Part shown: in pieces, positions 1 through 57,212 of the stretch
Layout: every line of letters begins with the position of its first letter
How positions within the stretch are numbered: the first letter of the stretch is position 1
From: Bacteroidota bacterium
GTDB taxonomy: Bacteria > Bacteroidota > Bacteroidia > SXHM01
Reading direction: 5' to 3'
Length of the DNA stretch: 57,212 nucleotides
NCBI GenBank assembly: GCA_947479755.1
Contig: CANKAM010000022.1
Location: forward strand, 1 to 57,212
Program-made: the position numbers and the translations under genes
The notes under the pieces: model-generated
Told to the model about the DNA's origin: nothing
The model's database searches: none
What the model saw: only the letters and a program-made list of their open reading frames with translations

Positions 1-45
1 CATTTTGATTGCTCAAAAACAAAACTTACTCCGGTAACACTTTAA

Positions 46-2145
46 ATGAAAAGGTTTGCGCTGTTTGTTTTTGCGTTAGCGTCTTTCTCTCTTGCCAATG
101 CACAGAGCATCGACCCGAGCAAAATTGAAATCGTTCGCGACACCTTTGGAGTTCCGCATATTTTTGCAAAAACAGATGCCGAGGTTGCTTATGGTTTAGC
201 TTGGGCAACATTAGAAGATGATACAGCAAACGCTCAATTTCTCTTGCTTGCTGCCAAATCACAATTGGCAAGACATCTGGGTATTGAAGGCGCAAAAATA
301 GATTACGCTGCTCAATTGATGGGTGTGATGGATTTTGTGGAAGAGCACTATGAAAAAGATGTTCCCGAAGATTATAAACGCGTGCTGGAAGGTTATTGCG
401 CAGGTGCAAATGCATACGCGAAAGCACATCCAAAAGAGTTGTATGTAAAAGAGAAATTTTTTCGTGTTCGTCCTCAGGAAGCACTTGCAGGTTATATGCT
501 TGGTCTGGCATTGATGGGCGGAGTGGACGGAACAATCAATGACATTCTTAATGGAAATATTCTTTCTCGAATTCCTGAAAATTTTGATGAAGGAGTAGGT
601 TCAAATGCTATTGCATTCAGCCCTAAGATGACAACCGATGGCAACACGTATCTGGATATTAATTCACATCAGCCACTCGAAGGTTTGCTCTCATGGTACG
701 AGGCACATGTATGCAGTGAAGAAGGCTGGAATATTACGGGTTCGCTTTTTCATGGAGGCATTTCTATTTTTCATGGCACAAATGAAAACTTAGGTTGGGC
801 ACATACTACCGGTCATGTTGACGGTCTTGATGTTTACAAACTAACAATGCACCCTCGTAAAAAGAATTTTTACAAATTTGATGGAAAGTGGATGAAGCTG
901 GAAACCAAACGCGCCAAGCTTCGCGTTAAAATTGGCAAGAAAGAAAAGAAGGGTTTTATTCTTGCTATTGGAAAAAAATATTGGAAAAGTATTTATGGCC
1001 CAACCCTGAAAACCAAGCACGGAACATTTGCTTTCCGCATGCCGGCCTTGCTTACACTAAAAGCTGGTGAGCAATGGTACCGCATGAACAAGGCAAAAAA
1101 TTACAATGAGTTTATGAGTGCTTTGAAAATTCAGGGCATCGCACATCAGAATGTAACCTATGCCGACAAAGAAAATAACATCATGTTAATTGCTAATGGG
1201 TTATTTCCTGTCCGCAATTTAAATTACAACTGGAACATGGTGGTGCCGGGCGATACATCGGCTACTCTCTGGAATTCATATTATCCGGTTGAAGGTCTCG
1301 CTAGTTTTATAAATCCAGATTGCGGGTTTGTGTTTAACGTAAACAATTCTGCATTTGACGGAACCGGTGTAGATTGTAATCTGGATGGCACATGTTACAG
1401 TCCTACCATGGGTTATCAGCCCGAAGTAAATAATCGTAGCCTGCGCTTTTATGAACTGATGGAACAATATAAAAGTGTAAACTACGAAGATTTTAAACGA
1501 ATAAAATTTGACCACACCTATCCGCAAAAACTAAAATTTCTCCGTGATTTTCCGTTGGATGAATTTATGAATCTGGATGAAGAAAAATTCCCTGACATAG
1601 TCGATGCAATCAAAAAAATAAAAGCATTCGACCGCAGTGCCGACAGCCTGGATATGAATTTTTCAATTGTTTTGCTTTCGATGTGGAAGCTTTATGAAAA
1701 TAGTGGAGGCAAAGAAGACAGCTTACGTAAAAGCAAAGAATACAGAATTGAAATGGCTGTGAAAAGTATTCGCGAAGGGAAGGAGCATTTGGTAAAAAAT
1801 TTCGGCAGCATTGATATTCCACTTTCAAAAGTTCAGGTGCTGGAGCGTGGCGGAAAAGCATTAGCCATTAATGGTTGTCCTGATTGCATTCGCGCTGCAT
1901 ATTCAAGCCCTATGGCTGACGGCCGCATGCGTCTTTGGATTGGCGATAGTTTTGTACAACTGGTAAAATTTACCAAAGCAGGACCTGAAATAGAGAGCAT
2001 CCATTCTTACGGTGCATCAAGCCGCCCGTATAGCAAACACTACAACGACCAGATGGAATTGTTTGTGGCGCAAAAGCTAAAAAAACGTTCGCTCAACAAA
2101 GAGGATGTTTACAAAAGCGCTGAGCGGATTTATCATCCCCAATAG
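46..2145 (+). CDS. Secreted penicillin acylase family (peptidase S45) amidohydrolase
   Basis: A 699-residue N-terminal nucleophile hydrolase of the penicillin/acyl-homoserine lactone acylase family, expected to cut amide bonds of acylated substrates in the periplasm. Residues 1-19 are a signal peptide ending ANA-Q. The family's autocatalytic Gly-Ser junction is visible as VGSNAIAFS, making Ser186 the likely new N-terminus and nucleophile of the beta chain. Further on, HGTNENLGWAHT matches the conserved block that supplies the oxyanion-hole asparagine. Length fits the usual 700-800. Start is ATG, 45 bases into the window, so any upstream operon partner is unseen. The true substrate cannot be told from sequence; quorum-signal or beta-lactam acylation products are only family precedents. 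The next gene follows after 16 bases. Confidence 0.85.
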   Translation: MKRFALFVFALASFSLANAQSIDPSKIEIVRDTFGVPHIFAKTDAEVAYGLAWATLEDDTANAQFLLLAAKSQLARHLGIEGAKIDYAAQLMGVMDFVEEHYEKDVPEDYKRVLEGYCAGANAYAKAHPKELYVKEKFFRVRPQEALAGYMLGLALMGGVDGTINDILNGNILSRIPENFDEGVGSNAIAFSPKMTTDGNTYLDINSHQPLEGLLSWYEAHVCSEEGWNITGSLFHGGISIFHGTNENLGWAHTTGHVDGLDVYKLTMHPRKKNFYKFDGKWMKLETKRAKLRVKIGKKEKKGFILAIGKKYWKSIYGPTLKTKHGTFAFRMPALLTLKAGEQWYRMNKAKNYNEFMSALKIQGIAHQNVTYADKENNIMLIANGLFPVRNLNYNWNMVVPGDTSATLWNSYYPVEGLASFINPDCGFVFNVNNSAFDGTGVDCNLDGTCYSPTMGYQPEVNNRSLRFYELMEQYKSVNYEDFKRIKFDHTYPQKLKFLRDFPLDEFMNLDEEKFPDIVDAIKKIKAFDRSADSLDMNFSIVLLSMWKLYENSGGKEDSLRKSKEYRIEMAVKSIREGKEHLVKNFGSIDIPLSKVQVLERGGKALAINGCPDCIRAAYSSPMADGRMRLWIGDSFVQLVKFTKAGPEIESIHSYGASSRPYSKHYNDQMELFVAQKLKKRSLNKEDVYKSAERIYHPQ

Positions 2146-2161
2146 TTTTTTTATTCCGGTA

Positions 2162-2851
2162 ATGAAACATCACGCGATTCAAAAATCGACTTTTAAATAC
2201 CTGATCGACTTATCTGCAAAGAATAACAGGGATTGGTTTAATGCAAATAAAGAAAAGTATCTGGAAGCACATCAGAACATGATTTCTTTTGTTGATGATT
2301 TAATTTTTGAGATGAATAAGCACGATGTGTTGGAAAACGATTCGGGAAAGAAAAGTTTATATCGTATTTATAATGATGTACGCTTCAGCAAAAATAAAGC
2401 ACCTTATAATCCGCGTTTTGCTTTTGGTTTTCAGAGGGCAAGTAAACTACGCAGAGGAGGTTATTACTGCAATATCAAACCGGGCAATAGTTTTCTTGCA
2501 TGTGGTTTTTTTTCACCAAACCCTGCAGACCTTAAAAGAATTCGTGAAGATATAGCAGTCAATTACCATGACTGGCACAAAATATTAAAGCTGAAGAGCA
2601 TCAAAGAAAATTTAGGAACATTAACAGGTGACACCGTTGCAACTGCGCCACGCGGTTTTCAAACAGATCATCCTGCAATTGAGTTATTGCGCCACAAACA
2701 ATTTATTTTCCGTCATCAATTCACTGATAAGGAAGTGTTGTCGGATAATTTTGTTGCAGAGGTAAACCGCATTTTCAAATCCGTAAGACCTTACTTTGAT
2801 TATATGAGCGAGGTGTTAACTACTAATGCTAACGGTGAGTCGATAGTGTGA
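2162..2851 (+). CDS. DUF2461 family protein
   Basis: A 229-residue protein of the DUF2461 (TIGR02453) family; its function is not established. The N-terminal KYLIDLSAKNNRDWFNANKE and the central block with VRFSKNKAPYNPRFAFGF are hallmark stretches of the family, and the length is usual for it. A longer frame opens at 2105 inside the acylase gene, but the ATG at 2162 (MKHHAIQKSTF) gives the family's normal N-terminus and avoids a 41-base overlap, so I chose it. No signal peptide or membrane segment is visible, so it is probably cytoplasmic. It ends 40 bases before the convergent DUF1456 gene. Confidence 0.85.
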   Translation: MKHHAIQKSTFKYLIDLSAKNNRDWFNANKEKYLEAHQNMISFVDDLIFEMNKHDVLENDSGKKSLYRIYNDVRFSKNKAPYNPRFAFGFQRASKLRRGGYYCNIKPGNSFLACGFFSPNPADLKRIREDIAVNYHDWHKILKLKSIKENLGTLTGDTVATAPRGFQTDHPAIELLRHKQFIFRHQFTDKEVLSDNFVAEVNRIFKSVRPYFDYMSEVLTTNANGESIV

Positions 2852-2891
2852 TTCGTCAGAAGACTAAAGAAAAAGTTTTAAGCCTGTAGAT

Positions 2892-3134
2892 TTATTTCCC
2901 TTCTTCTTTCTTTTTCATGGGCCCCCGCTTATAAATAATGAGCCCCTGCAAAAAATTGCGCAACAGTTGGTCTCCGCAGGCAACATAATTAGGATGGTCG
3001 TCTTTGCGAAACAGCGCACTCAACTCGCTTTTTGAAACGGTAAAATCTGCAAGCTTTAAGATATGAATAATATCATCGTCCTTTAGTTCAAGGGCTATGC
3101 GCAGTTTTTTAAGTATGTCGTTGTTGGTTAGCAT
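2892..3134 (-). CDS. Single-domain DUF1456 (YehS-like) protein
   Basis: An 80-residue protein with one DUF1456 domain; function unknown. Enterobacterial YehS, as I remember it, has about 156 residues and two tandem copies. The block here (KLRIALELKDDD, VSKSELSALFRK, CGDQLLRNFLQGL) resembles the second copy more than the first. A lysine/glutamate-rich tail (GPMKKKEEGK) follows. It is the last gene of a leftward run, starting 6 bases after the mlaF-like stop, so it is probably cotranscribed with the transporter genes, though no functional link is known. No signal peptide. It may be a natural half-size form rather than a truncated gene, because start and stop are clean. Confidence 0.75.
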   Translation of the reverse strand: MLTNNDILKKLRIALELKDDDIIHILKLADFTVSKSELSALFRKDDHPNYVACGDQLLRNFLQGLIIYKRGPMKKKEEGK

Positions 3135-3140
3135 GGATGT

Positions 3141-3902
3141 TTATTTTCCTGAAAACTCTTTCTTGATTCGCTTCATGTAGTTAGATGCGTAAACAAAATC
3201 ATTTATTTCCTGATTATCGGTGCGCAGTATTTCTTCGTTGCTGCCTTCCCACCATTTTTCGCCTTTGTAAATAAAAATAATGTTATCGCCAATTTCCATT
3301 ACCGAGTTCATGTCGTGCGTAATTACAATAGTAGTGATGTTAAACTCTTCGGTAATTTCTTTAATAAGGTTATCAATTACTATGGACGTTTTCGGGTCAA
3401 GACCCGAGTTAGGCTCATCGCAGAAAAGATACTTAGGGTTCATGGCAATGGCGCGTGCAATGGCCACACGCTTTTTCATTCCACCGCTTATTTCAGAAGG
3501 GTAAAGTTTGTTCGAATTAACAAGGTTCACCCGTGTAAGGCAAAAGTTAACACGCTCCAGTTGTTCTTCCACACTCATGGTAGAAAATATACTGAGCGGA
3601 AACATCACGTTCTGCTCAACTGTAAGCGAATCAAACAATGCGCCTCCCTGAAAAAGCATTCCTAGTTCCTGACGTATTTCTTTCTTTTCTTTAAAATCCA
3701 TGGAAAGAAAATCGCGTCCGTCAAATTCTACTGTGCCTTCATCAACTGGCATAAGACCTACCATGCATTTGGTCAAAACAGTTTTACCGCTGCCGCTTTG
3801 TCCTATAATAAGGTTAGCTTTTCCTGGATAAAATTTTGCCGAAATGTTTTTCAGCACATGATTATCATCAAAGGTTTTAGAAATGTTTTTTATTTCTATC
3901 AT
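3141..3902 (-). CDS. mlaF: ABC transporter ATP-binding protein, MlaF-like
   Basis: A 253-residue ATPase of the Mla/Mce lipid transport family, which powers phospholipid movement between inner and outer membrane. Walker A is GQSGSGKT (about residues 34-41), the Q-loop FQGGALFDSLTV follows near 85-94, the signature is SGGMKKR (139-145), and Walker B is YLFCDEP (158-164) with the H-loop in ITHD. The GGALFDSLTV stretch is characteristic of MlaF rather than of generic importers. The start overlaps the mlaE-like stop by 4 bases (translational coupling). The substrate-binding MlaD/MCE protein is not in the window, so it is presumably encoded elsewhere. Cytoplasmic face of the inner membrane. Confidence 0.88.
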   Translation of the reverse strand: MIEIKNISKTFDDNHVLKNISAKFYPGKANLIIGQSGSGKTVLTKCMVGLMPVDEGTVEFDGRDFLSMDFKEKKEIRQELGMLFQGGALFDSLTVEQNVMFPLSIFSTMSVEEQLERVNFCLTRVNLVNSNKLYPSEISGGMKKRVAIARAIAMNPKYLFCDEPNSGLDPKTSIVIDNLIKEITEEFNITTIVITHDMNSVMEIGDNIIFIYKGEKWWEGSNEEILRTDNQEINDFVYASNYMKRIKKEFSGK

Positions 3903-4642
3903 ACCAGTAAAAGCTGAGTAAGAATAAAATTAGTAAGCAGCACCAGCACAATGCTCCACACCACCGCACGGGTGCTCGAGATACCTACTTCCAGCGCACC
4001 GCCTTCAGTAAAATATCCCTGATAAGACGATACCGATGAAATAACAAAAGCAAACACCACTGTTTTTTCCAGTGCGTATTGCACATAGTAAGGCGTAAAG
4101 GCAAATTGAATTCCGTAAACATATTCGTAGCTCGTTACTACACCTGCCAGTATACCAAATAACCATCCGCCAAAAATGCTCAGAAACATACTCATCAGAA
4201 TAATAAACGGGTTAATGATAACCGAGGCAACAATTTTAGGAAGTATAAGATGGGTTGCGGGGTTTACACCCATTATTTCAAGCGCATCAATCTGGTCGGT
4301 TACCTTCATGGTTCCTATTTCAGAGGCAATGTTAGAGCCTACTTTACCCGCCAGTATAATGCTGATAATGGTAGGTGCCAGTTCCAGTATAGTGGTATCG
4401 CGTGTAGCCAAACCTACCGCATATAGGGGTATCCAGGGGCTGGTAAAACTGTAGGCGCTTTGTATAGTAATTACCGCACCCATAAAAATAGAAACTAGCG
4501 CAACAATACCCACACTTCCCCAGCCAAGGTTATCCAATTCTTCAAACAAGCGTTTGCGGAAAATGCTCCACTTTTCGGGTACGCTGAAGGCTTGCTTCAT
4601 CAGCATAAAGTAGCGCCCGGTGTGGAAAAGAAGTTTCAGCAT
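3899..4642 (-). CDS. mlaE: ABC transporter permease, MlaE-like
   Basis: A 247-residue inner membrane permease of the MlaE/YrbE family, partner of the adjoining ATPase in lipid transport. Five or six hydrophobic segments are visible. The family's core block is present: LAGKVGSNIASEIGTMKVT followed by QIDALEIMGVNPATHLILPK, which contains the EIGTM and EALxxMGxxP-type motifs that contact the ATPase. Length is typical. It is the first gene of a leftward operon (mlaE, mlaF, DUF1456) that starts divergently from the large adhesin gene, 183 bases apart. The start ATG gives MLKLLFHTGRYFMLM, a usual amphipathic N-terminus for the family. Confidence 0.88.
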   Translation of the reverse strand: MLKLLFHTGRYFMLMKQAFSVPEKWSIFRKRLFEELDNLGWGSVGIVALVSIFMGAVITIQSAYSFTSPWIPLYAVGLATRDTTILELAPTIISIILAGKVGSNIASEIGTMKVTDQIDALEIMGVNPATHLILPKIVASVIINPFIILMSMFLSIFGGWLFGILAGVVTSYEYVYGIQFAFTPYYVQYALEKTVVFAFVISSVSSYQGYFTEGGALEVGISSTRAVVWSIVLVLLTNFILTQLLLV

Positions 4643-4740
4643 AATTGAGGGGTGCTAAAATAGGAATTTAATTCAGGCAATATAAACACCGCTTTTCCTC
4701 AAATAAATCTAAAAGAAAACACATGTTTTACAAAATCATT

Positions 4741-4769
4741 TTGAAGATTGACTCCCTTTAATACCTTTA
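4741..4769 (+). promoter_or_regulatory. Predicted Bacteroidota promoter for the adhesin operon
   Basis: TTG at 4741-4743, an 18-base spacer, then TACCTTTA at 4762-4769, one base from the Bacteroidota -7 consensus TAnnTTTG. It lies 57 bases before the adhesin ATG in the divergent gap with mlaE. Inferred from sequence only. Confidence 0.5.
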
Positions 4770-4825
4770 CCCCCCGTTTTCATTTACCTTGAAAACAAGC
4801 CTTTTAGAAACATAATAATAAGATA

Positions 4826-7800
4826 ATGTTCAAACGTATTTTTCTTTTAATGATTATCGGTTACTGCTCACTGATTACCGGTTTCGCCCAAACCACCTTC
4901 CGCCTCAGCTACGATGTAGCCAATTTCGATCTTGCTGCAGGTATGGTTCAAAGCCCTGCGGGCGATTACCTTATTGCCGGAACCAATGCCACCTTCATTC
5001 CTCTTTACGGAAACGTTATTAAAATCGATGCCAACGCCAATTTTCAGTGGGCCAAATCATTTACAGGCGGTGTAGCCACCGATTTCTCCGATATTAAAAA
5101 CGTAAGCTCAGGAGGTTTTATCATCAGCGGCTCGTCCTCTTCGGGCGGGGCAATTTTGATTAAAATTGACAACAACGGAAACATCGTTTGGGCAAACCGT
5201 TATCAATGCCCCGATATTCCAAGTGGCAATAACTCCGATGAATCAGCCTATGCCGTTACCGAAACCTCTGACGGTGGTTTCCTCGTTGGCGGAAGTGTTA
5301 GTTATTTCTGGGATGGTGTTAGCGGCACTACCGTTGATACCTCCAGCGCTTTCGGTTTCAAGGTAGATGCCAGCGGTAACCTCCAGTGGAGCCGTGTTTG
5401 GGTAATACCAACTGCAAACCCTGACGAGCATTTTATCAACGATGTGGTTGAATCTGCAGACGGTTACTATTTTGTTGGCGAATCATCCGAAGGAAGCGGA
5501 ACAGCCAGCGATGGTGACTATCCCCGCAACGCCCTTATGATTAAAACCACAACTTCAGGTGCCCTCACCTACATCAGACGATGGGGCGCAGGTAACACCA
5601 ATTCCGAAGGTATCAATTCAGCCATTAAACTCACAGGCGGAGCCAATGCTGGTAAAATACTCATGGGGGGCTACGATGGTTCCAATGCATTCCTCATCAC
5701 CGAAAGCGGTGTGGGTTCAACTCCAACCATGGGCGCATTCAACCGCAGAATAAATGCAGGCTTCCTCAGTACATTTGTCATTCAGGACATCATGGAAAAC
5801 TCTGACGGTAACTTCTCCGCCATTGGAATGAATGTCCAACTCGCAACGTTCTACAGTGCCATCCTCAAAATTAACAGTGGCTCCGGAGCATTAATGTTTG
5901 GAAGAGGTTTCGCACCCATAGGTCCCCTTGCATCCATTCTTCCTGAAGGCGGTCTTGCCAATGATGGTGGCTATATAATGGCCATGACCGATCAGCAGGT
6001 AGGTGGTTTTAACTACAACATCATCAAAACCGATAACCAGGGCAACATGGCCACCGGCTCTACCGGCTCATCCTGCGGAGTAAACTCGCTTAGCCCCGGA
6101 ACACAGGCTTACAGCGTTACACTTTCTACACCAACCAATTCTATTTATACCACAGCATCTGCCTCATCCTTCACTCCGGTGATTACAACGCTTAACCCAA
6201 CCCCGATTATGGATTGCAGTAACATACCTTGTACTGCACCACCCAACCCAACATCAACTTCGTCCACTACCATTTGTCAGGGACAAAGTGCTACAATTAA
6301 TGCCAGCGGAAGCGGCTCGGTTACCTATAACGTTTGGACTGCTGCAACAGGCGGAACCAACCTGGGCTCAACACCACTTTCGGTTACTCCTTCTTCCACC
6401 ACTCCGTATTATATAGAAGCTGTTAACGAAGCCACCAGTTGCTCCAGCACATCGCGCACGCTGGTTACCATAACAGTAATACCAACTCAAAACCCCGCAT
6501 GGACCTCACCCGGCTCAGTTTGTCAGGCCGGAAGCGCCATTAATTTAAGCACCACCGTTACAGGAACCTCAGGCGGCACTTTTTCGGGAACGGGTGTAAG
6601 CGGCAATACCTTCACGCCTTCAACAGCAGGAGCAGGAACATTTACAATTACTTATTCTGTTGGCGCATCACCTTGCACAGCAACCGAGCAACATACCATC
6701 ACAGTGGAGCCAACCGTTACCGCAACATGGAATGCACCAACCACAGCTTGCCAATCAGCAGGAAGTGTTAATCTTTCTACCCTCATTACGGGAACAACAG
6801 GCGGAACATTCTCAGGTACCGGTGTTACAGCCAACACATTTGACCCGGTTGCTGCAGGAGTTGGAACACACAGCATTACTTATACTATCGGCAACTCACC
6901 TTGTCAGGCTACCTCTACCCAAAGCATTACCGTTCTTACTGACGTTGACCCTGCATGGAACTCACCGGGCGCCATTTGCGAATCCTCAGGTACTATTAAC
7001 CTCAATACATTAATTACAGGCACCACAGGCGGAACATGGAGCGGATCTGGCGTTACAGGAAACACATTTAACCCGGTGGGTTTATCGGGAACAAATGCAG
7101 TTACCTACACCGTTGGCTCTTCGCCTTGTGCTGAAGTATTAACACAGAATATCTCGGTTACCACTGCAGTTTCGGCTGCATGGACCACCCCCGGAACTAT
7201 CTGCGAAGCCGCTGGAAACGTAAATCTTTCAGCCCTTGTAACCGGAACTCCCGGAGGTACATGGAGCGGAACTGGTGTCAGCGGTTCTTCTTTCAACCCA
7301 ACCGGCTTAAGCGGACCAATTGTTATTACCTATAGCGTGGGCGTTACCCCTTGCAGCGATATTCAAACCTTTAACATTACTGTTACTCCTGATGTAAACC
7401 CTGCATGGTCTTCACCCGGAGCAGTTTGCGAATCAGCGGGAACTATTAACCTCACAACATTGCTTACAGGCACCAGCGGAGGTACATGGAGCGGAACAGG
7501 TGTTACCGGAAACATTTTTAACCCTTCAGGATTATCAGGAAACATCTCTGTTACCTACACTGTTGGCACTTCACCTTGCGTTGAAACCTCAACTCAAACC
7601 ATTGCAGTAACCTCAACAGTCTCAGCTGAGTGGACAACACCGGGAACTATTTGCGAAGCAGCAGGAAACATCAACCTTAATCCTTTAGTAACCGGCAATC
7701 CGGGCGGTATCTGGAGCGGAACAGGTGTTACCGGCACAACCTTTAATCCTACAGGCTTAACGGGTCCCGTGACATTGACCTACAGCGTAGGTGTTACACC

Positions 7801-9313
7801 TTGCACCGATACAAAAACCTATAACATTACCGTTGTAGCAAACGTTGATCCGGCTTGGGATGCTCCAGCCAACATTTGTGAGGTTCAGGGCGTAACAGAC
7901 CTGACTACTTTATTAACCGGAACAACAGGCGGAACATGGAGCGGAACCGGAGTTACAGGAAACAACTTTGCCCCCACCGGCTTAACCGGACAATCGGTTT
8001 CTATTACCTATACTGTTGGAACTGCACCTTGCGTGGAGACACAAGCGCACACCATTTCCATCACCAACGTTTCGGCAGCATGGACAGCACCGGATTCTAT
8101 CTGCCAGAGCGATGGAACACTTTCATTAAATGCTCTTGTTACCGGAACTGTGGGTGGAAACTGGAGCGGAACCGGTGTTTTTGGCAATAGCTTTGACCCT
8201 GCTTTCTTGTCGGGATTAGTTTCGGTTACCTACACCGTTGGTACTGCCCCTTGCATTGACTCTCTTACATTGCAAATTGCCGTAAAAGCTTCACCTGACG
8301 ACCCAACGGTTACAGCTACCAAAGAAGAAATATGCTTTGGTGAAGAAACTACCATCAATGCTTCAGGCGCAGGTGCGGTTGGATACAATGTTTACTCGGC
8401 TGCTACGGGCGGAAACCTGTTGGGCACAACTCCTTTAACCGTTTCGCCTACACAAACCACCACGTATTATGTAGAATCAGAAAGCGTAAGCGGTTGTATT
8501 AACCTGGGCGGCAGAGAAGCAATTGTTGTTACCGTTCATGATTTACCAAATGCCAGCGCAGGTGCCGATCAAACCATTTGCAGCGGTTCTTCTGCAGAAC
8601 TTACTGCCTCTGGTGGCGTTCTTTATAACTGGAGCACAGGCGCAAGCACCGACAACATCAACGTTACTCCGCAAAACGGCACATGGTATAGTGTTACCGT
8701 TACTGATAACAACGGTTGTGTAAAAGCCGACAGCGCTTTTGTTGATGTTTTCTTCCCGACAGCAATTATTGCAGTTAACGACAGCGCAACGGGAGAGAAC
8801 GAAACGGCCATTTCAATTGATGTTGCGGATAATGATAGCCAGACTGGCGGTGTTGTTCACGTTATTACCCAGCCCGCACACGGTACTGCCGAGGCAGGTT
8901 CTGATAATCTGGTTACCTATACCCCCGATGGCACTTACGATGGTCTTGACTCTATTCAATACGCCATTTGCGACTCCTTCTGCGGTGATTTCTGCGATAC
9001 CGCCTGGGTGTATATTGATGTATTAACCTTCTTCATCCCTTCAGGTATTTCGCCTAACGGTGATGGCGTTAACGATGAGTTTGAAATTGTTGGATTATTC
9101 AAATTCCCTGTGCATCACCTGCAGATTTTCAATCGCTGGGGCGATATGATTTACGATGCCGAGCCTTACAATAACGATTGGCACGGACAAACCAACAAAG
9201 GAATGGTATTGGGTGGTGATGCAGTGGTAGAAGGCACTTATTTCTACATTTTTTACCCTAACGCACCAGAATACGAAATCAAGAAAGGAACTATTGAATT
9301 AAGGAAACAATAA
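4826..9313 (+). CDS. Giant secreted surface protein with type B T9SS (CHU_C) sorting domain
   Basis: A 1495-residue secreted adhesin-like protein. Residues 1-21 are a signal peptide ending FAQ. About residues 22-460 hold beta-propeller-like strand repeats with recurring DGGF/ADGYYFVGES turns. Next comes an Ig/PKD-like domain, then eight tandem Ig-like repeats of about 75 residues with cores like GGTWSGTGVTGNTFNP, then a second copy of the flanking domain (TINASGAGAVGYNVYSAATGG). A PKD-like domain (GADQTICSGSSAELTASGG) and a cadherin-like segment (QPAHGTA, VTYTPDG) follow. The end, about residues 1405-1495, is the gliding-motility-associated C-terminal domain: PSGISPNGDGVNDEF, IFNRWGDMIY, GTYFYIFYP. 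Type B substrates are exported by the type IX system and usually need a PorP/SprF partner, which is the next gene. Likely role is cell-surface adhesion or gliding; the ligand is unknown. Confidence 0.9.
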   Translation: MFKRIFLLMIIGYCSLITGFAQTTFRLSYDVANFDLAAGMVQSPAGDYLIAGTNATFIPLYGNVIKIDANANFQWAKSFTGGVATDFSDIKNVSSGGFIISGSSSSGGAILIKIDNNGNIVWANRYQCPDIPSGNNSDESAYAVTETSDGGFLVGGSVSYFWDGVSGTTVDTSSAFGFKVDASGNLQWSRVWVIPTANPDEHFINDVVESADGYYFVGESSEGSGTASDGDYPRNALMIKTTTSGALTYIRRWGAGNTNSEGINSAIKLTGGANAGKILMGGYDGSNAFLITESGVGSTPTMGAFNRRINAGFLSTFVIQDIMENSDGNFSAIGMNVQLATFYSAILKINSGSGALMFGRGFAPIGPLASILPEGGLANDGGYIMAMTDQQVGGFNYNIIKTDNQGNMATGSTGSSCGVNSLSPGTQAYSVTLSTPTNSIYTTASASSFTPVITTLNPTPIMDCSNIPCTAPPNPTSTSSTTICQGQSATINASGSGSVTYNVWTAATGGTNLGSTPLSVTPSSTTPYYIEAVNEATSCSSTSRTLVTITVIPTQNPAWTSPGSVCQAGSAINLSTTVTGTSGGTFSGTGVSGNTFTPSTAGAGTFTITYSVGASPCTATEQHTITVEPTVTATWNAPTTACQSAGSVNLSTLITGTTGGTFSGTGVTANTFDPVAAGVGTHSITYTIGNSPCQATSTQSITVLTDVDPAWNSPGAICESSGTINLNTLITGTTGGTWSGSGVTGNTFNPVGLSGTNAVTYTVGSSPCAEVLTQNISVTTAVSAAWTTPGTICEAAGNVNLSALVTGTPGGTWSGTGVSGSSFNPTGLSGPIVITYSVGVTPCSDIQTFNITVTPDVNPAWSSPGAVCESAGTINLTTLLTGTSGGTWSGTGVTGNIFNPSGLSGNISVTYTVGTSPCVETSTQTIAVTSTVSAEWTTPGTICEAAGNINLNPLVTGNPGGIWSGTGVTGTTFNPTGLTGPVTLTYSVGVTPCTDTKTYNITVVANVDPAWDAPANICEVQGVTDLTTLLTGTTGGTWSGTGVTGNNFAPTGLTGQSVSITYTVGTAPCVETQAHTISITNVSAAWTAPDSICQSDGTLSLNALVTGTVGGNWSGTGVFGNSFDPAFLSGLVSVTYTVGTAPCIDSLTLQIAVKASPDDPTVTATKEEICFGEETTINASGAGAVGYNVYSAATGGNLLGTTPLTVSPTQTTTYYVESESVSGCINLGGREAIVVTVHDLPNASAGADQTICSGSSAELTASGGVLYNWSTGASTDNINVTPQNGTWYSVTVTDNNGCVKADSAFVDVFFPTAIIAVNDSATGENETAISIDVADNDSQTGGVVHVITQPAHGTAEAGSDNLVTYTPDGTYDGLDSIQYAICDSFCGDFCDTAWVYIDVLTFFIPSGISPNGDGVNDEFEIVGLFKFPVHHLQIFNRWGDMIYDAEPYNNDWHGQTNKGMVLGGDAVVEGTYFYIFYPNAPEYEIKKGTIELRKQ
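6490..8295 (+). repeat. Eight tandem ~225-bp Ig-like domain repeats inside the adhesin gene
   Basis: Eight in-frame copies of about 225 bp (about 75 residues). Each opens with a PAW/AAW-type motif, has a Cys in an ICE-like position, a GGTWSGTGV core, a second Cys in the SPC/TPC position, and a closing beta strand. The two cysteines recur in every copy, so a disulfide in each domain is plausible. Copies 3 and 5 share PGA-CES-GTINL, while copies 4 and 6 share TTPGTICEAAGN and YSVGVTPC. This points to a duplication of a two-domain block. DNA identity between copies should make the locus prone to unit gain and loss. Confidence 0.85.
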
Positions 9314-9364
9314 ATTCTTTTTGCCACAGAGATAAACAGACACACTGAATATTATAAAAGTACA

Positions 9365-10306
9365 ATGAAACAGATTTATAAACTTATTTTTCCGCTTGCA
9401 TTGCTGCTAATGCTTCGCACAGGTGCATCAGCTCAAAACCAGCTTCACCTCTCGCAATACATGCTGTATCAGCCGATGCTGAACCCGGCCTCTATTGCCA
9501 GCTATAATAATTTTAACGGAGCCTTGCTTTACCGCAAACAATGGGTTGGTTTTACAGGCGCACCCACTGTTCAGGGCCTTAGTTTTAATGCTCCGCTAAA
9601 AGGCAAGAGGCATTTTGTAGGGTTCACACTTTTTAACGACAAAATAAGCGTTAATAAACGCCTTGACTTTGTTGCTACCTACGCATATCGTCTTCCTTTG
9701 AATGATCGCAGCTCGCTTTCTTTCGGATTGAGTGCCGGAATTGGAACACTGCAAAGCAACCTCTCGGATGTTGCTCTTGTAAATCCAAATGATCCCGTTT
9801 ATACAGGCAACACACAAACCTTTGTTGCTCCGCAGTTCAAGTTTGGTATCTATTATTTCACCAAAAAGTTTTATGCAGGGTTTGCTCTTCCCCGTTTGTT
9901 GGACAACAAACTTATTTACGAAGGCGATTTCAAGAACAAAAGCAATTTCAGTTTTAAAACCATGCATTATCACTTTCATGTGGGCCGCGTATTTAAGCTG
10001 AACGATAAGCTTGACCTCAATACTTCCCTGTTGCTTAAACAGGTAAGCGGGTCGCCCATGCAGTTAGACATTAATGTGCAGGCTATTTACAACAACCTGA
10101 TTGGATTGGGTGTAAGTTACCGCACCGCACAGATTATGGTGGCAATGTTAAACGTACGTATTACTAAGCACTTTAAACTGGCCTATGCTTATGATATTGA
10201 TATGAGCCCGTTGAAAAATGTTTCTTCAAACAGCCACGAGATTATGCTCATTTTCCACCTGTTCCAGGAAAAAGCACCTGTTAAAATTGATGCACCGAGA
10301 TTCTAA
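9365..10306 (+). CDS. PorP/SprF family type IX secretion membrane protein
   Basis: A 313-residue outer membrane beta-barrel protein of the PorP/SprF family. The signal peptide runs to about residue 24 (ASAQ). The family opening QLHLSQYMLYQPMLNPASIA is followed by ALLYRKQWVGFTGAPTVQGLSFNAPL, both diagnostic. Known family role: SprF is needed for export or surface attachment of the cognate type B substrate SprB in Flavobacterium, and PorP belongs to the Porphyromonas T9SS. Here it lies 51 bases downstream of a type B substrate and 5 bases upstream of an OmpA protein, so I infer it is the dedicated partner of that adhesin. Confidence 0.9.
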   Translation: MKQIYKLIFPLALLLMLRTGASAQNQLHLSQYMLYQPMLNPASIASYNNFNGALLYRKQWVGFTGAPTVQGLSFNAPLKGKRHFVGFTLFNDKISVNKRLDFVATYAYRLPLNDRSSLSFGLSAGIGTLQSNLSDVALVNPNDPVYTGNTQTFVAPQFKFGIYYFTKKFYAGFALPRLLDNKLIYEGDFKNKSNFSFKTMHYHFHVGRVFKLNDKLDLNTSLLLKQVSGSPMQLDINVQAIYNNLIGLGVSYRTAQIMVAMLNVRITKHFKLAYAYDIDMSPLKNVSSNSHEIMLIFHLFQEKAPVKIDAPRF

Positions 10307-10311
10307 AAAAG

Positions 10312-12189
10312 ATGAAATATATACTACTGTCATTTGCATTTTCAATCATTGCGTTTAACACATTCGCAATGCCCGACAACCTTGCCCTTGCTGATCAGAA
10401 TTTTAGCACAGGACACTATAAAGAAGCCCTTGTTCTTTACGGAACGGTTGCAGACCAAAGTCTTCCGGTTTTGGAAAAAACAGCTTTGTGCTACTATTTC
10501 ATCAACGATTATTCAAATGCCGAAAAAGCCTTCGCCAAAATCATAGACCAAAAGGTAGATGTTGAAACGGTGCGCTACTATGCCGAAGTATTACTGAACA
10601 ATAAAAAGTACAAAGAAGCTGCCGCTATGTTTAAAAAGTATAAAGATGCTGGCGGAAAAACAGACATCATCAATCGCGAGAAAATTTCTACATGGGCACC
10701 CGAAAATTCTTTAGAACGCCCCGAGTATGGTGCGCAGGCTCTGAATATTGAAACCGGAGGCCGCAGCCTTGGTTTAACACTTTACAAAGATGGTATCATC
10801 TTCGCCACGCCACAGGAACTAAATGTGAATGACCACACCGTGTTTTATGATTTGGCATATGCAGCAAAAAAAGACAGTGTAAATTTTGATGCCCCTCAGG
10901 TGCTTACCGAAAAAGACCTGAACAGTTTGTTCTACGAAGGCAGTCCGTCTGTAGGTGGTGAGTGGATGTACTTCACAAAAAATGCATCGGAAAAGGAAGA
11001 AGTAAACATCAAACGCAAAACCCAGAATAAAATAAGCAAAGAAGGCGTGAACGTGTTACAGATTTTTGTGGCACAAAATGTAAACGGAGTATGGAGTAAC
11101 ATAAAACCTTTACCCGTAAACAGCATTGAGTATAGTTGCACGCACCCCAGCATTTCTTCAGATGGCAAAACACTGTATTTTGTGAGCAACATGCCCGGAG
11201 GCTTTGGCGGCTACGATATTTACAAAATGGAACGCAACAATGTAGTGGTGGGCGGCTTCGGAAAACCAGAGAACATGGGCAAAAACATCAACTCAACGGG
11301 CAACGAAATGTTCCCGCACGAAAATAAGGGAACACTTTACTTCGCATCCAATGGTTTCACCGGCTTTGGCGGATATGATATTTACTCAACAGACCTTACC
11401 GGCAAACTACCCGGAATGGTAAACATGGGCATAGGCATGAACTCAAGCAAAGATGATTTTGCTGCCGTATTTAATGCTGATGGCGAAACCGGTTACCTCT
11501 CCTCCAATAGAGACGATGAGCATGGATACGACAAAATCTATTCGTTCAAAAAGATTTGGTATCCCTTTACTGTAAATGCAACGGTAAAAGACAAAGTAAG
11601 TTTGAAAGCCATACCAAATGCAGCAGTTCACAGCGTAGCATCAAACGGAAAAGAAATAAAAACAACCACTGATGCAAAAGGAAATCTGACACTTGAGTTT
11701 TATCCTAACCTGAGTTACAGCATTACCTTCTCAAAAGAAGGCTATGTCTCCAAAACTGTTGAAATACCTGCCTTCACCGACCCGAAAGATATTCTTGCCC
11801 TGCTTGAAATCAGTCTGGAAGTGGAAGCCAAAAAAGATGTGGTTATGAATTTGGATAACATCTATTTCGCATTTGGTAAAGCCGAGCCGCTGCCTGAGAG
11901 CCTTCCTATTCTCGACCGCCTTACCGAGTTTATGAATGACCATCCTGAGATTAAAATTGAGCTCAGCGCTCATACTGATTGTCGCGGAAGTGATGCTGCG
12001 AACAATGACCTGAGCGGAAGGCGCGCACAAGCATGTTATGATTATTTAGTTACTAAGAAAGTTGATCCTAAACGCATGGTTCCCAAAGGCTATGGCGAAA
12101 GCAAATTGCTTAATCAATGCAAAGACGGAGTAGAGTGCAGCGAAGATTTGCATCAGAAGAACCGTAGAGTGGAAATAAAGATTTTGTAG
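10312..12189 (+). CDS. TPR-PD40-OmpA outer membrane protein, PorE-like
   Basis: A 625-residue exported protein. A signal peptide (to about residue 19) is followed by TPR-like helices (about 25-120). PD40/WD40-like beta-propeller repeats follow at about 140-420, seen as SSDGKTLYFVSNMPGGFGGYDIY and its variants. Then comes a CarboxypepD_reg-like Ig domain (about 425-505) and a C-terminal OmpA domain (about 515-625). The OmpA peptidoglycan-binding residues are visible in HTDCRGSDAANNDLSGRRA (Asp and Arg). This order matches PorE and related T9SS-linked proteins that tie the outer membrane complex to peptidoglycan. It lies 5 bases after the PorP/SprF gene and 9 before the ALDH-like gene, so it is surely cotranscribed with both. 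Confidence 0.88.
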   Translation: MKYILLSFAFSIIAFNTFAMPDNLALADQNFSTGHYKEALVLYGTVADQSLPVLEKTALCYYFINDYSNAEKAFAKIIDQKVDVETVRYYAEVLLNNKKYKEAAAMFKKYKDAGGKTDIINREKISTWAPENSLERPEYGAQALNIETGGRSLGLTLYKDGIIFATPQELNVNDHTVFYDLAYAAKKDSVNFDAPQVLTEKDLNSLFYEGSPSVGGEWMYFTKNASEKEEVNIKRKTQNKISKEGVNVLQIFVAQNVNGVWSNIKPLPVNSIEYSCTHPSISSDGKTLYFVSNMPGGFGGYDIYKMERNNVVVGGFGKPENMGKNINSTGNEMFPHENKGTLYFASNGFTGFGGYDIYSTDLTGKLPGMVNMGIGMNSSKDDFAAVFNADGETGYLSSNRDDEHGYDKIYSFKKIWYPFTVNATVKDKVSLKAIPNAAVHSVASNGKEIKTTTDAKGNLTLEFYPNLSYSITFSKEGYVSKTVEIPAFTDPKDILALLEISLEVEAKKDVVMNLDNIYFAFGKAEPLPESLPILDRLTEFMNDHPEIKIELSAHTDCRGSDAANNDLSGRRAQACYDYLVTKKVDPKRMVPKGYGESKLLNQCKDGVECSEDLHQKNRRVEIKIL

Positions 12190-12198
12190 TTTTACAAA

Positions 12199-13068
12199 AT
12201 GGCGCACACAGAAATCCTAAAAACTTATAAAATCTTCATCGGTGGTCAGTTCCCCCGCACCGAAAGTGGAAGATATTACCAACCTGCAAAATTGAAGGCA
12301 AACATTTGCCTGTCATCAAAAAAAGATTTCCGTAATGCAGAGGTAGCTGCACGCAATGCCTTTGGCGGCTGGAGCGGCAAGTCAGCGTTCAACCGTTCGC
12401 AAATACTCTACCGCATTGCCGAAATGCTTGAAGGTAGAAAAGCACAGTTTGTTGATGAGCTAATTCAGCAAGGCAGCACAAAAAAGCAGGCGGATCAGGA
12501 AGTAGTGTTGTCCATTGACCGTTTGGTTTATTATGCAGGTTGGTGTGATAAATACATGCAGATATTTTCTTCTGTAAATGCGGTTGCATCATCACATTTT
12601 AATTTTTCTGTACCGGAAGCAACGGGTGTTGTGTCGGTTATTGCACCTGAAGAAACATCACTACTCGGATTAGTGTCTGTAATTGCTCCAATTATAGCAG
12701 GCGGCAATACCTGCGTGGTTCTTGCCTCCGAAACAAAACCATTGTGTGCGGTTACCTTCGCAGAGGTCATCAATACCTCCGATGTTCCGGGCGGTGTAGT
12801 TAATATCCTGACAGGAAATACGAAAGAATTGCTGCAACATTTTTCATCACACATGGATGTAAATGCAATCATCTACTGCCGTAACAATAAAGAAGAAATA
12901 AAACTGCTGAGCGAAAATGCTTCATTGAATGTAAAGCGTGTTTTTATCTACAACAAAGACTGGAGCAAGTCAGAGAACGAAAATCCGTATCTGATTTTAG
13001 ACACTCAGGAAATAAAAACTACCTGGCACCCGATTGAAAACATCGGCAGCGCAAAGACGGGGTATTAG
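12199..13068 (+). CDS. Aldehyde dehydrogenase-like protein lacking the catalytic domain
   Basis: A 289-residue protein matching the N-terminal NAD-binding half of aldehyde dehydrogenases, which are normally about 480-500 residues. Visible are the opening strand (KIFIGGQFPRTESG), the helical RSQILYRIAEMLEGRKAQF region, PEATGVVSVIAPEETS in place of the usual P.GVV..I.PWN, and a VLASETKPLCAV..AEV..TSDVPGGVVNILTG block. The motif's usual PWN reads PEE here. The usual VTLELGGKS segment, the catalytic-cysteine domain and the active-site Glu are missing. The protein jumps to a short tail ending IKTTWHPIENIG, similar to my memory of the C-terminus of some full ALDHs. Start and stop are clean, so this looks like a stable deletion rather than decay. 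It is the last gene of the surface operon. Aldehyde oxidation seems impossible. Confidence 0.75.
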   Translation: MAHTEILKTYKIFIGGQFPRTESGRYYQPAKLKANICLSSKKDFRNAEVAARNAFGGWSGKSAFNRSQILYRIAEMLEGRKAQFVDELIQQGSTKKQADQEVVLSIDRLVYYAGWCDKYMQIFSSVNAVASSHFNFSVPEATGVVSVIAPEETSLLGLVSVIAPIIAGGNTCVVLASETKPLCAVTFAEVINTSDVPGGVVNILTGNTKELLQHFSSHMDVNAIIYCRNNKEEIKLLSENASLNVKRVFIYNKDWSKSENENPYLILDTQEIKTTWHPIENIGSAKTGY

Positions 13069-13069
13069 T

Positions 13070-13137
13070 ATTGCGAAATGCGAATTTTAAATTGCGGATT
13101 ATTGGTAATTCGCAATTTAAAATCCGAAATACGCAAT
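13070..13137. repeat. Imperfect palindrome between convergent genes, likely bidirectional terminator
   Basis: A 13-bp perfect inverted repeat (13084-13096 and 13111-13123, ATTTTAAATTGCG and its complement) around a 14-base loop, with an outer 6-bp pair ATTGCG (13070-13075) and CGCAAT (13132-13137). It fills the gap between the convergent ALDH-like and DUF420 genes and ends 2 bases from the latter's stop. There is no long T run, so factor-independent termination would be weak. It could also be a dispersed palindromic repeat. Confidence 0.6.
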
Positions 13138-13139
13138 GT

Positions 13140-13691
13140 TTAAAACGTGTAATAAGGCGAAATCAACAGGTAAACAATAACTCCTGTTGTAGTAACGTAC
13201 AGCCAGATAGGATAACTAAAACGAGTTAGTTTACGATGCTTTTGAATATAGGCTTGCCCGTCCGCTTCCTGACTTCTTAAGCCATAATAAAATGATAGCA
13301 ACACCATTGGCAATACCAAAGCAGCCAGCATAATGTGTGTGATAAGAATAGTTAAATAAACGGTGCGCAAAGGTGCGTCAGCAGGGTAGGTTGTTTCCTT
13401 TGCCATCCAATGATAGGTAATGTATGACAACAAGAAAATCGCAGACAATAAAAAAGTAAGAATATTTATCTTTTTATGCAGCGCAATATTCCCTTGCCTG
13501 ATAAAATAAAGCGACAGCAACAGTAAAATAGTGCAGGTGCCGTTTATAAACGCATTCAAAGTTGTCAGCTTGTAAACAAATGCCGGAATAACTTCGGGAA
13601 CGGGAAGTATTTTACGGTTGAGAATTATCACAGCAGCAAAGACTACTATTGATACGATCATTACCAATCTGAAAACAAATTTATCACTCAT
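13140..13691 (-). CDS. DUF420 family membrane protein (oxidase-associated)
   Basis: A 183-residue inner membrane protein of the DUF420 family (YozB-like) with five predicted hydrophobic segments. Family marks include the N-terminal LNAFINGTCTILLLLSLYFI, HKKIN, LSYITYHW and LITHIMLAALVLPMVLLSFYYGL. The conserved histidines in HKKINI, YHWMA, THIM and HRKLTR are typical; the family often sits beside heme-copper oxidase genes and is thought to aid oxidase maturation, but its job is not proven. It overlaps the SCO gene by 8 bases and is the last gene of the oxidase operon. Confidence 0.85.
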   Translation of the reverse strand: MSDKFVFRLVMIVSIVVFAAVIILNRKILPVPEVIPAFVYKLTTLNAFINGTCTILLLLSLYFIRQGNIALHKKINILTFLLSAIFLLSYITYHWMAKETTYPADAPLRTVYLTILITHIMLAALVLPMVLLSFYYGLRSQEADGQAYIQKHRKLTRFSYPIWLYVTTTGVIVYLLISPYYTF

Positions 13692-14394
13692 TGTTCTTTG
13701 TAATTTTTGGAGTAGCGTTGTTGTTCTTTTTCAGTTGTAGATTGTACTCGGCAATCAGTATCTTGATATCGTCTATCAGCTTGCGCATATCTGCTTCGCT
13801 GGTGCCGTCATACACTGCTTTAACGTTTCCGTCATCTTCTTTGCGACAGCGCACTTTCCCTTCTTTATCTACCAGAATAAAAAATTCGGAATGCAAAAAT
13901 CCGCCCGGAGCTAAACTGTCAGGCATAACATTGGCAAAATAGGATTCTGCTATTTTGTAAATAGAGTCTTTTGTTCCTGTTACAAAATTCCAGTTGCGGG
14001 TGTCAGCAACTTTATCGCGTGCATATCTGCGCAGGGTTTCAACGGTGTCACGCTCAGGATTTACAGTATGCGAGAGCAGATAAAAATCTTTGTTATCCTT
14101 AAACTCCTTTTGCAACCGCAGCATATTTCCGGTCATTATTTTACAAATACCCGGGCAGGTAGTGAAGAAAAAATCAGCTACATAAATTTTGCCGTTGTAA
14201 TCTGCATTGGTAATTGTTTTGCCGTCCTGATTAGTGAAACTGAAGGGAGGAATTTTTGCAGTGTCACCGCTTTCTGTAACCAGATAAGGAAGGTTTACAA
14301 AATTATGTTTGCCTGTGGTAAGCAGCAGGTATAAAATAGTTGGCAGCAGAAGCAACGAAAAGAGAACGAGTGCTTTTTTTAGTTTTCGGTTCAT
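13684..14394 (-). CDS. SCO1/SenC family copper chaperone for cytochrome oxidase
   Basis: A 236-residue membrane-anchored thioredoxin-fold protein. Residues 7-25 form a single N-terminal anchor. The copper ligands are visible: TTCPGICKIM gives the CxxxC pair Cys80 and Cys84, and GGFLHSEFF gives the third ligand, His168. SCO proteins deliver copper to the CuA site of oxidase subunit II or reduce its cysteines. It stands between subunit IV and DUF420 in a leftward oxidase operon, fitting that role. A 65-base gap with a strong hairpin separates it from subunit IV, so its expression may be partly set apart from the upstream genes. Confidence 0.9.
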   Translation of the reverse strand: MNRKLKKALVLFSLLLLPTILYLLLTTGKHNFVNLPYLVTESGDTAKIPPFSFTNQDGKTITNADYNGKIYVADFFFTTCPGICKIMTGNMLRLQKEFKDNKDFYLLSHTVNPERDTVETLRRYARDKVADTRNWNFVTGTKDSIYKIAESYFANVMPDSLAPGGFLHSEFFILVDKEGKVRCRKEDDGNVKAVYDGTSEADMRKLIDDIKILIAEYNLQLKKNNNATPKITKNNE

Positions 14395-14410
14395 AGATTA
14401 TTCTTTACGC

Positions 14411-14443
14411 AACAAAGCCGCCTTTATACAGGGCGGCTTTGTT
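14411..14443 (-). terminator. Strong hairpin between cox subunit IV and SCO genes
   Basis: A 12-bp perfect stem (AACAAAGCCGCC at 14411-14422 and its complement at 14432-14443) with a 9-base loop. Read leftward it ends in CTTTGTTGCG, so the T tract is short. It most likely acts as a partial terminator or RNA-stability element inside the operon. Confidence 0.5.
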
Positions 14444-14459
14444 ACACTTACGTTAGTAA

Positions 14460-14873
14460 TTAGTGATGCGCACTGCCACCACCAACAATAGATTTAAAGG
14501 CTTCAACAACGGGATCCCATGCTCTGTGTTCACCTGCATAAACTGCTTCGGTGAGGCAGATAAAAAGAAGATAACCAATCAAAACTATGTAAGTGGCAAG
14601 AACAATCCAACGCAGATTTTTACGCTCATCACCAAGGTGCATAAACACCAAAACAATGTAAGCAGCTTTAACTAAGGTTAACAGAATGAATAGATATTTA
14701 AGCGTTTCCTGCATGCTTTCAACACGCGAGAACTTCATTCCCATTCCCACTTCAAAAATGGTAATGGCAGAAAGAATTCCCAATACCTGGTAAATTTTCT
14801 TTCTTACTTTTTTTCCTTCCTCCTCTCCGTGGTGCGTGTCTAAGGAGTATTCGTAAATGTCGTCTCTTTCCAT
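14460..14873 (-). CDS. Cytochrome c oxidase subunit IV-type membrane protein
   Basis: A 137-residue protein with three hydrophobic segments (about residues 28-46, 56-77 and 88-110), the usual layout of bacterial prokaryotic-type subunit IV (COX4_pro). The stretch LVKAAYIVLVFMHLGDERKNLRW is characteristic: the same VxxxFMHL block occurs in CtaF/CyoD-like subunits. It probably supports assembly of the oxidase rather than catalysis. The N-terminus is acidic and ends EGKKVRKKIY, facing the cytoplasm. It lies 39 bases after the subunit III gene in a leftward operon. Confidence 0.85.
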   Translation of the reverse strand: MERDDIYEYSLDTHHGEEEGKKVRKKIYQVLGILSAITIFEVGMGMKFSRVESMQETLKYLFILLTLVKAAYIVLVFMHLGDERKNLRWIVLATYIVLIGYLLFICLTEAVYAGEHRAWDPVVEAFKSIVGGGSAHH

Positions 14874-14879
14874 GTTTTA

Positions 14880-14921
14880 AGATTTGAGATGTTAGATATA
14901 AGATTTGAGAATTTAGAGCAG
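14880..14921. repeat. Two 21-bp direct repeat units, AGATTTGAGA core, between cox genes
   Basis: AGATTTGAGA occurs at 14880-14889 and again at 14901-14910, exactly 21 bp apart, inside an A/G-rich simple sequence. The second unit runs into the last codons of the subunit III gene. The composition is like other low-complexity stretches in this window (24951-24973, 22935-22976, 27842-27880). Confidence 0.5.
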
Positions 14922-15641
14922 ATAGAAGAAGGTGAATACAAACACCCATACCAAATCCACAAAGTGCCAGTATAGTCCTGTTTTTTCAACCATTTCGTAG
15001 TGTCCGCGCTTGTGGTATGTGCCGTTAATTACACCAATAAAGATGATGATGTTGATGCATACACCGCTGAATACGTGAAAACCGTGGAAGCCTGTGATGA
15101 AGAAAAAGAAATCAGCAAACAAAGGATGGCCGTATTCATTTACTCTGAGGTTGGCTCCGTGAAAAACTTCTTTTACCCAAACTCCGTCTTTAATGAACTC
15201 ACGAACTGCACCATGCTCTGTTCCGTGAATGAAGTGATACCACTCCCAAGCCTGTGAACCAACGAAAATGGCACCACCGATAATGGTAAAAAACATCCAT
15301 ATAATCACTCCTTTTTTATCCATGCGGTGACCAGCCTCAACGGCTAACACCATTGTAACCGAACTGGCGATAAGGATAAACGTCATGAAGGCTACATAGG
15401 CCAACTCAATATGTCCGTTGTAAAATGGGAAGTGAGTAAAAACATCACCGGCAACAGGCCAAACATCATGATATTTATGACGCATGAAACCATAAGCGGT
15501 CAGCAATCCTGAAAATGTGAATGCATCCGACATCAGGAAAAACCACATCATCATTTTTCCGTAGCTGATGCCGAAAGGAGAGGTTCCACCTCCCCATATG
15601 GTTTTTACATCTGTTGGTTGAGTTGAAGCGTGAGCAGACAT
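14913..15641 (-). CDS. Cytochrome c oxidase subunit III (second of two copies)
   Basis: A 242-residue heme-copper oxidase subunit III with seven hydrophobic segments. Family marks are FGISYGKMMMWFFLMSDAFTFSGLLTAY near the N-terminus, the central QAWEWYHFIHGT, and the closing FHGFHVFSGVCINI plus GLYWHFVDLVWVFVFTFFYLL, where the HFVDLVW motif is diagnostic. Subunit III stabilises the catalytic subunit I. It follows another subunit III gene by 59 bases; two adjacent, diverged copies are a known arrangement in Bacteroidota. Inner membrane. Confidence 0.92.
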   Translation of the reverse strand: MSAHASTQPTDVKTIWGGGTSPFGISYGKMMMWFFLMSDAFTFSGLLTAYGFMRHKYHDVWPVAGDVFTHFPFYNGHIELAYVAFMTFILIASSVTMVLAVEAGHRMDKKGVIIWMFFTIIGGAIFVGSQAWEWYHFIHGTEHGAVREFIKDGVWVKEVFHGANLRVNEYGHPLFADFFFFITGFHGFHVFSGVCINIIIFIGVINGTYHKRGHYEMVEKTGLYWHFVDLVWVFVFTFFYLL

Positions 15642-15700
15642 ATTATTATTTAGGGTTTGAATTTTTTAAAAACGGTGCAAGTTTAACGAATAAATATATT

Positions 15701-16417
15701 TCAGCGAATAAAAAGTAGAAAAAAGAATAAATAGACCCATAAGCCGTCCAGAAAATGCCAGTAAATGCTTGCAACCTCCATTCCCACAGGGTTTTCGGAT
15801 GAATATTTATTGCTGTAAGCATTGAATAAAACCACCAGTAAAACAATAATCCCAACAAACACGTGAACAAAATGCAGTGCAGTCAATACATAAAGGTATC
15901 CGCTTGCAGTATTGAATTTGTGATTGATCTTTTCGTTCAGGGGCTCGGCAAGTGATTTGTCGCTTGCGGCATAAAAGTTTCCATCAATAAAATTTAGTTG
16001 TGCTCCCTGGTTCATAATCACATAATCTTTACCGTATTCGCCTCTCAGGTCAGATATTTTTCCCACGAAAAAATTTCCCTGATAAATTAACTGACTCCAC
16101 GCTTTGCATTGCATGCCCATAAATAGAATACCTAACCCAAGTGTGAGTCCTATGAAATACTTTATTTTGTTTGTTTCGTTTTTGCGAACAGCGCGCATGG
16201 CAAGAAACATAGTAACGCTGCTGGCAAGAATAACTGCTGTACTAATCCAAAATCCGTAAGGCAAATCAAACTTTACCCAGTAATTATCAGCTTGCAAAAC
16301 AACGTAGCCGCTGGTAAGACCGGAAAACATCATTACAATGCTCACTACGCCCAACCACATCATTATTCTTTTTGAGCGGGCTGCTCTTTCTTTTTCTTCT
16401 GTTAGTTGTATATCCAT
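15701..16417 (-). CDS. Cytochrome c oxidase subunit III (first of two copies)
   Basis: A 238-residue subunit III homologue. The closing SIYWHFLDGLWVYLFFFLLFI and the preceding LHFVHVFVGIIVLLVVL are the family's helix VI-VII signature, and GVVSIVMMFSGLTSGYVVLQ opens helix I. A longer frame begins with TTG at 16432, but the ATG at 16417 (MDIQLTEEKER) sits one base after the ctaB stop and gives a normal charged N-terminus. An insert of about 55 residues between helices (VGKISDLRGEYGKDYVIMN and beyond) is absent from the other copy. The two copies are far apart in sequence, so this is an old duplication. Confidence 0.9.
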   Translation of the reverse strand: MDIQLTEEKERAARSKRIMMWLGVVSIVMMFSGLTSGYVVLQADNYWVKFDLPYGFWISTAVILASSVTMFLAMRAVRKNETNKIKYFIGLTLGLGILFMGMQCKAWSQLIYQGNFFVGKISDLRGEYGKDYVIMNQGAQLNFIDGNFYAASDKSLAEPLNEKINHKFNTASGYLYVLTALHFVHVFVGIIVLLVVLFNAYSNKYSSENPVGMEVASIYWHFLDGLWVYLFFFLLFIR

Positions 16418-16418
16418 T

Positions 16419-17270
16419 TTATAATTTATCAATCAGCATAGCCACCTGCACCACGGGCAAATAAATAAACGAAGCAAACATCAGTCGGCTTGCATCTGGT
16501 AGTGAAAGCGTTTTAAAAAGTTTAATAGCCAGAACTAAAAATCCTATTCCGGCAATAAGAATTACTCCTCCTGAAATATAACCCGAAAGTCCGAAAAACA
16601 AAGGAAGGAGACTTGCCGGAATCATCATCAGTGTATAAACCAAAATAAGGTATGCGCTGCTTTTATCGCGGTTGCCCGAAGGCAGCATTTTAAATCCTGC
16701 CAGCTTGTAATCATCATCTAATTTCCAGGCAATAGCCCAGAAATGCGGAAACTGCCACATAAACTGAACGGCAAATAAAATCCATGCTTCCAGGTCAAGA
16801 GCACCTGTAAAAGCAATGTAGCCAAGCATTGGTGGAATGGCACCCGGAAACGCTCCTATGAAAACTGCAAAAGGAGTTTCTTTTTTTAACGGGGTGTAAA
16901 CGGCAGTATAAAGAAACAATGCAATTGCTCCGAGCAAAGCACTCAGAGGATTAATAAGGTAAAGCAAAATAACTCCTAGTAAACCCATAACCGAAGCCAC
17001 AATCACTGCTTCCTGAAGGCTCATGCGGTTTTGCGGAAGCGGACGGTTTTGGGTGCGTTTCATCAACGCATCGGGCTTGCGCTCTATAATTTGATTAAAT
17101 CCGTTGGAAGAGCCTGTGACAAAAAAACCGCCTACAAGCAATAGAATTAAATCTTTCCAGTTGGTGTTGTCAGCAGCCATCAGATAGCCGCACAGCGCAG
17201 AAAATACCACCAACGATGCAAGGCGTAGTTTGCTGAAGGAAGCGTAATCTTTTATTTTGGCAGAGAACAA
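16419..17270 (-). CDS. ctaB: Protoheme IX farnesyltransferase (heme O synthase)
   Basis: A 283-residue polytopic UbiA-family prenyltransferase that converts heme B to heme O for the oxidase. The first Asp-rich motif reads NGFNQIIERKPDALMKRTQNRPLP (about residues 56-79); the usual first Asp positions are replaced by Asn and Glu while PDxxMKRTxxRPLP is intact. A second loop motif (WKLDDDYKLAGFKMLP) follows. The only usable start is TTG at 17270, because an in-frame stop lies 27 bases upstream and no ATG or GTG precedes the first helix. It is the first gene of the leftward oxidase operon, 61 bases after rnr. Confidence 0.9.
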   Translation of the reverse strand: MFSAKIKDYASFSKLRLASLVVFSALCGYLMAADNTNWKDLILLLVGGFFVTGSSNGFNQIIERKPDALMKRTQNRPLPQNRMSLQEAVIVASVMGLLGVILLYLINPLSALLGAIALFLYTAVYTPLKKETPFAVFIGAFPGAIPPMLGYIAFTGALDLEAWILFAVQFMWQFPHFWAIAWKLDDDYKLAGFKMLPSGNRDKSSAYLILVYTLMMIPASLLPLFFGLSGYISGGVILIAGIGFLVLAIKLFKTLSLPDASRLMFASFIYLPVVQVAMLIDKL

Positions 17271-17331
17271 GGATGGATTTTTGAGCGCGCAATTTTACAG
17301 ATTAATTGCGGGGTGTGCAAGGAAGAAATAT

Positions 17332-19470
17332 TTATTCCAGCACCATCAGAAAATCAATCTGCTTTCTGTCCAGATCCACGCGTTTTACTTTCACGCGAAC
17401 TTTATCTCCCAATTGGTATTTCACACCGCTCAGGTTCCCGGTGATGCAGAAATTATCTTCGTCAAAAACGTAGAAGTCATCATCAATATCGCGCAGGCGA
17501 ACCATGCCTTCGCATTTGTTTTCTGCCAGCTCAACATACAAGCCCCACTCGGTCACACCCGAAATAATTCCGTCAAATTTTTGTCCGGTTTTATCCATCA
17601 TGAATTGCACCTGTTTGTATTTTACGGATGCCCGCTCAGCTTCTGCAGCGCGCTTTTCCATAGCAGATGAATGCTCGCATTGTTCTTCATACTCCTCTTC
17701 GTTCACCGAAAATCCGCCATCCAAATAATGTTGCAATAATCGATGCACCATCACATCAGGATAACGTCTGATGGGTGAAGTAAAGTGTGTGTAAAAATCA
17801 AAGGCCAAACCGTAGTGCCCGATGTTTTCGGTGGTGTAAATCGCTTTTGCCATTGTGCGGATAGCCAACTGCTCAATCACATTCTGCTCGCCTTTTCCGT
17901 GAATATCTTTCATCAGTTTGTTCATGGAGAAAGCGGTCTCTTTCCCCGAAGATGTTTTCATAGAATAACCGAACTTGCCGATGAACCCAACAAACTGTTG
18001 CAGTTTTTCCTGCGAAGGATTATCGTGAATACGATAAACAAACGTGCGCTCTTTATGTCCTTTTTCTGTTTTGCCGATGAACTCAGCAACCTTGCGGTTG
18101 GCAAGCAACATAAAGTCCTCAATCAGTTTATTGGAGTCTTTCATCTCCTTTACATACACTCCGGTTGGATTTCCTTTCTCATCCAATATAAATTTCACTT
18201 CCGCTTTTTCAAAAGCAATTGAACCTTGTTTGAAACGCTCTGCGCGTAGTTTTTTAGCAAGGCGGTCTAATAAATTTATCTCGTCAGAAAAATCTCCTTT
18301 GCCTGTTTCAATCACTTGCTGCGCTTCTTCGTAGCTAAATCTTCTGTCAGAATTAATGATCGTGCGTCCGAACCATTGGTTCAAAACTTTAGCATCCTCA
18401 TTCATTTCAAACACAGCAGAGAATGTAAGTTTATCTTCTTTCGGACGAAGCGAACAAACCATGTTGCTCAGTTTTTCGGGAAGCATGGGAATAACGCGGT
18501 CAACAAGGTAAACCGAGGTGGCACGTTTAATTGCTTCATCATCCAATGCAGTTCCGGGTTTCACGTAATGGCTCACATCTGCAATGTGAACGCCTATCTC
18601 GTAATTCCCGTTCTCGAGTTTGCGCAACGAAAGCGCATCGTCAAAATCTTTTGCATCAACGGGGTCAATAGTAAAAGTAGTTATAGCACGGAAGTCGCGC
18701 CTTTGGCTGATTTCATTTTGACTGATGGTATCTGAAATTCTTTCTGCATCTGCTTCCACATTTTTTGGAAACGAAAGCGGGAAATCATACTCCGCCAAAA
18801 TCGCGTTCATCTCTGTATCGTTGTTGCCGGGCATTCCCAACACATCGGTAATCTCACCAAACGGGTTAGTTGCTCCTGCAGGCCAGTCGGTAATTTTTGC
18901 GATTGCTTTTTCTCCGTCTCTTGCTCCATTCAATGCGGTCAACGGAATGTACAAGTCAACCGGCATCTTAGGATTATCAGGCAACAGGAATGCAAACTTT
19001 GCAGAGATTTTTACTGTTCCCACAAAGTTTGATTTAGCACGTGCTGTGATTTCAACAATCTCTCCGCGTAAGCGTTCACCTTTCTTTACGGCATGAACAT
19101 ATACCTTCACAGTATCGCCATGCAGCGCAGTTTTCAGGTGTTTTGGAGCGATGTAAATATCTTTATCCGTGTCAGGTGAAATCACATATCCCGCACCCGT
19201 AGAGGTCATATCCACTTTTCCGGTAAAATAAGACGAAGCTGCTTTCAGTCTGAACTTGCCGCGGTCAATTTCTTTTACTGTTCCGTTCAGTTTCATCTGG
19301 TTCAGCGTGTGCGCAATTTTGCTGCGGCCCGGACCATCGTTTATATCTAATGATTTAGCAATCTGTTTATAGTTTAATGCCCGTGAAGAAGACTTGCTTA
19401 ATGCTTCTAATATGGCTTTTGCGAATGAACTGTCGTCCACTGCTTTGTTTGGTTTATTGTTTTTTGACAT
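17332..19470 (-). CDS. rnr: Ribonuclease R
   Basis: A 712-residue 3'-5' exoribonuclease of the RNB (RNase II/R) family, which degrades structured RNA. In order: an N-terminal winged-helix segment (about 10-65), cold-shock domains (about 70-220), the RNB catalytic domain (about 250-590), and a C-terminal S1 domain (about 625-712). The magnesium-binding aspartates are seen in DPVDAKDFDDALSL, and HFTSPIRRYPDVMVHRLL closes the RNB domain. Length is within the family's 700-800 range. The gene stands alone between purF-like (68 bases upstream) and ctaB. Confidence 0.93.
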   Translation of the reverse strand: MSKNNKPNKAVDDSSFAKAILEALSKSSSRALNYKQIAKSLDINDGPGRSKIAHTLNQMKLNGTVKEIDRGKFRLKAASSYFTGKVDMTSTGAGYVISPDTDKDIYIAPKHLKTALHGDTVKVYVHAVKKGERLRGEIVEITARAKSNFVGTVKISAKFAFLLPDNPKMPVDLYIPLTALNGARDGEKAIAKITDWPAGATNPFGEITDVLGMPGNNDTEMNAILAEYDFPLSFPKNVEADAERISDTISQNEISQRRDFRAITTFTIDPVDAKDFDDALSLRKLENGNYEIGVHIADVSHYVKPGTALDDEAIKRATSVYLVDRVIPMLPEKLSNMVCSLRPKEDKLTFSAVFEMNEDAKVLNQWFGRTIINSDRRFSYEEAQQVIETGKGDFSDEINLLDRLAKKLRAERFKQGSIAFEKAEVKFILDEKGNPTGVYVKEMKDSNKLIEDFMLLANRKVAEFIGKTEKGHKERTFVYRIHDNPSQEKLQQFVGFIGKFGYSMKTSSGKETAFSMNKLMKDIHGKGEQNVIEQLAIRTMAKAIYTTENIGHYGLAFDFYTHFTSPIRRYPDVMVHRLLQHYLDGGFSVNEEEYEEQCEHSSAMEKRAAEAERASVKYKQVQFMMDKTGQKFDGIISGVTEWGLYVELAENKCEGMVRLRDIDDDFYVFDEDNFCITGNLSGVKYQLGDKVRVKVKRVDLDRKQIDFLMVLE

Positions 19471-19538
19471 TGAATATTTTTTTGCGCTAATGCGCTTTTT
19501 ATAATTGTAAATTGAATTTGATTAAGGGCGAAATTGAT

Positions 19539-21440
19539 TTAATAAGCCCTGACATTTTTGCCTTCAATAAAATTTATGAAAGCTTTGTTTACCACACGAT
19601 TTCCTCCGGGCGTAGGATAATCACCCGAAAAATACCAATCTCCTGTGTGGCCTGGAATTGCACTGTGAAGGTTCTCCAGCGACTGGAAAATAACTTCAAC
19701 TTTTGCATTAGTTCCGGGAGGTGTAATGAGCTGAGCAATTTTATCGGAAATCTGTTCCACTGTGAATTGGCGATACAATTCTTTCACGCAATTGATATTC
19801 GATTCTTTCGGAAGTTCCATCTGCGCCTTTGCTTTTTCATACACTTCATCAATCAGGTTCTCTTTGAAGTTTTCTTTCAGCAACGCAATCATTGCGCGGA
19901 ACGCAACAAAGTCGCCTAGTTTAGCCATGTCAATTCCGTAGCAATCAGGATAACGGATTTGAGGTGCAGAAGAAACAACCACAATCTTTTTCGGTTGCAA
20001 TCGGTCTAACATTCTGATAATACTTTGTCGCAACGTTGTTCCGCGAACAATCGAATCATCAATCACTACCAGATTATCAATTCCTGCACGGATAGTTCCG
20101 TAAGTGATGTCGTAAACGTGAGCAACCAATTCATCGCGCGCAGAATCTTCAGTAATAAAGGTGCGGAGCTTTGCATCTTTCAGCGCAATCTTTTCTACGC
20201 GCGGTCTGCGAGAAATAATGTCTTCTAATTTTTCAGCATCAATGTTGCTGCCCATCTCTTTTATCTTCTTCACTTTCACTTGCGTGAGATACGCTTCAAT
20301 GCCTTTTACCATTCCGTAAAAAGCGGTTTCGGCTGTGTTAGGGATAAATGAAAATACAGTGTTCTTCGTATCGTATTCAATGCTTTCTAAAACACGTTCG
20401 CAGATATTTCTGCCCAACTGTTTACGCTCTTTATAAATCTCCGAATCGCTTCCGCGACTAAAGTAAATGCGTTCAAAAGAACAGGATTTACGCTCTTCCG
20501 GTTCACGAATCATGTATTCGCCAATCTTTCCGCTCTTGCGGATAATCAGTGCATGTCCGGGAGTAATTTCTTTAATTGCTTCAAACGGAATATTGAAACC
20601 CGTTTGCATAGCCGGGCGTTCAGATGTTACCACCGCAATTTCATCATCGTGATAATAATAAGCCGGGCGAATTCCGTTCGGATCGCGCAAAACAAACGCA
20701 TCACCATGTCCTATTAATCCTGCCATTACATAACCGCCATCCCAACGTTTTGCCGATTCGGTAAGGATGCCTTGCAGGTCAAGATTTTCTCCAATGTTTT
20801 CAGAGATTTCCTGATTAGTAAATCCTTTTCCTTTGAATTTGCGGAACTGATTTTCATTTTCTTCGTCAAGAAAATGCCCGATTTTTTCCATCACCGTAAC
20901 GGTGTCGGTCATTTCTTTCGGATGCTGACCTAAATCAACCAATTGCTGAAAAAGTTCATCTACATTAGTGAGGTTAAAATTTCCTGCAACAACCAAATTA
21001 CGAGTCATCCAATTATTCTGACGCAAAAAAGGATGACAACTTTCAATGCTGTTTCCTCCGTAAGTGCCGTAGCGCAGGTGACCAAGAAATACTTCGGCAA
21101 CAACAGGAATATTCTTTTTCAACCACGCAACATCATTCATTTTCTCAGGGTTGCTCAGTTGCGCTTCCTCCAGGCGTTTATTTATTTGCGAAAAAACATC
21201 TTTAATAGGTTGTGCATCATTTGATCGGTAGCGCGCAATGTAGCGGCTTCCCGGCTCAACATCTAATTTAATGGTGGCAACACCCGCGCCATCTTGTCCG
21301 CGGTTGTGTTGTTTTTCCATCAATAAATACAGTTTGTTAAGCCCGTAAAAGGCAGTGCCGTATTTTTCGCGGTAAAATTCTAGTGGCTTGAGCAGCCTGA
21401 TGAGTGCAATTCCGCACTCGTGTTTTATTGAGTCGCTCAT
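19539..21440 (-). CDS. purF: Amidophosphoribosyltransferase-type glutamine amidotransferase, long form
   Basis: A 633-residue class II glutamine amidotransferase joined to a phosphoribosyltransferase domain, the PurF layout. Cys9 in HECGIALIRL is the likely N-terminal nucleophile after removal of a short propeptide; QHNRGQDGAGV is the glutaminase motif. The PRPP-binding loop is VVIDDSIVRGTTLRQS (about residues 440-456). PurF catalyses the first step of purine synthesis. At 633 residues it is longer than the usual 470-510, with inserts and a C-terminal tail (YFSGDYPTPGGNRVVNKAFINF) that I associate with a Bacteroidota long form. Many Bacteroidota also carry a normal-length PurF, so this copy may be an isoenzyme with a different role. 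Confidence 0.85.
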   Translation of the reverse strand: MSDSIKHECGIALIRLLKPLEFYREKYGTAFYGLNKLYLLMEKQHNRGQDGAGVATIKLDVEPGSRYIARYRSNDAQPIKDVFSQINKRLEEAQLSNPEKMNDVAWLKKNIPVVAEVFLGHLRYGTYGGNSIESCHPFLRQNNWMTRNLVVAGNFNLTNVDELFQQLVDLGQHPKEMTDTVTVMEKIGHFLDEENENQFRKFKGKGFTNQEISENIGENLDLQGILTESAKRWDGGYVMAGLIGHGDAFVLRDPNGIRPAYYYHDDEIAVVTSERPAMQTGFNIPFEAIKEITPGHALIIRKSGKIGEYMIREPEERKSCSFERIYFSRGSDSEIYKERKQLGRNICERVLESIEYDTKNTVFSFIPNTAETAFYGMVKGIEAYLTQVKVKKIKEMGSNIDAEKLEDIISRRPRVEKIALKDAKLRTFITEDSARDELVAHVYDITYGTIRAGIDNLVVIDDSIVRGTTLRQSIIRMLDRLQPKKIVVVSSAPQIRYPDCYGIDMAKLGDFVAFRAMIALLKENFKENLIDEVYEKAKAQMELPKESNINCVKELYRQFTVEQISDKIAQLITPPGTNAKVEVIFQSLENLHSAIPGHTGDWYFSGDYPTPGGNRVVNKAFINFIEGKNVRAY

Positions 21441-21450
21441 TAAGAGGTCG

Positions 21451-21458
21451 CAAAGATA
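21451..21458 (-). promoter_or_regulatory. Predicted -7 element for purF-like gene
   Basis: Leftward TATCTTTG, 10 bases before the purF-like ATG, matching the Bacteroidota -7 consensus TAnnTTTG. No TTG lies at the expected distance upstream, so the -33 element is weak or absent. Confidence 0.4.
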
Positions 21459-21471
21459 GAACTTTTAAAGC

Positions 21472-22992
21472 TTACCTTATCAGAACAATTTTCTTTACTC
21501 CTAAAATTTCGTCATCGGATCGTAATCTTAACAAGTAATTGCCGGAAGGTAATTCTGTTGTTTCGATTGTAACCTGAAGTTTTTTAGTTATCGGAAATTG
21601 TTGTGCAAAAACTTTTTGTCCTTTTATGGTGAATACCTCAACAACTACTGGCCGGCTTTTGTTTTCAGCTAATTCAGCACTAACTGTTATTTGCGTTGAT
21701 GCAGGTTGCGGATAAACCGAGAAATCAACTAAAGGGAAAAATTCATTGATTGACTCTGTTATTGAAGTGTCTGTTACAATATAAAGGTCAGATGCTTCGC
21801 AGCCGTCTTCAGAAACCATTACAGCTACATATCCTAAACTCGTATCGGGAGTAAAGCTGATTTCTTCATCAGTACCGGTAAACTGACAAGGTACGCTGCA
21901 CCACTGTAAAACAGCGTTGCCACTATCGCCTGAAACGGAAGAAATAAGCGTAGCGGGAACAAGTGCCTGGTCGGTCCAGACATGCAAGGTGTCGCCTTCA
22001 ATATCAACGTTTAATGGGCAGCAGAATGAACGCCCCATTAATACAGCATGTGCGCGTAAAGCAATTCTGTGAACCACACTTTTAATGTATTCAATACCCA
22101 TTGTATCTGAAGGATGGTTTTGCCCTGCCATAGTATATAAATAGCTGCAAACGCCTTTTGTAGTTGCCATTGAATCCACCACAAAACTTCCCTGTAGGTC
22201 AAAAAAGCCGAATGAAATTCCTCCGAAGCCTCCATATTTATAAGGCACAATTGCATCGGCATCACCATGAGCAGAAATTACCGGAATATCACCGGCTTCA
22301 ATCCAGCCGGCATCAATAAGCGCGCCCGCTACATTAATTACTGCTACACCGGTCCAGCTATAGTTCGGATAAAATCCGCTACTGCTGTAAAAACCACCTA
22401 AATCATCCAATGCGCTTATGTCACCCATCTGTGCCATTTCAGATTCTTTATCGCAATACTGGGTCATTAAAGCAGTGATTGCACCGGCAGATGCCCCACC
22501 GATAAAAATTTTAGTTGTATCAATATTGTAGTTGTTTCCAAGCTCAGAATAATCTGCTTTTAGGTGTTGGATACAGCCGCGCATATCCTGCATGGGACGG
22601 AAGAAAATACGCATGTGTTGCAAAGCAAGAATTTCACCATAGTCAATACCTGTGCGGTAATCGGGTGAAACACATACATATCCTGCTTTTGCAAACTGTT
22701 TGCATACTTCCACTACATACCAGTCTTCACGACTTCCCTGCACAAAGCCACCGCCAAAAGCAAAAAGTAAAACTGGTCTTGCAGAAAGCGTATCGCCATA
22801 AGGTTGGTAAATATCCATGTAAAGCTGCATCGTATCGCCATCAATGGTTACAGATTTACCGAAATGAACGGTTTCAACTGTTACAGAATCAAAAACGGGG
22901 GAGATGTAGCGGCAATCCGCACAATTTTGTGCTTTTAAAGTTAGAAAGTTAGAAAGCGAGAAGGTTAGAATGAGGAGTAAATATTTTTTCAT
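21472..22992 (-). CDS. Secreted alpha/beta-hydrolase with T9SS type A sorting domain
   Basis: A 506-residue exported protein. The signal peptide spans residues 1-22 (LTLKAQ). A carboxylesterase-like alpha/beta-hydrolase core covers about 35-330: FAFGGGFVQGS is the oxyanion-hole loop (HGG replaced by FGG), GGASAG holds nucleophile Ser168, VISAHGDADAIVPY the acid Asp, and AGQNHPSD the likely His. A middle Ig-like section (about 335-405) precedes the type A sorting domain at about 425-506: FSVYPQPASTQITV, VEVFTIKGQKV, LPSGNYLLRL and the closing KKIVLIR. It is therefore probably exported by the type IX system and surface-attached or released. Substrate unknown; feruloyl or acetyl esters are only precedents. 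A consensus promoter precedes it. Confidence 0.88.
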   Translation of the reverse strand: MKKYLLLILTFSLSNFLTLKAQNCADCRYISPVFDSVTVETVHFGKSVTIDGDTMQLYMDIYQPYGDTLSARPVLLFAFGGGFVQGSREDWYVVEVCKQFAKAGYVCVSPDYRTGIDYGEILALQHMRIFFRPMQDMRGCIQHLKADYSELGNNYNIDTTKIFIGGASAGAITALMTQYCDKESEMAQMGDISALDDLGGFYSSSGFYPNYSWTGVAVINVAGALIDAGWIEAGDIPVISAHGDADAIVPYKYGGFGGISFGFFDLQGSFVVDSMATTKGVCSYLYTMAGQNHPSDTMGIEYIKSVVHRIALRAHAVLMGRSFCCPLNVDIEGDTLHVWTDQALVPATLISSVSGDSGNAVLQWCSVPCQFTGTDEEISFTPDTSLGYVAVMVSEDGCEASDLYIVTDTSITESINEFFPLVDFSVYPQPASTQITVSAELAENKSRPVVVEVFTIKGQKVFAQQFPITKKLQVTIETTELPSGNYLLRLRSDDEILGVKKIVLIR

Positions 22993-23009
22993 GTCTATGT
23001 ATTTTGGTT

Positions 23010-23039
23010 CAAATGTAGTAGCTAAATTATAAAAACCAA
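23010..23039 (-). promoter_or_regulatory. Predicted promoter for the secreted hydrolase
   Basis: Leftward TTG (23037-23039), a 19-base spacer, then TACATTTG (23010-23017): an exact Bacteroidota consensus. It lies 17 bases before the hydrolase ATG. Confidence 0.6.
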
Positions 23040-23116
23040 AAAGTATGTAAACAAATAGAAAACAAGCGGTTTAGGCTTCAAATCAGGGTAATCATAAAAT
23101 TATCAACACTTTCTTG

Positions 23117-23145
23117 TTGAAATTTGAAAATTAGTTTTACATTTG
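23117..23145 (+). promoter_or_regulatory. Predicted promoter and short leader of the rplM operon
   Basis: TTG (23117-23119), an 18-base spacer, then TACATTTG (23138-23145). The leader that follows opens with CCCC-TTTTTA-GGGG (23149-23162), a short hairpin that could be a ribosomal-protein leader element; I cannot match it to a known class. The start codon is 54 bases from the -7 element. Confidence 0.55.
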
Positions 23146-23199
23146 CAGCCCCTTTTTAGGGGAGTATTGAAAAATTAACAGCTAAAACATTAATAAACA

Positions 23200-23655
23200 G
23201 TGGATTCAGTAAGTTTCAAAACCGTTTCAGCCAATAAGGCTACGGCAACCAAAAATTGGGTTTTGGTAAATGCCGAAGGACAAACGCTCGGACGTTTGGC
23301 ATCTCAACTTGCCATTCTTATTCGCGGAAAACATAAAACCAATTTCACTCCTCACATGGATTGTGGTGATAACGTTGTTGTTATCAACGCAGAAAAAGTT
23401 GTGTTGAGCGGAGCAAAATTGGACGATAAAGAATACGTGCGTCACACAGGTTATCCGGGTGGACAACGTTTCACAACACCACGTGAATTGTTTGCGAAAA
23501 ATCCTTCGGAAGTAATTACCAAAGCGGTTTATGGTATGTTGCCTAAAAACAAATTGGGTCGTGCCATCAACAAAAACCTTCACGTTTTTGCTGGAAGCGA
23601 ACACAATCACCAAGCACAACAACCTAAAGAAATCAACATTAATACTATAAGATAA
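23200..23655 (+). CDS. rplM: 50S ribosomal protein L13
   Basis: A 151-residue ribosomal protein uL13, a large-subunit assembly protein. WVLVNAEGQTLGRLASQLAILIRGKHK and the later KNPSEVITKAVYGMLPKNKLGRA are conserved blocks. The start is GTG at 23200: translation from there gives (M)DSVSFKTVSANKAT, the usual N-terminus of Bacteroidota L13, and no ATG precedes the conserved region. It is followed by rpsI after 2 bases, the universal rplM-rpsI pair. Transcription probably begins at the consensus promoter just upstream. Confidence 0.96.
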   Translation: MDSVSFKTVSANKATATKNWVLVNAEGQTLGRLASQLAILIRGKHKTNFTPHMDCGDNVVVINAEKVVLSGAKLDDKEYVRHTGYPGGQRFTTPRELFAKNPSEVITKAVYGMLPKNKLGRAINKNLHVFAGSEHNHQAQQPKEININTIR

Positions 23656-23657
23656 GT

Positions 23658-24044
23658 ATGGAAGTCATCAACGCTCTCGGAAGAAGAAAAACGGCTGTTG
23701 CCCGTGTTTACCTGAAAAAAGGAAAAGGAAACATTGTGGTAAACGATAAAGATTACAAACTTTATTTTCCTATTACAACTTTGCAAACTTCGGTTACAAA
23801 ACCGTTGGCACTTACCAACTCAGCAACTGACTTTGATGTAACAGTTACTGTTGAAGGTGGCGGAATTACAGGGCAGGCAGAAGCTATCAGTCTTGGAATT
23901 GCACGTGCACTGGTTGAATACAATGCCGAAAATAAACCAACTTTACGCGCTGCAGGTCTTATGACCCGTGACCCACGTATGGTTGAGCGTAAAAAATTCG
24001 GACAGAAGAAAGCGAGAAAACGCTTCCAGTTCAGCAAACGTTAA
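23658..24044 (+). CDS. rpsI: 30S ribosomal protein S9
   Basis: A 128-residue ribosomal protein uS9. The opening VINALGRRKTAVARVYLKKG and the C-terminal tail KKFGQKKARKRFQFSKR are diagnostic; the terminal Lys-Arg reaches the P-site tRNA in known ribosomes. It starts 2 bases after the rplM stop and ends 35 bases before rpsB, so the four translation genes are probably one transcript. Length is standard. Confidence 0.97.
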   Translation: MEVINALGRRKTAVARVYLKKGKGNIVVNDKDYKLYFPITTLQTSVTKPLALTNSATDFDVTVTVEGGGITGQAEAISLGIARALVEYNAENKPTLRAAGLMTRDPRMVERKKFGQKKARKRFQFSKR

Positions 24045-24079
24045 TCAACACTATTTAATAATAATTCTAAATCAGATAA

Positions 24080-24943
24080 ATGTCATTACCATCAACAAAA
24101 GAAATGCTGGATGCAGGTGTTCACTTCGGACACCTCAAAAGAAAATGGAATCCTGCTATGTCTCCTTACATTTTCATGGAGAAAAACGGTATCCATATTA
24201 TTGACCTGAACAAAACAACTGCAAAGCTTGCTGAAGCAATAGCTGCTGTTAAGCAAATTGCAAAATCAGGCAAAAAAGTTCTGTTCGTAGCTACTAAAAA
24301 ACAAGGAAAAGAAATTGTAGCCCGCGAAGCAAAAAGAGTGAACATGCCTTTTGTTACCGAGCGTTGGCCCGGTGGAATGCTGACTAATTTTGCCACTATC
24401 CGTAAATCGGTGAAGAAAATGGCAACAATTGACCGCATGACAACTGACGGAACATTTGATACCATTTCTAAAAAAGAAAAACTGCAAATCTCCCGTCAGC
24501 GCGAGAAACTGGAAAAAGATTTAGGCAGCATTGTTGACCTGAGCCGTCTTCCTGCAGCACTTTTCATCGTTGATATTTCTAAAGAACATATTGCTGTGGC
24601 AGAAGCAAAACGTTTGAACATACCAACGTTTGCTATTGTGGATACAAACTCAAACCCTAACTTGGTTGACTTTGCAATTCCTGCAAACGATGATGCTTCA
24701 AAATCAATTGAACTGATTGTTTCAACTGTTGTTAACTCAATTATTGAAGGTCTTGAAGAACGTAAAGTTTCTAAAGACAAAGATGATGAGGGCGAGGAAG
24801 GTGAAGAAGGAACAGAAACAAACAAATATGCAAAAGCTGAAGGAACAGAAGAAGGCGGAAAACCAGGACTTACTCGCAAACCGGGCAGCAGAAGACCATC
24901 TTCAGGAGGACCAGGAGCACGCAGACCGGCAGCAAAAGCATAA
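24080..24943 (+). CDS. rpsB: 30S ribosomal protein S2 with long charged tail
   Basis: A 287-residue ribosomal protein uS2. Core blocks are [37 protein letters not shown] and [23 protein letters not shown]. The globular core ends near residue 232. The remaining 55 residues are low complexity: an acidic run ([12 protein letters not shown]) followed by a Gly/Arg/Pro-rich basic run ([20 protein letters not shown]). Many S2 proteins stop at 225-260, so the tail is an extension; its role is unknown. Followed by tsf, the usual rpsB-tsf pair, after a 71-base gap with G/T-rich simple sequence. Confidence 0.97.
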
Positions 24944-24950
24944 TTAAAAC

Positions 24951-24973
24951 AGGAATTAGGAGTTAGGGGTTAG
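24951..24973. repeat. Short TTAGG-type simple repeat in the rpsB-tsf gap
   Basis: Degenerate repeats of GGAATTAGG / GGAGTTAGG / GGGTTAG within the 71-base rpsB-tsf gap. Similar low-complexity stretches recur elsewhere in the window. No function seen. Confidence 0.45.
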
Positions 24974-25014
24974 CCAAGTAGCAATCCCTAAGTCAGTAAA
25001 AAGCAAATAATAAA

Positions 25015-25860
25015 ATGTCAACAATAGCACCAATATCAGCAGCAGATGTGAACAAGCTTCGTCAGATGACAGGAGCGGGCATGATGGATTGCAAAAAAGC
25101 ATTAACAGAAGCAAACGGAAATTTTGAAGAGGCGGTGGATTACCTTCGCAAAAAAGGTCAAAAAGTAGCGGCAAACCGCTCAGACCGTGATGCAAAAGAA
25201 GGTGTAGTAATAGGAAAAACAACAACTGACGGCAAGCGCGGAGTATTAGTTGTTTTGAACTGCGAAACAGATTTCGTGGCGAAAAATGATGCGTTCGTTG
25301 CTTTCACAACTTCTATTCTGGATTTAGCAATTGAAAAAAATCCGGCTACATTGGATGAATTGAAAGCGCTTGATTTAAACGGAGAAACTGTTGAGGCAAG
25401 AGTTACTGAGCAGGTTGGCAAAATCGGTGAGAAAATTGAATTGTCTGCCTACGAAAAAGTAGATGCAGAAAAGGTGGTGGTTTACAATCACCCGGGAAAT
25501 AAAGTAGCTACTATTGTTGGTTTCAATAAAAGCGGAAGCGAAGCAATTGATGCAGCTGCAAAAGATGTAGCGATGCAGGTTGCTGCAATGGCTCCTGTTG
25601 CTTTGGACAAAGACGATGTGGATGCAAAAACTTTAGAGCGCGAAATTGAAATCGGAAAAGAGCAGGCACGTGCTGAAGGTAAACCTGAAGAGATGCTGGA
25701 GAAAATTGCTTTAGGTAAACTGAACAAATTCTACAAAGAAAGCACCTTGTTAAACCAGGAGTTTATTAAAGACAACAAAAAATCAATTCGCCAATACCTT
25801 GACGAAACCGAGAAAGGTTTGATAGCAACAGGCTTCAAGCGCATTTCACTGGCAAAGTGA
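25015..25860 (+). CDS. tsf: Translation elongation factor Ts
   Basis: A 281-residue guanine nucleotide exchange factor for EF-Tu. The N-terminal UBA-like segment ends with the diagnostic LRQMTGAGMMDCKKALTEANGNFEEAVDYLRKKG; the second signature is VVLNCETDFVAKND. Two dimerisation-type subdomains follow (about 60-270). Length matches family members of 270-300. It is the last gene before a clear factor-independent terminator, so rplM-rpsI-rpsB-tsf form one unit and pyrH is transcribed by read-through or separately. Confidence 0.97.
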   Translation: MSTIAPISAADVNKLRQMTGAGMMDCKKALTEANGNFEEAVDYLRKKGQKVAANRSDRDAKEGVVIGKTTTDGKRGVLVVLNCETDFVAKNDAFVAFTTSILDLAIEKNPATLDELKALDLNGETVEARVTEQVGKIGEKIELSAYEKVDAEKVVVYNHPGNKVATIVGFNKSGSEAIDAAAKDVAMQVAAMAPVALDKDDVDAKTLEREIEIGKEQARAEGKPEEMLEKIALGKLNKFYKESTLLNQEFIKDNKKSIRQYLDETEKGLIATGFKRISLAK

Positions 25861-25881
25861 TAAAATCATAAAAACTAAAAA

Positions 25882-25910
25882 AGAGAGAATTTTAATTCTC
25901 TCTTTTTTTT
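25882..25910 (+). terminator. Factor-independent terminator after tsf
   Basis: Stem AGAGAGAAT (25882-25890), loop TTTA, complement ATTCTCTCT (25895-25903), followed by an unbroken T tract to 25910. A textbook hairpin plus U run, 22 bases after the tsf stop. Confidence 0.85.
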
Positions 25911-25941
25911 GACCTTAAATTTCCAAAACCCAAAAAACCGA

Positions 25942-26646
25942 ATGAAATACAAAAGAATACTTCTGAAACTAAGCGGTGAATCATTGATGGGCGACAAACA
26001 GTTTGGTATTGACAACAATCGTTTGGCTCAATATGCAACAGAGATAAAAGAGATTGCCGATAAAGGTGTTGAGATTGGAATTGTAATTGGCGGAGGAAAT
26101 ATTTTCAGAGGTATACAAGCAGTTGAAGGTGGGATGGATCGTGTGCAGGGTGATTTTATGGGAATGCTTGCAACAGTAATTAACAGCATGGCTTTGCAGT
26201 CTGCATTGGAGGGAAAAGGAATGCAAACGCGTTTGCTTACTGCCATAAAAATGGAAGAGATTGCAGAAACATTTATCCGCAGAAGAGCGGTGCGCCACCT
26301 TGAAAAAGGGCGTGTTGTTATTTTTGGTGCGGGAACAGGAAACCCTTACTTCACCACAGATTCAGCGGCATCATTACGCGCCATAGAAATTGAAGCGGAT
26401 GTAGTTTTAAAAGGCACCCGCGTGGATGGCATCTACTCAGCCGACCCTGAAAAAGATAAATCAGCAACCAAGTTTGACACCATTTCTTTTGATGATGTAT
26501 ATGCAAAAGGTTTGAACGTAATGGACCTTACTGCATTCACACTTTGCAAAGAAAACGAGTTGCCTATCATTGTCTTTAACATGGACAAACCCGGAACACT
26601 TTTAAAAGTGGTGGAAGGGGAGAAGGTTGGGACGCTGGTTTCTTAA
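25942..26646 (+). CDS. pyrH: UMP kinase
   Basis: A 234-residue amino-acid-kinase-fold enzyme that phosphorylates UMP to UDP in pyrimidine synthesis. Visible are [15 protein letters not shown] at the N-terminus, [16 protein letters not shown] (phosphate binding), [20 protein letters not shown], and the C-terminal [24 protein letters not shown] longer frame opens at TTG 25909 inside the tsf terminator; the ATG at 25942 gives the standard N-terminus, so I chose that. In most bacteria frr follows pyrH; here it does not, and a 339-base repeat-filled gap comes next. Confidence 0.96.
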
Positions 26647-26679
26647 TAAGAACGTTTACTTATTTACCCTCAATTTTCG

Positions 26680-26910
26680 TGTTTACCTGAAAAAGGGCAC
26701 TTCGCACTATAGAAAGGCATATTCTTTCTTTTTAAAGGTACATTCACTCTACGATACTGTACGATTATTCTACGTATTTGTATATTTATTCTATATAAAA
26801 ATAAGTCCTTTCCAAATATCTGTAACTCCTTTCCACGTAAAGGAAGCTCCTTTCCACTTATCTGTAAGTCCTTTCCACATGAAGGAAGCCAGTTTCTACA
26901 TAACTGAACG
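26680..26910 (+). repeat. Array of about eleven degenerate 21-bp tandem repeats
   Basis: This fills most of the 339-base gene-free stretch between pyrH and 26986. The clearest copies begin TCCTTTCCA at 26806, 26827, 26848 and 26869, exactly 21 bp apart, with a variant at 26890. The same register extends back, more diverged, through 26785, 26764, 26743, 26722, 26701 and 26680. Second halves fall into two kinds: a CTGTA type and an AAAGGA type. These alternate in the last five units, giving a 42-bp superperiod. In AAAGGA units the halves pair: TCCTTT (26827-26832) with AAAGGA (26839-26844). One frame is open across the array and would encode a 7-residue period with an aromatic at position 3, but this follows from 21 being a multiple of 3. 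No direct-repeat/unique-spacer pattern, so not CRISPR. Confidence 0.8.
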
Positions 26911-26914
26911 CTTA

Positions 26915-26945
26915 TTGTAGAAAATGCTGAACTTTATTACTTTTG
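26915..26945 (+). promoter_or_regulatory. Predicted promoter for the small gene at 26986
   Basis: TTG (26915-26917), a 20-base spacer, then TACTTTTG (26938-26945), matching the Bacteroidota promoter form. The -33 element begins 5 bases after the last 21-bp repeat unit. Confidence 0.55.
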
Positions 26946-26985
26946 CAGCAACAAACAGCACGTAAAACAAAAACCATTATCGGAA

Positions 26986-27174
26986 ATGAAAAAACTTACG
27001 CCCGAAGAAAAAGCCACTTTTGTTACCCGCCCCATGCAAAAACAAGGTATAGTCCGCACCATGTTAATGAACATCAAACAGGGTGAAATAATGCTGATTG
27101 AATCACACGAATGGAAGTGGAAATCTGCAACCCCCGCCTACCTATGCCGCAGAGTGGAAGAAAAAACAAAGTGA
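26986..27174 (+). CDS. Small unknown protein, possibly cut short by an in-frame TGA
   Basis: A 62-residue hypothetical protein (MKKLTPEEKATFVTRPMQKQ at the start, WKWKSATPAYLCRRVEEKTK at the end), without signal peptide or membrane segment. It stops at TGA (27172-27174). If that codon is read through, the same frame continues for 20 more codons as KFVCEKALQPKSGWLITRVE and stops at TAG (27235-27237), giving 83 codons. The continuation looks like protein, and I loosely recall small Bacteroidota proteins with such a CRR..(K)..F.C..AL..SGW.I.R ending. A CGA to TGA change would explain it. Whether the short form works is unknown. A good promoter lies 40 bases upstream. Confidence 0.5.
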   Translation: MKKLTPEEKATFVTRPMQKQGIVRTMLMNIKQGEIMLIESHEWKWKSATPAYLCRRVEEKTK

Positions 27175-27274
27175 AAATTTGTATGCGAAAAAGCATTACA
27201 ACCAAAATCGGGTTGGCTTATAACGCGGGTAGAGTAGGAGTATTACGACTGTGTATCATTGAAATTGAAACCCG

Positions 27275-27282
27275 TATATTTG
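27275..27282 (+). promoter_or_regulatory. Predicted -7 element for the toxin-antitoxin pair
   Basis: TATATTTG, a consensus -7 element, 14 bases before the antitoxin ATG at 27297. No TTG at the expected -33 distance. The very short leader fits many Bacteroidota genes. Confidence 0.4.
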
Positions 27283-27296
27283 TAAAAAATTACAAA

Positions 27297-27494
27297 ATGG
27301 AAACAGTTATAATTAACGCAGATAAAAAAGCAGACATGAGTTTATTGCTTGCTTTGGCCAAAAAAATGGGCATGAATACACGCACGCTTACCCGCGCAGA
27401 AGTTGAAGACTGGCATCTTGCCAAAAAGATTGAAGCGGGAATGAAAACAGCAGATGTAAGTCGCAAAGAAATTATGAAGGCACTTGGTAAATGA
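27297..27494 (+). CDS. Putative antitoxin of a RelE/ParE-type module
   Basis: A 65-residue protein, mostly helical and charged: METVIINADKKADMSLLLAL, then RTLTRAEVEDWHLAKKIEAG and a last helix with ADVSRKEIMKAL. The length, the short N-terminal beta strand, and the 4-base ATGA overlap with a downstream toxin-like gene mark it as the antitoxin of a type II pair; this is inferred from context more than from a named family. The frame is open back to 27111 over the interrupted small gene, but ATG 27297 follows a -7 element and gives the normal antitoxin size, so I chose it. Antitoxins of this kind usually repress their own operon. Confidence 0.7.
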   Translation: METVIINADKKADMSLLLALAKKMGMNTRTLTRAEVEDWHLAKKIEAGMKTADVSRKEIMKALGK

Positions 27495-27760
27495 AAATTG
27501 CTTTCAAAAAATCATTTCTTAAAGATTTAAAAAAACTACGCGATAAGCAACTTAAAAACTCCATTGCCAAAGCTATTGAAGATGTTGAGGCGGCAAAGGA
27601 ATTAACACAGGTGAAAAATCTGAAAAAGATGGAAGGGTATAGTTCCTTTTATCGCATTAGAATTGGTGATTACCGAATCGGATTGCAACTAATGGATAAA
27701 GAATTAATCTACTTCGTTGCCTTTGACCATCGCAAAGATATTTATACACATTTTCCATAA
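27491..27760 (+). CDS. RelE/ParE superfamily toxin
   Basis: An 89-residue protein of the RelE/ParE toxin fold. Marks are the opening FKKSFLKDLKKLRDK, the KNLKKMEGYSSFYRIRIGDYRIGLQL block (the typical L.G....YRIR.GDYRI motif), and the final strand ELIYFVAFDHRKDIYTHF. The last part resembles RelE-type mRNA interferases with a H-R-DIY end. Targets could be ribosome-bound mRNA (RelE) or gyrase (ParE); sequence alone does not decide. It overlaps the antitoxin by 4 bases. Located in the patch that separates pyrH from the next chromosomal gene, which suggests acquisition. Confidence 0.85.
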   Translation: MKIAFKKSFLKDLKKLRDKQLKNSIAKAIEDVEAAKELTQVKNLKKMEGYSSFYRIRIGDYRIGLQLMDKELIYFVAFDHRKDIYTHFP

Positions 27761-27813
27761 TTCTATAATCTGAAACAGTAAATATTTCTATTCCTCTGCT
27801 GTTTCTTATAAAG

Positions 27814-30279
27814 ATGAATTTTTCTCGACTACTCTTTCTCCTACTTCTAACTTTCAACTTCCAGCTTCTAACTTCCTACGCCCAAAAACCCCAAGGCAAG
27901 CCCCCCGCAATCGGAAAAATCTACGGTCGTATTCTTGATTCCAAAACCAAACAACCCGTTGAGTTTGCTTCGGTAACAGCAACTTCGCTGAAAAACGACA
28001 GCATTATTTCGGGTTCTTTGGTAAAACAAAACGGTGATTTTTCGTTGGAAAAACTTCCGCTCATTCCCCTGAAAATAAAAATCAGTTTCATAGGATACCT
28101 CACCCTTGAACAAACAGTTGCCCTTAACATGCAAAACATGGAAGTGGATATGGGCAACCTGAAAATGGAACAGGATTCAAAAGTGTTGAACGAGGTGGTG
28201 ATAGGAGAAGAAAAAAGCACCATGACTATGAGCATAGACCGCAAGGTGTATAATGTGGACAAGGATATTTCAACCAAAGGAGGCACTGCTTCCGACATTA
28301 TGAAAAACATACCCAGCGTTAGCGTTGATGCAGATGGCAATGCCACCCTGCGCAATAGCGGCACACAGGTGTATGTTGACGGAAGACCAACCACCTTAAC
28401 GCTTGATCAGATACCAGCCGACCAGGTGGATAAAGTAGAGGTAATCACCAATGCATCCGTAAAATTTGATGCCTCTACCTCGGGCGGAATTTTAAATATT
28501 GTGATGAAACAAAACCGCAAACCCGGCTACAACGGAACTATTTCGGCAGGCATAGGAACCAACAGCCGCTACAATGCAACGGGCAGTATCAGCATTCGCC
28601 AAAAACCTATTAATTTTTCAGCTTCTTACAGTTTTAACTCTTCGCGTAATTATAACGAAGGCTATACCTACCGCACCAATCTTTACAATAACAGTCCTAC
28701 AAGTTATTTCAATCAGGATAACGTGAATGATGAGCAAGGCGTGAACCACATGGCGCGTTTGGGGCTTGACATAACCCTCAATAACCGCAACCTGCTCACG
28801 CTTTCCGGAAATTTTTCCTACCGCCTCAATGATTCGGATGACGAACAACTCTTCACCTATGCCAATTCCGAAAACGTGATAACCGAAACCGGCAGTCGCA
28901 ACAATGTACAGCTTAATAATCACTATAACTATACGGCATCGGCATTTTTCAAACACACCTTTCCTAAAAAAGGCGAGGAACTTACCATTGATGCCAGCTA
29001 CAACTACTCCAACTCAGCGCGCGATTATGTGTTTACCACTAATAGCTATGATAGTCTGCAAAGCCCTGAAACCCCCGAAATACAGCGCAACGATGGAGGC
29101 TCCATTTCCAACCAATATATTTTTCAGGTGGATTATGTAAACCCGCTCACCGAAAATTCGAAACTGGAAGCAGGAATCCGCAGTTACTACAAGCCCTACA
29201 CCTCCTTCAATTTCACTGAAAATTATGTGTTCCCCACCGATAGTTATGAGAAAGACACTATCCTGAGCAACGACTATTATATTGACGATTTAATCAATGC
29301 CGCCTACATCAACTACATGAGCAAAATGTGGTGGAACATCAGATATCAGGTGGGTTTCCGCTTCGAGCAATCGTATTACAAAGGCACCATAAAAGATCGC
29401 GACCTCGCGTTCTCGTATTCCTATCCTTCCTCGGCTTCTAATATTTTGAACTCTATTTTTCCGGGAATATATTTTACCAAAGAAGTTGCAAAAAATCAGG
29501 ATGTGCAGTTGAACTTTTCGCGCAAATTAAATCGCCCGAATTTTTTCCAACTCAATCCTTTTATCATGGGCGCTGATAGACAAAACTACCGCATCGGAAA
29601 TCCAACCCTGAAACCTGAATTCACTAACATGGGCGAACTGAATTACAATCCCTGGAACGAAGAATTTAATCTGCTCTGCTCATTTTATTTTAAGCTCACC
29701 GAAAACCCGATTACCAATGTGGCCTATCCTTCTGAAATCGATTCGCTCATTCTTGTAAACACCTTTGTAAACGGCAAAAGCAGTTTTACTTACGGCTGGG
29801 ACAATTCGCTGAAACTTACGCTCATCAAGCCGCTGGACATAACCCTTGGCGGGAATATTTCTTATGTTGCGCTGAGTTCGTCAGACGGATTAACCCAAAA
29901 CAGCGGCTTCAACTGGGATGCAAAGGCAAATATCTCGTATCGCCTCCCAAAGGATTTTACACTACAGGCAAACGGCAGATACGAATCACCAAAAATTATT
30001 TTGCAGGGAACCATGATACCGCAATATTCGGTTGATTTTACGGTGAGCAAAAGCATTAAGAAAAAATGGAATTTTAACTTAACGCTGAATGATGCCTTCA
30101 ATACCAGACGTTGGGGTGCAAGCTACGATACACCTTATTATATACAGGAAGTTTCGCGCAGAAGAGAAACGCGCTTTTTGCGTTTCACCGTTTCCTACAA
30201 CTTTGGCGAGCAGGATGCATCGCTCTTCAAAAAGAGAAATCAGAAAAGACAGGGTGATTCTATGGAGATGGATTTTTAA
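27814..30279 (+). CDS. TonB-dependent receptor-like outer membrane beta-barrel protein
   Basis: An 821-residue outer membrane protein. Signal peptide residues 1-23 (TSYAQ). Next comes a CarboxypepD_reg-like domain (about 33-120: IYGRILDSKTKQPVEFASVTA), then a plug-like domain (about 135-235: GGTASDIMKNIPSVSVDADG, VYVDGRPTTLTLDQIPADQVDKVEVITN). A long barrel with repeated aromatic strands fills the rest (outer membrane protein beta-barrel family 3 type). No clear TonB box is seen and the substrate is unknown; in Bacteroidota such proteins may be TonB-dependent importers or act without TonB. The signal peptide is coded by a simple CTAACTTTC-like repeat. Two hairpins follow the stop. Confidence 0.88.
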   Translation: MNFSRLLFLLLLTFNFQLLTSYAQKPQGKPPAIGKIYGRILDSKTKQPVEFASVTATSLKNDSIISGSLVKQNGDFSLEKLPLIPLKIKISFIGYLTLEQTVALNMQNMEVDMGNLKMEQDSKVLNEVVIGEEKSTMTMSIDRKVYNVDKDISTKGGTASDIMKNIPSVSVDADGNATLRNSGTQVYVDGRPTTLTLDQIPADQVDKVEVITNASVKFDASTSGGILNIVMKQNRKPGYNGTISAGIGTNSRYNATGSISIRQKPINFSASYSFNSSRNYNEGYTYRTNLYNNSPTSYFNQDNVNDEQGVNHMARLGLDITLNNRNLLTLSGNFSYRLNDSDDEQLFTYANSENVITETGSRNNVQLNNHYNYTASAFFKHTFPKKGEELTIDASYNYSNSARDYVFTTNSYDSLQSPETPEIQRNDGGSISNQYIFQVDYVNPLTENSKLEAGIRSYYKPYTSFNFTENYVFPTDSYEKDTILSNDYYIDDLINAAYINYMSKMWWNIRYQVGFRFEQSYYKGTIKDRDLAFSYSYPSSASNILNSIFPGIYFTKEVAKNQDVQLNFSRKLNRPNFFQLNPFIMGADRQNYRIGNPTLKPEFTNMGELNYNPWNEEFNLLCSFYFKLTENPITNVAYPSEIDSLILVNTFVNGKSSFTYGWDNSLKLTLIKPLDITLGGNISYVALSSSDGLTQNSGFNWDAKANISYRLPKDFTLQANGRYESPKIILQGTMIPQYSVDFTVSKSIKKKWNFNLTLNDAFNTRRWGASYDTPYYIQEVSRRRETRFLRFTVSYNFGEQDASLFKKRNQKRQGDSMEMDF

Positions 30280-30285
30280 TAGTTG

Positions 30286-30348
30286 CCACAACCTTCAGGT
30301 CGTGGATTTTAAAGGGAACGAAAACTATTTTAGGGCTTTAGCCCTTTT
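30286..30348 (+). terminator. Two stem-loops after the receptor gene
   Basis: First stem: CCACaACCT (30286-30294) and AGGTcGTGG (30297-30305) with one mismatch. Second: AGGGC (30332-30336), loop TTTA, GCCCT (30341-30345) then TTT. The second is a plausible terminator. Together they resemble a palindromic intergenic element I have seen in other Bacteroidota, though I cannot search for copies here. Confidence 0.55.
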
Positions 30349-30356
30349 GTAAAAAC

Positions 30357-30383
30357 AAAAAAGCCCCTTTAAGGAGCTTTTTT
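30357..30383. terminator. Bidirectional terminator abutting the tRNA-Met 3' end
   Basis: AAAAAAGC-C-CCT, loop TTA, AGG-A-GCTTTTTT: one mismatch in the stem, A run on one side and T run on the other, so it can stop transcription in both directions. It begins one base from the encoded CCA of the tRNA. Confidence 0.7.
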
Positions 30384-30460
30384 TGGTGGGCCCACCTGGG
30401 ATCGAACCAGGCACCCACAGATTATGAGTCTGTTGCTCTAACCGAATGAGCTATGGGCCC
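30384..30460 (-). tRNA. tRNA-Met (CAT anticodon)
   Basis: A 77-base tRNA with encoded CCA. Leftward reading gives acceptor GGGCCCA paired with TGGGCCC plus discriminator A and CCA (30384-30386), a GCTC/GAGC D stem, anticodon stem ACAGA/TCTGT and loop CTCATAA with anticodon CAT (30424-30426), then the T arm with GGTTCGATCC. A CAT anticodon can also belong to the isoleucine tRNA modified by TilS; the stem composition does not decide firmly, but elongator Met is more likely. The leader contains a short stem (CCTTTC/GAAAGG, 30467-30486). Confidence 0.9.
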
Positions 30461-30490
30461 TAAAATCCTTTCTATTAGCAGAAAGGGACG

Positions 30491-30520
30491 CGAAAGTATA
30501 AATTTGCACCCAATATGCAA
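30491..30520 (-). promoter_or_regulatory. Predicted promoter for tRNA-Met
   Basis: Leftward TTG (30518-30520), a 19-base spacer, then TACTTTCG (30491-30498), the TTCG variant of the -7 consensus. Its -33 element falls inside the first codons of the divergent HAD gene. Confidence 0.55.
30499..30506 (+). promoter_or_regulatory. Predicted -7 element for the HAD gene
   Basis: TAAATTTG, 8 bases before the HAD start ATG, directly back to back with the leftward -7 element of the tRNA. The -33 region reads TTAG instead of TTG. Confidence 0.45.
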
Positions 30521-31147
30521 AATATGTTTCCCCTACAAAATAATATCAAGAACATCATCTTCGACCTTGGAGGAGTGATACTAAACATTGATTATAAACT
30601 CACTGCCGGGGCATTTAAAAAATTAGGCCTCAAAGATTTTGATGAGAAATATTCGCAGGCAAAACAAAGCCGTCTTTTTGACCGGCTGGAAACAGGAACT
30701 GTTACGCCCAAACAATTCCGACAGGAATTGAAAGCCTATTTCAATCAACAGGTTTCAGATGCAGACTTAGATAATGCCTGGAACGCCATGCTACTTGATT
30801 TGCCTGTGCAGCGTATTGAGTTACTGAAACAACTCTCTACCAATTACCGCCTCTTTCTATTAAGCAATACCAATATCATCCACTATCGGGCTTACTCAGC
30901 CTATCTGAAGCAAACCTTTTGCAAAATGATTTTTGATGAAATTTTTGAAAAGCAATATTTATCTTTTGAAATTGGAATGCGCAAACCCGACCGCGAAATT
31001 TTTGAATTGGTGTTGAGTGAAAATAAGCTCATTGCTTCCGAAACCATATTTATTGACGATTCAATTCAGCACGTTGAAGGCGCGAGGGAAGCAGGAATTA
31101 CAGCCTACCATTTGCAGCCCGGGGAATCAATTCTTGAACTGTTCTAG
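30515..31147 (+). CDS. HAD-superfamily phosphatase (YihX-like)
   Basis: A 210-residue haloacid dehalogenase-type hydrolase. Motif I is IIFDLGGVIL, whose Asp is the nucleophile; the usual second Asp is Gly, as in YihX-like members (DxGGV). Motif II is LLSNTN (Ser/Thr), motif III the Lys in MRKPDREIF, and motif IV IFIDDSIQHVEGAREAG. A helical cap lies between motifs I and II (about residues 25-95). Likely a sugar-phosphate or nucleotide phosphatase of the cytoplasm, substrate unknown. An alternative ATG four codons on (MFPLQN) would also fit. It ends directly against the convergent epimerase gene, with no gap. Confidence 0.88.
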   Translation: MQNMFPLQNNIKNIIFDLGGVILNIDYKLTAGAFKKLGLKDFDEKYSQAKQSRLFDRLETGTVTPKQFRQELKAYFNQQVSDADLDNAWNAMLLDLPVQRIELLKQLSTNYRLFLLSNTNIIHYRAYSAYLKQTFCKMIFDEIFEKQYLSFEIGMRKPDREIFELVLSENKLIASETIFIDDSIQHVEGAREAGITAYHLQPGESILELF

Positions 31148-31549
31148 TTAAATTATCTCCTGGCAAAGCTCAGTTAAAACACCTCCCGCACTTTTTGGGT
31201 GAACAAAACAGATCAGTTTATTGTCAGCTCCTTTTTTTGGGGCTTGATTCAGCAGAACAAATCCTTGCTCTTTCAGGCGTTCCATTTCAGCATGAATGTC
31301 ACTTACAGCATAAGCAAGGTGATGAATTCCTTCGCCCTTCTTTTCAATAAATTTTGCGATTGCACTTTCAGGTGAAGTGGCTTCCAATAGTTCAATTTTG
31401 GTTTCTCCAACCTTAAAAAACAGAGTAGTCACATGCTCACTTTCCACAGCCTCGCGTTTGTAAGGTGCAACGCCAAGCAAGGCAGTGTAGGTTTTTTCTG
31501 CTTCTGCTAAGTTCTTTACGGCAATACCGATGTGTTCTATTTTTTCCAT
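31148..31549 (-). CDS. mce: Methylmalonyl-CoA epimerase
   Basis: A 133-residue vicinal-oxygen-chelate enzyme that interconverts (R)- and (S)-methylmalonyl-CoA in propionate/succinate metabolism. Two VOC modules are visible: IEHIGIAVKNLAEAEKTYTALLG with the first metal His, and GEGIHHLAYAVSDIHAEMERL with the second; ELLEATSPESAI and VLTELCQ supply the metal Glu residues. Length is typical (about 130-140). The partner mutase is not in the window. It stands downstream of a terminator and ends directly at the HAD gene's stop. Confidence 0.93.
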   Translation of the reverse strand: MEKIEHIGIAVKNLAEAEKTYTALLGVAPYKREAVESEHVTTLFFKVGETKIELLEATSPESAIAKFIEKKGEGIHHLAYAVSDIHAEMERLKEQGFVLLNQAPKKGADNKLICFVHPKSAGGVLTELCQEII

Positions 31550-31560
31550 TTCTGTTTAAC

Positions 31561-31593
31561 AAAAAAGCCAATCCTTTTTTGGACTGGCTTTTT
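31561..31593 (-). terminator. Terminator after the secreted protein gene
   Basis: AAAAAGCCAaTCC (31562-31574) pairs with GGAcTGGCTTTTT (31581-31593), with one mismatch and a 6-base loop. Read leftward the stem is followed by a T run, so it ends the transcript of the gene at 31612-32406; read rightward it could also stop transcripts. It precedes the mce start by 11 bases. Confidence 0.75.
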
Positions 31594-31611
31594 GTTTAAA
31601 TTTTAGTGAGC

Positions 31612-32406
31612 TTATTTTTTGAACTCACCAAAGGTGTTATCAAAATTCACCTGATAGCTTCCTTTATCAAGTTTAGAAACATCAACGCTCTTTTCAATGC
31701 CTTTCTGAACAATATTGCCGTAGGCATTGAAAATCTCGTACATGGTTTTGTCAGAGAAAGAAACGCTGGTGCTTACTTTTTTACCTGCATCGTTAAAGGT
31801 CACAGGAGGCAGCGGGCTTTTATATTTTGTTTCGATTGAATAACGTGGTTTTCCGCTTGCATCCACTTGTTTCAGGCGGAATTTATTTTCGCCCGAGTGA
31901 ATGGTTCCTATCTGAAATTCATATTTGTTTATATCCGGAGAACCTTTTCCCTGAACAGTTCCTACATCCACCCATTTGTTCCAACGGAATTGTTCAACAG
32001 TATAAGGTAGGCTTCCTGTTTCGTTTTTAGTATTGAAAATCAGGACACCTTCTTTACTTACTGCTAATGCATCAATATCAAATGTAGCCATTGGTTTCAG
32101 AACTTCAGCATTCAACACTTTTGGTTTGCAGTCATCTTTATATTTAATTTTCACTTCTACTTTTGAACCTAAAGCCAGTTGAAAAAACGAAAAATCAATT
32201 TCAAATGCGCTTGAGTTTATCTCGTCTGTAGTGGTTTGGTCATTAATGGTTACTTCATACACACAAAAACCGACACCAGAACTGGCAAAAGGATTTTGTA
32301 CATAAATATTTTTGCCCTGGTAATTTCCTTCGAGTACAATTACTCCGGCTGAAGCGGATAATACTGAAAGAGCAAGAACGGTTAACAGAGAATAGACTTT
32401 GTTCAT
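31612..32406 (-). CDS. Exported unknown protein with a T9SS-like C-terminus
   Basis: A 264-residue secreted protein I do not recognise by name. The signal peptide runs to about residue 20 (SASA). The middle is beta-rich, with cysteines at about 48 and 93. The last 60 residues look like a degenerate type A sorting domain: KTMYEIFNAYGNIVQKGIEKS, then VDVSKLDKGSYQVNFDN, which mimics the YDxxGxxV...LxxGxYxV pattern, but the usual NPxxxxxxI start and KxIK end are weak. Probably an extracellular or periplasmic beta-sandwich protein. It has its own consensus promoter (32447-32476) and terminator (31561-31593), so it is a single-gene unit. Confidence 0.75.
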   Translation of the reverse strand: MNKVYSLLTVLALSVLSASAGVIVLEGNYQGKNIYVQNPFASSGVGFCVYEVTINDQTTTDEINSSAFEIDFSFFQLALGSKVEVKIKYKDDCKPKVLNAEVLKPMATFDIDALAVSKEGVLIFNTKNETGSLPYTVEQFRWNKWVDVGTVQGKGSPDINKYEFQIGTIHSGENKFRLKQVDASGKPRYSIETKYKSPLPPVTFNDAGKKVSTSVSFSDKTMYEIFNAYGNIVQKGIEKSVDVSKLDKGSYQVNFDNTFGEFKK

Positions 32407-32446
32407 GGTATTAAATTGTTCTGTTTGTTTTTATGTTAAAGCAACG

Positions 32447-32476
32447 CAAATATACTAAAGTCCTTAAATTATTCAA
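32447..32476 (-). promoter_or_regulatory. Predicted promoter for the exported unknown protein
   Basis: Leftward TTG (32474-32476), exactly 19 bases, then TATATTTG (32447-32454): a perfect Bacteroidota consensus. The ATG is 40 bases further on. The rest of the 215-base gap to hutU holds nothing I recognise. Confidence 0.65.
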
Positions 32477-32621
32477 TAATTTCTGACAAACAACCATAAG
32501 ATAACAGTTGAACGATAGAATATATTTAATCTCAGAAGCAGGTGTTTTACCTTAAATCCCTGAAAAAGTTATGAAATAGGGTGAGTTTTTTTCAGTTTTG
32601 CCCGAAACGATTGAAAATGAG

Positions 32622-34628
32622 TTAAAAGAGCTTTTGTAATAATTCCTCATCCACCAGATTGGGCAGGGTTACTTTCAGTCCTTTACTTCTTTTCATTTCC
32701 CGCTCAATAGCAAACATCGCTTCTTTGTTTCTTGCCCAGCTTCTGCGGGCAATTCCATTATTTACATCCCAGAATAACATGCTTTTTAAGCGCCTGCCTG
32801 CATCTTTTGAGCCATCTAAAACCAATCCAAAACCACCGTTTATCACCTCACCCCAGCCAACTCCGCCCCCGTTATGCAGTGAAATCCATGTGGCTCCCCT
32901 GAAAGCATCGCCCACAAAATTTTGCACAGCCATATCAGCCGTAAATTGCGAGCCGTCATAAATATTGGAAGTTTCCCTGAAAGGCGAATCGGTTCCTGAA
33001 ACATCGTGATGGTCGCGCCCCAACACAACAGGTGCCGAAATCTTTTTTGCTTTGATTGCTTTATTAAATGCTTCAGCAATTTTTATTCGGCCCTCTGAAT
33101 CAGCATAGAGTATCCGCGCCTGTGAACCAACAACCAGTTTATTTTTCTGTGCTTCTTTTATCCAATGAATGTTATCGGAAAGTTGTTGTTTGATTTCTTT
33201 CGGAGCGGTTTTGTAAATTTTTTCCAGAATAGCAGTCGCTATTTTGTCGGTTTTTTCCAGATCTTTTGGATTAGCTGAAGTGCATACCCAACGGAAAGGG
33301 CCGAAACCATAATCAAAACACATGGGACCCATAATATCCTGCACGTAGGAAGGATATTTGAACTTACCATCCAGTTTTAAAATATCAGCACCTGCACGAC
33401 TTGCTTCCAGCAAAAATGCATTTCCATAATCAAAGAAATACATTCCGTTTTTCACCATTTTATTTACTGCATTTACATGACGAACCAATGATTTCTGAAC
33501 TTCCTTTTTAAATTGTTCAGGATTTTCAGCCATCATTTTATTTGCTTCTTCAAACGAAAGTCCGGCAGGATAATATCCGCCCGAATAAGGGTTGTGTAAT
33601 GAAGTCTGGTCAGAACCGATTTCAATTTTTATTTTCTTCTCTGCGAACTTCTCCCATAACTCAATAATGTTCCCTTTGTATGCAAGTGAAACCGATTGTT
33701 TTTTCTTTCGCGCAGTTTCAATTCGCGAAATCAGTTTGTTCAAATCATTATAAACTTCATCTACCCAACCCTGCGAGTGGCGTGTGTGAATGGCTTTAGG
33801 ATTTACTTCTGCAATTACAGCAATTGCTCCTGCAATAACAGCGGCTTTGGGTTGTGCACCGCTCATTCCACCTAAACCAGAAGACACGAAAACTTTTCCG
33901 GCAAGTTCCGTTTTCCCTTTGCTGATTTTTCTACCTGCATTTAAAATTGTAATCGCTGTGCCGTGTACAATGCCTTGCGGACCGATATACATAAATGAGC
34001 CTGCAGTCATTTGTCCATATTGGGTTACGCCAAGAGCATTAAACTTTTCCAAGTCATCGGGTTTGCTGTAATTAGGAATCATCATGCCGTTGGTAACAAC
34101 AACACGAGGCGCATCTTTATGCGATGGAAATAACCCAAGCGGATGACCGGAATACATCACCAAGGTTTGCTCATCCGTCATTTCTGCCAGGTATTTCATA
34201 GTCAGTAAATACTGCGCCCAGTTTTGAAATACCGAACCGTTTCCACCATACGTAATCAACTCGTGCGGATGCTGTGCTACTGCATAATCCAGATTATTGG
34301 AAAGCATGTGCATAATTGCTCCGGCCTGTTTTGATTTGAAAGGGTATTGAGAAAGTGGTCGCGCAAAAATCTTGTAATCAGGGCGAAAGCGATACATATA
34401 AATCCGTCCGTGTTTTTTCAGTTCATCCGCAAATTCTTTGGCAAGAACTGCATGAAATTTTTTAGGAAAATAACGCAGAGCATTTCTTGCTGCCAATTTT
34501 TTTTCTTCGGCAGAAAGAATGTCTTTGCGTATTGGAGCATGGTTCAGAGAAGTATCGTAACTCCTAGGCCCAGGAAGCTTTTCAGGAATTCCCTGCAAAA
34601 TAATTTTCTTAAATTCTTTGGTTGTCAT
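32622..34628 (-). CDS. hutU: Urocanate hydratase
   Basis: A 668-residue enzyme that turns urocanate into imidazolone propionate in histidine breakdown. Recognised by ELITYGGNGSVFQNWAQY, LVMYSGHPLGLFPSH, TAGSFMYIGPQGIVHGT, the NAD-binding SSGLGGMSGAQPKAA, the catalytic-cysteine region DIMGPMCFDYGFGPFRWVC, and DHHDVSGTDSPFRET. About 110 residues longer than the Bacillus enzyme. I chose ATG 34628 (MTTKEFKKIIL); the frame also runs to 34712, inside the upstream gene, with an unlikely N-terminus. It starts 20 bases inside the DUF5522 gene. The other hut genes are not nearby. Confidence 0.93.
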   Translation of the reverse strand: MTTKEFKKIILQGIPEKLPGPRSYDTSLNHAPIRKDILSAEEKKLAARNALRYFPKKFHAVLAKEFADELKKHGRIYMYRFRPDYKIFARPLSQYPFKSKQAGAIMHMLSNNLDYAVAQHPHELITYGGNGSVFQNWAQYLLTMKYLAEMTDEQTLVMYSGHPLGLFPSHKDAPRVVVTNGMMIPNYSKPDDLEKFNALGVTQYGQMTAGSFMYIGPQGIVHGTAITILNAGRKISKGKTELAGKVFVSSGLGGMSGAQPKAAVIAGAIAVIAEVNPKAIHTRHSQGWVDEVYNDLNKLISRIETARKKKQSVSLAYKGNIIELWEKFAEKKIKIEIGSDQTSLHNPYSGGYYPAGLSFEEANKMMAENPEQFKKEVQKSLVRHVNAVNKMVKNGMYFFDYGNAFLLEASRAGADILKLDGKFKYPSYVQDIMGPMCFDYGFGPFRWVCTSANPKDLEKTDKIATAILEKIYKTAPKEIKQQLSDNIHWIKEAQKNKLVVGSQARILYADSEGRIKIAEAFNKAIKAKKISAPVVLGRDHHDVSGTDSPFRETSNIYDGSQFTADMAVQNFVGDAFRGATWISLHNGGGVGWGEVINGGFGLVLDGSKDAGRRLKSMLFWDVNNGIARRSWARNKEAMFAIEREMKRSKGLKVTLPNLVDEELLQKLF

Positions 34629-34812
34629 CTTTTTTCTCTTTGTCAAATCTTCCTGTTTTCGGATTGTAATTATAAGGACAATGTTTGCACCCACTTTTGC
34701 AGCAATAACCACGTTTCAGGTGATATTTTTCTGTAAAAATAATATAGCCTTCGGGACTGTAATAAAAATCCTCGGGGTCAAGTTTTGGTTTGGAAGAATA
34801 ATCGTCAGCCAT
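34609..34812 (-). CDS. DUF5522 cysteine-rich small protein
   Basis: A 67-residue protein. The core YYSPEGYIIFTEKYHLKRG is followed by YCCKSGCKHCPY, a compact cysteine cluster (CCxxxCxxCP) typical of the DUF5522 family and suited to binding zinc or an iron-sulfur cluster; function unknown. I chose ATG 34812 (MADDYSSK), since the upstream Met (MNCCYFAK) lies in the promoter-like gap. The 3' end overlaps hutU by 20 bases, so the two are translationally coupled. Whether it takes part in histidine degradation is unknown. Confidence 0.85.
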   Translation of the reverse strand: MADDYSSKPKLDPEDFYYSPEGYIIFTEKYHLKRGYCCKSGCKHCPYNYNPKTGRFDKEKKDDNQRI

Positions 34813-34871
34813 CTTTGCAAAGTAACAACAATTCAAAGGCTTTTTTCAACTTTACGGTCTGAAATTTTTCC

Positions 34872-35738
34872 TTGTTCCCTGAAATAAAAAATATTCCGCT
34901 TCAAAAAATCAACGATGAGTTGTTGGATTTTCATCAACTCAACTTGTTTATTTTGCGGCTTGATTTGGTTCATCCGTTCATCTGTGGAAACAAGTGGTAC
35001 AAGCTGAAATATAACTTAGAAGAAGCAAAACGAAAAGGCAAAAATACGTTGCTCACTTTTGGCGGAGCATACTCTAATCACATTGTTGCAACTGCAGCTG
35101 TAGGAAAAGAATTCGGGTTTAAAACGATTGGAATAATCCGTGGCGAAGAGTTAAATGAAAATGATAATTCCGTTTTGCAGTTTGCAAAATATTGTGGGAT
35201 GGAATTGCGGTTTGTTTCAAGAGAAGAATACCGCAAAAAAGAGTTCAATATTAAGGATGAATATTATCTGCTTCCTGAAGGCGGAACAAATGAATTGGCA
35301 GTAAAAGGGTGTGCTGAAATCATTTCATTGATTGATATTCCGTTTGATTATATCTCTTGCGCAGTTGGCACAGGCGGAACCATTGCAGGAATTATTTCAT
35401 CGTTGAATGAGAACCAAGAAGCAATTGGTTTTCCGGTTTTGAAAGGAGGGGAGTTTTTGACAAATGAAATTGAAAAGTTAGTGCCATCAAAAACAAATTT
35501 TGAATTACAAACGGAATATCATTTCGGAGGCTATGCAAAAAAGAATGAAGAACTTCAGAACTTCATTTCTGACTTTAAATTAAACCAAAATATTCCGCTT
35601 GATTTTGTGTACACCGGAAAAATGATGTTCGGGGTTTTTGATTTGATAAAGAGGAATTATTTCCAAAAAGGCGCAACGATTGTTGCTGTGCACACAGGCG
35701 GTTTATTTAAGTTCGCAGAGAGTGAGCCAGGCCATTAA
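34872..35738 (+). CDS. ACC deaminase / D-cysteine desulfhydrase family PLP enzyme
   Basis: A 288-residue pyridoxal-phosphate enzyme of the tryptophan synthase beta superfamily. FICGNKWYKLKYNL carries the PLP lysine (Lys41) and LLTFGGAYSNHIVATAA the Ser/Asn that hold the substrate carboxylate; SCAVGTGGTIAGI binds the phosphate. The family includes 1-aminocyclopropane-1-carboxylate deaminase and D-cysteine desulfhydrase, which cannot be separated by eye; the latter is more common in bacteria. The only start is TTG 34872: a stop lies four codons upstream and no ATG occurs before residue 110. Its last 36 bases overlap the convergent M20 gene. At 288 residues it is slightly short for the family. 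Confidence 0.85.
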   Translation: MFPEIKNIPLQKINDELLDFHQLNLFILRLDLVHPFICGNKWYKLKYNLEEAKRKGKNTLLTFGGAYSNHIVATAAVGKEFGFKTIGIIRGEELNENDNSVLQFAKYCGMELRFVSREEYRKKEFNIKDEYYLLPEGGTNELAVKGCAEIISLIDIPFDYISCAVGTGGTIAGIISSLNENQEAIGFPVLKGGEFLTNEIEKLVPSKTNFELQTEYHFGGYAKKNEELQNFISDFKLNQNIPLDFVYTGKMMFGVFDLIKRNYFQKGATIVAVHTGGLFKFAESEPGH

Positions 35739-36893
35739 ACCCATTCCTGTTTTCAGCGCTTCTTCATCAATATCAAATGTTGAAGTATGCACTCCGCTGG
35801 TAATTCCAAGTTTTTTATTTCCTGTTCCGAGGCGATAGAAACAAGCAGGAATGTGTTGTGAATAAAAAGCAAAATCTTCTGCTGTCATACGCAGATCAAG
35901 CAATTCTACATTTTCATCTCCTAAAAATTCTTTTGCGTTTGCAATTGCATTGTTGGTCAGCGTTTCATCATTAACTAAAAAAGGATAGCCTTTCATAATG
36001 TTGAAGTCACCGCTGCCTCCATTCTCTGCAAATACTTTTGCAGCAATGTCTTTCATTTTTTCATGGGCTTCATCACGCCATTTTTCGTCCATTGTTCTGA
36101 ATGTTCCTTCAATCTTCACTTCATCAGGAATTACATTAGTAGCACCCATTCCTGTGATTTTACCAAAAGCAAGCACAGTTGGAATATTAGGAATATTTCT
36201 CGTTTTCTCATCCATAAATTCAGATTGCAGTGCAACCAAAAGTTTTGACGCAATTAGTAATGGATTAACATAATTTGCTGGCATAGCAGCATGTCCGCCT
36301 TTGCCTTTTACAGTAATATAAATTTCATCTGTGGATGCCATATACATTCCCGGACGGAAACCAACTTTGCCTGTTTCCATACTTGGAAAAACATGCTGCG
36401 CAAAAATGCTTTCCGGTTTTGGATTCTGAAGCACACCCGCATTAATCATCAGCGAAGCACCACCCGGAAGTTTTTCTTCTCCCGGCTGAAAAATCAGTTT
36501 CACAGTTCCTTCAAATTCATTTTTCAACTCGTTCAGAATTTTTGCAGCGCCTAGTAATGATGAGGTATGTACATCGTGTCCGCAAGCATGCATAACGCCA
36601 ACATTTTTTGAAATATATTCTTTGTTGTTGTCTTCTTTTATAGGCAATGCATCTAAATCTGCACGAAGCGCAATTATTTTTTTTGCAGGATTTCTTCCTT
36701 CAATCAGCGCAACTATCCCGGTTTTTACAATTCCGTTTTTATAAGGTATGCCCCATTCGTCTAATTTGGAACAGACAAAAGCAGAAGTGTTGTATTCTAC
36801 AAAAGATAACTCAGGATTGGCATGCAAATGCCTGCGAAGTGCTACAACTTCACTGAAATATTTATCGGAAAGGGATTTTATTTTTTCTTTCAC
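35703..36893 (-). CDS. M20 family amidohydrolase (hippurate hydrolase-like)
   Basis: A 396-residue zinc or manganese carboxypeptidase/aminoacylase of the M20D type. RADLDALPI, MHACGHDVHTSSLLGAAKIL (metal His and Cys), FQPGEEKLPGGASLMI (general base Glu) and MTAEDFAFYSQHIPACFYRLG are all present. A dimerisation domain (about 185-300) interrupts the catalytic domain. Likely cleaves N-acyl amino acids in the cytoplasm. Its stop lies 36 bases inside the end of the convergent PLP-enzyme gene. It begins 4 bases after the TSUP gene's stop, in a leftward run with the TSUP and PD40/barrel genes. Confidence 0.92.
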   Translation of the reverse strand: MKEKIKSLSDKYFSEVVALRRHLHANPELSFVEYNTSAFVCSKLDEWGIPYKNGIVKTGIVALIEGRNPAKKIIALRADLDALPIKEDNNKEYISKNVGVMHACGHDVHTSSLLGAAKILNELKNEFEGTVKLIFQPGEEKLPGGASLMINAGVLQNPKPESIFAQHVFPSMETGKVGFRPGMYMASTDEIYITVKGKGGHAAMPANYVNPLLIASKLLVALQSEFMDEKTRNIPNIPTVLAFGKITGMGATNVIPDEVKIEGTFRTMDEKWRDEAHEKMKDIAAKVFAENGGSGDFNIMKGYPFLVNDETLTNNAIANAKEFLGDENVELLDLRMTAEDFAFYSQHIPACFYRLGTGNKKLGITSGVHTSTFDIDEEALKTGMGLMAWLTLCELK

Positions 36894-36897
36894 CGGA

Positions 36898-37305
36898 TTA
36901 TTTTCCGAACAAAAATTTCAATGCAACCAAAATCATAAAAACAGCAAAAACTTTTTTCACAATATTCTGGTCAATACCAATTGCAATTTTTGAACCTAAA
37001 AAAGCACCAAGAATAAATGCGATGCCAATCACAAAAGCAGCATGAAAACTGATATGTCCCGCTTTATAATAATTCATCACCGCTAAAACTCCAACAGGCA
37101 ACATCAATAACGCAAGGCTGGTTCCTTGTGCAGTATGTTGCGAAAATCCGAGAAATATAATCAAGCCCGGAACAATAATTATTCCTCCACCAACACCTAC
37201 AAATCCGCTGAGCAACCCGGCAAATAAACCGATTGTAAGCAATATCAGAACAGTATTTACGTCCATAGTTTTGAATGATAAATTTTTTTCGTTCAGTTTT
37301 TCCAT
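36898..37305 (-). CDS. Half-size TSUP (TauE/SafE) membrane protein
   Basis: A 135-residue membrane protein equal to one half of a TauE/SafE transporter. GLFAGLLSGFVGVGGGIIIVPGLIIFLGFSQHTAQGTSLALLMLPVGVLAVMNYYKAGHI contains the family's N-terminal motif. Three or four hydrophobic segments are visible. Full-length members have about 250 residues and two such halves, so this form would need to act as a dimer. ATG 37305 begins one base after the upstream stop; ATG 37266 (MDVNTV) is an alternative that starts closer to the first helix. Substrate, possibly a sulfur anion, unknown. Confidence 0.82.
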   Translation of the reverse strand: MEKLNEKNLSFKTMDVNTVLILLTIGLFAGLLSGFVGVGGGIIIVPGLIIFLGFSQHTAQGTSLALLMLPVGVLAVMNYYKAGHISFHAAFVIGIAFILGAFLGSKIAIGIDQNIVKKVFAVFMILVALKFLFGK

Positions 37306-37306
37306 C

Positions 37307-40300
37307 TTAAAAATCCAAGCTCAGTGAAACATATAATAACGGTTTCAATACTCTGCCATCTTCTATTCCCCAGGCATAATCTGCGCGGATAAAATAGCCG
37401 AGTATTCGGCTGCGCACTCCAAATCCATAACCGCCAACAATGGGTTCTTTACTGTTTTTAATTTTGATGGTAATGTTTCCCGATTGAATTGTTTGTGTGT
37501 TCAAAAAATTGTCTTCAGAATACGGAGAAGGACCAGTCCATGCACTTCCAATATCGCCAAAAGCAACCACCTGAAAATTGGTAAGAAAATCAGATTTTAA
37601 CGGGCGGTTCATAATGTATTTGAAAAGCGCAACTCTCAACTCACTGTTGAATAAAGCAAAGCTGTTTCCATTTCTCGCATTCTGATAAAAACCGCGCATA
37701 TTGGTGGCTACAGTCTGGTATTGATAATTTTGCGTGTAATCAATAGCAGTTGAGTTATCAAATTTGGGAACAAACCAGTTGTCAACTCCACCGAGATAGT
37801 AAATCAGTTTCTCCGTTCCGAGAGAAGTGCTTGCTGCAAAACGGTTTGCCCAAATCAAATCACGATGAATTTTTTTATAGTGACGAATATCTAATCCGAT
37901 TACAAAAAAGCGCGCAGCTTTTTTATCAACGTGCTGATAATATTCTCCAAAAATTTTATAGCGCCAGCCGTTGTATAAATTCAATCCTCGGTTTACGGTG
38001 TTGTCAAAAACATATTCCATTTTCAAACCACCAAGATAATTATTTCGATTTTTCTCTTGCAGATTGCTAAGGTCGGTGCTAAGGTTTACTTCCTGGTCTG
38101 TCCGTCCAATTAGGCTTCCGCGCAATGAAGCTACTTCGCTGAAAGGATATTTCAATGAGTAAGTGAGCGTGTGTGTGTGGACTTTAATTGCTGACACTTC
38201 TACAATATTTAAAAAGCTCTGACGGTGAAAAACAACCTGCTGGTCAAGACGGTGTTTAAAATTCTGGTAGCTCAAAAAATACTCGTTACTGTTCAGGTTT
38301 CCTGCAAAGCGGAAGCCGCCAACAATTTTATAATCTTCCATCACATCACTAATTCCGATTTTGAAAAGTCCGTTGATGCCCGGATTAAAAAACACAGCAC
38401 CACCTCCCGTAAATTTCTGATAAGATGAATTAATGAAGTTGTTGTTAAGTTGTGTAACAACATAATCAGTGTAAAATGCCACATCGTAATTGCGTAGTTT
38501 AGGAAGTGTAAACTCCTTTTCTTTTTCTGGTAAAACAGCTTTCCCGTTTTCGAACTGCCGCAGTTTTGTTTCCCCATTTGCGGCAATGTTTGTTTCGGTT
38601 TGTCTTACCTGTTTATCTTGTTTGTCGTTCCTATTTTCGCCTTCAAACGTGTAGTTGTTTATGTCAATTTTTCCGGGCGGTGTTGGCTGTTCTTCTTGCT
38701 TGGGAATAGAAATCAGGGCATTTCTCGATCTCGGAATTCCATTAGCAGCATTGACGTTTTCTTCTTCCTGTTTGTTTGATTTTTGTTCGGTGCGGAATTG
38801 CGAATCTTTCAACTCAATATTTTTGTTTGCACTTTCTGCAAGCACCGAACGCTGATACATATAGTATTTTCCTTCGTTGAAAATTATTTCCGAAACTTTA
38901 CCTGATTTTGGCTGAACATCTTGCTGAATAATGTTGCGCGGATAATTAGTTACAGGGAAAGAAGTGGCGATATAACTGTAATGCGCGATGGTATCCACGT
39001 AACTTATAACGCTGTCCATCTTTGCAAGGAAGCGGTTATTCACGCCATTTGCATCGCTGAGGTAAGCAATGTGAGCACTGTCGAACTGTGCGGGTTGTGT
39101 TTCGTTGGTATTTGCGGTGTGTGTAATGCGCTTTAAAAGCTGCGATTTGGTTTTGTAATTGTAAACGTAAATATCTGTTGAAGCATCTTTCGGTAACATG
39201 CTGCTTTCATTCAGTTTAATCGTATCGTTATTTCTGTTGGAAGCAAAAACAACTTCGCGAGATTTATTGATGAAACGCGGATTCAAATCATCCCATATGT
39301 CCTTTGTTACCTGATGATACGTGTTAGCAGCAAGGTTGTAAACAAAAATATCGCTCTGCCCGAACTGCACTGCTGACATGGCTAATTCTTTTCCGTCATC
39401 GGAATACGAGAAGTCAAGTATTTTTTCAAAGTTGAAAAGCGGACGTTTCGTTTTTTTCTTGGTTTGAAGATTGTAAAGCGTAAGCATAATTTTTCCTTTA
39501 CGCTCCGTAATCATGGAAAATAATTGCGATGAGGGATGCCATGCTAACAGAGGAATTGAGTAATCTGTTTTCTGTTCCAGTTTATGTCCGATGCGAATAA
39601 TTTTCTTCTTTTTTCCGGTCTGAGTGTTTTGCAACCACACGCGATATTTCCCCCATTCGTTTCCTGCAAAAACATTGTAGCGCCCGTCAGCACTGGCTTT
39701 TAATTGTGTGTAAACCATGTTTGGTTTAGACTTATTGAGTAAAGGTTCTTCTTTTGGAAGTGAAAGATTTTTGCTGCGTTCGTAATACAACTTGTCATAA
39801 TAGGCGACCCATTCATACGTTAAATTTTTAAGCGAAACACCCAATACAAAGAGAAAACCGCTGTCGATATTGCGGCTTATTTTAGTCATGTAAAGAATGT
39901 TGGAGATTACCTGTTTGCCATAGGTCTCGGAAACATAACGCCAGATAGAATGTCCGGCATAACGAGCATCATCACCTGTCAGGCGGTTAAACTTTTCATA
40001 TTTACCTGAAAGAATTCCGTCTTTAACATAGTTCTCAATTTCTGCATCCCAATCGTTTGACATGTAGGAAATCAAACCTTGTGTGTACCACTCAGGAAGG
40101 TTGAGCAGCGTTGAATTGCGCACCACGTCTTTGATGTTACCGCCATACATCATCTGGTCAAGCATAACTTTGGTAATACCTGCTTTTATTTGTCGTTCAA
40201 GATCGCGGTGATCGCCATTGAAATATAAAACCACTTTGGTTCCCACAATAAAAGTTACTCCGCCAACATTATACTGTTGATCCGTTTCTAATCCGATATT

Positions 40301-40633
40301 ACTTTCTTTTAAATCAGAAAACTTGTTGAAGATGATGAACTGAATTCTGTCGTCAAGTGTGTAATCAAAAACTTTTTCAATCTCACCGATTTGTTTGGTG
40401 GCATAGCGAGCGGTGTAATTGCTCAGTTCTTTTCCGCCTAAATAAAAGTAAGTATCAAACTTTTCAAAACGGTAAAAAGACCAGAAACGGTCTTTCATGT
40501 TTTTGTATTGCACACGATTTTTGCCGAAGGGCATTTGCAAGCCGTTATAGAATTGAGCGTCAGCAATTCCTGCAACCAGAACCAAACAACAAATAATACT
40601 AAATCTGAAACCTCGCATCAACACAATTTTCAA
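37307..40633 (-). CDS. Large PD40/beta-barrel outer membrane protein with degenerate metalloprotease-like domain
   Basis: A 1108-residue exported protein. Signal peptide to about residue 26 (ADAQ). About 45-290: a gluzincin-like domain in which the motif place expected to read HExxH is AGITK (151-155), and the downstream LPxWxxEG block is LPEWYTQGLISY (179-190), so the zinc site is gone. About 300-560: TolB/PD40-like propeller blades (SADGRYNVFAGNEWG, SYSDDGKELAMS, SNRNND). About 590-720: a low-complexity polar linker. About 730-1108: an Omp85/porin-like barrel ending in LYVSLSLDF with C-terminal Phe. Bacteroidota proteins of this build are known to me only as hypotheticals. An alternative Met at residue 6 exists. 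The gene is coupled to the TSUP gene. Confidence 0.8.
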   Translation of the reverse strand: MKIVLMRGFRFSIICCLVLVAGIADAQFYNGLQMPFGKNRVQYKNMKDRFWSFYRFEKFDTYFYLGGKELSNYTARYATKQIGEIEKVFDYTLDDRIQFIIFNKFSDLKESNIGLETDQQYNVGGVTFIVGTKVVLYFNGDHRDLERQIKAGITKVMLDQMMYGGNIKDVVRNSTLLNLPEWYTQGLISYMSNDWDAEIENYVKDGILSGKYEKFNRLTGDDARYAGHSIWRYVSETYGKQVISNILYMTKISRNIDSGFLFVLGVSLKNLTYEWVAYYDKLYYERSKNLSLPKEEPLLNKSKPNMVYTQLKASADGRYNVFAGNEWGKYRVWLQNTQTGKKKKIIRIGHKLEQKTDYSIPLLAWHPSSQLFSMITERKGKIMLTLYNLQTKKKTKRPLFNFEKILDFSYSDDGKELAMSAVQFGQSDIFVYNLAANTYHQVTKDIWDDLNPRFINKSREVVFASNRNNDTIKLNESSMLPKDASTDIYVYNYKTKSQLLKRITHTANTNETQPAQFDSAHIAYLSDANGVNNRFLAKMDSVISYVDTIAHYSYIATSFPVTNYPRNIIQQDVQPKSGKVSEIIFNEGKYYMYQRSVLAESANKNIELKDSQFRTEQKSNKQEEENVNAANGIPRSRNALISIPKQEEQPTPPGKIDINNYTFEGENRNDKQDKQVRQTETNIAANGETKLRQFENGKAVLPEKEKEFTLPKLRNYDVAFYTDYVVTQLNNNFINSSYQKFTGGGAVFFNPGINGLFKIGISDVMEDYKIVGGFRFAGNLNSNEYFLSYQNFKHRLDQQVVFHRQSFLNIVEVSAIKVHTHTLTYSLKYPFSEVASLRGSLIGRTDQEVNLSTDLSNLQEKNRNNYLGGLKMEYVFDNTVNRGLNLYNGWRYKIFGEYYQHVDKKAARFFVIGLDIRHYKKIHRDLIWANRFAASTSLGTEKLIYYLGGVDNWFVPKFDNSTAIDYTQNYQYQTVATNMRGFYQNARNGNSFALFNSELRVALFKYIMNRPLKSDFLTNFQVVAFGDIGSAWTGPSPYSEDNFLNTQTIQSGNITIKIKNSKEPIVGGYGFGVRSRILGYFIRADYAWGIEDGRVLKPLLYVSLSLDF

Positions 40634-40677
40634 AAAAGAAATTAAAGGTAATACTTTATGAGGAAATAAGCATTGAA

Positions 40678-40735
40678 CGTCACCCTGAATTTATTTCAGG
40701 GTCTTGAGAGATGCTGAAACAAGTTCAGCATGACG
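40678..40735. repeat. Nested palindromic intergenic element
   Basis: An outer CGTCA (40678-40682) / TGACG (40731-40735) pair encloses two stem-loops: ACCCTGAA/TTCAGGGT (40682-40702) and ATGCTGAA/TTCAGCAT (40711-40731). The whole can fold as a three-way junction. This CCTGAA...TTCAGG plus GCTGAA...TTCAGC layout is like dispersed palindromic elements common in many bacterial genomes. It fills the gap between yraN and the barrel gene. Confidence 0.7.
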
Positions 40736-40739
40736 AAAT

Positions 40740-41102
40740 TTACATGACCGGATAAAACGCATCTTCAATATGTCTTACCGTATTTTGATATTGATTTTTT
40801 ACAATCGAAATAATATCAAATCGAACATCCACATCTAGGTTCTTATGAACTACATATGCATTGGCAGCTTTGATAAGGTTTTGTTGCTGTTTTTTTGAAA
40901 CAAATTCCTCCGGTTCGCCCATGGTGGAATAGCTTCGGGTTTTAACTTCAGCAACTACAAGCAACTTTTGTTTTTTAGCAACAATATCCATTTCATGCCC
41001 GCCAAAGCGAACATTCCTGCCAAGAATTTCAAAGCCCTTGCTTTTCAGCAATTTCTCGGCTTCGTCTTCGCCTTGTTTACCGAATTCGTGATTTTCTGCC
41101 AT
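40740..41102 (-). CDS. YraN/UPF0102 family endonuclease-like protein
   Basis: A 120-residue protein with a restriction-endonuclease-like fold. FGKQGEDEAEKLLKSKGFEIL leads into GGHEMDIVAKKQKLLVVAEVKTR, which holds the typical D...ExK metal triad (Asp of MDIVA; Glu and Lys of EVK). The family's role is unproven, though links to DNA repair or RNase HII gene neighbourhoods have been noted. Length is standard. The gene is divergent from gpmI with a 65-base gap, so the two promoters lie close together. Confidence 0.9.
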   Translation of the reverse strand: MAENHEFGKQGEDEAEKLLKSKGFEILGRNVRFGGHEMDIVAKKQKLLVVAEVKTRSYSTMGEPEEFVSKKQQQNLIKAANAYVVHKNLDVDVRFDIISIVKNQYQNTVRHIEDAFYPVM

Positions 41103-41142
41103 GAAACAAAAATAGAAATTTATAAGGCTTCCTGCATTTGCT

Positions 41143-41150
41143 TACTTTTG
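41143..41150 (+). promoter_or_regulatory. Predicted -7 element for gpmI
   Basis: TACTTTTG, 17 bases before the gpmI ATG. No TTG at the usual -33 distance. Confidence 0.4.
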
Positions 41151-41167
41151 CAAACCTAATTAAAACC

Positions 41168-42694
41168 ATGCCTGCAAAAAAGAAACTCGCCCTCCTTATT
41201 TTAGATGGTTGGGGCAAAGGCGACCACTCAAAAGCCGATGCCATCTGGAATGCCAAAACTCCGTTTGTTGACGGGCTGAGGAAAAAATATCCCAACAGTG
41301 AATTGAAAACTTCTGCTGAAGATGTGGGGCTGCCTGCGGGACAAATGGGAAACTCAGAAGTTGGTCATCTGAACATTGGTGCAGGGCGTGTGGTTTACCA
41401 GGATTTGGTGCGTATCAATAAAGCCATTGAAGACGGAACACTCGCAAAAAATAAAGTGCTGAACGATGCTTTTAATTATGCAAAAACAGAAGGCAAAGAC
41501 CTGCACTTAATGGGTTTGGTTTCGGATGGTGGTGTTCATTCTTCGCAGGAACATTTGCATGCACTTTGCCAGTTGGCAAAGAAGAAAGGTTTGAAAAATG
41601 TATTTATCCATGTCTTTACCGATGGTCGCGATACCGACCCGAAAAGTGGTTTAAAGTTTATTGAGAACTTAGAAAAAGTTTGTAAAAAAACAGGAGTAAA
41701 AATCGCAACTGTTGTTGGTCGCTACTACGCAATGGATCGCGACAAGCGCTGGGAACGCGTAAAATGGGCTTATGATTTAATGGTGCAAGGGAAAGGTCGT
41801 CCGGCAAAAAATGCGGTGGAAGGAATAAAACGTTCTTACAAAGAAGGCGACACCGATGAATTCATAAAACCGATTCTTATCATCAACGAAAAGTTTGAGC
41901 CTGTCGGACAAATAAAAAATGGTGATGCGGTTATCTGTTTCAATTTCCGCACTGACCGTTGCCGCGAGATTACCTTAGCGCTAACACAAAAAGATTTTCC
42001 GGAACAGGAAATGGAGAAAATAGATTTGCATTATGTAACCATGGCCCGGTATGACGATACGTTCAAAAATGTTCATGTTATTTTTGAAAAGGATAATCTG
42101 ATAAATACATTGGGCGAAGTTTTATCCAAAGTCGGGAAAACACAACTGCGCATTGCCGAAACGGAAAAATATCCTCATGTTACGTTCTTTTTTTCGGGTG
42201 GAAGGGAAAAACCTTTTGAAGGCGAAAAACACATTATGATTCCTTCGCCAAAAGTTGCCACTTATGATTTGCAACCCGAAATGAGCGCCAAAGAAGTTGC
42301 CAAAGCAGTAGTGGATGAAATCAATAAAACTACACCTGATTTTATTTGTCTGAACTTTGCAAATGCTGATATGGTAGGTCATACAGGAGATTATAAAGCA
42401 ATTTTAAAAGCGGTGGAAACAGTTGATAGCTGCACCAAAAAAGTGGTGGAAGCCGGATTGAAAAAAGATTATTCCTTTATAATTATTGCCGACCATGGCA
42501 ATGCCGATTTTGCTGTAAATGCAGACGGAACGCCCAATACAGCGCATACAACCAATCCTGTCCCCTGCATCTTTATTTCAAAAGGTGTAAAAAAAGTAAA
42601 GAACGGAAGACTTGCCGATATTGCTCCTACTATTCTTGAACTGATGGGAGTGAAGCAGCCGAAGGAGATGACGGGGAATATTCTTGTTTCGTAA
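41168..42694 (+). CDS. gpmI: 2,3-bisphosphoglycerate-independent phosphoglycerate mutase
   Basis: A 508-residue alkaline-phosphatase-superfamily enzyme that interconverts 3- and 2-phosphoglycerate in glycolysis. LLILDGWG holds the metal Asp, and AGQMGNSEVGHLNIGAGR carries the phosphorylated Ser63. HVFTDGRDTDPKSG, FNFRTDR, NFANADMVGHTG and FIIIADHGNAD are the other metal and substrate motifs. ATG 41168 gives the usual short N-terminus; the frame extends upstream over the promoter and was not used. Length is standard (about 510). It probably leads an operon with the GNAT gene (6-base gap). Confidence 0.96.
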   Translation: MPAKKKLALLILDGWGKGDHSKADAIWNAKTPFVDGLRKKYPNSELKTSAEDVGLPAGQMGNSEVGHLNIGAGRVVYQDLVRINKAIEDGTLAKNKVLNDAFNYAKTEGKDLHLMGLVSDGGVHSSQEHLHALCQLAKKKGLKNVFIHVFTDGRDTDPKSGLKFIENLEKVCKKTGVKIATVVGRYYAMDRDKRWERVKWAYDLMVQGKGRPAKNAVEGIKRSYKEGDTDEFIKPILIINEKFEPVGQIKNGDAVICFNFRTDRCREITLALTQKDFPEQEMEKIDLHYVTMARYDDTFKNVHVIFEKDNLINTLGEVLSKVGKTQLRIAETEKYPHVTFFFSGGREKPFEGEKHIMIPSPKVATYDLQPEMSAKEVAKAVVDEINKTTPDFICLNFANADMVGHTGDYKAILKAVETVDSCTKKVVEAGLKKDYSFIIIADHGNADFAVNADGTPNTAHTTNPVPCIFISKGVKKVKNGRLADIAPTILELMGVKQPKEMTGNILVS

Positions 42695-42700
42695 TCTCCG

Positions 42701-43120
42701 ATGGTTGTAAAAGAAATCTCCACCCTTGAAGAAATGCTTGCAAAGCTTCCGCTCGTGCAGCAGCTTTATCCGGATATGACCAAAGAGAAGTATGAAGAAA
42801 TGTTGCGCGATATGATTCCCAATAATTATTCGCAGGTATTGGTTTTTGATGGAGATAAATGTGTGGGCTTATCGGGAATATGGTTTAATACCAAGCTGTG
42901 GACGGGTAAATATCTTGAACTGGATAATGTGGTTACAGATAAAAACCACCGCTCAAAAGGACTAGGAAAACTAATCAATGAATTTGCAGCAGAAAAAGCA
43001 AAACAGTTGGGTTGTAAGTTTATTGTTTTAGATGCTTTTGCTGATAATCGTGATGCACATCGTTTTTATTTCCGTGACGGGTACGTTATTCGTGGCTTCC
43101 ACTTTTTGAAATCATTATAA
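42701..43120 (+). CDS. GNAT family N-acetyltransferase
   Basis: A 139-residue acetyl-CoA-dependent acyltransferase. LELDNVVTDKNHRSKGLGKLINEFAAEKAKQLGC contains the central beta strand and the coenzyme A pyrophosphate loop (RSKGLG); LDAFADNRDAHRFYFRDGYVIRGFHF closes the fold with the family's AHRFYxxxGY motif. Length is typical. Acceptor unknown. It begins 6 bases after gpmI and 31 bases before the kinase-like gene, so all three may be one transcript. Confidence 0.88.
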   Translation: MVVKEISTLEEMLAKLPLVQQLYPDMTKEKYEEMLRDMIPNNYSQVLVFDGDKCVGLSGIWFNTKLWTGKYLELDNVVTDKNHRSKGLGKLINEFAAEKAKQLGCKFIVLDAFADNRDAHRFYFRDGYVIRGFHFLKSL

Positions 43121-43151
43121 AGAAACACTTCGCTCAGTTCTGTGTGACATT

Positions 43152-44183
43152 ATGAACAGCATCAGCAAAAAGAAAGACCAGATAAAGATCAATGCTCAGT
43201 TGAGGAAATATTTGCGGCAATACGACCGCGAAAAAATATTGCCCATTGAGTATCACGATTTGCTGAACTACAAATTTGCACATCCCATCACCGACAAAAA
43301 AGGCAAGGATACACTTTGGGAAAGCGTTACCTACGAAAAAGAAAAAGCAGCGGAATTGGATGTGGCCCTCACTTCCATTTACATGATGCTGAAAACGGAA
43401 GGTTCTTCTTCGCGATTAAAACACCTTACGGTTGAGCGCATTGATTATTGCACCTTCGGTAATTCCAATCCGTTTCGCATACGAATTGTAAACCGCCTCA
43501 ACGACAACTACGATTATTTTTATATCAAACAGGCTGATGCTTCACGGATTTATGGTTTGGAGTTGGAGCACATTCTTTCGCCTAACCGCATCAATTATTT
43601 TGTGGATCGCGAAACGCTGATTGAAGAACACATTGCCGGTATTCCGGGCGATCAGTTTATTGCTTCGTGGATGGGCGATAAACGAGTAAACAAAATCCGT
43701 TTGGCTAAAGAGTTTGTAAAATTTAACGAGCGTTGCTTTGTGCGTTTGCTGGGCGATATGCGCTCTTACAATTATGTAGTTGACATTACGCCCGACTTTG
43801 ATGATGTGCAGTATCGCATCCGTGCCATTGACTTTGACCAGCAGAGTTATGAGGGTAAAAAATCACTTTACCTGCCGCAGTTTTTCAAGGAGAACAATGC
43901 CATTGTTGAACTTTGTACCCAATTGCTTACGCACGAATCCTTTGAGCAGTATCGTAACGAAGAGCGTTCCCTCATTTCACGCAGGGTGCGTCTTTCGCGC
44001 TACCAGATAAAAGACCTGATGGATGTGATGATAAAGGATTCTATTTCAACGCACGAGAAAACCGAGCACCTGAAAAAGGAACTGGCAGTGCATTATAAAA
44101 GCGATGTATTTTTAAAATGCCGCAGCATGGGTGAACTGGTAAAAAAGAGTCTGGTAATGCTGCTAAAAGACAGCAAGCAGTAG
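43152..44183 (+). CDS. Unknown protein with possible kinase-like fold
   Basis: A 343-residue protein I cannot name. No signal peptide or membrane segment. Several stretches recall the protein/lipid kinase fold: NDNYDYFYIKQADASRIYGLELEHIL could hold the nucleotide-binding Lys and helix Glu; then comes RCFVRLLGDMRSYNYVVDI, like a catalytic loop (D..xxN), then YRIRAIDFDQQ, like the DFG metal site. This is by-eye similarity to HipA- or phosphoinositide-kinase-type proteins, not an established match. The C-terminal 80 residues are helical with a basic patch (RRVRLSRYQIKDLMDVMIKD). It lies in the gpmI-GNAT run and converges with the next gene after 3 bases. Confidence 0.5.
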   Translation: MNSISKKKDQIKINAQLRKYLRQYDREKILPIEYHDLLNYKFAHPITDKKGKDTLWESVTYEKEKAAELDVALTSIYMMLKTEGSSSRLKHLTVERIDYCTFGNSNPFRIRIVNRLNDNYDYFYIKQADASRIYGLELEHILSPNRINYFVDRETLIEEHIAGIPGDQFIASWMGDKRVNKIRLAKEFVKFNERCFVRLLGDMRSYNYVVDITPDFDDVQYRIRAIDFDQQSYEGKKSLYLPQFFKENNAIVELCTQLLTHESFEQYRNEERSLISRRVRLSRYQIKDLMDVMIKDSISTHEKTEHLKKELAVHYKSDVFLKCRSMGELVKKSLVMLLKDSKQ

Positions 44184-44186
44184 GTC

Positions 44187-44693
44187 TTACTCCGAAATCC
44201 CGTCAAGTTCGTCCTGAAGTTCGCTGGGGGTTAATTCAATATTCCAGCGCTTGGCAAAGGCTTCCTGCTGATACGAAAAGTCAGCATCTAATTTTGCCTC
44301 TCTTTCGGTAATATCTGCAAGAAGTTTGTCTAATCGCGTAACATCTGATTCGGCAATGTTTTCTTTTTTAAGAATATCAACCATTTCCTGATACTCTTTT
44401 GAAACGATGCTTTTATAAAATCTAAAAAGAGACAGTGCAGAATTTTTTAATGCTGCACCGTCTTCCCATGGATTAACCTTTTCAACTACTTCAATTGAAA
44501 CAGCAATTTGTTCCAGAATTAATTTCAGGGGCATATCCATTTCCTCGCCTGATTCAACGGCATAATTAAAGTCAATTATTCGCTGTCCTATTTTATTTTG
44601 CTCGTCAACAATTATATCGTTGTATTCAACTGCGGTTGTTTGGGCAGAAGCAGCGAACGGAATTACTAAAAGAAGGAGAAACAGTTTTTTCAT
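44187..44693 (-). CDS. Exported helical protein of unknown function
   Basis: A 168-residue secreted protein. Signal peptide MKKLFLLLLVIPFAASAQ, then an almost entirely helical mature part with acidic character: AVEYNDIIVDEQNKIGQRIIDF, then VSIEVVEKVNPWEDGAALKNSALSLFRFYKSIV, and a coiled-coil-like ADITEREAKLDADFSYQQEAFAKRWNIEL. The YND.IV..Q..I opening recalls a LIC11966-like surface protein family, but I am not sure. No lipobox cysteine, so it is periplasmic or secreted. It starts 158 bases from divergent dxs, with a long inverted repeat between. Confidence 0.7.
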   Translation of the reverse strand: MKKLFLLLLVIPFAASAQTTAVEYNDIIVDEQNKIGQRIIDFNYAVESGEEMDMPLKLILEQIAVSIEVVEKVNPWEDGAALKNSALSLFRFYKSIVSKEYQEMVDILKKENIAESDVTRLDKLLADITEREAKLDADFSYQQEAFAKRWNIELTPSELQDELDGISE

Positions 44694-44729
44694 ATAAAAC
44701 GGGTTTTGATTTTTTACAAAAGTAATTTT

Positions 44730-44792
44730 TTGCCACAGATTGCACTGATTTTAACAGATTGAATTTGTGCTTATCTGTGCAATCTGTGGCAA
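44730..44792. repeat. 16-bp perfect inverted repeat upstream of dxs
   Basis: TTGCCACAGATTGCAC (44730-44745) and its exact complement GTGCAATCTGTGGCAA (44777-44792) flank 31 bases. The divergent gap it lies in also holds the dxs -7 element. The left half TTGCCACAGA recurs at about 9328-9337 (upstream of the PorP/SprF gene) and TTGCCACA at about 30283-30290, suggesting a dispersed palindrome. Confidence 0.75.
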
Positions 44793-44827
44793 CTCCCAAA
44801 TGCGAATTAATAATAACTTAATATTTC

Positions 44828-44835
44828 TACCTTTG
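44828..44835 (+). promoter_or_regulatory. Predicted -7 element for dxs
   Basis: TACCTTTG, 16 bases before the dxs ATG. The -33 position has no TTG, so it may need an activator or be weak. Confidence 0.45.
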
Positions 44836-44851
44836 CGCCTCATAAAATTAG

Positions 44852-46777
44852 ATGGAGATAAAAGCCGGACCCCTTCTTGAAAAGGTGATTTATCCTTCCG
44901 ACCTGAGAAAACTCAAACCGGAAGAATTGCCTCAGTTTTGCGATGAACTTCGTCAATATATTGTAGATATTGTTTCGGTTAAAGGCGGACATTTTGGTGC
45001 CAGCCTTGGTGTGGTGGAGCTTACAGCCGCATTGCATTATGTTTATAATACACCTTACGACCAGTTAATTTGGGATGTAGGCCATCAGGCTTACGGACAT
45101 AAATTAATTACAGGTCGCAGAGCCGATTTTCATACTAACCGTGTTTACAAGGGCATGAGCGGTTTTCCGAAACGCAGCGAAAGCGAGTACGATACCTTTG
45201 GCGTTGGCCACTCTTCCACTTCTATTTCTGCTGCCTTGGGTATGGCGGTGGCTTCGCGCCTAAAAAACGAGAAATCTCGGCAGCATATTGCCGTAATAGG
45301 TGATGGCGCTATGACGGGCGGAATGGCCTTTGAGGGATTGAATCACGCAGGAGTTGAGAACTCCAACATTCTGGTGGTGCTGAATGATAACTGCATGAGC
45401 ATTGACCCTAACGTTGGTGCTTTGAAAGAATACCTGACCGATATTGCTACTTCGCCCACCTATAATAAAGCGAAGGATGAGGTATGGAATCTGCTTGGTA
45501 AAATAAGCATGTTCGGACCTACGGCCCGCGAGATTGTTTCAAAGGTAGAGGGTGGTATTAAAGCGGCTTTGCTGAAACAAAGCAATATGTTCGAGTCCAT
45601 GCAGTTCCGTTATTTCGGGCCTATTGACGGGCATAATGTGGCGCACCTGGTTAAGGTGATGAATGATTTAAAAAACATTCCGGGCCCAAAAATTTTGCAT
45701 TGCGTTACCGTAAAAGGTAAAGGTTATAAACTGGCAGAAGAAGATCAAACTCTTTGGCATTCGCCCGGTTTGTTCAATAAAGTCACCGGTGAAATCATCA
45801 AGGTAAAAACCGAAAAGCCTCAGCCTCCTAAATATCAGGATGTGTTTGGGCATACAATAGTGGAATTGGCCGAGAAGAACGAGAAAATTGTGGGCGTTAC
45901 GCCTGCCATGCCTTCGGGATGCTCGCTCAATATTATGATGAAAGCCATGCCGACCCGCGCTTTTGATGTGGGTATTGCCGAGCAACATGCCGTTACGTTT
46001 TCGGCTGGTATGGCTACGCAGGGCTTGGTTCCGTTCTGCAACATTTACTCAACCTTTATGCAGCGCGCCTACGACCAGGTGATACACGATGTGGCGTTGC
46101 AAAAACTGAATGTTGTTTTCTGTCTGGATCGTGGCGGACTTGCCGGTGCTGACGGACCAACGCACCACGGTGCTTTTGATATTGCTTACATGCGCTGCAT
46201 TCCCAACATGGTGGTTTCGGCTCCCATGAATGAGGAGGAATTGCGCAACCTGATGTACACTGCACAGCAGGAAAACATGGGTCCTTTCTCTATCCGTTAC
46301 CCGCGCGGAAACGGGGTGATGGTTGACTGGAAAAAACCTTTCCAATTAATTGAAGTGGGCAAAGGCCGCAAACTAAAAGACGGTGAAGATGTAGCGGTGC
46401 TTTCATTAGGACACATCGGCAACCATGCCGCCAACGCTATTAAAGGACTAGAAAATCAAGGCATCTCAGCCGCACATTACGATATGCGTTTTGCCAAACC
46501 TTTGGACGAAAAATTATTGCATGAAGTGTTTACTAAATTCAATAAAGTAATTACCATTGAAGACGGCTGCCTGCCCGGAGGGATGGGAAGCGCCATAGTA
46601 GAATTTATGGCCGATAATAATTACAACGCGCATGTAAAACGCCTGGGTATTCCCGACCATTTTATTGAACACGGCACGCAGGTAGAATTGTACAAAGAGT
46701 GTGGCTTCTACGAAGAGCACGTGATAGAAGCTGCCCAACAGCTTACGGGGATTAAGAAAAGGGCGATAGCGGGGTAA
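44852..46777 (+). CDS. dxs: 1-deoxy-D-xylulose-5-phosphate synthase
   Basis: A 641-residue transketolase-like enzyme joining pyruvate and glyceraldehyde 3-phosphate, the first step of the non-mevalonate isoprenoid pathway; uses thiamine diphosphate. [59 protein letters not shown] (ThDP/Mg motif), [10 protein letters not shown] and [21 protein letters not shown] are all clear. Length is standard. It stops 1 base before the convergent, frameshifted tag gene. Confidence 0.97.
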
Positions 46778-46778
46778 A

Positions 46779-47350
46779 TTATTTCACCTTTTTATACCGA
46801 AAACAATCCACCGTATGGTCATTTACCATACCCACCGCCTGCATAAACGCATAGCAAATAGTAGTACCCACAAACTTAAACCGCGCTTGAGTAAATCCTT
46901 GCTCATGGCATCTGATTCGGGGCTACGCGAAATAAAATCTTTCAGCGTGCGGTTTTTGTTGGTGATGGTTTTGTAGTTAGTGAATTGCCAGATATACTTA
47001 TCAAAACTGCCAAACTCCTTTTGCACTTCTAAGAATTTTTGTGCGTTGATAACAGCCGCCCGCACTTTCAGTTTGTTGCGGATAATTCCTGCATCGTTTA
47101 AAAGCGACTCGATTTTTTTCTCGTTATACTTTGCAATTTTCTTTGCATCAAAATTGTCAAACGCCTTGCGGAAGTTTTCGCGTTTGTGCAAAACGGTTTT
47201 CCAACTCAGTCCTGCCTGGAAAGCATCGAGGATAACGGCTTCAAATAATTTTTGGTCATTGTGTTGCTGAGTTCCCCATTCGTGGTCGTGGTACTGTTGC
47301 ATCAACTCATCAGCGCCCGGCCAGGGGCAACGTTTTTTTTCTTTTGCCAT
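46779..47350 (-). pseudogene. tag: DNA-3-methyladenine glycosylase I, frameshifted near the C-terminus
   Basis: Tag removes 3-methyladenine from DNA. From ATG 47350, 150-odd residues match the family: KRCPWPGADELMQQYHDHEWG (zinc ligands Cys8 and His21 by analogy with E. coli Cys4 and His17), ILDAFQAGLSWKTVLHKRENFRKAF (substrate pocket) and SPESDAMSKDLLKRG. The frame then goes out of register and stops at 46823 with an unrelated tail (LSLWVLLFAMRL). One base further in, the other frame reads FVGTTICYAFMQAVGMVNDHTVDCFRY to a stop at 46779-46781, the normal Tag ending with the last two zinc ligands, His and Cys. The break lies in a T run at 46878-46880 (leftward TTT, TTTT expected). Either a true single-base deletion or a sequencing error. 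Confidence 0.88.
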
Positions 47351-47386
47351 AACTATTACATCTTAAATATTACCTATTACATAAAA

Positions 47387-48925
47387 TCACCCTGCCCAGT
47401 TATCCCTATCCAAACTGCGATATTGTATCGCCTCCGCAAGATGTGCAGAGGTAATGTCTTTGCTATCCTCCAAATCCGCAATCGTGCGCGCTACTTTTAA
47501 AATTCTATCAAACGCACGTGCCGAAAGTCCGAGTCTATCAGTGGCACGTTTCAACATATCTTTGCCCCGCTCATCAATCTTGCACATCTGTTTCAGCACC
47601 TTGCTGCTCATTTGAGCGTTGCAGTGCATATTTTCATTTTCCTTAAATCTTTCTTCCTGCACATCACGAGCTTTTATAACACGGTCGCGCACCTTTTCAC
47701 TTTTCTCCGAAAGATGTTCCTGTGTCAATTCACTAAACGCAACGGGAGTAACTTCCACATGAATATCAATGCGGTCTAAAAGCGGCCCGGATATTCTGTT
47801 CAAATATTTTTGCACCACACCCGGAGCGCACACACAATCTTTCTCGGGATGGTTATGATAACCGCAAGGACAAGGGTTCATGCTCGCCACCAACATAAAT
47901 GAGGCAGGATACTCCACACTTTGTCTGGCCCGCGAAACCGTTACTACTCTATCCTCCAGCGGCTGACGCATTACTTCTAACACCGTGCGTTTAAACTCGG
48001 GCAATTCATCTAAAAATAAAACACCATTGTGCGCCAATGATATTTCACCCGGCTGCGGAATACTTCCTCCACCAACTAAAGCCACATCTGAAATGGTGTG
48101 ATGTGGCGAACGAAACGGGCGCAATGTTACAAGAGAAGTATGCTTTCCCATCTTGCCCGCAACGGAATGTATTTTGGTTGTCTCCAATGCTTCAGCCAAA
48201 CTAAGCGGAGGTAAAATAGTGGGCAGTCTTTTTGCCAGCATGGTTTTACCCGCCCCGGGCGGCCCGATAAGAATAACATTATGTCCGCCTGCTGCAGCAA
48301 TCTCCAACGCACGTTTGATATTCTCCTGTCCTTTTACATCACAAAAATCCAGATCCGTTTCGTTCAGCCGCGAATAAAATTCATCGCGGGTGTTTACAAT
48401 CGTTTGTTCTAAAGGCTTTTCACCATTGAAAAACTCAATCACATCTTTTACATTTTCTGCACCGTAAACTACAAGGTCGCCAACGATAGCAGCTTCACGC
48501 GCATTTTCTTTTGGCAGAATAAAACCTTTGAAACCTTCTTTCTTTGCTTGAATGGCAATCGGCAGTGCGCCTTTTATCGGTTGCAAACTTCCATCCAATG
48601 AAAGCTCGCCCATGATGATGTACTTGCCAACTTCATCCGCCAGAATTTGTTCCGATGCAGCCAGAATACCAACCGCCAGTGTAAGGTCGTAAGCCGAACC
48701 TTCTTTGCGGATATCAGCAGGCGCCATGTTAATCACAATCTGTTTTCCGGGAACGCGGTAGTCGTTGTTCTTTAAGGCTGCCTGTATGCGGTGCTGACTT
48801 TCTTTTACTGCGCTGTCGGGCAAACCCACCAGCATAAATCCTACTCCGGGAACAATGTTCGTTTCAACCGTTATAGTTGTTGCATTAACTCCGCTAACCG
48901 CGCCACCAAAGGTTTTTACAAGCAT
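47387..48925 (-). CDS. comM: YifB/ComM family AAA ATPase (Mg-chelatase-like)
   Basis: A 512-residue protein. An N-terminal Lon-protease-like domain (about 20-160) leads to the Mg-chelatase AAA domain (about 190-395) with Walker A GPPGAGKTMLAKRLPTILPP, Walker B VLFLDELPEF and SMNPCPCGYHNHPEKDC (a Cys cluster typical of the family). A C-terminal Mg_chelatase_C domain (about 410-505) ends ITSAHLAEAIQYRSLDR. In Vibrio and Haemophilus ComM drives branch migration during natural transformation; its role in Bacteroidota is untested. It follows the isoaspartyl peptidase by 30 bases and precedes tag by 36, all leftward. Confidence 0.93.
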   Translation of the reverse strand: MLVKTFGGAVSGVNATTITVETNIVPGVGFMLVGLPDSAVKESQHRIQAALKNNDYRVPGKQIVINMAPADIRKEGSAYDLTLAVGILAASEQILADEVGKYIIMGELSLDGSLQPIKGALPIAIQAKKEGFKGFILPKENAREAAIVGDLVVYGAENVKDVIEFFNGEKPLEQTIVNTRDEFYSRLNETDLDFCDVKGQENIKRALEIAAAGGHNVILIGPPGAGKTMLAKRLPTILPPLSLAEALETTKIHSVAGKMGKHTSLVTLRPFRSPHHTISDVALVGGGSIPQPGEISLAHNGVLFLDELPEFKRTVLEVMRQPLEDRVVTVSRARQSVEYPASFMLVASMNPCPCGYHNHPEKDCVCAPGVVQKYLNRISGPLLDRIDIHVEVTPVAFSELTQEHLSEKSEKVRDRVIKARDVQEERFKENENMHCNAQMSSKVLKQMCKIDERGKDMLKRATDRLGLSARAFDRILKVARTIADLEDSKDITSAHLAEAIQYRSLDRDNWAG

Positions 48926-48955
48926 GATTAATTCTTTTGTGTTAATTAAAAATAA

Positions 48956-49996
48956 TTATTTATAAATAAAAACTTCCACCTCCCCATTCTCCTTCACATA
49001 TCCGCGATACATCCCCGGTGAATTAAAAGGCATAGCAATATTACCTTGGGCATCAATGGCAATTATACCGCCCGTTCCTTCACCACCAAGATCAACTAAT
49101 TTTTTATTTACAACTATATCTGCCGCTTCCTGAAGCGAAACATTTTTGTATTCCATCATCGCTGAAATATCATACGCTACTATGCTGCGGATAAAATATT
49201 CGCCATGTCCGGTGCACGAAACAGCGCAGGTTTTATTATTGGCATAAGTGCCTGCACCAATAATAGGGGAGTCTCCAATGCGCCCGAATTTTTTGTTGGT
49301 CATTCCTCCTGTTGAAGTTGCTGCGGCAAGATTTCCGTTTATATCTAATGCAACCGCACCCACCGTTCCGAATTTACTGTCGGGGTTGGGATTAAACTCC
49401 ACATCAAACGAAGGTTTTACATCGCCTTTATCTTCGCTATGGTCAAGCTGAATTTTTTCTGAATCTTTTATTTTCTGCCATTGTTCCCAGCGCAGGCTGT
49501 CAAAAAAATACTCCGGTTCTGCTAATTCTAATTTTTGTTCAGCAGCAAATTTCTCAGCGCCTATGCCGGTCATCATTACGTGAGGTGATTTCTCCATCAC
49601 CTTACGCGCAGCCGAAACAGGGTTCTTAATATTTGTTACTCCTGCCACTGCACCTGCCTCCAATGTTTTACCGTTCATGATGCTTGCGTCCATTTCGTTT
49701 TTCCCTTCGGCAGTAAATACAGCACCTTTTCCTGCATTAAACAAAGGAGAATCTTCCATCACTCTTACTGCAGCTTCCACTGCATCCAGACTGCTGCCAC
49801 CTGATTTTAAAACGGTGTAGCCTGCATCCAGTGCATCTTTCAGCTTTTGTTTGTAAGCATTTTCCAATTCAGGAGTCATGCTTTCTTTTAATATAGTTCC
49901 TGCACCACCGTGAACGGCAAGCGCAAACTTTTGTGACTGTGCAATTGAGTTACTCATTGAAAAAAGAATTATTGAAGCGAGAAATACTGTTCTCAT
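48956..49996 (-). CDS. Periplasmic isoaspartyl peptidase / L-asparaginase
   Basis: A 346-residue N-terminal nucleophile hydrolase of the EcAIII type. Signal peptide to about residue 20 (SNSIAQ). FALAVHGGAGTI opens the alpha chain; the autocleavage site is FG|TVGAVALD with Thr211 as new N-terminus, followed by GNLAAATSTGGMTNKKFGRIGDSPIIGAGTYAN, all diagnostic. It removes isoaspartyl residues from dipeptides and can hydrolyse asparagine. The frame extends 44 codons upstream, but those codons cover the divergent promoter region, and ATG 49996 starts an ideal signal peptide, so I used it. Confidence 0.92.
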   Translation of the reverse strand: MRTVFLASIILFSMSNSIAQSQKFALAVHGGAGTILKESMTPELENAYKQKLKDALDAGYTVLKSGGSSLDAVEAAVRVMEDSPLFNAGKGAVFTAEGKNEMDASIMNGKTLEAGAVAGVTNIKNPVSAARKVMEKSPHVMMTGIGAEKFAAEQKLELAEPEYFFDSLRWEQWQKIKDSEKIQLDHSEDKGDVKPSFDVEFNPNPDSKFGTVGAVALDINGNLAAATSTGGMTNKKFGRIGDSPIIGAGTYANNKTCAVSCTGHGEYFIRSIVAYDISAMMEYKNVSLQEAADIVVNKKLVDLGGEGTGGIIAIDAQGNIAMPFNSPGMYRGYVKENGEVEVFIYK

Positions 49997-50000
49997 TTCA

Positions 50001-50032
50001 CAAATGTATAATTGTTTTACATGAACACACAA
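50001..50032 (-). promoter_or_regulatory. Predicted promoter for the isoaspartyl peptidase gene
   Basis: Leftward TTG (50030-50032), a 21-base spacer, then TACATTTG (50001-50008), 4 bases before the ATG. The transcript would be nearly leaderless. Confidence 0.45.
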
Positions 50033-50058
50033 ACACGTGTACACATGAACACTTTCCC

Positions 50059-50066
50059 TATTTTCG
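50059..50066 (+). promoter_or_regulatory. Predicted -7 element for the methyltransferase gene
   Basis: TATTTTCG, the TTCG variant also seen before both tRNA genes in this window. The GTG start is 4 bases further on, so transcription probably begins at or near the start codon. Confidence 0.45.
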
Positions 50067-50070
50067 CTGC

Positions 50071-50856
50071 GTGAACAAAATCCGTTTTGCATTTCGTTAC
50101 CTGCTATACCTGCTGAAAGCCCGAACACGTCACGGCACGCATTCTCCTTTTGTTTACAATCTGCTGGATGAAGTTATTTACGACAGCGCACATTTTTACG
50201 TCTTTGATGAAATTGAATCGTTGCGTAAAAAACTTTTGCGCGATGAACGAACAATCAACATTAAGGACTACGGAGCAGGTTCAACAATAAATTCATCACC
50301 AACGCGCAAACTGAAAGACATTGCAAAGAACTCTGCAAAGGCTGATAAATATGGTCAACTCATGTTTCGCATTATTCAAAAGTTTAAACCCGAAACGCTT
50401 TTGGAATTAGGAACCTCACTTGGTATCAGCACCATTTATCAGGCTTCCGCTGCTCCGAAAAGTAAACTGATAACAATAGAAGGTTGTCCCGAAACTGCTG
50501 CTGTTGCAAAAGAGAATTTTGAAAAACTGAAATTGAGTAACGTTGAAATAGTTGTCGGAAATTTTGATGAAACACTTTCTTCAACACTCAACAATATCAC
50601 AAGATTGGATTATACTTTCTTTGATGGCAACCATCGCAAAGCCCCGACATTAGACTACTTCAGGAAATGTCTCACTAAAGTCAACAATGATTCTGTTTTT
50701 GTTTTTGATGACATTCATTGGTCAGATGAAATGGAAGAAGCCTGGGAAGGAATCAAAGCGAATCCTTCGGTGACGGTAACAATAGATTTATTTTTTGTCG
50801 GCTTGGTTTTCTTCCGGAAAGAACAGAAGAAACAGGATTTTATTATCCGTTATTAG
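50071..50856 (+). CDS. Class I SAM-dependent methyltransferase
   Basis: A 261-residue protein of the O-methyltransferase-like class I fold. TLLELGTSLGISTIYQASAAP is the SAM-binding motif I (GxSxG), LITIEGCPETAAVAKENFEKL motif II and RLDYTFFDGNHRKAPTLDYF motif III. The N-terminal RFAFRYLLYLLKARTRHGTHSPFVYNLL is basic and may bind membrane. The frame is open far upstream, but GTG 50071 is the likely start: it directly follows a -7 element and gives the natural N-terminus. Its last 14 bases overlap the convergent rnc gene. Substrate unknown. Confidence 0.8.
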   Translation: MNKIRFAFRYLLYLLKARTRHGTHSPFVYNLLDEVIYDSAHFYVFDEIESLRKKLLRDERTINIKDYGAGSTINSSPTRKLKDIAKNSAKADKYGQLMFRIIQKFKPETLLELGTSLGISTIYQASAAPKSKLITIEGCPETAAVAKENFEKLKLSNVEIVVGNFDETLSSTLNNITRLDYTFFDGNHRKAPTLDYFRKCLTKVNNDSVFVFDDIHWSDEMEEAWEGIKANPSVTVTIDLFFVGLVFFRKEQKKQDFIIRY

Positions 50857-51577
50857 TCTGTTCAATTTTCTCCAGCGCCTTTTCGGCCGCTGATTGCTCA
50901 GCACGTTTTTTAGAGAAATCCTGTCCTGTGCCGAGCACCTCATCATTTACAACCGCATTAATCACAAATAATTTGCGTGCGCCCATATCGGTTTCTGCCA
51001 CCACTTCAAAACACAATGTTTTGCGCTCCTTTTGAATCCATTCAATCAAACGGCTTTTGAAATTAAGTTCCTGTTCCTGCAATTCGTCCACATCAATATG
51101 GTTGTTGATGAGCTGAACAAGAACAAAATTCTTGGTTTTAATAAAACCTTTGTCCAGATAAACAGCTCCTATCATGGCTTCCAACGCATCGCCCATGATG
51201 GAGTTGCTGCGCATGTTTCCGCGATTATCACTCTTGATAAATTTATCAAGGCCCATTTTCTGAGCAAGATGATTCAGGTTTTTCCGGCTCACAATTTTGG
51301 AACGCAACTCGGTCAAAAAGCCTTCGTCTTCAAACGGATATTTTTTAAAAAGATAATCGGCAACTATTGCATCTAATATTGCATCGCCCAAAAATTCAAG
51401 TCGCTCGTTACTGGCTTTTATACCTGCTTTCACTTCGGGCGCAACCGATTTGTGAAAAAAAGCAAGTTTGTAAAGGTTAAGGTTATCAGGGTAAAAGCCG
51501 AGCAGGTTTTTCAGTGATGCGACAAATTTTTTGTCATCACCGGAAAGCAAATTCCGTTTTAAATAATTAATCGGCAA
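50843..51577 (-). CDS. rnc: Ribonuclease III
   Basis: A 244-residue double-strand-specific endoribonuclease that processes rRNA and regulatory RNA. The catalytic domain (about 15-160) has NERLEFLGDAILDAIVADYLF with the signature ExxxDxLL-type metal site (Glu61, Asp65), and MGDALEAMIGAVYLDKG with the second Asp/Glu pair. A dsRNA-binding domain fills about 168-240 (FKSRLIEWIQ, GTGQDFSKKRAEQSAAEKAL). The only start giving a complete N-terminus is TTG 51577, which overlaps the fabF stop region by 11 bases. acpP-fabF-rnc order is conserved in many bacteria. Confidence 0.94.
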   Translation of the reverse strand: MPINYLKRNLLSGDDKKFVASLKNLLGFYPDNLNLYKLAFFHKSVAPEVKAGIKASNERLEFLGDAILDAIVADYLFKKYPFEDEGFLTELRSKIVSRKNLNHLAQKMGLDKFIKSDNRGNMRSNSIMGDALEAMIGAVYLDKGFIKTKNFVLVQLINNHIDVDELQEQELNFKSRLIEWIQKERKTLCFEVVAETDMGARKLFVINAVVNDEVLGTGQDFSKKRAEQSAAEKALEKIEQTNNG

Positions 51578-52823
51578 TGTGCTTTTTGAAAATTACAGAA
51601 GCGTTGTGTCCTCCAAAACCAAATGTATTGCTAAGAGCTGCATTTACCGTCCGTTTCTGTGCAGTATTGAAGGTGAAGTTCAGTCGTGGATCAAATTGAG
51701 GATCGTCAGTAAAATGGTTAATCGTTGGCGGAACAATATCATTTTTCACCGCAAGAACAGAGGCAATGGATTCAATTGCTCCTGCTGCGCCCAACAAATG
51801 CCCGGTCATTGATTTGGTAGAACTGATATTGAGTTTGTAAGCATTGTCGCCAAACACCGCTTTAATAGCTTTTGATTCAGCAATATCGCCCAACGGAGTT
51901 GAAGTTCCGTGAACATTTATGTAATCAATTCCTGATGCATCCATTTCGGCATCTTCCAAAGCAGAACGCATAACATTAAGTGCCCCTAAACCTTCAGGAT
52001 GTGGCGCAGTAATGTGATTTGCATCAGCAGACATTCCACCGCCAACTACTTCAGCATAAATTTTTGCGCCACGCGCAATGGCGTGTTCCCGCTCTTCAAG
52101 AATTAAAGCACCTGCACCTTCACCTAAGACAAAGCCATCACGGTCAACATCAAAAGGGCGTGAAGCTGTTTCGGGATTGTCGTTACGTGTTGAAAGTGCG
52201 TGCATGGCATTAAAACCGCCAATTCCTGCTTCATTTACGGCAGCTTCTGAACCTCCTGTAACGAATATATTTGCTTTACCTAAACGGATATAGTTGAATG
52301 CATCAATAATAGCATTGGTAGAAGAAGCGCATGCCGAAACAGTTGTGAAATTTGGTCCGCGAAGGCCGTATTTAATGGAAATATGACCGGCAGCAATGTC
52401 GGCAATCATCTTAGGAATAAAGAAGGGATTGAAGCGCGGAGTTCCGTCACCTTTCACAAATTCTGAGCATTCGTTGTAAAATGTTTCCAGTCCACCAATT
52501 CCCGACCCCCAGATTACGCCTGCTTTGTCAACGTTTATTTTGTTAAGGTCAATACCCGAATCTTTGATAGCTTCATCAGCAACCACTAATGCGTATTTCG
52601 CAAAAGGATCCATTTTACGGGCTTCCTTGCGGTCAAAAAAATCTTCTTCCTTAAAATTTTTCACCTCGCACGCAAAACGGGTTTTGAATTTTGATGCATC
52701 AAAACGGGTGATGGGTGCGGCACCGCTGGTTCCTTTCAGCAGATTTTCCCAAAACTGAGTCGCAGTATTTCCGATGGGCGTTAAAGCTCCTAATCCTGTT
52801 ACTACAACTCTTTTCAGCGTCAT
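51567..52823 (-). CDS. fabF: 3-oxoacyl-ACP synthase II
   Basis: A 418-residue condensing enzyme that elongates fatty acyl-ACP with malonyl-ACP. The Cys-His-His triad is visible: VSACASSTNA (Cys165), NVHGTSTPLGD (His305) and SMTGHLLGAAG (His342). RRVVVTGLGALTPIGN-like opening and the final SNTFGFGGHNASVIFK are standard. Length is normal. It follows acpP by 92 bases and overlaps rnc, so the three form an operon, with a hairpin between acpP and fabF. Confidence 0.97.
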   Translation of the reverse strand: MTLKRVVVTGLGALTPIGNTATQFWENLLKGTSGAAPITRFDASKFKTRFACEVKNFKEEDFFDRKEARKMDPFAKYALVVADEAIKDSGIDLNKINVDKAGVIWGSGIGGLETFYNECSEFVKGDGTPRFNPFFIPKMIADIAAGHISIKYGLRGPNFTTVSACASSTNAIIDAFNYIRLGKANIFVTGGSEAAVNEAGIGGFNAMHALSTRNDNPETASRPFDVDRDGFVLGEGAGALILEEREHAIARGAKIYAEVVGGGMSADANHITAPHPEGLGALNVMRSALEDAEMDASGIDYINVHGTSTPLGDIAESKAIKAVFGDNAYKLNISSTKSMTGHLLGAAGAIESIASVLAVKNDIVPPTINHFTDDPQFDPRLNFTFNTAQKRTVNAALSNTFGFGGHNASVIFKKHIAD

Positions 52824-52863
52824 GCGCTATGGAATTTTTCTGTGAAATTGATTTCTGTAAAAA

Positions 52864-52901
52864 CATAAAATCACCTCACAATTAAGCGAAGTGATTTTAT
52901 G
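52864..52901 (-). terminator. Inverted repeat between acpP and fabF
   Basis: CATAAAATCAC (52864-52874) and GTGATTTTATG (52891-52901) form an 11-bp perfect stem with a 16-base loop. There is no leftward T tract after the stem beyond its own AT pairs. It may act as a partial terminator or stabilise the acpP message, letting more ACP than FabF be made. Confidence 0.55.
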
Positions 52902-52915
52902 CAAGTGTTTGAAGT

Positions 52916-53152
52916 TTACTTCGCGTTAGCCTCAATATACTCAATTGCCTGACCAACTGAGCTGATATTTTCAGCCTGATCGTCAGGAATGGCGATGTTA
53001 AATTCTTTTTCAAATTCCATGATTAACTCAACGGTATCCAAAGAATCGGCACCTAAATCGTTGGTGAAACTCGCCTCGTTAGTTACTTCGTTTTCGTCAA
53101 CGCCAAGTTTGTCAACGATGATGGCTTTTACTCTTGATGCAATGTCTGACAT
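52916..53152 (-). CDS. acpP: Acyl carrier protein
   Basis: A 78-residue four-helix acidic protein that carries growing fatty acyl chains on a phosphopantetheine arm. The attachment site is [11 protein letters not shown], with Ser37 the modified residue; [29 protein letters not shown] is the conserved second half. The first gene of a leftward operon with fabF and rnc. A TAAGTTTG -7 element lies 36 bases upstream. Confidence 0.97.
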
Positions 53153-53188
53153 GGTTAATTTATTTGATGTTTTTTGTGTTTACGGCTG

Positions 53189-53196
53189 CAAACTTA
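53189..53196 (-). promoter_or_regulatory. Predicted -7 element for acpP
   Basis: Leftward TAAGTTTG matches TAnnTTTG. A TTC, not TTG, occupies the -33 position. Confidence 0.4.
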
Positions 53197-53258
53197 GTAA
53201 AATTAAATATCTGACGAATAATTATTGATTTTCAGTTAATGTTAAAGAAATTTAATGC

Positions 53259-55748
53259 TTACTCCTGAAAATAAACCCGTTTCACTCTGCGCGAAACATT
53301 GGTCAGTACTTCGTAAGGAATGGTTTCCATAATTTTCGCAAAATCAGCGATGGAATACTTTTCACCGAACACAATTACTTCATCACCTTCTTTGGCTGGA
53401 ATATCGGTCACGTCAATCATGCACATATCCATGCAAACGTTTCCAATAATGGGAGCAAATTTGTCATTCACTAAAACTTTTCCGCGCCTGTTGCCGTGTT
53501 TGCGACTTAATCCATCTGCATAACCGATTGGTATAGTTGCAATTTGTAGTTGACGTTGTGCTACTTCGCTTCTTCCGTAACCAACACTTTCACCAGCGGG
53601 AATTGTATTGATTTGCGAAATGCTTGTACGAAGCGTACTCACATTCTGCAATTTGGTTTGTTCTTTTTCGTTAGCACCAATTCCATACAAGCCAATTCCA
53701 AGTCGCACCATTTCATATTGTGCTTCAGGAAAGCGAGCTGCACCAGCAGAATTTAGAATGTGGCGCATAATAGTATAACTGAAATAAGAACGGATTGTAT
53801 CGCTCATTTTGGTGAACTGTGCAACCTGTGAACGGGTAAATTCATCATGTTTCGGGTCTTCACTTCCTGCAAGATGTGAGAAAACAGATTTAACTTTCAG
53901 CAGCGAATTATTTTTCACACGCACCAATAATTCGTTTAAATCATTTTCGTGAAAACCCAAACGGTGCATGCCTGTATCAAGTTTAATATGAATTGGTATT
54001 GGCTGTTTAATTTCGGTGCGGTTGCGTTTTACGGCATCTTCAAACATGCCCAGAACACGGAAGTTGTAAATCTCAGGTTCCAGATGGCCTTTTATCATTG
54101 CATCGTAGCTTTGCTCTTCGGGATTCATCACCATAATAGGTAATGTAATTCCTGCTTTGCGAAGTTCAATTCCTTCGTCTGCATAAGCTACAGCAAGGTA
54201 ATCCACACGATGAAATTGTAAAACATTAGCAATTTCATAGCTACCGCTGCCGTAAGAAAATGCTTTTACCATCGCCATTATTTTTGTCTCAGGTTTTAAT
54301 ATGGAGCGGAAATAATTCAGGTTGTGCGCAACGGCATTCAGATTAATTTCTAAAACTGTTTCATGTGTTTTTTGTTGCAACACATTATTGATTTCTTCGA
54401 AACCAAATACGCGCGCACCTTTCAGCAAAATGGTTTCGTTGCTAAAAAATGAGTTGCTGAATTCTTTCAGAAACTCTTTTGTTCCTGAATAAAACTCTTT
54501 TTCAACGTTGAACAAACCATTTTGTCGCGAAATGGCTTCACCAATGCCAATCAGGCGGTTCACATGTTTGCGTTCCAGGAGTTCTGCAACTTCTTTATAA
54601 AGCGCTTCTTCGTTTTTGCCGCTTTGCAGAATGTCGGAAAGAATGACTGTTTTTTTCGGATGCTGTTTTTGCTGTTCCAGAAAATCCAATGCAATGGCGA
54701 GAGAACCTAAATCTGAATTATAGCTGTCGTTAATCACCGAGCAGTTGTTGATTCCTTCTTTCAGTTCCAGGCGCATCGCAACAGGACTAAGCATCAACAT
54801 ACGTTCAGCAATTTGCTTGTTCTCGTGTCCCGAATAGAGCATGAACAGCCAACAGTGAATTGCATTTTCAACTGAGGCATCATCTGTGAGCGGAATTTTT
54901 ATGCGAAGAAAATCATTGTTGTAAACGCCTTGAATTTCTGTGTCAGTTGCGCTTTTTGTGATTTTTCCAACCAATAATGTTGCAGCTGTTTTCTTTGACC
55001 AATTGAGCAGTTGCGTATCTTTCAACTCTTCATCTGTTTTTACAGCTTCATGAATTTCGGGATAATCTTTGCAATAAATTAATGCCTGAACATCTTTAAA
55101 AAATTTCAGTTTTTCTTTTGTCTTTTCAAGCAATGAAGAAAAATTTTCGCTGTGAGCTTGTCCTATGTTGGTGAAAATTCCGGTGGTTGGTTTTATTATT
55201 TTTTCCAGTTTCCCCATTTCACCCGTGCGAGAAATTCCGGCTTCGAATAAAGCAAACTCGTGTTCGCTGTTCATTTGCCATACTGAAAGAGGAACGCCCA
55301 CTTGTGAGTTAAAACTTTTCGGACTTCGGACAATGTTTTTTTCTTCGCGCAGCAACTGATACAGCCATTCTTTAACAATCGTTTTTCCGTTGCTCCCCGT
55401 TATACCAATCACAGGAATGGAGAATTGTTTGCGGTGATGAGCGCACAATATCTGCAACGCGTTTAGTGTGTCGGCAACAAGAATAAAATTTGCATCGGGC
55501 AATTCATACAAACTTTGCGGCAGTGTTGTTACCACAAAATTGCGTAAACCGTTTGCATACAAATCGGGGATAAAACGATGCGCATCGTGGCGCTCACCTT
55601 TTATGGCGAAAAATAAACTGCTTTCTGCGCCTGCAAGTTTGCGACTGTCAATCAGTAATTGTCGCACCGGATTTTCAGGATGATTTCCGTGAAATTTTCC
55701 CTGAACTATTTCGGAAATTTCGGATAAAGTATAATTGACTGAGCTCAC
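53259..55748 (-). CDS. MurF-alanine racemase fusion protein
   Basis: An 829-residue bifunctional cell-wall enzyme. Residues 1-455 are UDP-N-acetylmuramoyl-tripeptide:D-alanyl-D-alanine ligase: substrate domain, ATP loop GITGSNGKT (116-124), LFEAGISRTGEMGKL and INDSYNSDLGSLAIAL. Residues about 462-829 are alanine racemase: VLEINLNAVAHNLNYF, PLP Lys495 in MAMVKAFSYGSG, KLDTGMHRLGF, and the C-terminal GYGRSE with the catalytic Tyr, plus IPIGYADGLSRKHGN. The racemase supplies D-Ala and MurF adds D-Ala-D-Ala to the peptide. This fusion is a recurring form in Bacteroidota. It follows tdk by 3 bases. Confidence 0.95.
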   Translation of the reverse strand: MSSVNYTLSEISEIVQGKFHGNHPENPVRQLLIDSRKLAGAESSLFFAIKGERHDAHRFIPDLYANGLRNFVVTTLPQSLYELPDANFILVADTLNALQILCAHHRKQFSIPVIGITGSNGKTIVKEWLYQLLREEKNIVRSPKSFNSQVGVPLSVWQMNSEHEFALFEAGISRTGEMGKLEKIIKPTTGIFTNIGQAHSENFSSLLEKTKEKLKFFKDVQALIYCKDYPEIHEAVKTDEELKDTQLLNWSKKTAATLLVGKITKSATDTEIQGVYNNDFLRIKIPLTDDASVENAIHCWLFMLYSGHENKQIAERMLMLSPVAMRLELKEGINNCSVINDSYNSDLGSLAIALDFLEQQKQHPKKTVILSDILQSGKNEEALYKEVAELLERKHVNRLIGIGEAISRQNGLFNVEKEFYSGTKEFLKEFSNSFFSNETILLKGARVFGFEEINNVLQQKTHETVLEINLNAVAHNLNYFRSILKPETKIMAMVKAFSYGSGSYEIANVLQFHRVDYLAVAYADEGIELRKAGITLPIMVMNPEEQSYDAMIKGHLEPEIYNFRVLGMFEDAVKRNRTEIKQPIPIHIKLDTGMHRLGFHENDLNELLVRVKNNSLLKVKSVFSHLAGSEDPKHDEFTRSQVAQFTKMSDTIRSYFSYTIMRHILNSAGAARFPEAQYEMVRLGIGLYGIGANEKEQTKLQNVSTLRTSISQINTIPAGESVGYGRSEVAQRQLQIATIPIGYADGLSRKHGNRRGKVLVNDKFAPIIGNVCMDMCMIDVTDIPAKEGDEVIVFGEKYSIADFAKIMETIPYEVLTNVSRRVKRVYFQE

Positions 55749-55751
55749 AAA

Positions 55752-56342
55752 TTATAGTTTTGATTTCATGCTTTGCGCTTTATAAAAACAGTCCCTACAG
55801 AGTGGTTCGTAATTATTTGTTTCACCTAAAACCACTAATGAATTTTCTTCGGTTATGCGATACGAATGATTGGCAAGATTTCCGCAGCGCATACATATTG
55901 CGTGAACCTTGGTGATGTATTCTGCAGAAGCCATCAGTGCAGGCATAGGACCAAAAGGGTTGCCCAGAAAATCCATATCAAGTCCGGCAATAATAACGCG
56001 GACACCTGAGTTTGCCAACTGATTGCAGACATTGGGCAATTCAGAATCGAAAAACTGAGCTTCGTCAATTCCAACCACATCTACTTCGCTTGTCATCAGC
56101 AAAATGTTGGAAGAAGAAGGAACTGGTGTTGACTGGATTTCATTAGAATCATGCGAAACAACTTTTACTTCATCGTAGCGGTTATCAACTGAAGGTTTGA
56201 AAATTTCCACTTTCTGTTTAGCGAATTTTGCACGCTTCAATCGCCTGATAAGTTCTTCTGTTTTTCCTGAAAACATAGAACCGCAGATAACTTCAATCCA
56301 GCCTTTTTTTACGGAATGATTAAGCGGGTTTTCAAGAAACAT
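55752..56342 (-). CDS. tdk: Thymidine kinase
   Basis: A 196-residue type II thymidine kinase for salvage of thymidine. Walker A is [10 protein letters not shown] (21-30), the Mg-binding DEAQFF follows, [23 protein letters not shown] is the lasso region, and CMRCGN plus CRDCF form the zinc site. Slightly longer N-terminus than the E. coli enzyme; length is otherwise standard. Leftward, upstream of murF-alr with a 3-base gap, so the two are probably cotranscribed. Divergent from the next gene with a 78-base gap. Confidence 0.95.
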
Positions 56343-56377
56343 AAATCAGAAAATAATAAAGCGGCAGGAGAAAACGT

Positions 56378-56385
56378 TATTTTTG
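56378..56385 (+). promoter_or_regulatory. Predicted -7 element for the gene at 56421
   Basis: TATTTTTG, 35 bases before the ATG, in the divergent gap with tdk. No TTG at -33. Confidence 0.35.
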
Positions 56386-56420
56386 AACCAACACAAATCT
56401 AAATAAAAGCACAATAGGAA

Positions 56421-57026
56421 ATGGAAAACAATACTGCGTTGAAGAATATTTCGAATGAATTAGATCGTATCGGCCAAAAAATAAATGGGTTGCAATCATC
56501 AGGAAATAAAATTTCACAAAAAGGTCTTGCATTGGTTGAAGCGCAATTGAAAAATGTTTCTTCCATATTGGAACTTCTTGAAGAAGCAATTGTGAATATT
56601 GAATCGGTTGCAGTAGCGGAGGAAACCATTCCTGTTGATGTAAAAGAAGTAGTTGGAATCTCGCTTGAAAATTTAACACCTGAAATAACGGAAGCGCTTA
56701 AACAACCGGAGCCTGCGCCTGTGGCAGAGAAAAAAGCTAAATCAGCAAAAGAAGAAAATCCTGATAATAGCCTTGTTGCTAAAATGAAAAGAAAACCAAT
56801 CAAAGACTTGAGAACAGCTATCGGGATAAACGAAAAGTTTGCGTTCATCAAATTGTTTGGCGGTGACGCAACTGCGTGGACTAATGCCCTTCAAAAGCTG
56901 AATTCTTTTTCATCTTATTGGGAGGCCGAAGCCATGCTGAGCGAGTTCAATCAAAAATATAAATGGAAAGAAGAGGATGAAACGCTGCAAAGCCTGATGG
57001 ATTTGGTGGAGCGCAGGTATATGTAA
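56421..57026 (+). CDS. Conserved Bacteroidota protein of unknown function
   Basis: A 201-residue cytoplasmic protein without a known role. The N-terminal third (about 1-75) is a predicted coiled coil: ISNELDRIGQKINGLQSSG, then LVEAQLKNVSSILELLEEAIVNIE. A low-complexity Ala/Pro/Lys linker follows (about 88-120). The C-terminal domain carries KPIKDLRTAIGINEKFAFIKLFGGDATAWTNALQKLN, a block I know from uncharacterised Bacteroidota proteins (KDLKxAIGINDKFLFIxELFxGD), and ends LMDLVERRYM. Helical throughout. It is a single-gene unit followed 32 bases later by a tRNA gene. Confidence 0.75.
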   Translation: MENNTALKNISNELDRIGQKINGLQSSGNKISQKGLALVEAQLKNVSSILELLEEAIVNIESVAVAEETIPVDVKEVVGISLENLTPEITEALKQPEPAPVAEKKAKSAKEENPDNSLVAKMKRKPIKDLRTAIGINEKFAFIKLFGGDATAWTNALQKLNSFSSYWEAEAMLSEFNQKYKWKEEDETLQSLMDLVERRYM

Positions 57027-57032
57027 TTTGCC

Positions 57033-57040
57033 TATTTTCG
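57033..57040 (+). promoter_or_regulatory. Predicted -7 element for tRNA-Arg
   Basis: TATTTTCG, 18 bases before the tRNA 5' end, the same TTCG variant that precedes tRNA-Met. Confidence 0.4.
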
Positions 57041-57058
57041 CAGCCCTTAAAATCTGTT

Positions 57059-57131
57059 GGTCCCGTAGTTCAATGGATAGAATAGAAGTTTCCTAAACTT
57101 TTGATAGCAGTTCGATTCTGCTCGGGACTAC
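57059..57131 (+). tRNA. tRNA-Arg (CCT anticodon)
   Basis: A 73-base tRNA without encoded CCA. Acceptor GGTCCCG pairs with CGGGACT (first pair G-T), D stem GTTC/GAAT, anticodon stem GAAGT/ACTTT with loop TTCCTAA and anticodon CCT (57092-57094), variable loop TGAT, T stem AGCAG/CTGCT with loop TTCGATT. The discriminator is A, followed by CTA rather than CCA. The last 81 bases of the window hold no gene I can support. Confidence 0.9.
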
Positions 57132-57212
57132 TAAAATGGTAATTATCAGCATTTTGTAAATAAAATTTTGGAAAGAGCTAAATCAAAATTTTGTCACATA
57201 ATGATGTCTCAC

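Follow-up and report, generated by a model that had tools for sequence, protein, structure and literature searches.

A 21-bp direct-repeat array in front of an orphan gene is one of an apparently undescribed, genus-wide set of Bacteroidota arrays with conserved spacing and drifting unit sequence

Plasmid iterons are direct repeats of approximately 22 bp bound by Rep. In the operators of SARP and SARP-LAL regulators (e.g., PimR of Streptomyces), tandem direct repeats follow one another at a step of 11 bp, one helical turn, an arrangement thought to line up cooperatively binding monomers along a single side of the helix next to the promoter; losing a repeat or changing the spacing alters transcription (PMC5930380). 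In Beggiatoaceae, Cyanobacteria, and some Bacteroidetes, TAACTGA heptamers are repeated in many intergenic sets, which often lie shortly before start codons and show some association with gene rearrangement (PMC4679880). In architecture, the SARP-type direct-repeat operator is the nearest described counterpart of the array presented here.

This array lies in a stretch of 57,212 nucleotides (the window) from a Bacteroidota bacterium (assembly GCA_947479755.1, contig CANKAM010000022.1). The original prediction was of eleven 21-bp units in exact register, and a chain search permitting spacings of 18 to 24 bp indeed returned 11 units between 26680 and 26890, every step being exactly 21 bp (Table 1). 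The lag-21 identity was 0.63 in the strong part (26806 to 26910) versus 0.26 in dinucleotide shuffles and 0.54 versus 0.29 in the weak part (26680 to 26805), with 0 of 1,000 shuffles as high in either case. The first six units have little in common besides the register and a TTC/TCTA-like core, so the "eleven units" are five clear and six decayed ones. The alternation of CTGTA-like and AAAGGA-like halves, with its 42-bp superperiod, also held for 26806 to 26889, where TRF reported a period of 42 with an 88% match, and the lag-42 identity of the strong part (0.79) was above its lag-21 value.

Table 1. Array, promoter, and neighboring genes (positions are those of the window)
Feature	Position	Strand	Remarks
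21-bp repeat array	26680..26910	+	11 units in register, 5 of them strong and 6 decayed; given on the sense strand of the downstream gene
Strong units (5)	26806..26910	+	TCCTTTCCA core; second halves of two alternating types; 42-bp superperiod
Bacteroidota-type promoter, TTG-N20-TACTTTTG	26915..26945	+	Promoter TTG in array register (26894 TTC + 21 = 26915)
Family E gene	26986..27174	+	62 aa to an in-frame TGA; homologues of ~83 aa with a sense codon at the place of the TGA
Family E frame beyond the TGA (KFVCEKALQPKSGWLITRVE)	27175..27237	+	Aligns with the C-terminal part of the homologues
pyrH	25909..26646	+	Gene upstream of the array; array not found after pyrH in readable congeners
Antitoxin and ParE-like toxin genes	27297..27760	+	Antitoxin gene directly 3' of pyrH in genome G005, without array and family E gene

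The expected promoter just past the array was present as well, as a good match to the Bacteroidota promoter consensus. Its TTG continues the array register in the window and at loci L283 and L286, which are homologous, so that the coincidence counts as one event; it is only suggestive of an arrangement in which sigma and the bound proteins would keep a fixed rotational position relative to each other. The array had been assigned to the pyrH gap, and its partner turned out to be the family E gene at 26986, not pyrH. In genome G004, a TonB-receptor gene lies directly 3' of pyrH, and the array and gene E are both absent there; in G006, the same TonB-receptor gene is preceded by the closest E gene and its decayed array, and pyrH is not adjacent. 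The array and gene E thus come and go together, and the array is no conserved part of pyrH control. The TGA of the window E gene is at codon 63 (27172 to 27174), where G006 has a tryptophan codon; the gene may have been broken recently, or the TGA base may be an error. A structure predicted from the single sequence with the TGA read as W had a pLDDT of 57 and was not usable, and a profile search of the PDB gave nothing significant. In genome G001, the repeats of the pyrH gap (L064) are of other kinds: some are TACTCACAAC-like, and CGCGAGTACTCGCG is at the center of a long, perfect inverted repeat. No 21-bp period was detectable there.

The unit TCCTTTCCA-N12 had been proposed as the mark of a possible repeat family. 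In this sequence form it did not recur, a search of the genome returning only the window and, in addition, a TCGTTTCCA array on contig C6; what recurred was the 21-bp register, with other unit sequences. In sampled stretches of the window's own genome (G000, 457 kb) and of a congener (G003, 340 kb), approximately 0.8 Mb in all, periods 21, 42, and 63 outnumbered all other repeat periods among lags 8 to 79. About 13 of the sampled period-21 arrays were non-coding and intergenic, each with a private unit sequence, and at least one listed period-21 segment per genome was coding (L071 in G000 and L210 in G003). Extrapolated by proportion, the window's genome may contain some tens of arrays. A 331-kb sample of 20 other Bacteroidia contained five period-21 segments, in two genomes, all of them runs of 7-bp units, and 50 kb of Escherichia coli contained none. 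No 21-bp array system was found in the open-access literature, and the window array is one case of a large, genus-wide set that is apparently undescribed. Neutral local slippage, the fallback explanation offered for an array without copies in relatives, does not suit a register that recurs in them.

These arrays differ from the other regularly repeated systems. The TAACTGA repeats have one fixed 7-bp unit and no reported linkage to gene families (PMC4679880), whereas the units here are 21 bp long and vary by locus, and no 7-bp unit was detected in them (the lag-7 identity of 0.27 equals the background). Nor was there a sub-period of 10 or 11 bp within the unit (identity of 0.27 to 0.28 at lags 10 and 11). 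With CRISPR and TIGR arrays they share regularly spaced, partly conserved units, but here whole units diverge and there is no identical repeat; the Nop-domain protein (PF01798) of TIGR-Tas was absent from G000 in a search in which the controls matched.

Searches with the proteins encoded beside the first arrays revealed that the arrays go with these genes. When only loci with an upstream sequence of 400 bp or more were counted, 56 of 65 genes in five families (A, 11/12; B, 5/6; C, 19/25; E, 7/8; HTH_26, 14/14) had an array ahead of the start codon and no more than 300 bp from it, compared with 15 of 573 sampled genes, several of them from these same families. Fisher's test gave a P value of ~2e-56, which overstates the certainty because homologous loci are not independent. 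No similarity was detected between the five families, yet each showed the linkage. The six array-less C genes are mostly distant members, and all 14 HTH_26 genes detected, which are of the Cro/C1 type, carry an array. About four sampled non-coding arrays (L072, L076, L082, and L212) front none of these families. The families are multi-copy and scattered, and they are rare beyond the genus; in distant relatives, the array was present at L249, L272, L276, and L332 and absent at L273, L275, L278, and L280. At L249 and L268 (the latter with a weak array), it lies between a divergent HTH_26 gene and a family C-like gene, and at L202 between a divergent HTH gene and an orphan gene. Families A and E gave nothing beyond weak matches in Pfam, NCBIfam, PHROGs, and PADLOC, families B and C showed only fn3 and CarboxypepD_reg-type domains, and no DNA-binding domain was recognized in A, B, C, or E. 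At L066 (4776 to 20000 on contig C2 of G000), an open frame of more than 5,000 codons that runs off the stretch adjoins an array-bearing HTH_26 gene.

The scattered multiple copies, together with the absence of the array and gene E after pyrH in G004 and G005 and their place before the TonB-receptor gene in G006, could mean that the array and its gene form a small mobile cassette, which recombines or is maintained through the array. We consider this very unlikely. Neither an integrase nor a target duplication was seen, nor, in an unsystematic inspection of the termini, a shared terminal sequence; family E was not found in collections of phages, plasmids, and viral contigs, and the unit sequences vary by locus, so one enzyme could hardly recognize them all. 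The recombination-site role originally suggested for the window array found no specific evidence, although array and gene move together.

In the whole set, 648 of 666 unit spacings were exactly 21 bp. Some steps of 20, 22, 23, or 24 bp occurred in 13 of 56 arrays, and the phase is therefore kept strongly but not absolutely. Most arrays have 8 to 18 units, and nearly every locus has a different unit. The arrays were compared with their surroundings by aligning the upstream regions of homologous loci (17 alignments, of which some have a member in common and five are gap-free throughout). The arrays showed 839 substitutions and no indel of 1 to 20 bp, their gaps being one of 43 bp and five that measured exactly 21 bp, against 1,357 substitutions and 37 indels of 1 to 20 bp in the flanks (P of ~3e-8 for array versus flank). 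The array limits were defined by continuous phase in one partner, which biases against seeing indels there; approximately 23 small indels would be expected in the arrays, and zero is unexpected even with this expectation halved. The unit sequence, in contrast to the spacing, drifts: the unit consensus was common to all pairs with more than 80% protein identity, to nearly half of those with 60 to 80%, and to hardly any below 60%, where the unit similarity was near that of unrelated families while the array and its 21-bp period persisted.

Part of this behavior is that of bacterial intergenic minisatellites (VNTRs), likewise head-to-tail arrays growing by block duplication, and the arrays might be selfish or neutral products of slippage or recombination that favors a 21-bp step, surviving where intergenic DNA tolerates them. 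Whole units are gained and lost, as seen in the five exact 21-bp gaps between homologous arrays, and these length differences, like the 42- and 63-bp superperiods, show duplication of blocks. Moreover, the substitution level of the arrays (21%) is like that of the flanks (19 to 28%), some arrays lie between convergent genes, and non-coding 21-bp TTTCCA arrays occur in many phyla, though these were selected by pattern. Such an origin is nevertheless quite improbable in our estimation. It leaves the phase and the neighboring genes unconstrained, whereas here one exact period holds genome-wide, the phase is maintained with 1- to 20-bp indels nearly absent at a divergence of about 21%, and the arrays are linked to five gene families. 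Conserved columns, furthermore, fall in blocks (14 of 45 arrays were above the 95th percentile), and the 331 kb of other Bacteroidia held few comparable arrays, their 21-bp matches being 7-bp units.

As 21 is divisible by 3, the arrays could also encode heptad peptides, 21 bp being seven codons. A 97-aa frame does span the window array, one frame stays open through some other arrays, and at least one sampled array (L071) is inside a real long gene. This reading is, however, largely refuted, and we give it next to no credence: stops close all six frames in 16 of the 56 arrays and all three sense frames in 20 of them, the frame and start are inconsistent, indels of 3 or 6 bp, which a coding array would tolerate, are absent, and the frame in the window matches no family.

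A more serious alternative is that the array acts as RNA, transcribed as a 5' leader whose 21-nt units are sites for an RNA-binding protein or govern how the transcript is translated or how stable it is. The arrays of families A, B, C, and H (the HTH_26 genes) end 3 to 294 bp before the start codon. No promoter was recognized in this spacer where one was looked for (for HTH_26, in an unsystematic scan), and the arrays of these families may therefore be transcribed leaders. The sense strands are richer in A than in T (mean AT skew of +0.16; P = 6e-5), and folding is better in family A arrays than in column-permuted controls. Yet the window, like its two or three closest relatives, has its promoter after the array, which leaves the array outside that transcript, the skew is opposite in family E arrays, C-type arrays and the window array are unstructured, and there is no obvious RNA reason for an exact 21-bp phase with indel depletion. 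On balance, we regard an RNA-level role as unlikely for the set as a whole.

The idea that the window array forms a chain of small RNA hairpins was not supported: its fold z-score was approximately 0.2 relative to column-permuted controls. Hairpins as a universal property of the arrays were likewise rejected, the mean z-score of -0.85 on the sense strand being driven mainly by family A; folding was strong mainly in that family and a few others. Rfam covariance models gave no match in 26500 to 27200 at E values up to 1. Intrinsic curvature was also considered and rejected, since the arrays were no more curved than their column-permuted versions (mean percentile of 0.42).

The two-turn spacing, kept while the unit sequence changes, points to helically phased control elements. 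Our preferred, though tentative, reading is that array and gene form a pair whose upstream half, the array, regulates in cis as a helically phased, operator-like element traveling with its gene. The 21-bp tandem units would put about ten protein-binding sites on one face of the DNA, adjoining the promoter or leader of the gene, and monomers or dimers bound there would align cooperatively and control that gene. The binder may be the product of that gene or else an HTH regulator encoded in linkage with the array, and the unit sequence would turn over because constraint acts on nothing but the spacing and a core that co-evolves. The position before genes, the two-turn spacing, the blockwise conservation, the co-inheritance, and the frequent HTH neighbors fit arrays of phased binding sites. 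The earlier idea of an operator array with a two-helical-turn period was the best supported of the three roles first offered, given the dominant period of 21, the few small indels, and the specific genes fronted.

An operator of this kind would share with those of SARP regulators the direct repeats in helix register, but SARP operators have two or three heptamers with an 11-bp step, whereas the arrays here have approximately 8 to 18 units with a 21-bp step. Also, SARP operators have one defined sequence and regulator, whereas the unit here differs at nearly every locus and no SARP gene was identified; the arrays do not show the few repeats of one regulator-specific sequence typical of SARP- or PhoB-like sites. 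A promoter at and in phase with the array was located in the window, L283, and L286, and none was found near most of the A, B, C, and H arrays examined. HTH genes adjoin arrays at several loci, where they are candidate cognate regulators. With iterons (for a review, see PMC4980987), the arrays share near-two-turn tandem direct repeats beside a potentially autoregulated regulator gene; they differ in being many per genome and chromosomal, and neither a Rep gene nor any indication of a role in replication was seen.

A bolder version, which is conceivable but which we rather doubt, is that the arrays make up a genomic system new to the literature, each genome holding dozens of "array + orphan gene" pairs in which the two-turn spacing is selected and each private repeat co-evolves with a private DNA-binding partner, giving mutually orthogonal phased operators. 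If the phased-operator reading is right, the arrays would constitute a natural library of long, locus-specific, phased arrays with conserved spacing and freely drifting sequence, would make it possible to test directly how regulators and their operators diverge once duplicated, and would join several orphan gene families to one control architecture. The array linkage would also predict where to seek the function of those orphan genes.

Several individual arrays deserve mention. The array at L043 (2318 to 2590, contig C78 of G000) inverts its orientation midway, and its flanking genes are convergent. Those at L009 (4022 to 4396, contig C6 of G000) and L050 (2530 to 2827, contig C40 of G006) have a near-identical unit, and both are broken by GGGGGC-containing units with a 22-bp step; the former lies between gyrB and a peptidase-like gene, and the latter fronts a broken family C gene. 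The pattern-selected, non-coding TTTCCA arrays (L085 to L201) came from Planctomycetes, Desulfobacterota, Spirochaetes, and other phyla. Finally, L042 (contig C77 of G000) and L044 (contig C15 of G001) are approximately 98% identical over 5 kb, with arrays of equal length, in genomes listed as different species.
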